From contig CP053157.1 in NCBI GenBank assembly GCA_014607495.2, positions 6,510,001-6,574,000 of the forward strand: 64,000 bases of DNA, read 5' to 3'. The notes below the pieces were generated by a model. The model was not told the DNA's origin. It made no database searches and was given only the letters and a program-made list of their open reading frames with translations. Below, one piece after another: positions 1-64,000 of the stretch (position 1 is its first letter; the number at the start of each line of letters is the position of its first letter). This DNA comes from Carposina sasakii (lineage: Eukaryota > Arthropoda > Insecta > Lepidoptera > Carposinidae). A program made the position numbers and the translations under genes.

Positions 1-740
1 CGACATAACAATGACTGTTTTTTTAAGGTTAGGCGAATCACGTAAAAGATTATTGCATTGAATACCTAAATGAAGTAAACAAATGGTTTTGGGACCAGTC
101 AAATTTTTGGCGCTTAGAAAATAGGCCTCTTGTTACAGAAATAAAAATTTGTCAAATCTCTTAAAATAGACTTCTTCAAAAACGGAGACTATTTGCAGCT
201 ATTTGACATTATTCTTGGCAAGTTCACTTACACCCTTGTTATCTATGCCGGGATGGTATCCACATAAGTTGGCTGAAATTGATATCGTGATACTGTTTGT
301 AGTGAATCGTTATTGGCGGAGAGATTGAAATTCGAGATGTGTACTTTACTCACAAAAGCACTTTGCACGGAAAACGGTATTCAGGTTGCGGCATAAGTGT
401 TTATTGCGTATTTGGGGTGAATTATAATTTATATTTTTGAAATATTTTGTGTCTATTCTGTATTAAAATTTTGGCTTCACTGGAATAACTTGTCTGCATG
501 GAAGTCTCCCCTTCTAAGAGAGATTGATAGAACACACGCGTGTTTTTCAGGCGAAAAAGAGGTTTGTTGTTTGATTACCAGTATCTCCTATATTAAAATA
601 TGTATTAAAATAAAAGTTCCCTATCCTTAAATACAGGTAGGTAAGTATTATATTAAATAGGTATTACATAAGTAAATGTTGTTTCGGGTTTATTATTCTA
701 AACGCAAAAGCTATTATTGGCAAAATCTTTCCTGACTGTA
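1..740. other. AT-rich intergenic DNA, nothing recognised
   Basis: No open reading frame of credible length, RNA gene or repeat boundary was recognised here. Base composition is AT-rich like the rest of the non-transposon sequence. Confidence 0.5.
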
Positions 741-830
741 ATTTTAATGGGTACATGACCCTTTTGTTAAGGATTTAAGTCCATTGGATGACTTAAATCC
801 TTGACAAAAGGGTCATGTACCCATTAAAAT
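741..830. repeat. Fold-back inverted repeat (41-bp arms, 8-bp loop)
   Basis: Bases 741-781 are the reverse complement of 790-830 with a single mismatch, around an 8-base spacer. The whole unit is one near-perfect hairpin of 90 bp, as in fold-back MITEs or the centre of a larger palindromic element. No flanking target duplication was established. Confidence 0.85.
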
Positions 831-1362
831 TTACTACTATGTATTTACAAATTATGATACTAATACGATTTTCAACTGTCGCTGGCAAATATCTCTAACA
901 AGTTATTTTTCTTCCGCCATTTTCTAATCAAATGTTATCCATACCATTTAACATAAATACTAACTCGTACAAGCGAAGTTACGAGGTGTTTCCAAGATAT
1001 AACGCAAGATATAGCGCCCCTTCCGAACCATATACCATTTCATTGCAAGGGGCTACACAATTTTATTTCAAGTTAAATTGTGTTCCGAAGTCAGCTACTT
1101 CTTATTTATGGGGTGTATTGACGCCTCCGGCCACGTGTAGGCTAGAATTCACAAAGGATCAGTGTTGCCAGCGTCTTTTATTTCTCTATTTCTAAATGAA
1201 ATTGTATTAGGCGTTACAATTCGGAAGTTCAAACATTCACTATGGGTGCGCCCACCACCGGGCCCTACACCCTCCACTGACCCTCGGATCTGATAACTCA
1301 TAATTGCGACAACAGGCACTTGCACTAACTACAATCGCCATGAGAAACCAGACCCGAGCACC
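831..1362. other. No recognised gene
   Basis: Short open frames occur (for example 932-1195) but none resembles a known protein and none has coding-like neighbours. Part of 1240-1340 is more GC-rich than its surroundings. Nothing further can be supported. Confidence 0.45.
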
Positions 1363-1429
1363 TAGCATGCAAGACGATACATTGCACCATTCCGAAATCA
1401 AATGGTGCAATGTATCGTCTTGCATGCTA
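1363..1429. repeat. Perfect 29-bp-arm hairpin
   Basis: Bases 1363-1391 are exactly complementary to 1401-1429 around a 9-base loop. Perfect complementarity suggests a recent origin or a selected hairpin. It could be the core of a fold-back element; no host gene lies next to it. Confidence 0.85.
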
Positions 1430-2350
1430 TTTTAAGGTAAAAAAGATGTAAGGCAAACAACCCGGTAGTTGGCAACACTGAGGGCACCCTCTAATAATAG
1501 CCAATTTTATAATTCACTTCTCTTAAGTGCTACCACCTACCGTCATAACAATTGTCAACGCCCTAACATTATTGGTGTATTCTGAAACCCCTTAAATTGA
1601 ATTCGTTTTTGAATCAGGGAAAAATTAGGAGCCATAGAATTCTATCTTTGTATTGACGCGTTTTTGAAACTGTGATATTATTTCCTTTTTTCCTGACATC
1701 CGGCTCGAAGGACCAGTGTTTCGTATCGATAAATAAGTGGACTGTATAATTTTATGAATTCTGGTTTACTTTTCAAAATATAAATACAATGCAAGAATAT
1801 AATAATCAATTTTATTATGAGATGCGTGCGTGTGGCCTGCGTTTTTGCTAACAAGAGATCAAAAATAGGGCGAGAGCGCAGGTGCGCGAGGCGGCCGTGT
1901 TGCCAGCTTCCTGAAGCGTAGACAATGTGACGATCAGAAATCATAATTACATATAATACGTTGCTAGAATTTCAGATAAAATCGTGTAAAAAATACAATA
2001 ATAATAAATTACATGCCTATACATATTAAATAAAACTTTAGTAAGGTCACGTTCGTGTACTGCTCTAAAGGTCCTTTGCGAAGTAAGCTAATGATGTAAC
2101 CTGAAATTATATCTGAGACAGGATAGGTTACACCAAAATTTCTCCAATACAGGACAGTTAATAACAACCTGTTATATTCCCAACAAATCATATAAAAGTT
2201 GAACGTACAATAAGTAGATGTAATGTGTATCAATGTTATTGAACCGTCTTTGATATACTCAAGTATTCTCGAATATTCCAATTTCGCTTTATTTCAGTTT
2301 ATTACACATTCCGTTGCGGGGGCGAAGAATTTCATGAAAATCTACCTATC
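1430..2350. other. No recognised gene
   Basis: AT-rich sequence. The short minus-strand frames at 1678-1944 and 2009-2281 show no recognisable domain or family resemblance and are probably chance. Confidence 0.45.
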
Positions 2351-2607
2351 GACGATGAAGTGACAATACTTCCTAACTAACATTTTTTTAACAATATATT
2401 TATTTTTTAATGCAATATACTTATTATTGAATTACAAGTATATTGCATAAAAAAATCGATTTGTAAAAAAAATTCTCATACCTCCTAACTAACATTTTTT
2501 TAACAAGTCGTTTTTTTAATGCAATATACTTATTATTGAATTATAAGCATTAAAAAAATCGATTTGTTAAAAAAATGTTAGTTAAGAGGTATTGTCACTT
2601 CACCGTC
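2351..2607. repeat. Fold-back MITE-like element with nested repeats
   Basis: The outer arms, 2351-2394 and 2564-2607 (44 bp each), are inverted copies with only a few mismatches. Inside, the motif AATGCAATATACTTATTATT occurs twice in direct orientation, and each copy is followed by its own inverted partner. CTAACTAACATTTTTTTAAC also occurs twice directly. The 257-bp unit therefore looks like a palindromic element with an internal partial duplication. Confidence 0.75.
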
Positions 2608-2724
2608 GCTATGTTTGAAGGTAAATTGGAATAAAATTCATTTATATTTGTCTCACAGAAGGCTTAAGTTTTCATGTACTATTCCAAAGTGTCAACATTT
2701 ATTTCAGTTTTGTTATACTTATAG

Positions 2725-2835
2725 GAAGCCAAAACTGCAGGATCACAAGGGAGATCCCACAGCCACGTTTAGCACAGCGGGGACGGATATTAACGGTCAG
2801 TAACATGTTGCTAGCTTATCGCTTAAGATAATGCC
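2725..2835 (+). repeat. Dispersed repeat family 'C', copy 1 (+)
   Basis: This is the first of eight fragments in the window sharing an ordered set of motifs: ACTGCAGGATCA, CACAGCCACGTTTAGCACAG, AGTGACAAGTTGCTAGCTTA, then GAGTTCCTTAG. This copy carries the first three and degrades in the third. The family is not one I can name; the absence of an ORF fits a SINE-like or LINE 3' untranslated sequence. Confidence 0.6.
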
Positions 2836-2839
2836 CGAT

Positions 2840-3785
2840 TATACTTTCTCATACATGTTGCCCAAAGTGTAAATAACGCAATAAACTTATTAAGACAACT
2901 CCCGTTCCTCAGAGTTAACTTGTTTTATTCATGGGCCTTTGAATAAAGATGGCATTATTAAAGCAGCTCAAAGAAAGTCCGGTTGAGCTAATGCAAACTG
3001 GGGTTAATAGTCATACATATTAATGGAAAAAATTATATGTTGCCCATAAAACTACATACGGAGAAAATAGGGTCGGAAAACAACTCGGTCCTTCAATATT
3101 GCCGGAATATATTTAAATAAATTGTTGTGACGTGGACTGTCTCAATATATTTTTACTTGTGATAAAAATAGAGTATATGGTGATAATTTGTCTCTTACAA
3201 TAAGGTTAACGAAGATATGATCATAGTGTAAAGCTGACATAAATACTGATAAAATGATGATTGATAAACTTCGCGTCAGCTTTCATTACGAACTTTATTT
3301 TGTGAAAACTTTACTGTGTACAATTAAGCATAGGAATAAGAATTAAATCTCAATTATAGAATTCGCAAATTTGTTTTTTAAACCAGAGTTCCTTTTAGTA
3401 TCGTTTAGGTTCTTAAACGGAATTGGTTTTAGCGTTAATGGTTTTAGCCCAAGGTATAAAATTTCAGTCAGGTGCCATTCAGTTTTCTTTGGCAAAGTTG
3501 TTGAAGAAAAACATCGTCTTTCAAAGAAAAATGGTGCTCACATTTACGCTCTCACTGCGGCCATTTATAACTATTTATGAAAAAAGAAAACAACAATGTC
3601 TTATCCAACGCTACGAGTGCTTTTTCAGCTACTTATGCCTCTCATCTGTTATGATAAATGAGAGTTTTGGAGTTTATCCAGCGCCATGTGCGCTTTACTG
3701 GCCCCTGCAGTGGCTACGCTAAGTGTGATCCATACAGAAGGTCCACTGCAAAAATAAAAGCTCTTGAGTCTTTTACCAGGGCACG
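2840..3785. other. No recognised gene
   Basis: Overlapping short frames at 3371-3722 encode no recognisable domain. The block around 3655-3735 has a composition different from the surrounding AT-rich DNA and may be the body of the SINE that follows, but no boundary is clear. Confidence 0.4.
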
Positions 3786-3804
3786 TAATTTTATTAGTAG
3801 AAAC

Positions 3805-3885
3805 AGATATAAGTGGTAAGAGCACTGACACGCGGAATGCAGAGGTCGTGGGTTCGATTCCCACCCGGGTGAGGAATTTTTTCCA
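3805..3885 (+). repeat. tRNA-derived SINE head
   Basis: The segment contains a recognisable pol III internal promoter: a degraded A-box-like TAAGTGGTAAGAG near 3812 and a near-consensus B box GGTTCGATTCC near 3852, in a tRNA-like order. The 5' acceptor arm does not pair with the 3' side, so this is not a functional tRNA. The minus-strand frame across it gives the 'GGNRTHDLCIPR' type spurious peptide often produced by tRNA-like SINEs. Confidence 0.65.
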
Positions 3886-4593
3886 TTTCTTTATGAATAA
3901 TTTTATAGATAATAATGTTTAATGGTATGGTATAGGTATATGGTATAGGTCTAAGAAAAGCAGAAGAAAAAGGTATCTGGAGACTTGATAAGACTTTTAG
4001 CAAACGACGTCACGGTCACAGCCTTTAAAAATAGAATCTGACGATTTACTAATTTTGTATTTAACTTATTTATGATTTCCTTATTACTTACTGAAAAATA
4101 TAAAAATATCAACCAAAATAAACGAAAAACTAAAATGAAAAACTTTACAATGAAATAGAAATGAGAATAAAATAGAGCTTGTGTCATCTTAAAGTGTCAT
4201 AACTGGCGCAGAATGATAGGTATTCTTATACCATGAGTATAGAGCGAACTGTCTGTAACTTTTGTAATGCTATCCTTTTCCGATGGGGGAGGCATTAATA
4301 GGAAGCCCTTTTGAGTACTTCAACAACAGTTTGCCGGACATCTACCACTACTGGAGACAGATCTGGGTCATTTGGGACAACCACTAAGGCCTTTCAAAAA
4401 TCAACTGTTACTCGTATGTCTTTTTATGATCAAAATAGGTATGTAATTTTTTTCGATAGAACAATTGATAATGCTAATGGGTAGGTTTATCAAAATGAAA
4501 AGTATTTTAGGATAAAATCAACTGAAATTAACTAAAATACTTGATCAGGCGTAAAACATAATATTATTTATAAATAGGGAGATAAATAAAGCA
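3886..4593. other. No recognised gene
   Basis: AT-rich flank of the hAT insertion. I see no gene, hairpin or repeat boundary that can be supported. Confidence 0.45.
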
Positions 4594-4601
4594 GTTTTAA
4601 T
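4594..4601. repeat. hAT target site duplication (left)
   Basis: GTTTTAAT here is repeated exactly at 9112-9119, directly outside the two ends of the element. The 8-bp length and the nTnnnnAn pattern match the Ac-type hAT duplication. Confidence 0.9.
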
Positions 4602-4616
4602 TAGTGTTGCCCAAAT
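4602..4616 (+). repeat. hAT left terminal inverted repeat
   Basis: TAGTGTTGCCCAAAT matches the reverse complement of 9097-9111 except for the outermost base. Ends beginning (C/T)AGTG are usual for hAT elements. Confidence 0.9.
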
Positions 4617-4760
4617 GCAAGAACAAGACGAGACTTAGCCAGTCTTGGTCTTGGTCTTGCGCCAATACACCTGGTCTTGGTCTTGGTCTTGGTCTTGCGC
4701 TCCCAGTCTTGGTCTTGGTCTTGGTCTTGCAGCAAGAGTCTTGCAAGTCTTGCAATTACC
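4617..4760. repeat. hAT left subterminal CTTGGT array
   Basis: Tandem CTTGGT units occur in three clusters separated by short spacers, with GCAAGAC/GTCTTGC motifs at their edges. Similar arrays sit inside the right end. Subterminal repeats are where hAT transposases, through their BED fingers, are known to bind in studied elements; binding here is inferred. Confidence 0.8.
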
Positions 4761-5114
4761 TATTAGTCTATTACTATTTATTAAAGTTTACTTTAAATCT
4801 TAGAAAAACGTATTAGAATTGACATTGTGAGCTTGAATTAACATAGCCATAGTAAAGATCAAGCAGATTAATAAATAACTGAAGATTTGATAAGAAATTC
4901 GAAAAATCAACTGACCTATATGTCGTTTTCCATGGAAGTAACTGTTTCTTAATAAACATTTATGATTTATAAGCTTACATTTGCTAAAACATGTAAAAAA
5001 ACAAATTAATTACAATAACTTGACTGTATTTTAAAGAACAATACTTATCTGTCTAGAAAGAGATTGAACTCTCAACTTATAAGAAATTTAATAAAAGAGT
5101 TTTACGATTTATCA

Positions 5115-5120
5115 TTTATT
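5115..5120 (-). promoter_or_regulatory. Candidate polyadenylation signal of the hAT gene
   Basis: AATAAA on the minus strand lies about 58 bases downstream of the transposase stop codon, a plausible distance for 3' end formation. Confidence 0.5.
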
Positions 5121-5177
5121 TGAATAAAAAATAAAATACAACACAAATCAACAGCTTTATCATTAGGTTATGATACT

Positions 5178-7556
5178 TTATATCAATTCTTTTGACCAAG
5201 AATTAATACAAAGTAACCATCTGGCTGACTCATCACTTAACCTATTTCTATGTTTTCTAATTACTAATGATGCTTTAGAAAATAACCTCTCAGCAGGTAC
5301 TGAAGTTGCAGGTATTGAGAGAAAATCACGGGCCATTTTCGATAAAATCGGATACTCTGTCTCATGCGTCCTCCACCAATCTAAAATGTCTTCCGAGCTG
5401 GCAGTTCTTGGTTTTCTCAGGTACTCCTCCAACTCGTCTATCACTAAGCCTTGAAGACAAGATCCAGATGACGTCGAGGGACATTCATAGAGTTTATCAA
5501 AGTCTATTAAGTCTTTATCTTCATCACATACTTTATTTTCTTTTTCTGGTAATTCCAGAGATTTGTTCAGTGAGTGTAGACTTTTATATTCTTCATAAAG
5601 TTCATTGAACTTGCGCAGACTTTCTGTTTTAAGTTGCTTCCCCCACATTGTCAGGTCAAAAGTCTGAGCCTTATGCCTTGGGTCTAAAATTAAAGAAGTA
5701 CAATAAATCCAGTTGCTCTTCTTGTAATGTTTAAGCATTTTGTCTCGAGCTGCTTGGAAAGCTAGAATGAGCCTTTCATCCACTTCAGATCGATTAGGTT
5801 TCTCATCTAACTGTTTTACCATGGATTCAATTTTATCTAGCAAGAGATTGAATGATACAATGACTAGCGGTAATGTAACATATTTGTCTCCACCAAGTTT
5901 TGTACTTAAAAGTTTAAAGTTTATTAGAAATTTATGTAATTTTTCGAGTACCTGCCATTCATTAGCTGTGATTTGAAAATCATTCAATTCGGTGACAGAA
6001 CTGCACAATATGTCAATGCCCGCTCTCACTTTTAAACCAAATCCAATCATATCATGTGTGGAATTCCATCTCGTTGGACAGTCAAGAATGGCATTTAGAT
6101 TTGATGGCACGCCAGCTGCTTCACAAGCAGACTGAAACTTCTTCTTCACTATCTCACTTCTTTTTATTTTACTGGAAATACTGCGTAACTTTGTTACAGA
6201 TGTACGCGAGTCAGCAATATTTGGTGCAGATTCTTCATCTTCCTCATCCTCAGTTTCGTCTGCATAGTCTTCGTACTGCTGATCTTGCGCGTTAGTGTCA
6301 GACTCACAGTGTAATGCTAAGGTCTTTAATAAATCTTGTACACCAAGGTTTAAAATGTTAGCAAAGCACCGGAAATGTTGATTGTCTGAATCAAAGTGTG
6401 GCGGCAGCTGTTTGCCCAGTTCAAACATAAATTTGGTATTTGCACTTGCGTTGTCGACCGTGATAGCTTGTATTTTATCAATTATGCCATATTCCAATAA
6501 ACATTCATGGAAAATCGTTGCAATATCTTCCCCAGTATGTCGACCGCGTGATGGTATAAAATCAAGAACTACAGATCGATACTTCCATTCGTTGTCTATA
6601 TAATGAATAGTAACCCCGTAGTAACTCCTACCAGCAATTGACGTCCACCCATCAATGGTAAACAACATTTTAGATGATAATTGTTGAAGTCGTTCCTTGA
6701 GATTCAATTGGAGCTCTTCAAATCACTCTTTGACTTTCCTTCTAAGTGTAGACCTTTTAGGAAACACCATATTAGGGCAAATACGTCGAAAATATACTTG
6801 TGTAGCTTCGTCATCGAAAAATGAGAAGGGAAGATATTTTTTCACCACCCAATCAACTGTAGCTGTCGTGATGTTGTCACTGCTGTTTTCCGACTGAAAC
6901 AAAACAATAAATATTGTGTTATTATTTAAAACATACTAGGTTTGAGCGTATAAGAGGAGGAGGTTTGTTGTTGTTAAATCGAGAAAATCGTTAAATTGAT
7001 ATTTGTTATATTAAGGTTGCACTGTACTGTAATTTACCAAAATAAAGTACTTAGTTGTTACTGGCCGATTAAATGAAAATATGGGTGTTTATAAAAAATA
7101 TTTAAGACGATAATTACATACTTAATATGTCGCACCCCTAGATGAAAACACCACTAACTCAAAAATACTTACGTAAGTTAATGGCGTTTTTGAAAGTATC
7201 GCATGAATAGCTACGCGGAGTTAAAATTCTTTTAACTGTTAAAAAAATATTCTTACCTGTCCACTTCTTCCAGCGGTTACTAAAAAGCTTGTGATATCTC
7301 CACTTAATTTTGGTTTAACAGGAAGAAATATTTCTGATTCCTTTTTGTGGAAAGATATTAGATGTTTCCTTAAGCCTGAAGTGTTTCTGTTTTTAATTTT
7401 TATTTCAATCTTTTTATGTTGGCACAATTTACACAAGGCAGTTTGGGATGCATGAATTATTTCGAAAAACTCCTCAAATTTGCTTTTGGGTCTTTTAGAT
7501 CTGTGACTCAAACTCTCGTTACTCGGACTAGAATAATTTGAATCTTCGTCACTCAT
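5178..7556 (-). pseudogene. hAT transposase, BED finger plus hATC, two exons, one nonsense codon
   Basis: DNA transposase that would cut and paste the surrounding element. Exon 1 is 7556-7257 (ATG at 7556). It ends at a GTAAGA donor and encodes a BED finger with C42, C45, H65 and H70. The 363-bp intron runs 7256-6894, with a pyrimidine-rich TTTTGTTTCAG acceptor. Exon 2 continues in the same phase to the stop at 5178. It holds the RNase-H-like core, with acidic residues in FTIDGWTS and ITVDNAS and an RCFANILNL segment where relatives usually have His in place of Asn. It ends with the dimerisation region containing SVPAERLFS. Total length, about 670 codons, is normal for the family. The reading frame is broken by TGA at 6725-6723, so no full-length product is expected; the remaining 3' part is open for 514 codons. 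Gene model is inferred, not transcript-based. Confidence 0.88.
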
Positions 7557-7902
7557 ATTAAATTGTACACGTGATACGTTTTTAGAAAACAACGAGAATT
7601 AGTAAAAACAATTATTAAGTTAGACTCGAAGCACAGCTCAATTGGAAATGACTGGAATTAAAATAATTCGTATTATGAAGTATAAATAAATGAAGTACGT
7701 TTCCTTGCTTTCTACCGCGCCGCCTCGCCACGTGCCGGCTCTATGAAAAGGATGCCGCCGCAAATCAAACGATGCCGCGTGCGGCGTACAAACACACACT
7801 AAATATTACCTACTTGTACAGACGCGACGCGTGAATAAAATATATGTAAAGAATTAGTGCCAATCACTATTCTTTACATATAAGTGAATGTTTTGGCGTA
7901 CA

Positions 7903-8040
7903 TCTATACTAATATTATAAAGCTGAAGAGTTCGTTTGTATGTTTGATGACAGAAGTTTTAAAATAAATAAATAAATCCTGAACGTCACTATACCTCCAA
8001 AGTTACTATTCCTCGTGGACGAAGTCGCGGGCACAGCTAG
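7903..8040 (+). mobile_element. Short Lep1-like non-autonomous Helitron nested in the hAT
   Basis: The 138-bp segment begins TCTATACTAATATTATAAA and ends GGGCACAGCTAG, inserted between A (7902) and T (8041), as expected for Helitrons (TC...CTRR in an AT target). A GC-rich imperfect hairpin, CGTGGACGAAGTCGCGGG, lies just before the 3' end. It is much shorter than typical full copies, so most of the interior is probably lost. Confidence 0.7.
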
Positions 8041-8934
8041 TAAATACTTACTCTCATCATCTCTCTCAGAGATATTCGGGCTGGTAAGTAATACAAAACT
8101 CTTATCGCAGGCTTTTTATTTTATTAGTAGGTAAGTACCTACGCTTTTTATATTATTTTATTAGTTTTGTAGAATTTTTTTACACGTTTCAAGTATATTT
8201 AAAAGTGGCTACAATATTTATCAAACGGGTGATATTTGAACACTTTTTTGCTATTTTTTCTTGTAAAAACTTAAGAAATATAATGACAAAATGTACAATA
8301 ATAGTACCTAAGTAATTAGTTTAAAACCATATAAGTAATCAATATTATAATATATACTTACTAGAATGAATTATTATGATATCTACTACCTATCCTTACC
8401 ATTTTATCCTAATCATAATACTACTTGCGTGATCAGTATAATGTATTCATTTTCATTCTAAGCACTCTGAAACTTATTTATTCTTTGGAACACCTGTAGG
8501 TACTCTTAAAATTCGAAATTATTTTGCATGAGTATACCTACGCCCTATGGCGGCAATCAAATAGTGTCAAATGTTATGATTTCGGCGTGGCGGCAACGAT
8601 TGTTTTAGATTTCAAAAGAAGCCGCCGGCGCGTGTATCATAAGTTCATAACCATGTACTTCCGAAAAGCGGCAAATTTCTTTGAGAAGTAAGTACAAAAC
8701 CTTTGATGCCGCATTATCAAAGTGCCGATGGTTAAAACATAACTATGCATGCACTCAGTTTGATTTTAATAGATATTTTTTTATTCGCTATGTTTATGGT
8801 ATTAGTCGTAATGCGCATAGGTCCAGTTTTTCATATTCTTTGATACAGTTTTTTGCGTCTCATAGAATTCCTAAGCGTACCTACCTATACACCGAACTGT
8901 TACACCTAACTACTCCGTGAAATAGCGCTAAGTC

Positions 8935-9096
8935 CTAGCTGCAAGACGCAAGAGTCTTGCAGGCTATGTCTTGTTCTTGCTCAAGTCTTGCACGGTCAGT
9001 CTTGGTCTTGGTCTTGCTAAAAATACGCGGTCTTGTTCTTGGTCTTGGTCTTGCAAAAACGCAAGAACAAGACCAAGACTGCAAGACCAAGACTGA
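8935..9096. repeat. hAT right subterminal CTTGGT array
   Basis: GTCTTG/CTTGGT units fill this end. The outer part (about 9060-9096) runs as CCAAGA on the plus strand, the mirror image of the left end. The inner part (about 8998-9055) runs as CTTGGT, in the opposite orientation. Confidence 0.8.
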
Positions 9097-9111
9097 ATTT
9101 GGGCAACACTC
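9097..9111 (-). repeat. hAT right terminal inverted repeat
   Basis: ATTTGGGCAACACTC is the inverted partner of the left end, with a mismatch only at the outermost base. Confidence 0.9.
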
Positions 9112-9119
9112 GTTTTAAT
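9112..9119. repeat. hAT target site duplication (right)
   Basis: GTTTTAAT is an exact copy of 4594-4601. Confidence 0.9.
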
Positions 9120-9740
9120 GTATCTCTCAAATCCGCCTGAATAATGTAGAAAATACAAATGTATTCGGAAATTTCAATGAATAAATTTAATATACAGCAT
9201 AGTTGGCTTTGTTCAGGAAAGTAAGTATTGTGTATTTACATATAAATTATTTTTATCTACATATCCCTGATTTATTTTTCTCTTTATATATAGTTACGGG
9301 ATTTGTACGAAATATACAATATAATACGAAGTATATAAAGAAAATATGTACCCACTATGCTTGTTTAAAACTAAGAGTGTATATTTAGTATAAAAAATGG
9401 TTGAATTCATAAAGGAAATAGAAAGTAAACTCACATATCACGTCAGATATTGGAAAAATATTTATATTTCACCCATTTTGTGCAGCCCTCTGTGAAAATC
9501 ACGAGCATTATGCACTTCTAATGAAATGCTTAAAAACAGTGGTCGAAATAACATAAAAATTTTAGAGCTTTATTGCTAAAGAGTGGGGTAGTAATAAATG
9601 AATATTAGAATAATAATTTTAATAACGACATTTTCATATACAAACAAGCTATTTTAACTAATACAAGATAAAAAAATCTTACGTAGATGAATAATGTATA
9701 GAAAATTAGAGAACTCCAGCGCCTTTTATTGTATATACCT
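9120..9740. other. No recognised gene
   Basis: AT-rich DNA between the hAT and a LINE remnant; nothing recognised. Confidence 0.5.
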
Positions 9741-9744
9741 ATAT

Positions 9745-9935
9745 CATTGTCATCGTCAGCCTATTGCAGTCCACTGCTGGACGTAGGTCTCTCCCAGTGT
9801 ACCTACGCCACATGGCTCGATCTCCCGTTTTTGCCATCCAGTTACTACCAGCCGTCCTTTTTAAGTCATCGATCCATTTGGCCGGAGGGCGCCCAACGCT
9901 ACGCTTGCCGAGGCGCGGTCTCCATTCAAGACCTA
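9745..9935 (-). pseudogene. Non-LTR retrotransposon, C-terminal end of the RT ORF and 3' tail
   Basis: Read on the minus strand, the segment encodes a short run resembling the extreme C-terminus of LINE endonuclease/reverse transcriptase proteins (SVGRPPAKWIDDLKR, then AGSNWMAKTGDRAMWRR). The frame then shifts where relatives read through to a QQWT-like end. It finishes in the tail CCAGCAGTGGACTGCAATAGG plus a degraded (GAT)n. About 60 codons of a protein normally near 1000 remain, so it is a 5'-truncated dead copy. The clade (RTE-like or other) cannot be fixed from this fragment. Confidence 0.7.
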
Positions 9936-10479
9936 TATATTATATGTATATATACTTAGGTATCTAGCGTCTCATAATAGTGACATTTCACCGCGTCACG
10001 CCGGACACAACATGCAACTTGGGGACGTTATTTTTCCTCAAATACTGTCCTTGTAGGGCTATCAAGAGAATTTTTAAATTAAAACCATGACTAGAAGATT
10101 TTGTGTCGTTTGTGATGTATTTATGTTTATTGCATATGATCTAAACCTTTTTAACTTTAACTATGTGAAAATGACTAAAAAGTACCTAAAGACTAGTAAT
10201 TCTACCTACATATTATTATGTGTACTTAATTACCTAAGTCTCTAGGTACTTTTTTTTACTCGTTTTACTCTCTTGCTCTTGTAAGCTCTACTTTGAAGGT
10301 TATGTCAATAATTATTACCTACTGTGTTATTCAAAAAACAATAATTTGACGCAGCATTTTTAAATTAGAAGTCTAGCCAGTAACGTAATACATATTCGAT
10401 TCTGAAATCTAATTTCGATCTACTTATAAATTCTATCACTGGATAGACGTAATAATTAATGTGTTTACTAGCATTGATG

Positions 10480-10705
10480 GTGGTGCCTTCGTTTGCAGAG
10501 AAGAATTCGTACCACCCCATGTCTGTCCGTGGGTATCGTACGAAATGATTAAGGGTCTCCCGTGTTGACAACATACCTAGTCCAAAATACAAACTGCGGT
10601 CACCAACCCGACTGCCCAGCGCGGTGATTATGGGGTAAAATCCCCATGGCAGAGCAAAGCCTTGTGGCGTGTCCTGGGTGAGGGACTGCAATAGCATGAC
10701 GAATA
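10480..10705 (+). repeat. SINE/LINE-tail repeat family 'E', diverged copy
   Basis: Shares with 20862-21172 the ordered motifs GAATTCGTACCAC, GTCTGTCCGTGGGTATCGTA, GTTGACAACATA and CCAAAATACAAACTGC, and ends in a degraded tail near 10690. The minus-strand frame 10365-10709 crossing it is not credible coding sequence. Confidence 0.65.
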
Positions 10706-10900
10706 GCATAGACGACTAGTTTTTATTACATAATTATGTTCTTCAAAATAAGCATCTATATAGGCAGAGCAGAACACAGGACCAAGATTTTCGAGAAAGG
10801 AAAGAGAGAAAAAATATTAGGAAAATATGACACTAACATGTCATGAATTAAACGCAGACGGATTCTGAAAGATGTTGATGATTGTTGGCAAGATGACACG

Positions 10901-11105
10901 GTTGTAACCAAAACTGCAGGTAAATAAATGAGATCCCACAGCCCCGTTTAGTAAAACGGGGCTAGATGTAAATGATTAGTGACAAGTTGCTATAGCCTAT
11001 CACCTGGGAGAATGCCTGAGTTCCTTAGTTTACACTCATCACATGCACGGAAGGAGATGCCGATGATGTATAAAGCACTGCATCAGCACAGGGCACGAGA
11101 GAATG
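10901..11105 (+). repeat. Dispersed repeat family 'C', copy 2 (+), longest
   Basis: Carries CTGCAG, the CACAGCCCCGTTTAG motif, the AGTGACAAGTTGCTA motif, the GAGTTCCTTAG motif and the distal block ending near TGCATCAGCACAGGG. It defines the full order of the family, about 200-250 bp. Confidence 0.65.
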
Positions 11106-12790
11106 TTGAATATTTCACGTAATAAGTTAGGGTAATTCAAAATTAAGTCGAGTATCCAATATAAGTAAATAGGTATAGCACAACAACTGTGACGTCATTA
11201 TGGTGAAGCAAAGCTGACAGGCGCTAGAACGTGATTCAAGATTGCGGAAATGATGAAATCCGAAACAGAGTTGGAGTGATTACTTCGCGACATTTCCTGA
11301 GTGCCCGTCGTGTACTACGTAGTACCACGTTTGAAAGAGGAAAGTTGATATAGTGGTGCGTATCTAGAATTTACTTGCTCTGTGGTATTAGGAGGGTTGT
11401 GAGGATTTGTGAAATGTTACTAATTAATACCAAAAATTTAATTTTGGTCATAGTTTGGGTCCGTTTTTTTAAGATTTGGCAGTTTTAATTTGATAGGTAC
11501 GGCTAGTCATAATAATATTGAAGCAATACTCGTATGTACTGGATATGCAATGACTCGAACATTACTTTATATCCCGGGAAAATAGGTTTTATATAATTTT
11601 AGCTCTTGGTACGGTAGCGCGGTTGCAGCCTACTACATTCACTAAACTAAATTAAATATGCTTATCAGCAAAGTACACGTTTATTTTGATCATCAAAATT
11701 GAATCACAACTTAGGTAAACATCAAAAACAAATTGATAAAGTAGTCAAGGTAAGGAGGTTGAATTAATTTCGTAAAATTTAATTAATGCTCCTATATACG
11801 AGCAACATAAAAGGAACGGATTAAGCGATTTCCTGAGTCGAGGTCGTGTTTTTCTCCTGTTTTCCTTAAAATTGTACGTAGCAATAATTCTGCGTTTAGT
11901 GCCCCCTAAAGAGTCGTTTCGCGTCTCACGTGCTGCTGTATTTGTTTGGATTACAAAGGTATTTTTGGCGGGAATCTCGGCTTAATCTGTTTGATTATTC
12001 TGTTTGCTAGAGTATCCTGGAATGTGGAGATTATGTAAGACTTTGTTGGAAATGAGCTCGACGTATTGTGTTGTGTTTCCGGCATAAGCGACGGAGAACC
12101 TTAGTGTGTGTTACAGAAAAATAATACTAAACTTATATTATTTTATTCTTATGTCCTTGATTTTCATTTAATATTCTTATTATTAAAAGAAAGACTGAGA
12201 TCAATGATCTCTAATATAGGTACATGACATGCACTGACATGTCTAGGAGACTCTATTATCTATGTACATTTAAAAAGAGTTCAAAGACCTTGTTATTTTC
12301 TCCCAAAAAGATAAAAACTAATCAGTATAACAATGTTTGCCAATAGTTTTGGGTACAAACATAAAACAACATTGTGTTCTTGTCTTAAACAGTTTCGAGA
12401 GTCGGTATCTCGGAATCACTCATCTTTATTCAAGGAGCGTTTCATGAATAACACAGAGTCTGTAAATATAACCCCAAGGGGTAAACTAGTGATAACACGG
12501 TAGGGCCATAGACTTAGCTATACATTGACATATAGACGAGGAGTAGAGATGGCATAAGTTTACCCCGAGGTGAAGTAACATTGAGTATGTAAAAAAACTA
12601 ACATTAATACATCTGTGGAGTAGAGGTCTGGTAGAGTCTTTACTAGACATGTACAATCATATTTATAAAGTAAAAGTCTGATTTAGAGCTTGGAGTATGC
12701 TTAATTTAATTAATTTATTTATATATTATTTTACTAATTAAACATATGTAGTTTATTTTGCGCTGTTAATTAAAGAAATATTGGTAGGTA
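11106..12790. other. Gene-free stretch
   Basis: No supported gene or repeat. Minor palindromes occur (for example GTACTACGTAGTAC near 11311), but none stands out. Confidence 0.45.
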
Positions 12791-12796
12791 CAAGAA

Positions 12797-13064
12797 TATA
12801 CAGGGTGTAACAAAAAGGGTATGTTAAGCGAAAAGCTATATGAACAGCCCACTGTAGAGAACCTATCCACAAAATTTGAGACCCGAAATCACATGTTTAT
12901 TTTTCCGGATAGTATGGAGAATTTTTAAATATCTCAGGAATTTTCATACAATCTTGAAAAATAAAAATGTGATTTCGAGTCTTAAATTTTGTAGATAGGT
13001 TCTCTATAGTAGGCTATTTACATAGCTTTTCGCTTAACATACCCTTTTTGTTACATCCTGTATA
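12797..13064. mobile_element. CAGGGTGTAACA MITE, full copy 1
   Basis: Palindromic MITE flanked by TATA. The left end, ACAGGGTGTAACAAAAAGGG, and its inverted partner on the right share long arms through the AAGCGAAAAGCTAT motif. Two further copies lie at 19222-19456 and 35023-35290. No ORF. Flanks fit a TA or TATA target duplication. Confidence 0.8.
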
Positions 13065-13069
13065 ACCTA

Positions 13070-14150
13070 TTTAAACGATGAAACTATAAACTTAAGTATG
13101 AATAAGTTATTGAAGTGTAATTTTCAACAATGTAACAATAGTTAAATATTAATTTAACTGCTAACAATATTTTCATTAACTTTGTCGGTCTTACATATTT
13201 TACGTCACTGTATGCTGGATCTTTATTGCGGCATAACCCCAAAGTTTCGCCTTAAACTGAAGATATGACTGAAGTAAGATAACGTAACGAGGAATCCTCA
13301 TAAACGTATCAATAGATACGGCTACCAATTTCTTAGCTTGGAAATGTCTGACGTCGACATGCTATTTTATTCGGAAACTCTATTTTTAAAATAATACTAC
13401 GACAAATGCAAAAGAAAGTATTATGTCTGCTTGTCTACTTGTATGTGTCAGATAGGTATTATTTATCTTTTTATCAACTTTTTGGTAGCGCGTTATCCGA
13501 ATTTTAGTCCAGGAAATTCAGAGAAATAATTGGTCGAAGAAAATTTGTATATTCCTTGTTCCGTATATCTCATATAGATAAATTAATACTTTTACCTATA
13601 TACTATCAGAGATAGACATAATTTTATTTATATCCCGACTTTGAAAGTATTAACGGAAAATCGTGTTCAGAAATAGTGGTAGGTAAGCGCTCAAGTTTAC
13701 AGCGTTTCCTATGCATAATAAACTTAACCACTCAATCGATTTCAAGTTTTCCTTTCATAAAAATTATGCATCGTAAAATACTCCATGGGGAAGTTTCGAA
13801 GCCAGTTCGAGTTTTGTGTGTGAGTAAATAGCACTTTAAAGTTCTCTGTAAGGTACCTAAAGTTTAGGGGCGAATGGTTTTTTAATCATGTACTAAGTAG
13901 TTAATGAGGGATGAAATTCTAAACGATTGTCATAAGTTCTAAAGGAATAATTTTCGTCGTTAGTTTGACACTACTTTAAACAAACTGTTAAGGATTATGT
14001 ATGAAATATCTGTCAAGTTTAGACTATATTTAGCTTAAACAAAGTCTTAGAATTTTTGTATGCAGTTACACGGTAAGAAGTTATAAAAAAAAACTAATAT
14101 AGATGTGGATGTCTAAATAAAACTTAGGTACTTTAGATCAATCCTGGGTA
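13070..14150. other. Gene-free stretch
   Basis: Nothing recognised on either strand. Confidence 0.45.
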
Positions 14151-14154
14151 TTGA

Positions 14155-14252
14155 ACTTTGTCATCTGACCCCGCAAGCTAAACGTGGCTATTGGATCACC
14201 AGTATGATCCTCCAGTTCAGTACCCCATTTCGGAAACACAGCCGTTAATATA
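14155..14252 (-). repeat. Dispersed repeat family 'C', copy 3 (-)
   Basis: Reverse-oriented copy retaining the proximal motifs (complements of CACGTTTAG and ACTGGAGGATCATACTGG) and upstream sequence reading CCGAAATGGGG in the family orientation. The distal half is absent. Confidence 0.55.
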
Positions 14253-14259
14253 TGTATGT

Positions 14260-15916
14260 ATCCGATTTGTAACAGCGGGGCTAAAAAGTACAAATTAATA
14301 CATCTACCTCTTAGCGGTGGTGCTTGCAAGCGACAGTTTAAATAACATATAAATTTGTTTAGAATCCTGATTTTCTTCGTAACTATTATACTTTACTTGG
14401 CTACAAAACACCGACGTGCCAATATTACCTGCCATACAACTCTGCGGCTCTTGGAACTTTCCCTGTGTTCTTTGCATAGTGAAAGCGGCGTTTTGTTTTA
14501 AGTTTTCCCTTTGTGAATGCTAAGTACCATATTTTTCACGTCGGCCGTCGCATTCTTTAAGCCAACTCTTGAGCTGAAAAGGATTTTTCGCTCGCCGAAA
14601 TTTAATAAAGAAAATCTGCTCGCGAAATTGAGATGTGAACGGTTTAAAACTGCGGCACACTTAGCGTTGAATTTAATTTTTAAAATGTTGTATTGAAAAA
14701 TAAATATATGTAAATCACAACATTTTGTAAATGGCAACGAGGATGTAAATATGACACTGAGGTCTAATTATGATTTGCTAAGTAATATGCGCTGTATCGA
14801 TTCATTTAACTTATACCATAAGAAGTGTATAAGAAGCGAATTTTCATCAGAATATATTTTTGGAGATGGAGACTAAAACATATAATTATGATCACTGGTT
14901 CGTGAAATATAGGTATAGAACTCAGTTACTTAAGTTTAAGACGCACTTAATTTGCCATAATTTGGCAGCAAAATGTAGGTATTGACTGCCAAATTTAGAC
15001 TGTCATGTCAAAAATTAGGTTTAAGCTACTAAGTAAGTTATATTTAACGTTTTGTAATAAGAATCTAAAATAGTTCGAAATTTAATTTTTTTTAAAAGCA
15101 AATAAATACCTACTATTATTTCAGTTACATGTAAAATTAGACTTCACATAACATTTAAGCCAGATTAAAAATTACGATGCAAGCCAAACCAAACTAAGGA
15201 TGTCTGAAGGATTTGTTATCTTATTTTTTTCTCCAAGTATGCCTGGAGCAGCGCGTCACGCACGGAGGTGCTAACGCTGCCCGTAGGATGTTTCATTTCC
15301 TCGAAACTTGCTCGCACTAATTAAATGTTTCGTGAACTTGTTGCCAGATTTCATTTAAATCTCCTGAGCGGTAACTTGAGGCGGAAATTAAAAATGGCTG
15401 CCATTTTGTTGTGAAAAAAGGTTTTATGAACACGCGATCGGTGGTATTGTTTGAATGTGTTGGTAAATGGTTACATTGATTAGATGTAGAGCTTTAATAT
15501 TATTAAGGTCATTAATAAAAATAAAATAGAACAGAAAAGAAAAAACTGAAAGTATGATTACATACATTAATCAATAAATAACCTACAGGTACCTACCAAC
15601 TTTAAGGCGTATGTAAATAGACTGTGCAAAATAAAATAATTTAATTAAGAACTCGAATCCTACTCGTAAGTGTTACGATTTTAGCAGAGAAGTTTGTAAA
15701 TAAGTCTGTCAATCTGTGTCATTGAAAATTCAATTACTGTTTCTGAGAATCTTCTGACATTTGTAAATAAATGTTCGGTTAATTTTCCGAATTAGTTGAC
15801 AAGAGTATGTAGTGTCTACTGTTTTGTACTACATAGATTAGTACATTAATGGGGTCTCAATCTCTTCAACGAAAGTATTTATAAAATAACTACTACCTTA
15901 TAGTTTTTTTAGTAAT
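14260..15916. other. Gene-free stretch
   Basis: No gene or repeat boundary recognised. The region near 15240-15320 is slightly more GC-rich but without a credible frame. Confidence 0.45.
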
Positions 15917-16336
15917 TAGTTATTACACTATGTTTGCAAAATGAATTATTATTCCTTTTCGGATCATCATATTTCTGCCTTTATCGGCCGAATCCCATTA
16001 TTGATGGGGTTGGCGCAATATGTTTTGTTTCGAAACTTTCGCGTTTCTTTTACGACCGCCTGACGCCAAGCCTTCTAGGGTATTTTATTCATCTTTAGAT
16101 GTAAAAAATATCATTTCATTATGTTTTTTTAGTTATTACACTATTATGTTTGCAAAATGAATTTTTATTCCTTTTCGGATCATCATATTTCTGCCCTTAT
16201 CGGCCGAATCCTATTATTGATGGGGTTGGCGCAATATGTTTTGTTTCGAAACTTTCGCGTTTGTTTTACGACCGCATGACGCCAAGCCTTATAGGGTATT
16301 TTATTCATCTTCAGATGTAAAAAATATCATTTCAAC
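15917..16336. repeat. Tandem duplication, two ~210-bp copies
   Basis: Bases from about 15917 to 16123 are repeated at 16131-16336 with only a handful of differences (for example TGCCTTTATC versus TGCCCTTATC). Each unit contains ATTGATGGGGTTGGCGCAAT and a distal GACGCCAAGCCTT motif. A diverged relative of this unit is at 37640-37780, so the duplicated block is itself a dispersed repeat. Confidence 0.85.
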
Positions 16337-16941
16337 TATGTATTAATTTTGCTAAAAAAAGTGCTCGTATTATTTGTATGTGTACGTACAGTGGTATTAT
16401 CTGTGGTACAATCAAAGTTTTCAGTTAATTTGCATGTAGTTAATATTGTTTTACCATTCACTCGGGTAAACAGGGTGATGGAACTATTTAGTCCATTCAT
16501 TGTTATGTTATGATCACAAACTTTGGGGAATGGGTACAGCATGCAACACCGCTAGATACACTAGACTTGTTAAGCTCTACTTCTTAAAGTGTATATATTC
16601 TGTGAAGGTTAAGTTAAATAACTTGTTTATATATATTTCTAAATATAAGTTAAGGACATGTTTCACATATGTTGATAAGTATGAAGTGTTATATAATCGT
16701 GTATACACTTTGTTAGGTACAGGTGAAAAGTAAAGAACAAAATCATGCAACCTAAATGCCCGTCAGTTTGCACGTTAATTTAGTTGATATAGAAAATAAA
16801 ATATATTTAACTATTTTTGAATAATTGCTACAAAACCATAGACACATTTTATTTGATTTTTAAAAAATATTATTGATGTTAAGTAACTATGCACACAAAG
16901 CGTTCGGCTCAGACTAAATAAACGAATAAGCTTTGATCCAA

Positions 16942-16987
16942 ATTTTAAAGAGAAGCCACCTTGGTCGAGGTGGCTTCTCTTTAAAAT
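16942..16987. repeat. Perfect 20-bp-arm hairpin
   Basis: Bases 16942-16961 pair exactly with 16968-16987 around a 6-base loop (TGGTCG). The stem is much more GC-rich than the flanks. It could be a fold-back remnant or a small RNA hairpin; there is no neighbouring gene to decide. Confidence 0.8.
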
Positions 16988-16989
16988 AG

Positions 16990-19220
16990 TAGCTCATAAC
17001 TTACAAAAGTATTAAAAGGTGTACCAAAGACGCGCTGCGAGCTGTACCTGCTGACTAACCTGACACTGTTTATCTACCCAGTGTACGAGGCGGTTAGTAA
17101 GCCATTTTATGCTTCAATAACTATGCTAATGATGCTTGGGACCCTAACAAAAACATTCAATACGTGAGAGAAACTGTCCGATGAAAATTTACTTTACATT
17201 GAATTATTTAGGTTACTAATTTGAGGAGATTACTTGAAAACCAAGAGTGAATGCCATTTTGTATATTTGGGAAAATTTGTGACCATAACATAGAGACAAA
17301 CTCTAATTTAATCCAACATCAAATAAAGAAAGAGTTTCGCAATCCATCTTTATTTTTCAGTACTACGAATAACAGCAATATCAATACAATGTTATGTTCT
17401 TCTTGTTTCAGGTAAGGCAGAATTTCATGATAGCCGAAAAACAAAATTACTGATAGGTAAGTTTAAAAATAAAATACAAGGAATTAAAGGAAGTAAGGAA
17501 CATAAAATATAGGTACTGTACCCCACAACCACATCATGTAGACCAGGTACACTTTTGTTCCTAAGTTGATATAATTTTAGAGTTCTCATTACAAGCAATG
17601 AATTTACGCCTCGATAAATATGTAAATTATCCGCTGGAAGGATAGCAAATTAATGCTTAATTTTCGTATTCTGTTTCGCATAAATTGCGAAAATATATTC
17701 CGAAAATCTTCTGATAGGCGCCGTCGGCATAAATTTCGAAAACGAATTACTCAAACCAACAAGCAAAACGACTGTACGAAATCATAACTTTATTCATCGT
17801 TTAGACAGTATCTACAATAACATTAAATTTAATGTTAGGAAGTAGAGTTGGAATTTAATCAATTCGTCAACTTGTGAATTGCGAACAGTTTAAGCACGGT
17901 TTAAAGTTTAAAACGAGTTTGGTAGCACCTGCTCGATGTGGTTTTAACTGCCTGTTATATCTTTTTAATCAGATTATTGATTTTCTCGGTATATTGTTGA
18001 GAAAAGGAAACCAACTCATCCACGTAATTAAATGAACATTGCTTACAATTCCAATAATGCCCACAGTCATTTAAAACCAGGGAAGTACCTTCATGGCAAA
18101 TGTGATGCATTTATAATAAGTTAAAATACTAATGACTATAACAATCCCGTTCACGTGGGAAGTGTGGGATTATATTTAGTGCATTTCCTACTCTCTCTAA
18201 GCAGTATTAATAGTTAATATTAATATATTATTAGTTTTGATCAGACACCCAGTAACGTAAGAGTTTTATATATATTGATAGTGAATTAATAAAATAATTT
18301 TGATTAAAAAAAACACAAACATTTTCCTTATTGAGCCCATTCATCACATAGGGTAGCTGACAAAGAGGGTTGATGAGTAAAACTCCCCGAATCTCCCGCT
18401 GATTTCCGTATTTCATTTATCGATAATTTGACGGGTAGCCCTGTCGACTTTATCCTGAGTTATGAAATAATTTTCGCAGCACTAGTTTTGTTTTGCGGCG
18501 AATATTAAGCCCATTATGACCATGGGCAATGGCAGTATCGTATGGTTACTGATCTTTCTCATAATATGGAGCATGTTCTATGCTTTTCTGTCAGAAATTG
18601 CTACGATTATGTATGACAGCTGCCTGATCAGTCTACGATTAACACATAGGCTTCCACCGATATGCAGAATTGCAGACGGCATAATTTGTTTGTCAGTAGT
18701 TGGTTTGATGAGGATGAGGTAAATGTCAAAACATCTCATCAATGTCTGTCAACGATGCATCTGTTCATTCATCCATCCATTGACAGATTACCAAATTACA
18801 CTATGACTCGATACCCGCATCCGCCATTTGTAGAGACCTTAGAAATCTATTGTAACGATAGGTTTCAATATTTTGAGTACACAATAAAAAAAAACTCTTG
18901 GATATATCAGCAACGTCATCCCATATACGATGTCTTCTCGAAGGGCCATAACGAAGGGCGCGACCTCAATCGAAGCGAAGGTACCTCCCGTGGATATGTT
19001 ACTGTGATATTGAGTTAACCCTCACCAAGGGACTTGATTTTGACCGTAGTCTGCAGCATTAAAGGTTGAGCAGAAAATCGTGATATATGTACTTATGTAT
19101 TTGTTCTTGTAGGTAATTTATTATATAGAATATCAGTCACTATTATTTAGTAATGTGATTTTTCTAATGCATTTGTCGTTTTATGTTTATAACATTTTGA
19201 TGGGATTATCAAACCAAATA
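16990..19220. other. Gene-free stretch
   Basis: Frames at 18516-18722 and 18662-19018 are open. The first would begin with a hydrophobic run (IVWLLIFLIIWSMFYAFL), but there is no family resemblance. Bases 18525-18543 resemble the 5' end of U4 snRNA for about 17 bases only. Neither is strong enough to call. Confidence 0.35.
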
Positions 19221-19221
19221 A

Positions 19222-19456
19222 GATAAGCGAAAAGCTGTGTAAATAGCCCACTATAGAGCACCTATTTCCAAAATTTGAGACTCGAAATCACATGTTTATT
19301 TTTCTAGATTGTATAAAAATTTGCGAGTTGTTTAGGAATTCTCCATACTATGAAAATGAACATGTTATTTTGAGTCTGAAATTTTGTGGATAGGTTCCTT
19401 TTAGTGAGCTCTTTACATAGCTTTTCGCTTAACATACTTTTGTTACACCCTGTATA
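19222..19456. mobile_element. CAGGGTGTAACA MITE, left-truncated copy 2
   Basis: Matches 12797-13064 from the AAGCGAAAAGC motif to the terminal TGTTACACCCTGTATA, but the outermost ~25 bases of the left end are missing. Confidence 0.75.
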
Positions 19457-19459
19457 TTT

Positions 19460-20290
19460 ACAGGTTTTAAATTTAATTTTACTATGTATGTATTTACTAA
19501 ATATACTATAGGTAGCTTGAGACTATCGGAAAACTTCGTTGAAAAGCATTTTATTATGCTAACGTAATTTACCTACTCATTAAGCCACACACAGTTTGCC
19601 ACCGTGAAATTTCTAGGTATTGTGATCTCAAGTCTTTATGATGGTATTTAACCCAACCCTTATAAAATAATATAAAGGCATCGTGGCTGCTGCTATGGCT
19701 ATAGGTGATTTCCGGCATTGCTTTTGTGGACACACAAACGATTTTCTGAACCGCTTTGGAGTGCTTTCATGATATCAGTATTTGTAATTGGTGCATTTTA
19801 GATGGATTTCCTTCTTTTGTTTGTGCGAAATGTGGTATACCTATATTTTTTATATTTTTAATCTATAATATGTAAATAAATAGTAGGCAATTAGTAAATA
19901 GGCACTAGTAATAGTTTTAACCCTTAAATGTTCTCAAAAACATGATATAACCAAGAACTAGACAGCTAGAATACTAAGATAATCTTTGTTTCTTACTAAT
20001 TTTTTTCTTTCAAGTTTGCATAAGGCTTTTAAATGTCATTAGTACTTTATTTGTAAGCACTGGTACCCTTTATATATTTGCCACAATATACCGGTCAATC
20101 TATACTAGTGACATCGAAATTTTAATACGTTCGTTATACGTTATACCCTTGGTTGGAAAACGTCCTCAGCAGGTGACGTCGGTCGCCAAACTTATGGCTA
20201 CCTGCGTTCGGACAGTTGCAAAATTATATGGGGACCGCTCTTAATGAAATAGCATTGTTGTTAGTTACTGTATATTGATAGAATTCTGGG
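19460..20290. other. No recognised gene
   Basis: AT-rich sequence without a supportable feature. Confidence 0.45.
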
Positions 20291-20299
20291 TGTTGGGCT

Positions 20300-20850
20300 G
20301 ATTTTATCATGATCGGGGGGCACGGCAATGCCCCCGCCAAGTCGAGCGCGAAGCAATCACTGCCGTACTATCCTTTACTAGAACCATTTCGCCGCATTTT
20401 CAGGTCCCTATTTGAGAACCTCTGGATAAGACCAGAACGCAGAAATTTTCGTCATCCAGTAAGCTATAATCACATACTTAAAATCCAAAATTTCAAGTCT
20501 GTGGGTCATTTAGTTCCGAAGTTAACCGAAAGCAAATTTCGCATTTATGACAGACACTCACTCACTCACTCATAATCATCAAAATAGAACTAGTACTTCC
20601 CATAAACTCAGAGAGCTGAAATTTGGTACAGGGTTAGGGTTTAATGGCCACATAAAGGGAAAACTATAAAAACTAGGATAATCGAAGATCTGGAATACCT
20701 GGTGACCCTGATTACAAAACACAAGAGCCCAACCAAACTAGATTAGAGATCGACATACCGCTTTTACAAAAAATATTCAATTTGTTGGGCCGCTTCATTT
20801 GATGTCAAAAATCGAAGGTCTGAAGTATCTGATGAAGAACCCTCAGCTGG
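20300..20850 (+). repeat. Dispersed lepidopteran repeat, GC-rich head and (CTCA)n
   Basis: The segment starts with a GC-rich block (GGGGGGCACGGCAATGCCCC), contains a short CACTCACTCACTCA run near 20560 and ends near a 'TTTGATGTCAAAAATCGAAGG' type motif. I recognise this arrangement as a repeat common in Lepidoptera. The 88-codon frame at 20309-20575 is not considered a gene. The class of element is unknown to me. Confidence 0.55.
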
Positions 20851-20861
20851 TCTCAGCTGTA

Positions 20862-21172
20862 TTAGAGATATGGTAATGCCCCCCTTCTACTATTGGTAGC
20901 GTGTATTCGACGCGTGGTGCCGGCAGAGTAGAATTCGTACCACTCCATGTCTGCCCGTGGGTATCGTACAAGATGATTGAGGGTTTCCGGGAGGTGGGCA
21001 GCAGCGCCTCCCGTGTTGACAACATAGTCCAAAATACAAACTGCTGTTACCAACCCGCCTGCCCAGCGTGGTGACTATGGGCAAATACCCCCCATGGCAG
21101 TCTTGTGGCGTGCCCTAGGGGGAGGCCTTCGTCTAGCAGTGGACTGCAATAGGCTGATGATGATGATGATGA
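20862..21172 (+). repeat. SINE/LINE-tail repeat family 'E', best copy
   Basis: Non-coding repeat ending in GCAGTGGACTGCAATAGGC followed by (TGA)n microsatellite. That 3' tail is shared with the LINE remnant at 9745-9935 and with the copies at 51596 and 58416. Tail sharing suggests mobilisation by that LINE. No A/B-box promoter is evident, so this may be a LINE 3' region rather than a true SINE. Open frames on the minus strand are by-products. Confidence 0.75.
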
Positions 21173-21360
21173 ATATTAGTACATAAAAAAATCGACTGTC
21201 ATTGCAAAAATCCAGTGTAGTGGGACACATCTTCTAATTTAATCTAGCCTATAGCGTCCCACTGCTGGGCGAATACCTCCCCTTCTGCTTTTAATACGCA
21301 TATAATTAAAATTAAAGAAAATAAATCAATATGCCCACGTTTCTACAAAAAGAAGTGAAA

Positions 21361-21997
21361 TCCCACCAAAAACATTTTGTAAAAAACTAGCCAAGTCTAG
21401 ATGGAGCTGCTTGTTGATCTCTAAAAAGTAATGAAATCTAGACAAAGTCGTGCCAAGTGTAAGATTCCTTACTGCGATTTCTTTGTTATCATAGTTAATG
21501 TTGTGTGACTTGGTCGTTGAAGGGTATAAAGGGTACAAAACGGCGAGCCTGAAACAAACAGTATAAAAAATTATTTCCAGTACAGACGGACTTCTAATCA
21601 TTAATAGAAGTCCGCCTGTACGTCTATTTTATGTTAGATCGGTGGTCGATTTGACGCTCTAAAAGGAAGAGAGCAAACAAAGCCTAAACAATTGGTAGTA
21701 AAATTCGCTAATAATTTGATTCACGAATTATTGCCAATTAAGTCAAAAATTTTGATTATACCCCGGGCATATGTGTACAGAGAACAATTCCCAATCTGTG
21801 TGGCCTTATCTATATTTCATATATATATTATATATGTTCAATGGCCAAGTCACACAACATTAACTATAATAATAAAGAAATCGCAGTAAGGAATCTTACA
21901 CTTGACACGACTTTGTCTGGATTTCATTACTTTTTAGAGATAAACAAGCAGCTCCATCGAGACTTGGCTAGTTTTTTACAGAATGTTTTTGTGGGAT
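21361..21997. repeat. Large imperfect inverted repeat (155-bp arms)
   Basis: Bases 21361-21515 and 21843-21997 are inverted copies with roughly ten differences, separated by about 330 bp. Inside the spacer a smaller hairpin pairs GTACAGACGGACTTCTAAT (about 21579-21597) with an imperfect partner to about 21620. The arms may be two head-on insertions of one dispersed repeat, or one fold-back element. Confidence 0.8.
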
Positions 21998-22102
21998 CCT
22001 TTTGACACATCGAAATTAATAAAAATATATTGCACGAAAATGTAATCATTACAAAGCCAATACTGGCATAATTTTATATAATAATTTTTAAAATAATAAA
22101 CG

Positions 22103-22856
22103 AAAAACCGACTTCCTCCCAAAACTCGAGCTTACTAAAGTAAAATTTTACTAAAGGGCAAATATATATTGCGTTAAGCCATGTATGAAGTTTAGAAGGC
22201 ATAATATTGTCAGATTTATATGCCAGCAAATGATTAATTAGGCCACATGACAAAAGAGAGAAATGAGTAGGCTTCGAAACTTCACGTCTGACAATATAAG
22301 CAACATATAAATAATTACACTCCTTCTTCCTGCCCTGTTCCCAATCATTTGGGGTCGGTGCAATATGTAGGTACTCTTCTTTCATTCATACCTATTATCC
22401 GTCATCTCGTTATTCTCATGTCTACCTCTTCCTCTATAACCATCTTACTTCGGACACGGCTTAACGCAACATATAATTTCACCACTTAACACAATTATCT
22501 TCATAAGCCTACTGCAGTCCACTACTGGACGTAGGCCACCCCCTGCCATAGGGGATTTTGTTACTAAAAAGTTCCACTGTCTGTTTTTCGGCGACTCCAT
22601 CATCAGACCCTCGTTTCCTTTATATTATGTGTAGCTGACCAAAATTCTCTATAAAAATCTAAAAACGGACTACTCGTGCCTTTTATATTTGAGGATATCC
22701 CTAGATTCCTTAGAGATTTCATCATCAGATGTTTTGTTTTATATGTAGGTGATCAAAACGCTCAGTAAAAGTATAAAAACAGACTACATGTGCCTACAAT
22801 ATTTCTCCAAGATCTCATCATCAGATCCTGACATGGTGAATATGGGACTAACTATA
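22103..22856. mobile_element. ACCGACTTC-ended repeat, right-truncated copy
   Basis: Begins AAAAACCGACTTCCTCCC and matches the element at 47002-49921 in three blocks: 22103-22227, about 22260-22297, and about 22298-22850. It lacks the two extra segments present in the other copy. It is cut off at a (TA)n run next to the scrambled Gypsy. Confidence 0.75.
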
Positions 22857-22862
22857 TATATA

Positions 22863-23299
22863 TGACGTAGATGGGTCGAGTGGCGTGCCGTTAGGTGTGT
22901 CCGACATCTTCCAAAATCCGAAATAAAGAATGCGGCGTGTAGTAAACAAGCTTAATTAGGAATCACAAACACTTTCACTGTATCTACGCACAAGATTACT
23001 AGGATTCTAGCGGATAACGTAGAAACGTGGTAAGTACAAGACAGAGGCTGATTAGCACCCGTGCTTCGCTCGACAGACGCAACCAAAAAGAACAGAATAC
23101 CCTCCGGCTCAATTCAAACGACCCGGTGGTCGTTGTAAATCTACAGTGGCGCCCTCTCAGTACTCTGTCTTGTCTTTACCCAAGTGACAGCTGTCCTCAA
23201 GTCAGTGATAGCTGTCGACTTGACGTTTCTAACTTCAACGATTGAAAATAGATGGCGTTGGAGATCCGACTGTAGGATATGACATCTTGATCTCCGACA
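22863..23299 (-). repeat. Direct copy A of Gypsy LTR, leader and gag start
   Basis: This 437-bp segment reads identically, as far as I can see, to 25978-26414 (constant offset 3115), except for a few differences in the last ~25 bases. It includes the gag ATG at 22907, so it extends beyond an LTR. It therefore looks like the first part of a second, truncated element sharing an LTR with the first. Confidence 0.8.
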
Positions 23300-23643
23300 C
23301 GGCCATTTTGACAACTCACGCGTCCTCGCGTGGGGTTTCTGGAAAGAAAGAGGATTTTGCAAAGTAACATGTATCACGCTCGGTCTTTCTGACCATTGGG
23401 ACAGTAAAAACTTAATTTAAACGTTACTAAACCTTTATTTCAAACGAACCAATATCATCATAATCAAAATTGAAAATCATTTTACTATACCAAATTGTTA
23501 CAAATTTACTTGCATACTATTAAACAAAGAAATCGACTATAATCGTCACACACAAGGTAAATAATTCCAAAACAAGGCTACAGTATACACAATCCATATA
23601 GAGTAGCGTCAGTCAAGTAAGTCTAGTTGCCTCAATCTAGCAA

Positions 23644-23800
23644 CTCTTGGAAACTTCCATCCAGCTTCCGTATACCAGTCTAGTCACTTCCATCCAGTGA
23701 CTCTTAGAAACTTCCATCCAGCTTCCGTATACCAGTCTAGTCACTTCCATCCAGTGACTCTTGAATACCTCTATCCGGTATCCGTAAACCACTCTCAATC
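23644..23800. repeat. 57-bp tandem repeat (~2.7 units)
   Basis: Units start at 23644, 23701 and 23758, each with CTCTT, ACTTCCATCCAGC and CAGTCTAGTCACTTCC motifs. The first two are nearly identical and the third is diverged. It sits in the 3' untranslated part of the scrambled Gypsy. Confidence 0.8.
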
Positions 23801-23813
23801 AGTCAACTCAACA

Positions 23814-26022
23814 TTAATTAGAACATGACGGTCCATCCCCGTCAAGTTCGCACAGATTATCATCACGGTCACATGTCAGCATGTCATTGGTAATGTCATT
23901 CGCAGGCATTCGCCTAAGTCTGTCATGTGCGTACTTATAGGTTCTATTGGAATTAAGGGCTTTAAGAACATAACGATTACCTTCAAGTGCCTCCGATACC
24001 CTAAAAGGACCTCTATACTTCGGATCAATTAATCGAATTTCGAGTTCACCTGTAGTTACACGAGTTTTTGGCAAACCTGTTGTAAAATAACTGGAATATT
24101 CACCTAAAATAGTTAAAAGATCTGACTTTTTACAAGAGGGTATATCTGTGTCAACATTACTAAAGTCGTTACTGATACTAGAATCGGTTAAAACGTCACA
24201 ATTTAAAACTGTCAAATTATTTTGTTTTGAAATGCTAAAATTATTTGTTGACAAGTTAATAACGAAGCCTTGACTCAATATTTCACGACCTAGCATAATA
24301 TCACTACGCATATACACATCGGGTAAAACATGTAATAAAAGTTCTAAACAATAATCATTAATTTCAACATTACACAGTATTTGCTGGGTGCTGAATACAC
24401 TGGTTTGACCAATTCCCGTTAGAGAGACAGTTTTAGCAATTCTTTTACCATTGAAACTTGATGCAACGCTTTCTTTTATTAGTGAACACTCAGCACCCGA
24501 ATCAAAATGAAAATCATAAAATCTACCTTGATTATTAAGAGCGCCGGTCGGTGGTAAAGCGGTAAGTGCAACTATCTTTCGTGGATTCAGACGAATTTGA
24601 CCTCGGCGCACCTCGAAGCCTAGGTACTCTACTTTTTCTTTCAGGAATTAGCACTTTTTAGGATTTAACGAAAATCCCTTCCCAGAAAGAACTTCTAATA
24701 CTACCTTTAGTCTATCGAAAGCTTTGTCGATGTTACTGGCCACAACTAGCACGTCATCCATGTACACTACAACGTATTTGTTCACGAGATCGCCTAGAGC
24801 ATGTACGAGGCTATAGAAGTTTGTCCTATACCAGTCATAGAAACATTGTCATAAATTCGCTTACCACTAAATTTCAAAGCAATCGATTCTTTAACTAAGG
24901 AACACTCTGAACCTGAGTCGTAAGTAAATGGAAATGACTCACCAGAGTGACGCAGAGAACCCGAAGGCGCATTCACAATGCACACGTTTACTCGCTTTTC
25001 CTTAGCTGGACCAGTTCCAGTGCCGCCGCCGGTACCGTTGTTCCCCTCCTTGATTTTCCTCTTCGGGCAGTCGGATGCATAGTGGCCTTGTTCCCGGCAG
25101 TTGAAGCAGGTGATGCGATCGGTTCTCCCTGTAGGTTGGTTGGTCGAGTTATGGTCCCCGTGAAAGGACCTGTGTTTGGACCGGTCATCTTGCTTCTTCG
25201 AATTGGCTTTGTTGCGACATTGAAGAGATTTGTGGCCTAGTTGTCCACAATTAAAGCACTTGATGGTCACAGCAGATCCATTAGGTCGGTTTCTTTTTAG
25301 GTCGGGTCCATCACGATAAATACTTGATGAATAACTTCTCTTCAGGAACGAGACAGCCTTCAGTTCCTTTTGTAAATGGTTACGCATCTTGATGTCAGTC
25401 GTTATAGCAATCCTCTGAACACGTGGCTCTTGTTTTGAAATATGAGCTAAGACAGTGGCTATTGCTATCTGTTCTGTAGTCAGTCCATTCCACCTTGCCA
25501 TTAAGGATGTTATGAGGGTAGCGGCGTATGAGGCCAGGCACTCGTTATCTCTCGGTTTCTTGTCGTGCATACTGATGAGAAAGGAAGCAGCAGTTTCAGG
25601 ACAGTCATACCTTGCTACGAAAAGCTCCTTAAAATCGGCCCAAGTCATATTAGGAAACGATATTGAAGACAGCCAAGATGATGCTTCGCCTTGAGTGCGT
25701 GGCTTAACGCGATCATCAGAGAAGATCCATGGCGATGTCGATCTGTGATACACATGTCCGCGGTCGTTATCCAAGCTCGGGCGTCGATGTCTCTTTTCTC
25801 TGGGTCGAAATCAGGAAGGCGAATAGAGTCCGAAGATGCAGGTAGTTTTATTGCTTGCACCAACGCCAGAAAATTTTGATTTTGTTGCTCGAAGAGAAGA
25901 CGCCATTTTTCTTCGCTCGAGTCACTATTTGAAGCACGTGTTTCATGTGGGTGATCCGGGTTGCATCCCACTTCTGATGACGTGGGTGGGTCGATTGGCG
26001 TGCCGTTAGGTGTGTCCGACAT
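23814..26022 (-). pseudogene. Gypsy gag/protease/RT pseudogene with rearranged domain order
   Basis: Gag starts at the ATG at 26022. Its frame is broken near 25690 and continues in another frame to 24794. That part holds two CCHC knuckles (CFNCGQLGHKSLQC and CFNCREQGHYASDC, about 25215-25260 and 25068-25108) and a protease-like YDSGSE near 24913. At about 24820 it joins an RT palm piece with VYMDDVLVVA (about 24752-24766), which carries a TAA at 24650-24648. At about 24545 this joins a second, diverged protease with FDSGAE. Near 24020 the RT start (FTTGLPKTRVTTG) joins the region found after integrase (KYRGPFRVSEAL). Retrotransposon structural and enzymatic functions are known for these domains, but none is complete here. 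The two protease segments differ in sequence, so two related elements seem to have contributed. Confidence 0.8.
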
Positions 26023-26414
26023 CTTCCAAAATCCGAAATAAAGAATGCGGCGTGTAGTAAACAAGCTTAATTAGGAATCACAAACACTTTCACTGTATCT
26101 ACGCACAAGATTACTAGGATTCTAGCGGATAACGTAGAAACGTGGTAAGTACAAGACAGAGGCTGATTAGCACCCGTGCTTCGCTCGACAGACGCAACCA
26201 AAAAGAACAGAATACCCTCCGGCTCAATTCAAACGACCCGGTGGTCGTTGTAAATCTACAGTGGCGCCCTCTCAGTACTCTGTCTTGTCTTTACCCAAGT
26301 GACAGCTGTCCTCAAGTCAGTGATAGCTGTCGACTTGACGTTTCTAACTTCAACGATTGAAAATAGATGGCGTTGGAGATCCGACTGTAGGATATGACAT
26401 CTTGATCTCCGACA
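25978..26414 (-). repeat. Direct copy B of Gypsy LTR, leader and gag start
   Basis: Partner of copy A and the 5' end of the scrambled element. It begins TGTCGGAGATCAAG on the minus strand; the TG start fits an LTR. I could not fix the LTR 3' boundary or the primer binding site. Confidence 0.75.
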
Positions 26415-26429
26415 TATATATATATATTA

Positions 26430-26663
26430 GTGTCTGTTTCTGTTAGTTTTTTATAGACAGATATTAATTATTTCTCGTGAAAAAATCTTGCTACGCGCGT
26501 CTATGTGCATTTATGCAGAAAAACGCAGTCTATTTACTCAACTTTGGACCCAAATATTTTGGAAACCAGACACTTCCCAGGTATGCTTCCATGGACAAAA
26601 ATTTAAAAAAATGAGGAGATTCCGTGGTTTTCGGGAACGTTGACGACCAAAAATCACCCTGTA
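26430..26663 (+). mobile_element. ACAGGATG-ended MITE-like repeat, left-truncated copy
   Basis: Closely matches 61170-61406: shared blocks include TATAGACAGATATTAATTAT, ACGCGCGTCTATGTGCATTT and CAGACACTTCCCAGGTATGC. The left third is missing, with the (TA)n edge of the Gypsy derivative adjoining it. Confidence 0.75.
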
Positions 26664-26669
26664 TGTAAG

Positions 26670-27180
26670 TAAGTATCTTTAACATGTGTGCAATAAGTAT
26701 TTACTTATAGCTTTCGATATTCTCAAGAGTGTACAATTACGGAACCCTCACGCTGCTATTGCAATTTTGAAAATTGCATATTTTACTTCTCTCGATGGCA
26801 CGTCTATTGAAATTGCATCAATATGCAGTTACGTACACCATGCCATTTGAACCTTGTTATGCTTCTTAAGTAAATGTTTTAAGACTCAAAGTTGTGTATT
26901 TTAGAACGCGACCCATCCTTGGATGCTTATGAAGTGAATCTTATGTTAATGTGGTAGGAGCTAAGGTTGGTTTGAAGGAGGCATGGCCCATCTCCGTAGT
27001 TTCGCTTGACTTCGCTCTAACCTCGACATATGAAAGTTATGTGAAAGTGAATAACTACAATGTGAGAAGATTGCAATAAATCACGCTGCAAGTAAAAGCT
27101 TCTGTTGGTGTCTATCATCGCTAATAATTGATTCAATATAATCAGTATAAACATACGTACATACACTGTTGTGATCACAA
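26670..27180. other. No recognised gene
   Basis: No supported feature. Short frames only. Confidence 0.45.
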
Positions 27181-27186
27181 AATGGG

Positions 27187-27292
27187 GTATCCTGAACTGC
27201 AGAGTCACGAACAAGATGCAGCCACGTTTAGTACAGCGAAGGCAGAAGAAAAGGTCAGTGACCAGCTCATTGCCCCCTGAGTTCCTTAGACT
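27187..27292 (+). repeat. Dispersed repeat family 'C', copy 4 (+)
   Basis: Contains GAACTGCAGAGTCAC, GCAGCCACGTTTAGTACAGC and CTGAGTTCCTTAG in family order, with a deletion in the middle. Confidence 0.6.
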
Positions 27293-27575
27293 TTCACGAT
27301 ATGAACCTAATAATTATGAGATCTGATGTTTTTTGGCGAAGCCCTCGTTGTATAATTGGAATTAAATGTCTACTAGAGATACCTAAATTTACATTCTAAA
27401 AATACTTGTGACTACGAAGTATCATAAAGTACATTAGTCATACTCAAAGTTATCAGAAGTTTGTGACCGCACGGCTGCAAGTTTGAAACTTCGTCGATTC
27501 TTCACCGAACCACGTAATTTCATATCATGCTATGCTTTAAATGATTTTAAGGATCTTTTTTAGTATTAGTACATT

Positions 27576-27708
27576 ATGTGCTGACGAAGGGCTTCACTAG
27601 AATACATCAACTGTATCTCATTCCGTGCATGTTATAATAGTCGACTAAGGAATTTAGGGGTGTTTTCTCAGGCGATGAGCTAGCAACTTGTCACTGATCT
27701 TTTACATC
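27576..27708 (-). repeat. Dispersed repeat family 'C', copy 5 (-)
   Basis: Reverse copy of the distal half: GGGCTTCACTAGAATACATC, GTCGACTAAGGAATT and GAGCTAGCAACTTGTCACTG. Confidence 0.6.
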
Positions 27709-27709
27709 C

Positions 27710-28330
27710 GACTACTCGTATATGTATGTGTATGTATAACTTGTAAACAAATAGCATATTTCAAAACATTTGCATCTACAGAAGTTTATCTCTACTTAAT
27801 AGAAACTTACTATAAAAGTTACGAAGAAGTCGTAAAAACGAATGGCTTTTTAACACATACTGACATACCACATTAAAATCTCGACTTGGCTTGCAAATAG
27901 GCCATTTAAATACAGGCATATGTCACGGACAGCCACCTGTTCTTGGCTGTTAGTGCTTATCTTGTAGCAAAATATTGCGTCTAGACGATGTTTAGGTACT
28001 TAGCACATGAGCTTCAGCTACTACTTCGGTTTAATGTTCAAAGTGTCTTTTTATCTTTAAAGTACTGCCTTAACTTATGTGAGCCTGTTTATGGACTTTA
28101 TTCAATGGACTTTTAAGAACCAAACTTTTTGTGGTAGTTGTTTATAAATGGTACCTATAGCATAAAGTAACTATTTGTTTTGAATACGTAAAGTTGTGTT
28201 GTTGGTTCGTTTTATAACCATAATTTTTGAGCAAGGTAATAGTGGTATAAGGTTTTATCTAAAATATACTGTTATGAATGTGCATCAATGCAGGTAGAAA
28301 TAAGAGCAAGAATATAAGCACATCTGCCCC
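27710..28330. other. No recognised gene
   Basis: AT-rich, nothing recognised. Confidence 0.45.
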
Positions 28331-28332
28331 CC

Positions 28333-28477
28333 TAGCATGACCACGCATCGTGGATATCGTATCGTACGATATCGTAGTCTCTATACAAAATTCAACATGG
28401 CGGCAATATTTATCGTATTTTGACAGGCTAAATGTCGATAAATCCATTTATCATATCGTGTTTCGCTGGTCATGCTA
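28333..28477. mobile_element. Small TIR element (MITE), 145 bp
   Basis: Ends TAGCATGACCA and TGGTCATGCTA are perfect 11-bp inverted repeats. The interior is rich in ATCG/CGAT motifs and contains the palindrome ATATCGTATCGTACGATAT. No ORF. The superfamily is undetermined. Confidence 0.6.
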
Positions 28478-28479
28478 CT

Positions 28480-29695
28480 GCAACTGGTCAGACATCACTT
28501 TTAGAAGCAACCTGTAGAAAAAGAGATAGATGAACAATTAAAGCAGGATTGTTTTCATTATCGAGCCGAAATGTTGCTACACCGCTCTCTTTCACACTGG
28601 AATCTTGTTCCAAGAGTTAATCATAAACCTGATGGTTTCATAATGATTCTAACAAAACTTTCAAGGTAGGCAATGATTTAGATTTGGAGAATGCTAGTGA
28701 ACCCTGAGATTCCTTCCTCGGAATGATCATTGTAAATGTAAAATTATATAATAGATGGTATCAAATTTGGCCTCCATTGCGCTTGATGATAATTTAAGTA
28801 AATTACAAGCTACAAGTGTATTCGTTGCGCAAACATACAATGCGGCATAGCGCAGGTGGCAATTACCATAGCGAAACCGTAACTTAAGTAAGTTACGTGA
28901 TAGGACGGAAACATTAGTCGTCGGTCACGACTTAAAGTTTTATTGGTGCTGCAAAACACATACATTTTCGAGATAAATCACAGATTATATGAATCTAGGT
29001 AATTTTTATATGAAAATAAAGAAAGGTTTGATCTATGCTTTGCGAATTTTATTTGAATTCGATCGCTACTATAATTATATTGACTCTTAATATTGTTAGT
29101 TAAACAGTGTCGTGAATTTTGGGACAAACCTAAATGGAATAAGTGAAGTGGTTTTACAATAAGTATAGAATATAAAACATAATAAGTTAAATTGGCTTTA
29201 TCAAACTCATAACATAAAAATATTTAGGTAGGTTAAATCGTATAGTTACTGGATCGTTACGTTATAGTAGTTAACAGTGACTGTTCAGTGTGTTTTCATC
29301 TTTATTAAAATCATTACAGAATCAGTAATTAATAACAAAAGCAGAACTAATGGCATGCGCTAGATTTGTATTGGATTCCATTGTATTGCATTAACTAGTT
29401 AATAAAATAGTATTGGCAAATGTCACACAATCAGTGTTAGTAAGAGCCAGCAAGTTCTATAATCAAGGTCAATAGATAACTAGAGGTTATAATTACTGGT
29501 TAAATTGTGTATAATGTGATCAAATAAAATCATAACTGGACGTAAATAATTTAAAAGGTGGTATGTACTTAAATCTACCTTTTATTGAGAAACGTTACAG
29601 CATTTCTAAGGTTACCATAGAGTACACTGTTGTGGCAATGTTTTCAAAATAAGTTAGCGAGAACGGGATCAGGAATTATATTCTGCGTATGCATA
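28480..29695. other. Gene-free stretch
   Basis: No supported gene or repeat. Confidence 0.45.
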
Positions 29696-29700
29696 TACCT

Positions 29701-29805
29701 AGCATGGGGGGCTCATGTGGAAGATTAGTGACAAATAGCTAGCTTATCGCCTGAGAGAACGCCTCTGAGTTCCTAAGGACTTTTATGACTTGCAGGGAAG
29801 ACAGG
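29701..29805 (+). repeat. Dispersed repeat family 'C', copy 6 (+)
   Basis: Holds GATTAGTGACAAATAGCTAG, CTTATCGCCTGAGAGAA and CTGAGTTCCTAAGGAC in family order. Confidence 0.6.
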
Positions 29806-29809
29806 ACCC

Positions 29810-32800
29810 TCATTACCATAGAGTAATGTGGAATTCATACAAATTTCTACACTATGCGTGACCATGCGTAGGTTTATTGTTCCAGTTACATAACAAGTTA
29901 TTTTCAAGGTATAATACATTATGCAGCACTTAGGTATGACCTGTTATAAGACAATTACTTTGATCTAAGATTATAGTCTGCGAATACATTAGGTTTAATG
30001 TTTGTTTGTGATTCTAAATACCTAATTGTATTTGTCCAATTAGTAAAGTTGACATTATCCCTAAAAATGTGAAATAAAAAAAAGCGTAAGTATATAATCA
30101 TCATGGCATCAAATTGTTTTCAAATTTTTGTAAGTATTCCCCCGGTATCTTTTAAACCATATACGACACCATAAACCAGTATAGCACCTGTCACGACGTG
30201 CGACCTCAACGGCACAAAAGAGCTATAAATCTTCTAGACTAATCCAAACGTACTCCATCCATTAAGTAAGGTTCACGAGGAGGTGGCCTAACAATGCTTT
30301 CTTCCAACTGAGGTACGCTAACCACTGTGCCCTACACCGGAATTTCACAAATAATTAGACGTGATGAAAAACCAAAGTGCTTAGATATAGTGACATAATT
30401 TTTCGATCGAATCCATAGAGCTTCATCATCGATACGTTTACTTTACATTGTCTATGCACTTTGTATGCATAACGTACTCCAAAAACCATGTAGCATTTAA
30501 AGGATAACAACCAATTGTTTAGAAAACATTATCGTTGCGTGGGTGACTGACGGAAGTCGGAAGGAAAATGTTAGAGTCCATTTCATAGAATAACTCCTAT
30601 GCCTGATTTCGGAACTAACAATCTTTGTATGCAATAATACAGATAATGTAGTCGCACACATAGTAACTAGCTCCATTATCCAAATGAACTATTTGATGAA
30701 ACGCATTCTAGCTAATGACATAACATAGAGCGAGTGACATACCATAGTGACAATATGCATACCACGCTCCGTACATTTACTGTCATCTATTCTCTTGTCC
30801 TTCCTCCATGCTCCATATCTCCCAAACGGAAACGTGGCGAAAGTGTATCACGTATTTTTTATAAATTGCTACAGTTTTCGTTTAATGGTGTATGGACTTA
30901 GGGTGAGGCGGGACAGGATTTGAGCCCATTGGGTTATGAGGTTGCATTAATGGAATTCCTAAGCTCATGTGATGCGCTGAGACGGGTGGAAGTTTGTATG
31001 TCAGAAGAGTTTTTATTTAGTAAATTGTTTTTTTCTCCGCAAATGAGCTCCGCATTGGCTTGCACTGACGATAATTGATAAATCATAAACTACGCAACGT
31101 AGTAGTAGGTAGTCTATGTCATAAATGCGCTGAAAATGTATTTTAAACGCATAAAGCATAATAACCCTAACCTGTGAACATAAGAGAAAATTCCGGGATC
31201 AAATTGAATAAAGAATCTTACCTTTCAGATTCAGTGGTTCCATGTAATACTAAAGTAATTAGGTACGCAACAACGTTTGGCTTGGTAAGATATTTACAAA
31301 GAGCATTTTAGTCATGAATGTCGATATAGAAGAGGAAGGCCTTAGAAGTACTATATTGGTAAATGGCCTTAGAAGAAGTACGAGTACCTACCTATATATC
31401 GTGAAAGAGGATGTGTGTACGGGCGAGTGGTTAACGAGAAGACCGGCTGGAAAAGAAATACATATTACACCATCCGATCAGGGGAAGAGTAGACTTAATT
31501 TGATTTTTGTCTTTAAATATGTTTTAAAAATATTCCTTAATTGACGAAGTAAATACGTAATTACGTTACGTTGGAAATGCTAAATTAATCTTAATCCATG
31601 AATCAGTTACAATGGTTCATTATTTATATCCAAACATGGTGCCTCTTTTCTCTTTAATATTATTTAAATTTTTCTTCCTTTCTCGTCTTTGAGCTTTGTC
31701 TTTAATATACGCAATGAGCTTTCTACTACTACACTACTCCATCGGTAGCGATATTTTAAATGTAACTTTATACCATTACCCTTAGTTTGGGGTTGGCATA
31801 AAGTACTATGGTATAACAGGTAGACTAGATTTCTAAGCTAGAAACTTCGACGAACCAATATACATAGATACGAATAGATGACCGATGACGCAAATTATGT
31901 TACCGACAAAATAATTATCTGAACGATTCAAAATACTACACACACATATCTAACTCACGTAAAAGGATAAGAAGATTATACAAACATACCAAACTATGTT
32001 TTACACTAAGAGCTAAATCAACTAATAACAGAAAATAAGTATAGGTAATAGTCATTTCAGGCATACATTTGTCAGTACAGTTGAATCTCGTGCTAAGGCA
32101 CTCAATCATAATTTTATATTCGCATTTTAGTACAGATGATTATGACTGCCACATTGTCGCGGAGAATACGTAGGAGTACCAACATTGTTCTAAGCATAAT
32201 AAGTAAAAAGCCGTACTGCCCGATATTGACGCACTGGACCCATACTCATATTATTATGCAGGTCGTGTCGGCTTTCCGTCCCATCGGACTATGAGAGTGA
32301 GGGAATAGAGAGTGCATCTGTCTTTGCGCACATACTTGTGCACTATAATATCTAAATATAATAATATAAAATCATTGAGATTGGTCGCCTTGCCCGATAT
32401 ACGGTCGGAGATCATCATCATCATTATGCATGTGGTAGACGCAGTACCGGGCAAATACTTAAATTAATCATCTATTATTTTACTAATCTAGTCACCGTGC
32501 ATACTTACTAACCCAATATGACACTGTCTGAAATAAATCGTTTTTATTTTTTATTTATTTATTGTTTTGTTTATCTTTTGATGCTAAACTTAAAGTTAAA
32601 CTTATTTTCCAATTTTACAAACTTACGGTTTCTATTAGTACGTAGTTCTACGGATAGGTGAAGCTATTTTATAAACTTTGGTTAACTGCGCTAAAAGTAG
32701 CGTTTGTAAGCCAGTGTTTGCAAGTTTTAGATGAGTTAGGATGAGATCATGGTATACCTAGTTCTTACAGACGGTTTTGAAAATAGATGAAGAAGGTTTT

Positions 32801-34000
32801 GAAAGCGTTTATTGGTATACAAAAAATAATGATAAAGAGCAAGGATGCGAGTATTATATACATTTATATTTTGATTGCTTTTTGAAATATTTATATTATC
32901 TCCATTTCTAAAATAAAGACTAGTCACATTCAATTTAGGAAAACAACCAAATTAACAGTCTTGCATGACAACACACTATATCAACCCACACTTATAAATA
33001 AGTCCCATGTTAACTTAAACCACCGCGTGTTAGATTACCCGACTATCTCTATTGTGTACGCAATAAATGTCAGTTTGCATCTTGATACGCAAACTTTATA
33101 GTCGTATTAACGTAAACGTACATTGTACAGTTACGTGGATGACACTTGCCGATTATAATCATGGGCAATTTTGAGGACTACCTGTTAATTGCATAAATTC
33201 GACGATATGATCTGCTAAATCGTAATGGTGTTTGGTCACGAGAACTATGAATTACGATGAACGTACCTTGATGACGATACGTACGATAAGGTGTTAATTT
33301 TGGCTGATTTGAAAGCTTATATTCGTATAGTCTACCTACACGGCATTGTGGTTAGAGGTATAGAGCTTAGGTACCGTGTAACATATAAAGGTATTTAAAG
33401 GTAAAGATTTATACACGCATAAAACGTAATTAAACATTAATTAGCCATTAAGTTGACAGTTTCCTACATGTTATGCAAATCCTATAAAATCATTGCAAAA
33501 ACCAATAAAATTACTCCACCAAAGACTTTCGAATATGAATAAAACACGACATTACAAGACTAAAGGCTGTATTAGATCTAGACTTTAATATAGACCCTAG
33601 TTTGTCGAAGGCCAACTTGTCGTGCTACAATCTCTTTGATAAACCGTCGGCAAACTTGGCCGGTAGTACGGTTAGGCATTTTCCGACTTGTACTTAAGGC
33701 TATTCGCAAAAAAGTTCAAAAGAGCAATTGGGGAAGAAACTCTGATTTGATGTGAAATTTGTAGATCGAGACAAGCACGACAGATTTGATCTATTTGAAA
33801 TAATATTTCACGCTCATATAGTAGAATAAATGCCAAAAAACACGTTGCTTTAAACCCGGGTTAATAACTACATAACTACCTATAGTCTCCAGTCAAATGA
33901 TTACGATATACCTATATCGGTTATATTATTAGCGTTTTTTAAGGTCAACAGACAGTAACAGGAACTGGAACATAACATAACAGAACAGTAATAATATTAC
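29810..34000. other. Gene-free stretch (~4.2 kb)
   Basis: The only open frames are short and without family resemblance (for example 31314-31544). No RNA gene, repeat boundary or splice-consistent exon was recognised. It could be intron or intergenic DNA. Confidence 0.45.
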
Positions 34001-34004
34001 ATTA

Positions 34005-34108
34005 TAGACTATTTTTTTCAGAAGTTCAATCTCTATTATTATAACATAATCATATTATAATATAATAATAGAGAATTTATTAGTTGAACTTCTGAAAAAT
34101 ATAGTCTA
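34005..34108. repeat. Fold-back element (25-bp outer arms, inner hairpin)
   Basis: Bases 34005-34029 pair with 34084-34108 with one mismatch, and an inner AT-rich hairpin (CTCTATTATTATA with its complement) lies between. The total is 104 bp, typical of a very short MITE. Confidence 0.75.
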
Positions 34109-34109
34109 A

Positions 34110-35020
34110 TATTTTTTTACATTACCACAAAACTATGAAATAAACTGAAAATACGAGTATATCACTTTATTACTAAAATCGTTATACTAAAACTTCTTTA
34201 CGAGTCACCTCTGTCGGATGCACTTTCAACATGGCCGAAACGATACATCCCCTTAACGGCGTAATTGAATGATCCAGAAGTCAATTTGATTCTTCATGAA
34301 CCGTCCAAGTTCTGGAATGTTCCGAGTGCACCAGGGAACGCTTTGTGCAGAGTTTGATAGTAGAGTTTGTATTGTACAGCCAGGTTTGTTTGTACTAATT
34401 TGTTTTAGTATTAGATAGCTAATAACGGTGTTCTTAGAATAATGATTCGCTCTCCGGAGCGAAGACCTATCATTAATCTAGTGCTTTATTGATTTGTAAA
34501 ACTATTTTGGTCCTATTTGCTTCCAGGGAGAATAAATAAATAAATATTCGCATACAAATACGAATATATTGTACATTGCGTTTATAAAACGTAAATCAAC
34601 TATCACTATTCCTAAAGCATAATTATCATAAGAAAATTATAAAAAAATATAATCTTAAGCATTTAGTACAAACTTTATGATCTCAGCGTTCATAGTTAAT
34701 TTCGGATTTTTGTATGTTTATAGTGTAGATATACCTAGTCTCCTTATGCCGTGTTTCCATTGTTCAGCTGTCCGATCCAATATGAACACGGCTTAATGCA
34801 AGGCTTCATTGTGTAGAATCTATTGAGAAATGCGATTGAAATTCAGTTAATCAAGTAGCTTTAGATCATATTACATTTCAGTGAAGTAATATATTCGAGA
34901 TTGTATGAAACAGCAGATTTTTTTTATATTTCGGAGTTGGTCCCATAGTGAAAGTTGTTTTCCCTTTCTTTTTACCTACCTAGTTTCGTGTCAAAAGATA
35001 ATCACTAATTTTGGATAGAC
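34110..35020. other. No recognised gene
   Basis: AT-rich; nothing recognised. Confidence 0.45.
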
Positions 35021-35022
35021 CT

Positions 35023-35290
35023 TATACAGGGTGTAACAAAAAGGGTATGTTAAGCGAAAAGCTATGTAAATAGCCCACTGTAGAGAACCTATCCACAAAA
35101 TTTGAGACCCGAAATCACATGTTTATTTTTCCCGGTAGTATGGAGAATTTTTAAATATCTCAGGAATTTTCATATAATCTTGAAAAATAAAAATGTGATT
35201 TCGAGTCTCAAATTTTGGAAATAGGTTCTCTATAGTGGGCTATTTACATAGCTTTTCGCTTAACATACCCTTTCTGTTACACCCTGTATA
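35023..35290. mobile_element. CAGGGTGTAACA MITE, full copy 3
   Basis: Flanked by TATA on both sides, with intact inverted ends (ACAGGGTGTAACAAAAAGGG and its partner). It is nearly identical in layout to 12797-13064, including the shared interior around a Gly/Lys-free AT-rich centre without ORF. Confidence 0.82.
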
Positions 35291-35294
35291 TTTA

Positions 35295-36615
35295 GCTATT
35301 CATTTATATTACTAAACTTACTAGAAAGAATAGGTCTTTGAAAATTATGTAATAATAAACAGCAATGTATAACGTTCAATCAAAATACTAACGTACCCGT
35401 AGTAAGTTCGTACCAAATGCTACTGGTAGAGTTATAGCACACGTAACGTTTGAAAGATGATATAATACATTTTTAGTAACACGGTGAATAGATTATAAAA
35501 ATAAAGAACCTTTACAAAAAACGGCAATGTATTGCATAGTATAAAAGTTCAATCATAATGCCGCCATAGTAGTTCTTGCACATGCTACGGGTAGCGCGGT
35601 AACGATAGCATTGTGTATACGAGTATAACAGATCATATAACCAAAACTTGTAACAGTGTAGATGTTAAGATTCTTTAAAAGCAGGTTATGTAAGTAATGA
35701 CACTCATTATAGACAAATATTTTTTCCTCTATGGTAATGAAATACTCCCCCTTATTACCTAACTAGCAAAAGCAGAGCGATAGCGTAATTTGTACAAAAA
35801 TCGCTGATTGCTTGTCAATTTCGTATTACGTAAAATGAATTTCAGAAGAACTTTGACATTTCCAGGCGAATATTATACAATTTTCGCTATCGCTTTGCTT
35901 CGACTTTGCTATTGCTTTTATGTAATCAGGGGGCTGAACTAACCAATGGTATTACTTTATTAGTCTCTACATGTACTTATTCTGTGTTAAAAGTGGATAA
36001 ATGTGAAATTTCATTCACTGCCGTAAAAGTCAGTAATGATATTAGTCTTCTAATATTGTCTTACCCACATATGTTATACTCAGGTATGGTATGATTATAA
36101 TTATAGTATCACAATGACTTCCACATAAACTTTAAAGTTCCCATAGGACCCGCACGTCATAGTTGAGAGTTCCTCATGTAAGTAATATTTAAGTAAGCGA
36201 ACAATGCACTAAGGCATATCAAGCTTAGACGACGTTATATAACTTGCTTGTAGTTTGAAAATTTTACAAGCGATAAGTAAAAAGTTTTGATATGGGTCAG
36301 TAATGGGTTATTTTTAGGTGGTGGTGAGTGGAAAGTTTATAATAGTTATTTTAGTTTAGTGTGTTAGTTTACAGGAAAACTGTGTGAAATAAAATAAGTT
36401 ACTAATGTTATGCCTTTGCCCAGGACTAGAAAATCTCATGGCTTCATAAAATGCGCTTGAAGACATCGTTATTTATATGTACTCGAATAGGAAAACAACT
36501 GTGGTTTGAGTATGCTGTGAAATGTTATAGATAGTCTAAGACCAACTTATACCTACGTAAATATGTTTTTGTCTAAAACAGAAGAAGTTACGAGCATAAA
36601 CATGATATAAAGATG
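35295..36615. other. No recognised gene
   Basis: No supported feature. Confidence 0.45.
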
Positions 36616-36621
36616 TACCTA

Positions 36622-36752
36622 CTCTCTCAGATGATAAGCTAGCAGCTTGTCACTGATCTCTTACACCAGTCCCCGCTATGCTAAACGTGTCTGTAGCATC
36701 TCCTGTATGATCCTGTAGTTCTGGCTATCACATTTTGGTAACACATCCATGT
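36622..36752 (-). repeat. Dispersed repeat family 'C', copy 7 (-)
   Basis: Reverse copy with GATAAGCTAGCAGCTTGTCA, CCCGCTATGCTAAACGTG and TGATCCTGTAGTTCTGG, covering the proximal two thirds of the family. Confidence 0.65.
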
Positions 36753-36754
36753 GT

Positions 36755-37635
36755 ATAAAGAGTTATGTATAAAGAGGTGCATAATTACGTAGCTTTATAA
36801 TTATAGTAGGCTAATACTACTTAATACGTTCTATACACAAACAATTTAAAACTGACTCTCATAACATGCCACTCTGACTGGAATGCAGAGCTGCGGTCGG
36901 ATGATGAATCGCTCTTCACTGAAAATACTAAATTAATTATTGTATTTTGATATTAACATTTTGATATTGCATGACAACGAAAACTACAGCCCCTGTAGAC
37001 AAGTGTCATTCGATTCATTTGATGGAATTGTAAATAATATACAACTCGGATACATTTTCCATTGGATTCGTTATCAGTATCTTATCAACAAAATAGCTTC
37101 CGTATTCTGTCAAAAATCTGCAAATTAAACAAGCTGGATATTACTGTACTAATTTAATTACGGGCTCTGATTTATCGAGGAGTCCTCACTGTCGCGTCAC
37201 GGAAAAGGAGAAATAATTTCCAGATTAAATTTGCTATACGTACACTCTGTGACCCAAGGTAGCCAGGTTTTTCAAAACCGGTTAACCATCTGGTTAAGTC
37301 CTTTTATAAGTTGTAGATGTAAGTGTTAAAAGTTAAGTATAAATGCAGAAATGTTTTTTAATACGCGTAGATTTTATATAATGACTAGTAAATAAAAAAC
37401 AGGACAAATTGCTGCATTAGCGCGATATTAGTATCTCTCTTAGACACAAGTACGCCTTTGTACATTTACCTTTTCATTAATTTTTTTGTGTACAATAAAT
37501 GAGAAATTCGTATTTAGTTTATTAGTATCAATTATAAGTATTTATTAGAACCACTCGTAATTAGTATTAATTTATACGTTCAATTAATCGCAACAAGTAT
37601 TACGTTGATTTGTTTAGGCAATGTATCGACAACGA
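36755..37635. other. No recognised gene
   Basis: Nothing recognised. Confidence 0.45.
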
Positions 37636-37639
37636 TTTT

Positions 37640-37785
37640 GGGTGCCCTTATCCCATTATTTATGGGGCCGGCGTAATATGGTTTCTTTCGAAACTAATAT
37701 TGCCAAAATTTGGCATTATTTGTTATGGCCGGCTGCCTGCCTGACGCCCTTCCCAACCCTTCTTGGGTATAGCTAAGTGACAATT
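37640..37785. repeat. Diverged relative of the 15917-16336 repeat
   Basis: Shares the order CCCATTATT...ATGGGG, GGCG(C/T)AATATG, TTTCGAAACT, GCCTGACGCC and a distal GGGTAT with the tandem units at 16 kb, at lower identity. A related GGGGTCGG(T/C)GCAATATG motif occurs at 22352 and 49244. Confidence 0.5.
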
Positions 37786-37789
37786 TTTA

Positions 37790-40180
37790 GATTTTGGGTC
37801 ATAGTCTATACTAAATTTAGAGGAAAGCCTAAAATTACCGGGCTATTCGTCGGAATGCTCAATTTAGTCGAGGGGTCTAAGTTCCTGCTGTGATGAAGAC
37901 ACTCGTGAATTACATTTTTTTAGGCAAGAAGATTAAATTTTACAGTCGAATCTATTTTGGAAGAACAGGGAGTACCTACCAACATAAAGATAATTAGATT
38001 AACTTACGTAATTTAAAATAATTAAAGAAAGTTACTTACTATGTAATATATGGTAAAAGAATAATAGAAAAGCAATGATTAAGTAAATAACTGGGAAAGT
38101 ACCTACTAAAAATTATGAGCCACATACAGTTTAATATCCTCCAGTTAAAGTGTTATGGGATTATATAGTTCAATTTATGAATGTATTCATACACGCACGG
38201 GGTTGTTAAAAATGTCCTTCGGAATTGAGGGTGTGAGGGTCTTTAATTAAAAGCCAACCCTTACAGTTGTCCCTAAATAGGCTCACTGTAATTTTCATTT
38301 CCATTTTAGTCTATGAAAGCATGTAGGTAATTTTCAGGAAGTCGCGTTTGTATAATGATGATAAACCAAACTATTATACATATTATCAAGTTATAATCGG
38401 ATTTTAGCAGGTTACGAAAAACTGAAAACTGTTGATATTGGAAATTAATGATTAAGAAAAGTACATTGATAGAGACAATATCAATACGGCCGACTGATAT
38501 GATGAATATCAATGTTTGTTTCCAAGCCATGGATGTTTCTATACTTATCTATGTATTTATATACCTACCGTTGCTTAGCACCACAGAACAGGTGCTAAGC
38601 ACAGAACAGGTAATATATTTTATATATATGTATATATATAACACAGTTATTGTATTTTTTAAAGAAATATTCGCTCTACCAGGATCGCAATGAAACGTAA
38701 ATATTTCTTAAAACCAAAGGAAAATGCTCGTAAATATCGTAATTAAAGTCAAAAATAGCCTAAGCAAGTAAAGAAGGTAAACAGATTACATTTACAATAC
38801 AATAATGCGGGAAATTTTCACGCAAGCAAGTATAATCGGGCCATAATTCAAAGGACTTAGGCCGGCGATGAAATAAGCTTCTCGGGGTATCTGTATGATT
38901 TATGTACTATTTAAGGGCCCTTTTAAACTAGAAAAGTCAATTTCCTGTTGAAGTAGGGCTGTTGTTTTTATTTATAAGGTGATTTTTTGGCGGTGAAAGG
39001 GTTAGTAAACTATAATTTTAAGTAATAAATATAATAAACTATAGTAAACTATAAATGTTGACTATAATTTTATTGTGACAAATAGTTGCGAGTCGCTAGC
39101 CTGTGACCAAATCAAAGAATATACTACTCTCTAACGAGCAAATGATCAAATCATTATCATACTCGTACAGCTCTTGTGTTGTCAAAAAGTCAAAGTTAAA
39201 ATAATTTATTCTACATGAAAACTTCTTTGTGTCTATTTATATCTTTTGATCATTAGAAATAAATATATAATAATAAAGTTAGCGTTTCAGGCAACGTTTC
39301 TGCCGACGCAACGTCCACATATTTTTGAACATTTCCCACTTTTTTTGTTCATGTTTCTAGTGATGATAACTATTTTAATTAAGATCCTGCATGTAAATAG
39401 GAGTTGTATCTTAATAATCATGAATGGAATTCCAATAGAAACTCATTTATCCCATAGTGAGTACCTATAGGCAAATACTGAGATACTGAACAAGTTCCAT
39501 TATTTTGAGTTATACGACAGTGTTATTACTCGCAGGAAATTAATTTTTGATTTGATTAGGTATACGCAATGTTTGCTTTCCGCGCCAATTGTATCGGGCA
39601 ATTCTCTGACTAGTTAAATGGGCTTATTGGTTATTGTGTGATACATTGCTGTTTTTTGGATCACTTGTGACTCTCTTTTGGAGTTGATCAGTTAATTGAA
39701 CTTTTTTGGAGTAACTTTTTTTGAAAATTATTTATAGATTAAAATTTTGTTTTTAAGTAATTATTTAAGGCCTACTTAAACGAACCACACTTATTTTTTT
39801 CCTGACAAAAATTAAAAAATATCGCAAAATTTTAATTTTCCTGCGAAAATTTTCACTGGTTTTCATCTCAAAATCATGGTCTAAAGTCACCATATTAATA
39901 TTTGCCTGGCTGTCACAAACACCCTGTATACCACATTACAAATCAAGTCTTTATAGAATCTCCATGGAAACAAGAGATGAATGTATTTATTGCTCTGCCC
40001 CGTGGTGAAAATATTTTCCTCATTTCCCAATGTATTCGATATAGGAAATGGTAACAAGTGGGCCTTAATAATATATTTTTCAACTGGATATAATTTGATG
40101 GATCAATCAATCTCTTACTTATAAGTAGATAAGTAGGTAGGTACCTACAAAAAATTTTATAATTCTCCAAAAATATTATA
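37790..40180. other. Gene-free stretch
   Basis: A minor perfect 11-bp hairpin (38572-38582 with 38591-38601) overlaps a duplicated CACAGAACAGG. No gene is supported. Confidence 0.45.
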
Positions 40181-40183
40181 TTA

Positions 40184-40425
40184 CTAGTGGACACCCTTGG
40201 CAACTTCGTCCGCGTGGACTACAGAAAAAACAAAATGTCGAAATTATTCGGGATAAAAACAATTTCCCGAGATAAAAAGTAGCGTATATGTTAAGTTGGA
40301 CCTGTCACAATATATTCCTGAAAACTGCATCAAAATCAGTTTAGCCGTTTCTGAGATTAGCGTGCACAAACGCACAGACAAACAGAAAAAAATTCCAAAA
40401 ATCATTTTAAAATAGTAAGGACTCA
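40184..40425 (-). repeat. Degraded Helitron/LINE-end repeat
   Basis: On the minus strand it ends CCACGCGGACGAAGTTGCC...CTAG followed by T, like the 3' end of the Lep1-type Helitron at 7903. The interior has the familiar lepidopteran block around CTCAGAAACGGCTAAACTG. No 5' end was found. Confidence 0.45.
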
Positions 40426-40429
40426 AATA

Positions 40430-42315
40430 TCAAGTTTGAAACAGGCAATATAAGTTCAGCTTTTAATTCGCTGGTAGTTATGCACCGTGCCGTGATAAAT
40501 TACATTTAATTTCGACTGCTTAAAGCGAAACAAGTGGAAAAAGTTTCATTTAGTCGAATATAGCTGACACATACGAATGTGCGGCTGTAATGCCGAACTG
40601 AACATTGAGATAAGTCAGGATAGACTGGGATTATCGGCAAATCGATGCTGGTCAATATGTTGGCATGCTGCAGTGCAGAGATCAGAATCTCTGCAAAAGT
40701 CTAGATTGATTTTTTGTCTGATATGGATGCATTACTGCACTGACTGACTTCACTAACAGATTAGATGCGATCTCAATTTGAGCTTATAGAACTTTCTAGA
40801 ACTTCTGTATTCTAGAATACAGTGTTTGTGGCATATCCCTTTATAATAAGATAGGTGGTCGCTCAGCTATGAAATAAAAAATGCCAAATGTTAAGAAACA
40901 TGCCTTTCGAAAGATTACTTTAAAATAATGTGTTATGGGCAAGTAGATAATATTCCCAAAAGACATGGTATAGTCTCGATGCAAATTGGGACATCTGTAA
41001 TAACTTGGTAACATTTTTGTTAAAACTATAATTTGTTTCTCCCTCTTCTAATCGTTTTGTCTCTTTTCTCGCCGCGAGCGCCGCCATTGGCATTGAGTTT
41101 TTTATCAGACAGTTGCCCAACCACCGCAGTACTGACCTCTCGCTCGACAAGTAAATTTTTGTGTGTGACAAACTGACCTACCCAATCAGAGTGCCCTTAC
41201 CCTAAAAGTGGACAATAGTGAACTGTGAACCTAAACCCTACGATAAATTCCGCGCGGAAGAAGAAAGAAGAGAAAACACAAAGGTACTTTGACCTATTTG
41301 ATTTTTACCTCGCGGTCCCCCCTACCTAATCATAAACAATATTGGTCCCACTCGGGTGATTTTTTTTTATTTCTTAAAAATATTTATAACTTAGTAACAT
41401 TAAACGATAGATAGTATTAATAGCTATACCCTTACTGATATTCAAACCCAAAACCTCTAGCTAACCAAGCGTATAATTTTGATCGTGTACTACAATTCTT
41501 CTTCTATTAAAAGAATAATTCACTAGGTCGCCACGCCTCTATCGTCATCTACGTCTAGGATGGCAATACCGTACCAAACTCTGCCGAATACATTACTAGG
41601 GGAACGCAATTTGTCCCGACCCAACAATTTATGTCTACCGCCCGTTTTATGCAAAGGAAGTGACGAAAAAAGAAATAAAAGTTTCTTCCACTTAATGAAT
41701 ACACACGAGTGACTATAAAATTCGTGACCAGACAAATGTCTTAAATGGAAGAGATGTTTTCAAAGTCTTTTGCCATTTACATACGTGAATATACGTCGTT
41801 TCTTCATAACTGACTTCTGAACCACATAGCGTGAATTTGCAAGCAAAGCGAAGAGCGCGGTTAGCTTTTCCGAAAGTGTTTTTTAAGCTTCATATATAAC
41901 TGTGGGTTTGAATAATAACAAAACTAAATTATAAATTCTCGAAGCCCCTATTTAAAGTCCAAAAGTAATACAAATAACAGAATTCCCAGTCAAATTCAAC
42001 AGTAGATAAAATAGTTCAATTGAAAAAATCGTTTCAACTCGCTATATTCTGATGAATAGGGGGACGAAATGTAACGTCAAAGCTTTCAATCAATTCAGCG
42101 TCGACTTTGCTGCTGGTTAACTTTATCAGTTTGTGTTTTTGTACCTAATTTAAACTGTTGAAAAAGGTCTATTGACTCCTAAAAAGGAGAGTCAATAAAT
42201 TCTAAACGGGAATGAAAATTTATTTTAGTTGTTGAAACTTAAGGTCATTAGAGCCACTCGGCACCCAATCAGCACGGCGTCCACTCGTTGTCGACAGGTG
42301 GACGCCACGTTATGA
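40430..42315. other. Mostly blank DNA, one weak ORF
   Basis: A 55-codon minus-strand frame (41087-40920) begins MAALAARKETKRLEEGE within a locally GC-richer patch. It could be a short first exon, but nothing supports it beyond composition. The 18-bp palindrome CTGTATTCTAGAATACAG lies near 40805. Confidence 0.35.
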
Positions 42316-42319
42316 CCAA

Positions 42320-42720
42320 TAAGGTCACAGCACACATATCAACTCGGAAAGGGATCGTCACCGTATCGCCTCGAGCCGTTCAGTATTGTTTGTATGAAAC
42401 TCCCTACTGCAACGCACACTAATCGGAATCGTAACGTAATCGCCTCGCCTCGGAACAGGCTCCGAACCGCGATGCGGTGCGTGGTCAACTTGCAGTTCCC
42501 GCGCTTACGACTCGTTGTCCCCGCGCTTACGTCTCTCCATACCCGAGCTCACGTCTCTTCGTCCACCCTTGCCCCTGCGCGGTGTCGCCTAGCCGTAGCC
42601 GAGTTGACGTACAGGAGCTGCTGATACGCTTTGGTTACGTGCATACGTTAGGTTGACGGCGAGGTGAAAGGCGATACGGTGATGATCCCTTTCCTAGTTG
42701 ATATGTGTGCTGTGACCTTA
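42320..42720. mobile_element. CpG-rich inverted-repeat element (51-bp ends)
   Basis: Bases 42320-42370 and 42670-42720 are inverted copies with two mismatches, both starting TAAGGTCACAGCACAC from outside. The interior is strikingly GC- and CpG-rich against AT-rich flanks. The 76-codon frame inside (42394-42624) resembles nothing known. A non-autonomous DNA element is the simplest reading, with a TAA or TTA edge; a promoter/CpG patch is the alternative. Confidence 0.65.
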
Positions 42721-44955
42721 AACGTTGCGCGGTCAACCAGTGGACCTCGCGTCGTCAACCTGTGGTCCCCGCGCGGTCAACGAGTGAACTTCTTCGATAA
42801 GTATAACCTACGACTATGTTATGTGCACTAAGCGCTACCTATAAATAGTATGCAACACATATTTACCTACTTAGTTTAGTGCCCCTTTACAAAACGACCC
42901 ATTGACCCTAATCAAATATCAATTTTGCAAAAGCAAACATATTAACTGACCACAAATCAGATCCCGCTGACTGGTCAAAACTAATTTAACTTAGATTACG
43001 GGATAACAGAAGCCAAACATAACAATCTCACCCCAAGATAAACAGTTAAAACGTTCATAAATAACCTAAACGATTAGTAAACCGAAGCTGGGACCGTAAT
43101 ATATTCACTGGCTGATCCCTATTTGTCGGACCTGATGCTATATTGGACTGCGGACCTCCGGCTGTGCGGGATGTATGGTGTGCTAGTTTTAAGTATTGTC
43201 TAGGTTTTGTAGCCAAGTTTTTTTTGGGTTTATGAAGCTTATCAGAGATTTTATTACATAGGTAACGTCCCCAATAGAAACTAATAGTTAGGTATTACCA
43301 GAGATTTTTTAACATATTTAAATACCTATAGTTAAACGATTATAACTTTTTAAAATAAAAATAATCATGTCTGCCCATTCCCGTTACTAATACGTAATAT
43401 ACCTACATTATAAAAACCTTTGGTACATTTATATAAATTGTTCTATACATATATTTTTTCAAATCTATTCAGAAATCCTTTAACTTACTGAAAGTGGTTG
43501 TTATACGTATGATACGTATCACATCCGAATTCTCCGAAAATCGAGGTAAACAAAACGTAGAATAATATAAAATAGGTATAATAGTATAATAACAAACTGT
43601 AGCAGATTAGCCACGGTCACGTAAATAGTATAATTTATGTGAACTGTACTCCCTTGCCGAATTAACTGGGCCCGTGAAATTAACCTGAACTTTTCAACCA
43701 AATAGTGGTTTAGAAATTTGCTGTTTCAAATTATTTGTGAAAGCTGTATGATGTAATAGGATTCTCTGTTATTGCTGATAATGTATTTTGCTTAAATAAA
43801 GTTTTGTATTTTAGTCGTGTCTTTTTTATCAAACAAACAAGTAGAGACTTAATTAACTTAAGTACAGTAATAATAAACTTCCAATTTTTTTTGCTAAATT
43901 TAGAACAGCAGGTTAATCTCAAATTTAAAATATAGGCATTAAGAATAAATAAGAAATGCTTCTTATTCTTATGTTGAAAGACACGTTCACCCGTCACTCT
44001 GAGCACAGCCTTTACTCCCTGCGGAAAAATAAACTTCCGAGCAAAAAGGGTTGTCTACTCCTACTTTTAGTACGATGGTTGTAACCACCTGGGTGCCGAG
44101 GCTTTTCATCGATTCTGCTTTGTTTATCGACTTTATTACTATATAATAAGATGATACCCGCCACTTCGTCGACGTGACTGTTATTGTGGTGTATAAACTA
44201 TATTCGGTTTAGTTGGGCGTTAAAAGCATGTCATCATCTTTACATTCCTATAAACTTTTACAATAGTGATTAATAATATGTATGAAATATTCTTATCTAT
44301 CTCTCTCTCCTCTCCTTATCTGAATGTCACAATGAAAGCTCACGAGTTAAGTAGTTATTGGAAGCGCCGATACTGCACCGATCTTTCACTATAGATGCAC
44401 CGATAATATTCAAGGGAAAGAACTGATGTGCGTAATAAAGGAAAAAGTCAGAATCATTTCAGACGTTTTTAAAATTAAAAATAAATGAAGAAAAAAGGCT
44501 TCTAGCATCAAAGAGGATGTAAGAGGAGTACATGCTGACGTTAACAGATATATCGTTTAAAAAAAAGTATTGGGTATTAGGGGTTATTTGCAGAGACAGC
44601 GGCCTTTGTGCGCAATGCGATATGGAGATGGTTCATCTACGTCAGCCATGATCACAACTGATTTGGTTACGTAATATAATAATAATAACTGTATCAAAAT
44701 ACAGACTAAATCAGAGAGCAGTCATTCATTTTATTCCGTGACAGAGACTCTGTGATGTCGAATTTCCATATTTGCTGACAGCTTACTACGTTAGGTATTT
44801 CACACTTGACGGAATCTAATATTTCGTAAAAGTGAATTTATTTAGGAACTTTGAGGATGTTGTCGGTACAATGAAGCCTTTTTTATAGTTGCGTCGTAGC
44901 CAGAACTACTTATACAGTTAGTAAAGCGGTGACAAGGACATTTATTTTTATGTCA
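42721..44955. other. No recognised gene
   Basis: Just right of the inverted-repeat element, GCGGTCAAC recurs (42731, 42772) with GTGGACC/GTGGTCC neighbours, an extension of the GC-rich block to about 42790. The remainder is AT-rich without supported features; bases 44150-44180 resemble a degraded Helitron end. Confidence 0.4.
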
Positions 44956-44957
44956 AA

Positions 44958-45055
44958 TTCCACGTAAGAAATGTTCATACAATCATGAAAAATTAACATG
45001 TGATTTCTAGTCTTGAATTTTGTGGATTTACATACTTAGGTACTCCTTTTGTTAC
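44958..45055. repeat. Half of a CAGGGTGTAACA MITE, diverged
   Basis: Resembles the right half of the MITE at 12797: TTCATACAATCATGAAAAAT, ACATGTGATTTC, then CCTTTTGTTACA, without the terminal bases. Confidence 0.5.
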
Positions 45056-45059
45056 AATA

Positions 45060-46985
45060 AAATACATTGTCCGCTTCTGAAAGATTTAGTTAGTAACTAT
45101 CATACACAATAAGTAGACAGATATTACAGCTTTTTATTCAAAAGTGTTCCCGCAAAGCACATTTCATGCTAGGTATCATCCGAATGGCCACAGGCAGCTC
45201 TGTGAAGCCCGAATCATTGGAATGACCATGAAGTAGTTAAATAAAGAAACTGTTAAATAAAGAAAATGGTAAAAAAATATATTATATTCAAAAATAATAC
45301 ACACACGAAAGAAATAAGTGTTAATAAGAAAGAAGAAAGACAAATAGTATAGGTGCGTCGAGCAGCACATAAATAAAAGCATTAGCTAGTTGGTGTTCAG
45401 ACAGCTACCTACTACTAAATGATTTTAAATAACTAGGAATAATATTGTGAGGTTAGCCACAATGCTAATATTCTTCTAGAAGGAGGAGAGAAGCAGAAGT
45501 TTGCTTACAAACCCACTTTTTCCCGGTTTAATTTAAATCTCTGTAAATTGAATTGACATCGCAGTATAATAATCATGCAATTACCTATGCGCGAATACGC
45601 TACGTAGTATATGAACTGGTGGCTTTCTATCGCTTGCTTTGATGGGCAAAGTTCATTCTTCCCCGATCATCTTTAAAACAGCATGATTGCAGTATTGTGT
45701 GTACCTATATCTGCACTTGTTGTTAAAACACCTCCTCTTGTATTTACTCCGTGTGACCACCCGCAATAAGAGGCGCTTTTAGCGGAATTAAAATGTTGAG
45801 CGTCACTGGTCGGCCACATGTTTTATTGATATGATAGATCTGCTGTGAAGTCAGTCATTTGCGAATTTAGTTTTATTTATTATTGTATAGGATGAATTGC
45901 TTATTGGATGGGCAATATCTGCACATGCGTCTAAATATTGAAATTACGTTGTACGAAGCCTTTACTATTTACATGCGAAGTACGCAGCTGGTCTAGCCAA
46001 CACTAGGATATTATACAGGGTTCTAATAGGTACGAGTACATTATAATAAAAATTCAAGTGGTTTTTCGCATAAGTAAATATATGGTTTTATGGACATCTA
46101 CCTCTTTTAAGTTAACGAAAATACACCATCATCACAAAAATATAGGAATATAATTTTCCAAATTAAAAAATGTTAATTTAATTTGTGCAACAAAACCACA
46201 GAACCAAAGGTATTTTACTTTCAAATTAAATAAATCATAGGTGTGTACAGATACAGTTTCGGTTGGCTGCGTCTTCGAAAATATTTACATGCTTATAATT
46301 TCATAACCTTGAAATTAACTGTATGTCGTGCTCGTTCATTAAATATTAAAATTATCGTCGTAATATCATTTTGTAATTGGAGGGTTAAATTTACTATCGT
46401 TAAACAAGCAGGAAACATACTGTACCTATATGTCGCATATAGAAATCGTAACACTTGTATGTTGAATAAAATTACCAAGACCCTAGCTAGAGACATTTGC
46501 AGAAATTAATCCTGATTATTTTTCGTTACAGGTTATTTCACAATCTTGGATAATACCAAGAAGTGACTTGTTGCAGGGGAATATCTGTAAGTTGTTTTAA
46601 TTTTTATTTATGTATATGAAATTAACCTAAATTCCATAGCGCATGCGTTTTCCTAGGTCCCCACGATGCATATAGTTGGTAGCCCGCTATGGGAAAAGAA
46701 GGGTGTAGGTAAACTATAGACACTGTACTAGAAAATTTTAACGTTTTTAACGTTACTAGTTATAGATAGATACCTATTATGACCGCTCTCACATGGGCCA
46801 GTGAGATCGGTGCTGTAAGTATGCGACAAGTCTCAGTTGCTTACGGGCTGGTTCGGCACGGTATTTGGATGCTGACGGACGACATATTTTATCGTTTGAC
46901 GTTATCATTTGGTAGTGAATGTACGAGTATTTATTTCTTTGGAAATAAGCAGACACAGATGTACATGTAAAACAAAATTGTATAA
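45060..46985. other. No recognised gene
   Basis: Several short frames (for example 46243-46509, 46779-46970) lack any family resemblance. No gene is supported. Confidence 0.4.
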
Positions 46986-47151
46986 TAATTTTTTTTAAAC
47001 GAAAAACCGACTTCCTCCCAAAATTCGAGCTTACTAAAGTAAAATTTTACTAAAGGGCAAATATATATTGCGTTAAGCCGTGTACGAAGTTTAAGAGGCA
47101 TAATATTGTCAGATTTATATAATGTAAAATAGGCCACATGACAAATGAGAA

Positions 47152-47724
47152 AAAAGAATTATTATTAAAAAAACAAAATACCCGACTGCACACTAAAAAA
47201 AGAGTAAAACAAGCCACACAATAATATTGATCAATCAAATGCTAAAAACTAATTATGTAATACCGTTTAAACAATACCTATATTAAAATACACTACAATA
47301 TGTGTTCGTAATCGATAGTTAAATAAACAGAAACTTATTTTGAATACAAATTTACTGAATATAATTTATAAATGTTGATGGAAAGCATCGCAGGCGGGGA
47401 CCAACAGAGGCTTATTTATAGTCATTTCGGTTGTGCACCATTTAGCAGAATTTTCGTTGGTGGCGGTCAAGGTGGTCCCCGCCTGCGATGCTTTCCATCA
47501 ACATTTATAAATTATATTCAGTAAATTTGTATTCAAAATAAGTTTCTGTTTATTTAACTATCGATTACGAACACATATTGTAGTGTATTTTAATATAGGT
47601 ATTGTTTAAACGGTATTACATAATTAGTTTTTAGCATTTGATTGATCAATATTATTGTGTGGCTTGTTTTACTCTTTTTTTAGTGTGCAGTCGGGTATTT
47701 TGTTTTTTTAATAATAATTCTTTT
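47152..47724. repeat. Perfect inverted repeat, 252-bp arms, 69-bp loop
   Basis: Bases 47152-47403 are the exact reverse complement of 47473-47724 as far as I can check by eye, with constant pairing sum 94876 and no indels. Each arm ends outward in a GTGTGCAGTCGGGTATTTTG tail, the form of a retro- or DNA-element terminus. The loop contains CAGAGGCTTATTTATAGTCA and no ORF. Confidence 0.92.
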
Positions 47725-48466
47725 ATTTATAACTTTTTAGCTGTTTTTATTTAACGAAAATGTTGTAGATGTAGAAGACTATGTATATGTAAGTACCATT
47801 TTAAATTATTTCGACGACATTTGGCTTTAGATTACGAGTGATGTTACTCCGCAACATAAATTTACCGCCAATCTGGACTGTTTGTAGTGAAGAAGAAAAA
47901 GAATTAGGTGAGTCATTACTGCTGAAGATCCCGCAAACGTTTAAGTTTCGCGTCAGACGACGAAGTATCGAAAAAATCGCTATTTAGAGACGACCGTCAA
48001 CGACGTGTGCCCTTATGCGTGTGCCCGCATTCGGGCTGTATACTCGAGCATATCCCTCTCCGCACCGCGCCGCGCGCCGCATGCCAGGCCACGCCCTATC
48101 TTTTTGCTTGCTAACGCATGAGTTGCTTTGCGTTGACGCAGAATTAACATGTTCCCGTGGGAATTTTGAGAAAAAACGTATCCTATATTAATTACTCCCG
48201 TGATTGAAATGAATCTAATGATACCGCATACATATTTTTGTTGTTTAAAGGGAAATTTAGAAAAAATATTATTATGTCTTTATCCCGTGGGACTTTTATG
48301 ATAAAATGTATCCTATGACACTCCCGTAATCAAGACAAATCTAACGATACCTCATACATCAAAATCCATCAAGCCGTTTAGGCTACAGGAGGTCACAAAG
48401 GAACAGACATACATACATACTTACATACACTCCCTCAACATTACCCTCCCTCTTTGGCAGTCGGGT
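47180..48466. mobile_element. ACCCGACTGC...GCAGTCGGGT-bounded insert (~1.3 kb)
   Basis: Inverted 10-bp termini bound the stretch that is missing from the 22-kb copy of the host repeat. The insert includes the perfect inverted repeat, a GC-rich patch at 47990-48130 and a two-unit repeat at 48150-48420. A further GCAGTCGGGTT end is at 59369. No transposase frame was found. Confidence 0.5.
48150..48420 (+). repeat. Two-unit repeat (~133-bp period) with CATACATA run
   Basis: CCCGTGGGA(A/C)TTTT, (A/T)GTATCCTAT, CTCCCGT(G/A)AT and AATCTAA(T/C)GATACC occur in order from about 48152 and again from about 48285. A CATACATACATAC run follows near 48410. This resembles the body of common lepidopteran non-autonomous repeats. 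Confidence 0.65.
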
Positions 48467-48661
48467 AAAAAGGACTAGACTTCGAATCTTTACGTCTGAC
48501 AATATGATGATTATGTAGATAATGATGACCTCCGACCAATTTCGGTCATGGCGACCACTTCTACTCCTAGATATTACTAAGTTGGCGTTCATGCGCTCGG
48601 AGATGGCTTACATTTACATAGCCAATCTTCGCCCTGAACGCCCGCGCACACAGAGGACAGG

Positions 48662-49195
48662 TTAGTGCGCCATTATTGTATTATAGATAATGGCAGCAGG
48701 AGGACGAGTCTTAAGTTCATCACGTTTAGCGTCAAGGTCAGCTTGACGCTGCTCCTCGAACTCGTGTACTTGCTTTATCACCGTCCTGCGCCACTCTGGT
48801 CGTTGTGCTGACAAAACTTCCCATTTAGATGGATCTATATTGCATCTCTTCATATGTCTTTTCTGAACATCTTTGTATCTGAGGAGTTGCCCGCCGCGTT
48901 CCCGCTTACCCTCCTACAGTTCAGAAAAGAATATGCGCTTAGCCAATCTCTCCTCCGCCATACTAGACACATGACCGCACCACCGAAGCTGCCGACGCAT
49001 TAAGTAGGCCTCAATGCCACTTACATTGGCTCTTCGCAATACTTCGGTATTACGCACTCGGTTGGACCATCTGATTCTCATGATGGATCGGAGGCACTTG
49101 AATCGATCCAGAGTGCGTATGTGGCGACGGTACATGCACCACGCCTCGGAGGAATATAAGAGATTTGGCAGCACAATAGCCATGTACACACTTAT
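48662..49195 (-). pseudogene. Non-LTR retrotransposon RT C-terminal region, nonsense-containing
   Basis: The minus strand encodes the part of a LINE polymerase downstream of the catalytic core: [20 protein letters not shown], then RCLRS-like [22 protein letters not shown] and [11 protein letters not shown], followed by a terminal segment with [18 protein letters not shown] at 48916-48914 interrupts an otherwise continuous frame. About 175 codons remain; the endonuclease and catalytic RT core are absent. The upstream junction at about 49198 is sharp, with the repeat shared with 22298 starting there. It is a dead fragment; clade not determined. Confidence 0.8.
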
Positions 49196-49198
49196 TTG

Positions 49199-49780
49199 AG
49201 CAACATATAATTATACTCCTTCTTCCTGCCCTGTTCCCAATCATTTGGGGTCGGTGCAATATGTAGGTACTCTTTTTTCATTCATCCCTATTATCCGTCA
49301 TCTCGTTATTCTCATTTCTACCTCTTTCTCTATAACCATCTTACTTCGGACACGGCTTAACGCAACATATAATTTCATGACTTAACACAATTATCTTCAT
49401 CTTCAAATGCCATATTGCAGTCCATTACTGGACGTAGGCCCCCCTGCCATAGGGGGATTTTGTTACTAAAAAGTTCCACTATCTGTTTTTCGGTGGCTCC
49501 ATCATCAGACCCTCGTTTCCTTTATATTATGTGTAGCTGACCAAAATTCTCTATAATAATCTAAAAACGGACTACTCGTGCCTTTTATATTTGAGGATAT
49601 CCCTAGATTCCTTAGAGATTCCATCATCAGATGTTATGTTTTATATGTAGGTGACCAAAACGCTCAGTAAAAGTATAAAAACAGACTACATGTGCCTACA
49701 ATATTCGAGGATTGCCCTCGATTTCTCCAAGATCCCATCATCAGATCCTGATATGGTGAATATGGGACCAACCTGGAAGT
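49199..49780. repeat. Repeat block shared with 22298-22850
   Basis: About 550 bp at high identity to the 22-kb copy, including CTCCTTCTTCCTGCCCTGTT, ATCATTTGGGGTCGGTGCAA and three recurring CATCATCAGA motifs. It contains a GCAGTCCA-type LINE tail in reverse near 49410-49435. Confidence 0.75.
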
Positions 49781-49924
49781 ATACCATGACCAACTATAAA
49801 AAAAAATTTGAAATCGGTTCATAAATGACGGAGTTCTGAGGTAACACACATAAAAAATAAAAAAAATAAAAAAAAACATACAGACGAATTGATAACCTCT
49901 CTTTTTGAAGTCGGTTAAAAAGAA

Positions 49925-50735
49925 CACTAATTACATCTGTTGGATATTGATATTTATTATATAGCCGCTAGGCTTACTTATCTTTCTAAAATTCTTCTAG
50001 TAAAACATTTTTTTAACTAGTTATTACATAGTTAATAATATTTATTTTTACCCTCTTTCACAGACCAACTTTACGCCCTTACACTTACGCTTTGTAAGCT
50101 ATAAAAAATGCGAAGGCCCTTCAATTCTGAACTTTAATGTCATAGTTTTACGTAGTTTTAGCAAAAACTTTGCAAGCTAACCATTTGCTCGGTAGACCGT
50201 GTCTCGTCATGCCCCGTGCCCGCGACAAGATTTGTGTTGCCGTAATATTATTAGGTCTTATGACTTCGTATTAAAGTTCTAATTAGTTAATTAAAGCGAT
50301 TGTCATGGTGATTCATTCTACTGCTCTGATTATGAAGATAAAAGCGTTAAAAATGAATTAATTTTTTTCACCTTAGTGATAAACACTGGTAAACATGTTA
50401 CTTAGAAGAAATTTCTGCTAAAGATAAGCTAGTTTTTTGTAATATTTAAATAACTGTACCATAATAATTATGAACTGTAACGCTTTCGTTAATTTCCATT
50501 GTAAGGCGAATATTGGTTAGATACAAATAAATTTTCTCTATCGATATCTTGCCAACTAGACTCCTAGGAATTTCTTGTTACAAGTTATAATAAGACCTCT
50601 TCCAAAATAGCTAAGTATAAAATAAATTACGAAGAAATAATCTAATTGAATGGACTAAAAATAGAGCCTAGAACTATATTGCACTGTGGAAATTAATTTC
50701 ACGGATGTGCAAGCAGAAATAAGGTAGAACAATAG
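49925..50735. other. No recognised gene
   Basis: Unremarkable AT-rich DNA. Confidence 0.45.
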
Positions 50736-50738
50736 GGG

Positions 50739-51194
50739 ATGAGAATAGGGGTTGAAAGTATTTTGAGCACGTCCACCCTTGCTGGGTTCTGGACACTGCG
50801 CAGACTTTTAATTAATCTAAAAAAAATCGAATGCAGTCGGTTAAAAAACCGAATGAAAATGGTTACTAATCACGTACCTACTTCCGTACGCCCGAACTAC
50901 ATTGTGATTCTGGGCGATTTTTCAATTAACTTTATGCTGGAATTCAATGCTTTTACAATTTTATCTTGTTTGTTGGAAACAGAACTTAAGCCACAGTGTA
51001 CCAATATTTCTTTCTATGTAGCAGAACAAAAACACGCACTTTTATCTGAAAGTATTCTGAAAGTCATCACACTGAACTCATCAGTATGGGGTGTGTATTC
51101 TGTAGTTTTCAGTCTGAGACCGGAACGAACTTTTAAAATTATAATGTCAAGCAGCAACACATTAACAACGTGCCTCTGCGCGTATTATTCATAG
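50739..51194 (+). pseudogene. Possible degraded LINE AP-endonuclease segment
   Basis: A 151-codon open frame starting at an ATG. Its middle, NYIVILGDFSINFMLEFNAF, resembles the ILGDFN motif of LINE apurinic endonucleases, with Ser where Asn is expected. A later ITLNSSVWGVYSVVFSL stretch could match the following strand region. The N-terminal 45 residues show no resemblance. No RT follows in any frame, so at best it is an isolated fragment. It could be a chance frame; I am unsure. Confidence 0.35.
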
Positions 51195-51590
51195 TGAAAA
51201 TCTGCCACTCCGCCTTCGCCTAATAAGCTTTGTTGAGTTGAATAACTGTACTTTGATAATCTGTGGTGTAGCTTTGTGGAAAAGTAAAGTATCTCTTTGA
51301 GTATTTTGTAATGAGTTCGATCGGCATTGCACTTTGTGTTTCGTATCTGATAATTTTATTAAGCCAGCTTGTAGTCAGGTTTGTTCTGTAAATAAATCCA
51401 TTTAGTGGTAAAGTTGTATTTCTGTTAACTAAGTATAAAATTGCTGAGCGGATTTTGAAATATTTTGTATACTTCGATATCAAGAAAAACGAACATGATG
51501 CTCCAGGAACGAATGAATAATTAACGTAGATAGATATCTACACTCCGTGTATGTTTAGTAGCCATGTGCTCAGTGTTTATTTTAGTCATA
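51195..51590. other. No recognised gene
   Basis: Nothing recognised. Confidence 0.45.
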
Positions 51591-51595
51591 TTATC

Positions 51596-51848
51596 ATCAG
51601 CCTATTGCAGTCCACTGCTGGACGTCAGCCTCCCCCGGGGCACGCCACAAGACTGCCATGGGGGCTATTTGCCCATGTCGCCACGCTGGGCAGGCGGGTT
51701 GGTGACCGCAGTTTGTATTTTGGACTATGTTGTGAACACGGGAGGCGCTGCTGCCCACCTCCCGGAAACCCTTAATCGCCTCGTACGATACCCACGGGCA
51801 GACATGGGGTGGTACGAATTCTACTCTGCCGGCACCACGAGGCCACGC
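51596..51848 (-). repeat. SINE/LINE-tail repeat family 'E', reverse copy
   Basis: Reverse-oriented: begins with CAGCCTATTGCAGTCCACTG (the shared tail) and continues through CGCTGGGCAGGCGGGTTGGT to ACGAATTCTACTCTGCCGGC. Open frames across it are shared with other copies only because the repeat is GC-rich and stop-poor. Confidence 0.75.
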
Positions 51849-51849
51849 G

Positions 51850-52161
51850 TTTATTTTAGTATTACACCAAAATTAGACTGGTTTGCGCAGTGATCATTTT
51901 TTAGATGGGCATTCGCCTGAAAAGCACTTGTTGCAATCTATTGAATAGCTGTTTCGTATTAAAATTGAAGTGAACATAAGGAAAATTCATGATATGACCA
52001 CGACAGTTACAAAGAATCTCTCCCTATATAGACTATAATCTCCAGAATAAATAATTATTATTTGTATCTTACACAGGATGAAATAAACCCAGTCATTAAC
52101 ATAATTAATTTTGATATCTGTTAAAGCCCTTTTGGCTTGTGTTTAATTTTGAAAACGAGAG
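51850..52161. other. No recognised gene
   Basis: AT-rich left flank of the Gypsy insertion. Confidence 0.45.
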
Positions 52162-52165
52162 GTTT
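52162..52165. repeat. Gypsy target duplication (left)
   Basis: GTTT directly precedes the 5' LTR and is repeated at 56134-56137. A 4-bp duplication is usual for Ty3/Gypsy integrases. Confidence 0.8.
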
Positions 52166-52441
52166 TGTGGCGGACAACCCGACACCGCCAAAAATATTGT
52201 ATATAGTGAGAAAAGCCGCGCGCCTTACTATAGTCTCACCGAAGAGCGAGCCACGCGCCGGCGCCGTACTGACGCATTCGATCGCAGGCTCTCACAGCGA
52301 ACGCACGTCCGCTCGCCTTTGGCCATCCGCCATATTTCTTATTTCATAGTGTAGGTTGTGTTTTATATTCATTGTAAATATTTCTCCTGTAAATATATCA
52401 TCCGACCATCAAGCTTGTATATTATTCCCAACACGCCTACA
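52166..52441 (+). repeat. 5' LTR (276 bp)
   Basis: Starts TGTGGCGGACAACCC and ends CGCCTACA (TG...CA), matching 55858-56133 base for base by eye. A GTATATAGTGAG motif near 52199 could be part of the promoter. Confidence 0.93.
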
Positions 52442-52443
52442 AC

Positions 52444-52461
52444 TGGTGACCCACGTCGTCC
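52444..52461 (+). promoter_or_regulatory. Primer binding site for minus-strand synthesis
   Basis: TGGTGACCCACGTCGTCC begins two bases after the 5' LTR. A TGG start fits pairing with a tRNA ending in CCA. The tRNA identity was not determined. Confidence 0.7.
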
Positions 52462-52485
52462 GAAGAACAGTGAATTTTTCCTACA

Positions 52486-55400
52486 ATGTCCACGGAAGAC
52501 TATCTAGGAAAAAACAAAAGCTCGGATGACAAGACAAATCAAGAAATTTTTTTGGCCAAACGGATTGAAAAATTAAATTCCCAGGTTGCCACACTGCTCG
52601 AAATAATAGAACAAGAGGAAACCCGTTCACATTATTCGCAATCCGCTGCCCGATCGAATCACAGGTACAAATCTCCACATTATTATAACCGCCATGCGAC
52701 GTCTCACCACCGCAATAGCGCAACGAAAAATTCTTCGCCTTGCGACGAAATGAGAAATCACCGCATGCAGCCACAGGCAAACGAATGCCTCACATGTAAT
52801 GGCCGACTCTTCGTTACTGATTGCACTAGCAAAATTCAATTCCTTATAGACACAGGCTCAGATCTATGCGTTTTCCCACGCACGATGACCCGCGAACGCC
52901 GCACAAAGTGCAACTATGAACTCTTCGCGGCCAACGGTAGCACTATCGCCACATATGGCCACATTCAACTACACCTTAATCTCGGTTTAAGAAGAGATTT
53001 TAACTGGAAGTTCGTCGTCGCCGACGTATCAAAACCTATTATTGGCGTCGACTTCCTTAGCTTCTATAACCTTTTAGTTGACTGCCGACAGCATAAACTC
53101 ATCGACGGCCTCACTTCTCTGTCCATACAAGTTCCTCATCAAACTCAAGTAGTAGAAGCAGTCAAGGCAGTAACCGGGGACTCGACGTTCCACGCACTGC
53201 TGAGACAATACCCGGAGATAACCAGACCAGCAGGTAATCCTATCTTAGCAGAGCCGAAGCACAACACCAAACACCACATTCGTGTTACCACCGGCCCGCC
53301 AGTATCTGCACGTCCACGCAGGTTAGCTCCAGATCGCCTACTCATAGCCAAAAAGGAATTCGAGGACATGGTCAACAATGGTACAGCCCGGCGCTCAGAA
53401 AGTCCATGGTCATCGCCTCTACACCTGGTGCCGAAGAAAGATAACGGCTGGCGACCTTGCGGCGACTACAGAGCCCTAAACGCCAGAACCATTCCCGACA
53501 GGTACCCCATAAGGCACATACAAGACTTCTCCTATCAGCTCGCCGGTTGCACAATCTTCAGCAAGCTAGATTTAGTCAAAGCCTACAATCAAATTCCTAT
53601 GTTCGAAGACGATATTCCTAAAACAGCTATTACAACACCATTTGGTCTCTTTGAATTCCCTTATATGACCTTTGGTCTTAGAAATGCTGCACAAACATTC
53701 CAAAGATTCATCGACGAAGTCCTTCAAGGTTTGACATTTACTTTTGGCTATCTCGATGACATTTTAATATTTTCAAAATCAGAAAAACAACATTTGGAAC
53801 ATCTCAAAATTTTATTTGAACGACTGAAGACGTATGGTGTCATAATAAATACTTCAAAAAGTATTCTTGGCATAAACGAAATTGACTTTTTGGGATACCA
53901 CGTTTCATCTAAAGGTACTCGTCCACTTGTAAATAAAGTCGAAATTATTAAAGATTTTCCAGTACCTAAAACTGCCAAAGAACTTAGAAGATTTTTGGGA
54001 ATGCTGAATTATTTTCGAAGATTTGTACCAAACGCAGCTAAAATTCAAGCGCCACTCAACTCAGCTCTTAGAGGTGCCAACATGAAAGGATCTACACCAG
54101 TGCATATGACACCAGAACTACTCCAGGCATTTGAGGAATCCAAGTCCACACTGTCTGAAGCCACTCTACTGTCGCATCCAAATGCACAAAACGAACTTGC
54201 CCTCTATACTGATGCTTCTGACGTTGCTATTGGTGCTGTTCTACAACAACGAGACGGTGAAGAATGGATACCACTAGGATTTTTCTCTAAGAAGTTATCC
54301 AACTCTCAGAAAAGCTATAGCCCGTATGATAGAGAACTCCTAGCCATCTATGAAGGAATCAAACACTTCAGGTACATGGTCGAAGCAAGAACCTTCACTG
54401 TATTTACCGACCACAAACCTATCACTTTCGCCTTCACCACCAAGAGAGATAACTGCTCACCTCGACAACTACGCTATCTCGACTATATATCCCAATTCAC
54501 GACAGATATCAGACACGTATCTGGGAAAGACAACGTAGTAGCCGATGCTCTCTCACGCATAGAAGTTATTTCAAGCATAGATTACCAGTCCTTGGCCCGC
54601 GAACAACAGAACGACAGTGAACTGCTAGACTTGTTACGGAAAGGATCCTCGCTGAAGCTGAGCAAAGTTAAACTCCCAGAAGCTAATTGCGAAGTTTACT
54701 GTGATACATCAAGAGTCACAAGACCTTTCATCACCAAATCCTTCCGCAAGCAGATATTCGACATGCTTCACAATCTTAGCCATCCAGGTGCCAAAGCCTC
54801 TGCACAGTTGGTATCGCAAAGATTCGTCTGGCCCGGAATAAAAAAGGACTGTCGACAATGGGCAAAAGAATGCACAGATTGCCAACGTAACAAAATCATT
54901 CGTCATACATCATCACCTCTCACACCCATTCCAACTCCATCTGATCGTTTTTCACACATTCACATGGACATCGTAGGACCATTACCACCTTCCTATGATT
55001 ACAGATACTGCCTCACTGTCATCGATCGCTTTACTCGATGGCCTGAAGCGTATCCTCTGCGTGACATCACTGCAGAAACCTGCGCTCGCACCTTCGTGGC
55101 CGGCTGGGTTGCCCGCTTCGGCTGCCCTCACAAAATCACCACCGACCGCGGCAGGCAATTTGAATCGCAGCTTTTCAAGAACATCGCCTCAATTATCGGT
55201 GCTGAACTTCGTCCTACCACATCATATCACCCTCAATGTAATGGCATGGTTGAACGACTACATCGCCAACTCAAGTCAGCCATCATGTGCCACAACAATA
55301 GCAATTGGTCCGAGGTACTTCCACTCGTACTTCTTGGAATACGAAGTGCATGGAAGGACGACCTCCAACGATCAGCGGCCGAACTCGTCTACGGTGAACC

Positions 55401-55830
55401 TCTGCGCCTTCCAGGAGAGTTCTTCGAACCTGATAAGAACCTCATCGTAGACCCGACAGACTTCGCCTCACGCCTCCGCACCCACATGAAAAACCTGGCT
55501 CCTGAACCTGCTGCATGGCATGGAAGCAGATCCTTCTACCTTCCCAAGGACATCATGACAGCAAGCCACGTTTTCCTCAGAAAGGGACACTCGCAGAGAT
55601 CGCTAGAACCGCCCTATTCCGGTCCACACAAAGTTATAGACCGAGGGCCGAAGCTCTTTAAGCTCGACGTCAACGGCAAGGAAACAACAGTTACCATCGA
55701 CCGCATCAAACCCGCACACATGACACGCGACGCAACTCCAACTTCCCCAGCTCCAGTCGTGTGTCCAGATCAAACACAAAGAACAAGACATGGTAGAATA
55801 GTGCGCTTTCCTGATCACTATCGACCGTAG
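52486..55830 (+). CDS. Gypsy Pol polyprotein (PR-RT-RH-IN) with vestigial Gag
   Basis: An uninterrupted 1114-codon ORF; the ATG at 52486 lies 44 bases after the LTR. Residues 1-100 are polar with a short coiled-coil-like stretch (20-45) and His/Arg/Ser-rich sequence, but no capsid and no CCHC knuckle. Protease: LIDTGSD (active-site DTG 122-124). RT: about 260-480, with [16 protein letters not shown] and YLDD at 422-425. RNase H: acidic residues in LYTDAS (576), DRELL (617) and TDHKP (642). Integrase: zinc-binding H762, H766, C796, C799 and a D828, D887, E923 core with D,D-35-E spacing, then a GPY/F-like module (PPYSGPHKV). All catalytic residues are present. The expected product is Pol replicating the element through cytoplasmic particles and nuclear integration; without capsid, particles would have to come from elsewhere. 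Confidence 0.93.
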
Positions 55831-55843
55831 CAAGCAACGGTCT

Positions 55844-55857
55844 CGGCGGGGGAGTAT
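55844..55857 (+). promoter_or_regulatory. Polypurine tract
   Basis: Purine-rich GGCGGGGGAG directly before the 3' LTR, where plus-strand DNA synthesis is primed in LTR elements. Confidence 0.75.
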
Positions 55858-56133
55858 TGTGGCGGACAACCCGACACCGCCAAAAATATTGTATATAGTG
55901 AGAAAAGCCGCGCGCCTTACTATAGTCTCACCGAAGAGCGAGCCACGCGCCGGCGCCGTACTGACGCATTCGATCGCAGGCTCTCACAGCGAACGCACGT
56001 CCGCTCGCCTTTGGCCATCCGCCATATTTCTTATTTCATAGTGTAGGTTGTGTTTTATATTCATTGTAAATATTTCTCCTGTAAATATATCATCCGACCA
56101 TCAAGCTTGTATATTATTCCCAACACGCCTACA
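55858..56133 (+). repeat. 3' LTR (276 bp)
   Basis: Identical by eye to the 5' LTR. Short frames within it and in the 5' LTR are duplicates and not genes. Confidence 0.93.
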
Positions 56134-56137
56134 GTTT
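56134..56137. repeat. Gypsy target duplication (right)
   Basis: GTTT, matching 52162-52165. Confidence 0.8.
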
Positions 56138-57250
56138 TATTAAAAGATATAATTAATTAAATCTTATCACCAAGTGGGATTTTTAGGTACGAATAAGGAA
56201 TCATATTTATTTAATTCAAGAAGTGAATTTTACACGTTACAAGCTATTTTATTATAAGTATGTTAAGAAGGGGTAAAAGGGAAAAGATGCATATTTGTTT
56301 TAGTAGATACAACATCTACCTCCCATAGGTACGCTAAAGCCCTACGTAGTTTTAAGTTAGTTATAGACATTTCTACTTTATTTATTAATACTTTTTCAGT
56401 AAACAAATAACGCCACATTTAAGTTTTAGATATAGCTACCAGAAAATAAATATATCTAAGTATATACACCAGAATACTTCAAAGTTTTAATACGAGTTTT
56501 ATTACCATAAATAACTACTAGATAAGTACTTAATTTGTTTTATCGACAGTTAATTTCAGATAGCTTCCCTCTATACTGTCTGCAGTGTGTTTCGTTTCCG
56601 GTAGCAAATAAATGAGTCGGTCCGGTTTGATTCATGCGGATGGGGACCCGGATTCCCGCAAATAAAACTAGTCACCCAGCGTGTAGGTATTAGGTAGGGC
56701 AGAGAGGGGCTTGTTGTAATGGGGACAACTATTTTTAATAAAAATGCCAAAAAAACTTACTAATAATAATTACATTTTCAAGAATTGAAAATAATAACAA
56801 ATCTGGTTCCGAAAATGTAATATAACCTACTCGTTAACCTACCCTTAGTTATCAATACTAAATTCTGTATAGTCAAGAATAGAAATGAAAAGCAATATTT
56901 GGTTTCAAAAATGTAATGTAATAGATTTATTTGGTACAACCCTTAATTATCAATGCTATGCAAATACTGAGTTTGTATATGTTTTTTTATCCTACATAAC
57001 CAGACCTAGTTATTTCATAAAACTTTTACTGCATTACAATATTTTTAACGGTCAATTTGTCACGTTTACCTTTGTTTCATAATTTAGTAATATCGTTGAA
57101 AGTGTTACGGTCTATTTCCTTCTGAATAGCTAGATAAAAGCGAAAGTGTTCACAAAATTTGGATCTATTGAATTAAAATGCAACTTTGCTGAAAATAAAT
57201 GACGTAATTAAATTATGAACTCCAGATTTTAGTGCAAATATCAAACAGAC
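56138..57250. other. No recognised gene
   Basis: AT-rich with only short frames. Confidence 0.45.
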
Positions 57251-57253
57251 TAA

Positions 57254-58010
57254 TGCCGAATTTCACCAACGTCTCCTAAGATTTAGAAGTTTCCTAACGC
57301 ATTTTAAGTATCAGTTTTGACATCATTCGATTTCACCAAAGTTTACGGAATTCCTAACATCTTAAAAGATCTCCTAAGGTTAGAAGCTCGAATTTTGGGC
57401 TCTTAAGTTTAGGTGACATTTTCGTGTACCTATACCTACGCGTGTTTGGATTTGTATTACCTACCTAGAATTCACGATTTAAAAGATATATATAACATAA
57501 CATAATTGATAGTTTTCACGCTATTGAAGCAGTCGAAGCAGTACAAAGGCGTAGCTTGTTTGCTCGAAGGCGTTTATACCTAAGGTTTATACCGCGAAAG
57601 GCCGAATTTCTTTCAACGACAGTTGACAGTGACAAGATAACAAAGTATTAAAAGCAAAGGTCTGTGTTGTATACAGCCTCATTTTACATTTTTTGGCCGT
57701 AATTAATAAATGTATTGACAAAATTTAAAGAAATAAGGTTTTTGACTATATTAAAACACATTGTACTGATATAATTGTAACTTCTTTAAATTAATAGCGT
57801 TATAGACAATTTTCAAATATGTTGTCAAATAAACAAACACACGTTTTTAAGAATTCGGTTTTCGACATCACTATTATGTAAGATGTCCGTACTTTTTGAG
57901 TCCCTCTGTTGGTGAAAAGCAATTTAAGTTAGAAGTTAGTTTAGGAGATGTCTTTCTCTAAAATCTTTCTAACAAAGAGACCGTTTAGGGAGCACTGGTG
58001 AAATCCGGCA
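57254..58010. mobile_element. PIF/Harbinger-like non-autonomous TIR element (757 bp)
   Basis: Ends TGCCGAATTTCACCAACG and, inverted, TGCCGGATTTCACCAGTG, flanked on both sides by TAA (57251-57253 and 58011-58013). A 3-bp TWA duplication is typical of PIF/Harbinger. Subterminal CTCCTAAG/CTTAAAAG-type motifs repeat inside both ends. No transposase frame, so a deletion derivative or MITE. Confidence 0.72.
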
Positions 58011-58014
58011 TAAG

Positions 58015-58410
58015 TTATTCTGAAATAACAGATGTTATGTTAGTGTTAGCGTTATGGAAGTAAGCAGATGTAATCAAGCCAAAATTTATATTATCTCTAT
58101 TTTACCCTTATAAACCTGGGTTAAAAATTTTCTGAGATTTCAGTTTTCCACAACAATTTTCGAACTAGAGCAAATATTTGAAGACCGTAATTTTGATTTA
58201 GGTCCTCTTTAAACAATTGTATCCTAAAGCAATATTTAATGTGAACAGACAGTTATTTATAACGCCCAATTTACTAGAAACTGATGAAATTATTTGTTCA
58301 ATAATTTTCATTTTTCTTCACTCGAGCATTTCAATAAAAATAGGTATGTACCTAATTGAATAAATATAAAGAAAAAAGCTTGATATAGGTAGCGCCTTTA
58401 ATTAAACTTC
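58015..58410. other. No recognised gene
   Basis: Nothing recognised. Confidence 0.45.
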
Positions 58411-58415
58411 TTCTT

Positions 58416-58640
58416 CAGCCTATTGCAGTCCACTGCTAGACGTACTCCTCCCCAGGTTACGCCACAAGGGGGTTTAAGCCACAGTCACCACACTGGGCAG
58501 GCGGGTTGGTGACCGCAGTGTGATTTTCGGACTATGTTGTCAGTACGGGAGGTGCTGCTGCCCGCCTCCCGGAAACCCTTAATCGCCTCGTGCAATACCC
58601 ACGGGCAGGCAGGGGTGGTACAAACTCTACTCTGGCTAAT
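58416..58640 (-). repeat. SINE/LINE-tail repeat family 'E', reverse copy, diverged
   Basis: CAGCCTATTGCAGTCCACTG at its left edge, then GGGCAGGCGGGTTGGTGACC and CCCGGAAACCCTTAATCGCC. Less complete than 51596-51848. Confidence 0.7.
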
Positions 58641-58644
58641 TTAT

Positions 58645-59140
58645 TTAACCTACTAATAGTAAAATATAAGTAGGTACATAGTTTTTCGTAATTAAGTAAG
58701 TATGTATCTCGTTTCATTATTACTTTCTTGCCATACCACCCGTGTAATATCTTCTTGTTATTTGATACGTATCCTAACAATATCTAATACGAGTAGATAT
58801 CAATAAACTTAATTTAACATTAGGAGACTTATCACAAATAGTTTCTAAATCCAATATTACACTGTTCGTAACCTAGTGTCCTTGTAGTATTGCTTTGTGC
58901 GTAGTTTAATAACGAAGCTCCATTCCAGCTATTGCCGGCATGTAAATTTGTTTTGGGCACAAAGGGAACAGAGATAGTAGGCACATTTTAAACATGCCAT
59001 TCTGGAGTGTTTTCAAAGAGTTAACATTAGTAGAATAGACAGACTTTAGCTCTTCATTTTGTGACAGTCAAATTGTACACTACCTATACAGTTTGGTAAA
59101 AAAACTACATATTGTACTGTTATCTACTATATGACATGCT
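58645..59140. other. No recognised gene
   Basis: Nothing recognised. Confidence 0.45.
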
Positions 59141-59143
59141 TAT

Positions 59144-59262
59144 ACATCCTGTGCTGATGCAGGGCTTCACTAGAATATATCGGCTGCATCTCCTTCTGTG
59201 TATGTCGTAAGAGTCAACTAAGGAACTCGGGTACTCTCTGGGTGATAAGCAACTACTTGTCA
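59144..59262 (-). repeat. Dispersed repeat family 'C', copy 8 (-)
   Basis: Carries CATCCTGTGCTGATGCAGGG, GGCTTCACTAGAATATATC and CTAAGGAACTC in reverse order of the plus copies. It defines the distal end of the family. Confidence 0.65.
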
Positions 59263-59329
59263 TTGAGGACACACTCTAGTATAATTATGTATCAAGAACC
59301 TGCCTGAGAAAATAAAGATGTATTTCTTC

Positions 59330-59386
59330 TACAAACATACACTTGAAAAACATTACTCTCCTTCTGGTGCAGTCGGGTTAAAAAAT
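59330..59386 (+). repeat. Isolated GCAGTCGGGT end
   Basis: CTCTCCTTCTGGTGCAGTCG followed by GGTTAAAAA is the same type of terminus as 48457-48466. The rest of the element is unrecognised. Confidence 0.5.
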
Positions 59387-59389
59387 GTT

Positions 59390-61020
59390 ATCATTGTATG
59401 TAATTATATATTAATGTTAAAATGTTATGTTGAATTAAAATATTGATTTCTAGAATATTGCTGCATTTTATAGTAACAGCTGGAGTTCTAATTTAAATGG
59501 TTCATACAGTGTGGACGAGGCGTAATACACTTATAGTAAACACATGTTCCCGCTTTGTGGAAATTCAGAGTTTCAGCGCGTACTACGGGAGAATTAATCA
59601 CTGCCATAGCGTAAAAAGTAATAAGCAGTTTTTGTTGACACTTTTTGTTTTGTTCACATTTTTGTTCGTTTCTTCGTTCATTTAGGTTCTATAGCGGCAA
59701 AATATTTTGCTTAACCAGATTCCCCCTTACGCGAGGAAATAGGTACCAGGATTATGTCACCAACAATTTTGTACAAGACAAATATGGACTACTTAGAATA
59801 CTTTTTAGGTTCATTTTGGAAAGTGTTGCACTAACTTGATCTGTATTTGCAACAAGGCACTTTAAATGTTTATATCGTTGTCAAAGTAAAAGCTCATAAC
59901 ACTCCATGTATACATGTGCTGAAAAATTAACCTGATAGAAGACGTACCACTATTTTTGCACTATTTATACACTACCATGATAAGGCAAAATGATACCCTG
60001 GTCGCAATTAGTAATTGTATAACTAAAATCTGTTGACATCCGAACCTTATAAACTACGGTTTATTGCATGTATGATCCTGAATTATTAATAGGTACTCAC
60101 GTTGGTCGCGACTTTGATGTGTTTGTTTGCCTTGTCGTTGTGGTGTGTACAGATTTGGGAATAGATCAAATTTTATGAAATAAATAGTGTGCTTCATTTG
60201 GATTATTTATTGCAAAGTATTGAGGATTTATTTTTTTATTTTTAAACAAAAAATCTTAAAACCTTTTTATACTCGTAGCAAAGGACATAACGGGTTAAAA
60301 TCTCCGGTCAAAGTCACTTAGAAAAACACTTCATGTGCAAATACAAATCTCCATGTACGCAATAAGAGTTCGAAGCCCTATACAGATAAATAGTAGCAAT
60401 TCAATTATACCATATTGCTGGGACATAACCGAGTGGGTTAGGGTCGATACACACTCGAGTTTCATACAATCTACGTAATGTATGGAAGCTTAAGTTTTTA
60501 GAGATAGAGTAAAACTTTTGTGAATTCGATTCATCTGCTGGTTATACCTAGCGTTTTTATAGTATACAGTATTGAAAGAAAAACAATTTGTGGAAGAGAT
60601 ATTATTATGGCGTAAAAAGCTGCCTCTTTATTTCAATGAAAATTTCATATATATTCAGCAATTCAAGAGTATTTTAGTAGCATACATGTGTTATGATGTT
60701 GCATTAAAGCAACAATTTGTATTTTTCTGTGTAATTTATATGTATATTTGTAATTTGTGTGCAATAAACTATAAAGTATTTTTTTTTAAATTTACTATGT
60801 CTCATTTCATTTCACTCGAGTGATTTTTTTAAAATTTTCTTATTAATATTTATAATATATAATTTACTATATCTTCGTGAGTGTTACGTAAAATTGTCAC
60901 AGTGCGTAAATGTCCTTAGGCAATAACACCGAGAGGACACCACTGCAGTTATTAGTCCGCCCGGTTTATGGACGCTCGCTCAGCACCAAGAATGCTAAAT
61001 ACAATCTATTTTTTATGTAT
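59390..61020. other. No recognised gene
   Basis: AT-rich with poly-T runs. Short frames (59497-59685, 60572-60823) have no family resemblance. Confidence 0.45.
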
Positions 61021-61023
61021 ACA

Positions 61024-61406
61024 TACAGGATGTTTTTTTGTGGCCACCTTTAACGAAGGGTACGTATTTTATACATCAAATAAAGTAAGTTTATGCCAAA
61101 AAAAATGCTGGGAATTTTTTTTTTTTTTGAAAAAAAAAATTATATTCCTTATCGTGCGAAATTTATAGTGTCTAGTGTTTATGTTAGTTTTTTTATAGAC
61201 AGATATTAATTATTTTTCGTGAAAAATCCTGCTACGCGCGTCTATGTGCATTTATGCAGAAAAACGCAGTCTATTTACTCAACTTTGGACCCTAATATTT
61301 TGGAAACCAGACACTTCCCAGGTATGCTTCCATGGAGAAAAATGATCGTGATGATGAGGAGATTCCGTAGTTTTCGGGAACGTTGACGACCAAAAATCAT
61401 CCTGTA
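61024..61406. mobile_element. ACAGGATG-ended MITE-like element, full copy
   Basis: Begins TACAGGATGTTTTTTTGTGG and ends ACCAAAAATCATCCTGTA, giving short inverted ends. The right two thirds match 26430-26663. A long T-run/A-run junction sits at 61114-61140. No ORF. Confidence 0.65.
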
Positions 61407-61409
61407 TAT

Positions 61410-64000
61410 ATAGCCTATCCCCCAAAGAGTTCGGGCAGAAGTGTGCAAATTGCACTCTCACTTTTCACCAGTTTTTTTTAAGTTCCATGTGATGGGGATA
61501 TTTTTTATATCTATGAAAATATTCGTAAATTTTATGTTAGTTTACAATACAGTTATAAAGATTCTCAAGCTATTTCGAGTTACGCAAAGGTTATCTGAGA
61601 TAGGTACCTCCGAATAAGCTAATAATTTGTTGCTTTTGTGGATGAGTGAGTCAAAAATTTTTGTGCACCGAGTTTACCTATATGTATACAGTAGTTTTCT
61701 GTATGTTTGTATAAATTCTTTGCCTATTGTATAACATTATGCTTTCTGTTCTACTTTGCATAGGACTTTTAGGTCGTATAGTTTCAGGAAGCGAGATGTC
61801 TCTTCTATAGGTACGAGTATCATCCTGAAAGAGTTCATAGTTATTTTAGATAAATAGATGATAATAACAAAAATATTGTACATATTTGATCACATGATCA
61901 CCTAAACCTAACCAAAACCGATGGAAATAATCCCGCGTTAACAATTCAAAGTAATTGAATTGGCGGAATTTTCTATGGAATTACATTTATCTGTTGTTAG
62001 TCGAATTTTTATCGCGCCGAGGGAGCAGTACTAACTTTTTATTTTACGGTAACGATGTCATTTTCGGTGTGATTAAGAAGTTGTATTCGGATAAGGGGAG
62101 GTTACTCAAAATTAATTATGAAATGAGCAATAGGTAGGCATGTTTACTAATATTAAATGTAGGCTCAACGCAGTTTAAGCATTTTTTTGCATTTGAACAC
62201 AAGATGTCTTGAGATTCTGTATAGTCTGTCTGTTAAATGCATACATTATGTAAAAAACACCCTGCCGTCGCGCCTTCGGTTCAATGCGTATTTATATGTG
62301 AAAATAATAAGGACTCACAAAACCCAAGTTAATATAATAAACAAAACTATTCCACTATGATCATCTAGGTGATATCTCCGGTTACCGTTAAAAGTTTACA
62401 ATGTTATAATGTCTTTAAGATCAAGAAGTGCCATTTTCGATTTTTAAAAAGGTAGGTATATCAAATATATTTCATCGACAGACCTACCACAGAATAATAG
62501 CTGGAGGCAGAACTATAACAATATTATGTAACCTTTATCAAGTCACCTATTCCATAACATCTGCACTGACGTAAAAAATAATACGTTACAGGTCGATACG
62601 AAGTCCGTAAAATATTTAGTAGGTACGTTCATTTATTTACGTTTTCTACGACAGCGATGCCGTCACATGGAAGCGCACTTAATACGAGTTTACAACTTAA
62701 AACCAGTGCTTTAGTATCAAAGCACACGCAATACTTCTACCTTAGCATCGACGGCTTGCGATTTATTTTCTTCCATGCAAGTTCTATTGCTGCTATCAAA
62801 CGCTAAACTTTTAACTTGGAACATTATAGCTTCAGAAGCTTTATGGACATTCTCGTAATTCGAAAGAGCCGAAACGCGATGCACCATAAAGTAAAATAGA
62901 ACTCTTTCGCTAGATATAGACTCTTTCGCTAGGTAGTGCGAATCTCGCGGTTTGGGCAATCTAGCGGGACAGATTCGTGCTACCGAATCGATTTGCTATG
63001 GCATGCATATCTACGAGTATAACCAAATGCGTAGCGCGCTAACGGTATAAGCCCCTTCCATTGGGCGAATTTATAGAAGAGATTACCTATTTGATAAAAA
63101 AGCGATGCAGTCTATCCTTTTTTCAGATTGATGGTCATAGTTAATATTTTTAATGTGTTGCTAAATATTTTTTATATCATCATATACCTACCTATAGGCT
63201 TATAGATATCTAATTTACCTAACACATGATATAAGTAGGTAATGTAAGTAGGTCTTGCAATTGTTTTTCATAATATTAAAAGTAACTAAAAATTAATGTC
63301 GGAATTTTAAAAATCTGCAATAGCTAGAGACTTGAATATTGTATATTATAAACACTCCATGGAGTTTTTTGATTATTATAAATTATTATTAACGACATCA
63401 TTAAAACAGAAAATAAGAAATGCTATAAAAACACGCTCATTAGGTACTTTACCAAAGTTAGTTTTGCCAACAGATCAACACACGAGTTGTGGAATTGATA
63501 AACTTTGGGATCCCGAACAAACAAGACTCGAAGCGGACACGAATACAAATCGATTCAACTAGGGTACAGCATGAGGCAAATACACTATAGAGTTGTTATT
63601 GTCTATATAGTACGGTAATGGTATTCCTGCGACCGTTAATGTATCCTATGGTATAAACCACTGGATTTTATGAGTTACGGAAGACACCACATTATACCGA
63701 CCCTATAATAAATAGGATAAGGGCAGTAAGATAATGAGTGTAGGTAAAGATAGTCTAAATACCCCTCTACATTGGTACAGTTAACACCCTACCCTACTAT
63801 ATTGTCTTATCCTTAAGTTACACTAATCGCATCAACTTACCTAGTTATATCGTAACTGAAGAGATTTTTTGCATGTTTCTTACTTTTTGAGGTACAAAAT
63901 ACCAAAAGAATTTTGTTGAAACTTGGCAATTACATACATTTACACAGTGAACGCCGAATCTAGATTTCCCGTTACTTTCCGGCCCGTAATTTTGTTAAAT
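61410..64000. other. Gene-free stretch to window end
   Basis: The only frame of mild interest is 63359-63562 (67 codons, starts MEFFDYYKLLLTTSLKQKIR). It is AT-rich, has no recognised domain and no splice evidence. The rest holds nothing that can be supported. Confidence 0.4.

Follow-up and report, generated by a model that had tools for sequence, protein, structure and literature searches.

It is an open question how hairpin-RNA loci arise. In Drosophila, loci of this kind are reported to be cut by Dcr-2 (PMC10317233). Twin priming in human LINE-1 (L1) insertions has been described as marked by inversion of the 5′ end together with microhomology at its junction (PMC2912911). A study of 287 human L1 inversions reports overlap between the two cDNAs in 44 of 106 germline cases (42%), the overlaps being short (median 12 bp, quartiles 4 and 17; PMC12016303), and a figure legend in a 2025 survey describes insertions by twin priming in which sequence is duplicated where the inversion starts or ends (PMC12350158). 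In cell assays, 5′ inversion is reported to be confined to human L1 in human cells, with the exception of one insert, and to come mostly with target duplications of 10–20 bp (PMC4245944); duplications of 9 bp or less are reported as commoner in 5′-truncated than in 5′-inverted L1 (PMC2912911). The 2025 survey also counts 277 human inverted duplications outside mobile-element insertions (median 284 bp) and reports microhomology of 1–15 bp for most human inverted duplications (PMC12350158).

The window, a 64,000-nucleotide stretch of Carposina sasakii DNA, contains an inverted repeat located by a repeat finder, with two arms of 252 nt each (GC content 0.27) separated by 69 nt (Table 1). The left arm is the reverse complement of the right arm at 252 of 252 bases, exactly as the first-pass annotation had described it. 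It is the sole 100% pair among 24 listed inverted pairs of at least 40 nt in the window, where the only longer pair is imperfect (271 nt, 86% identity, 22 kb apart). The RNA fold predicted for 47140–47740 has an energy of −416.6 kcal/mol, compared with a mean of −106.2 kcal/mol (s.d. 6.1) for 20 shuffles of the same segment, none of which is as stable as the real sequence; a chance origin of the inverted repeat is out of the question. The earlier proposal that a transcript would form a long duplex agrees with the predicted fold. Its statement that such palindromes are rare was too strong, given three other close inverted pairs in the window (two with 120-nt arms and one with 155-nt arms, all imperfect) and the number counted in the human survey (PMC12350158). 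The pair with 155-nt arms lies at 21367–21991 (nine mismatches, 315-nt spacer); the window also holds a near-perfect hairpin at 740–831 (42-nt arms, one mismatch, 8-nt loop) and a tandem duplication at 15916–16341 with a 216-bp unit (about 94–95% identical).

Table 1. Features of the palindrome-bearing insertion and of the older element around it (window coordinates)
Feature	Position	Strand	Basis or remark
Left arm, inverted copy	47152..47403	-	repeat finder, script; motif GCAGTCGGGTA at 47179-47189 (-)
Loop, 69 nt	47404..47472	+	repeat finder, script
Right arm	47473..47724	+	motif GCAGTCGGGTA at 47687-47697 (+); insert body 47725-48466 directly after
TCTTTT, 6-nt microhomology to target end AAAAGA	47719..47724	+	proposed internal priming/annealing site
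Tail motif GCAGTCGGGT	48457..48466	+	motif search; right end of insert
Insertion, 1309 bp	47158..48466	+	absent from 22-kb paralogue
Probable left target-site duplication AAAAAAGA	47150..47157	+	7/8 equal to 48467-48474
Probable right target-site duplication AAAAAGGA	48467..48474	+	A run possibly partly element tail
Older LINE-like element, left part, 3′ end side	46978..47157	-	paralogue match; strand and LINE label inferred
Older LINE-like element, continuation	48475..49772	-	paralogue match; holds ORF fragment 48914-49210 (-)

The palindrome lies within a LINE-like element, a second copy of which (22074–22852) runs uninterrupted through the palindrome site (BLAST against 21900–23000). Three segments of the 47-kb copy align to it: 46978–47157 to 22074–22266 (87% identity, 193 alignment columns), 48469–48523 to 22261–22315 (78%, 55 columns) and 49199–49772 to 22299–22852 (91%, 580 columns). 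In the outer parts (47001–47157 and 49212–49772), 29 of 692 ungapped bases differ between the copies (4.2%). The insert-free comparison site is that of a paralogue, not of an allele. Because the 22-kb copy is continuous through the site, 47158–48466 reads as one insertion into the 47-kb copy, with the palindrome as its left end; the insert consists, in this order, of the inverted left arm, the loop, the right arm, a body of 742 bp and a tail. The converse, that the 22-kb copy lost both of the stretches missing from it, is less favoured, since the 1309-bp stretch is flanked by a repeat and carries a foreign tail. A second gap relative to the 22-kb copy, at about 48524–49198, contains ORF fragments missing there and is an indel separate from the insertion. 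The ORF fragment 48914–49210 sits in a stretch absent from the 22-kb copy and has no Pfam match; its product presumably resembles LINE proteins. Sub-cut-off Pfam matches of the older-element fragments 48662–48913 (E 0.072) and 48567–48680 (E 0.022) were taken as chance.

Just past the matched part of the 22-kb copy lies what is probably a young LTR retrotransposon (22862–26414). Its direct repeats (22862–23299 and 25977–26414; 438 bp, 99.3% identical) bound ORFs on the reverse strand (23814–25810) in which Pfam finds zinc knuckles above its cut-off and, more weakly, protease and gag. At 52162–56133 lies a young Gypsy-type element whose open frame is long; there, direct repeats of 280 bp (52162–52441 and 55854–56133; 99.6% identical) enclose a 1118-residue ORF with reverse transcriptase, RNase H and integrase domains.

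The 8-bp sequences on either side of the insert, AAAAAAGA and AAAAAGGA, agree at seven of eight positions in an A-rich site, which reads AGAAATGA in the paralogue (22259–22266). A match of this quality occurs in 0.69% of random site pairs from 46–50 kb when 3 bp of slack are allowed, and the actual left 8-mer reaches it at 2.3% of other sites with slack and at 0.4% without, figures that apply to insert boundaries chosen post hoc, after inspection. From the sequence of the two flanks, an 8-bp target duplication around the 1309-bp insert is probable; it is suggestive rather than proof, because the site is A-rich and the A run on the right could be element tail. The outer end of the left arm falls within this probable duplication, and its outermost 6 bp (47152–47157) are common to the target-side sequence and the insert.

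The right end of the insert bears an element-type tail, GGCAGTCGGGT, which may be the 3′ end of a LINE. The motif GCAGTCGGGTA occurs exactly once in each arm and a third time at 48457–48467 (+), and the left-arm copy corresponds to bases 22–32 of the insert. With at most one mismatch, the motif has six matches in the window, where 0.26 are expected. The suggestion of the first-pass annotation that both arms carry the same element tail outward is right as far as this motif goes, the arm tails having little in common with the right-end tail beyond it; neither the third copy near 48.46 kb nor the place of the palindrome in a larger insertion had been noted. The segment 48423–48466 has one further match in the window, a weak one to 59335–59378 (44 bp, 77%, E 0.002). 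A text search of the literature for the tail motif returned only papers unrelated by title.

We tentatively interpret the palindrome as the 5′ end of a single 5′-inverted, twin-primed insertion of retrotransposon type, lodged in the older LINE-like element, and hold this reading with somewhat less than even confidence. The starting RNA would have held the right arm and the 742-bp body and ended in the tail. A first cDNA would be primed from the 3′ tail of this RNA at the right-hand target end, while the other target end, which terminates in the left duplication, would pair with a TCTTTT inside that RNA, located 21 nt beyond the internal copy of the tail motif. Once annealed, this second end could prime a second cDNA in the opposite direction. 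Both cDNAs would copy the same ∼246 bases, one of them extending 69 bases further, and their joining would yield perfect arms and a loop. Passage through RNA and twin priming are inferences, as is strand displacement, which an overlap of this length would require.

The insert has its 5′ part inverted and a 6-nt AAAAGA microhomology at the 5′ junction, as described for twin priming, and overlap of the two cDNAs as such is frequent in germline L1 inversions (PMC12016303). This microhomology, picked after inspection like the insert boundaries, is equalled or exceeded at two of 1050 other positions in 47404–48454. The motif and the microhomology carry the argument for twin priming. Several observations count against it. 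Cell assays almost confine 5′ inversion to human L1 in human cells (PMC4245944), and duplications as short as the present one go with truncated more often than with inverted L1 (PMC2912911). The overlap of about 246–252 bp is neither short nor absent, and ∼250 bp would be extreme beside human L1; we found no twin-priming overlap of this length in the literature searched and do not claim that none is in print. The 8-bp duplication is shorter than those typical of inverted L1. One mismatch in eight positions of the duplication, set against none in 252 of the arms, is hard to reconcile with a single age barring conversion between the arms. The window contains no further copy of the inserted body that would reveal its natural order.

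Snap-back of the first strand and later template switching are close rivals of twin priming, and either would produce almost the same final arrangement. In the former, the cDNA primed at the right-hand tail would reach the loop, fold back and copy its own arm, and its new end would anneal to the target overhang via AAAAGA/TCTTTT. This route requires one priming event to reach the same final structure and accounts for the perfect arms, the loop and the left microhomology; yet in the literature searched we found no documented case of a 69-nt fold-back by a LINE reverse transcriptase, and homology priming the hairpin would be visible only against an unrearranged element. We regard snap-back as unlikely, if the best placed of the alternatives. 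Next comes a history in two steps, in which a 5′-truncated insertion was followed by an MMBIR or fold-back template switch that added an inverted copy of the arm at the junction of target duplication and insert. Human genomes commonly vary by inverted duplications of this size, and their frequent short microhomologies (PMC12350158) would suit such an event; however, a second event is required whose outer edge coincides with the target duplication, and we consider this origin rather unlikely.

That the palindrome is instead a fixed part of a mobile element of fold-back or MITE type, moving as a unit with its inverted repeats, is improbable. Fold-back elements do exist in the window (12797–13064 and 35023–35290; 120-nt arms, 28-nt loops, common left end TATACAGGGTGTAAC), but no direct repeat of 4–12 bp at 87% identity or more lies within 3 bp of the arm ends (47152–47724), the 1309-bp insert does not have one arm at each end, and the window contains no second copy of the arms beyond a 28-bp match. 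A search of the window for further palindromic copies of the arms likewise found none. The two fold-back copies are 95.5% identical to each other, and a related third copy lies near 19219–19460. The simple head-to-head duplication of a transposon end proposed in the first-pass annotation is unsupported in that form: in the 4–12-bp range no target duplication flanks the palindrome itself, and a stand-alone event is not upheld because the probable duplication flanks the whole 1309-bp insert, whose left end the palindrome forms. We rejected a DNA transposon that made an 8-bp duplication, since the ends of the insert, compared by eye, are not inverted copies of each other. We also rejected two independent insertions in opposite orientation; the arms show 0 of 252 differences and have their inner end in common, and no separate duplications were found.

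Perfect arms are the expected product of fold-back chimeras, and the first-pass annotation had allowed for an assembly artefact. An assembly or library artefact of this kind is very unlikely, since comparison with the paralogue accounts for the outer junction on either side. What lies left of the palindrome and what lies right of 48474 belong to a single interrupted element, which the 22-kb copy shows without a break; the left edge coincides with the probable target duplication, and the right arm leads on into the rest of an insert that has a tail. A fold-back read would have one junction followed by the reverse complement of its flank, whereas the arms here end in different flanks, so that an artefact would presumably require two independent junctions at just these places. 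Least probable of all is a functional hairpin-RNA locus kept perfect because it produces 21–22-nt siRNAs, for which the very stable predicted duplex and the Dcr-2-cut loci of Drosophila (PMC10317233) might be cited, since perfect arms are equally expected from a recent origin.

Arm identity may reflect either youth or conversion between the arms. At a mutation rate that we assume to be 2.9e-9 per base and generation, arms that differ at 0 of 252 bases can be up to about 2 million generations old, so that their perfection needs no selection. Most likely, the insertion is young and the palindrome, an inverted duplication, was made at its 5′ end in the course of that insertion.

Searches of sequence collections returned little. 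A 20-mer with the tail motif of the arm had no match in viral_contigs or genome_contigs, a 28-mer of the insert body had none in viral_contigs, and the region 46900–47950 had none in a phage collection searched in distant mode; an 18-mer of the arm had one match in viral_contigs, which we judged to be chance. Because these collections consist of viral or prokaryotic sequences, the negatives carry little weight for an insect element. In the window, neither Rfam at its gathering threshold nor ARAGORN, run for tRNAs, found anything, and no Pfam family was found at E up to 0.1 for the loop-spanning ORFs 47372–47524 (+) and 47366–47497 (−) or the body ORF 47805–47987 (+). A literature search for long inverted repeats in Lepidoptera gave no match.

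Elsewhere in the window, a long hAT transposase ORF (5178–6722, reverse strand) is 98% identical to a protein cluster; of 7997 candidates scored, 282 are related to it at E up to 0.001. Among the best 120 of these 282, the closest named relatives are mostly from Lepidoptera, and the named ones that we recognised are insects. The matches listed include Parnassius mnemosyne (86% over the full length), Spodoptera littoralis (94% over 56%), Pararge aegeria (96% over 27%) and the sawfly Neodiprion pinetum (97% over 50%). As evidence on the host, these relatives and the tail motifs make a lepidopteran likely, with the caveat that mobile elements can cross species.

If transcribed, the palindrome would give a 252-bp duplex, by analogy with the Drosophila hairpin-RNA loci a plausible Dicer substrate, and a role in siRNA production or gene silencing is possible. 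A more far-reaching version of the twin-priming reading, speculative and rather unlikely, is that the LINE machinery of an insect used both target ends simultaneously to copy a single RNA, starting near two copies of the tail motif and displacing ∼250 bases of strand, and so made in one step a perfect inverted repeat that might serve as a source of hairpin RNA against its own element. Such two-end copying of one RNA, if true, would let a retrotransposon insertion give rise directly to an siRNA locus. Palindromes left behind as by-products of retrotransposon insertion would provide, in a simple way, perfect hairpins that match the element, and they can be sought genome-wide. Were the event a one-off inverted duplication, the locus would still illustrate clearly that an assembled inverted repeat with perfect arms is not necessarily an artefact.

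Among known systems, Drosophila hairpin-RNA loci share with this one a long inverted repeat able to form a duplex, as the fold prediction indicates here; a primary transcript and Dcr-2-dependent 21–22-nt siRNAs mark such loci and are hypothetical for the insert. The fold-back or MITE-like elements of the window also have close inverted arms and a short loop, but there the whole element is palindromic, with a common end and 12–13 mismatches in the 120-nt arms, while the 1309-bp insert is not palindromic overall and its arms carry no mismatch. Fold-back inverted duplications at DNA ends in yeast and human resemble the palindrome in their arms, short loop and junction microhomology; they arise at chromosome ends or breaks in unique DNA, whereas the inverted duplication here is found only at the end of a flanked insertion. 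With twin-primed human L1 the insert shares an inverted 5′ segment that has microhomology at its junction and, under the proposed mechanism, two cDNAs with sequence in common; a tail at the opposite end and a target duplication on the flanks are probable further likenesses. It differs from L1 in its tail, in its insect host, in a duplication of 8 bp as opposed to the mostly 10–20 bp reported for L1 (PMC4245944), and in an overlap of about 250 bp as opposed to a median of 12. The insertion would thus work like twin priming, of which it is an atypical member; the event is of a known kind, and what is unusual is the length of the overlap.
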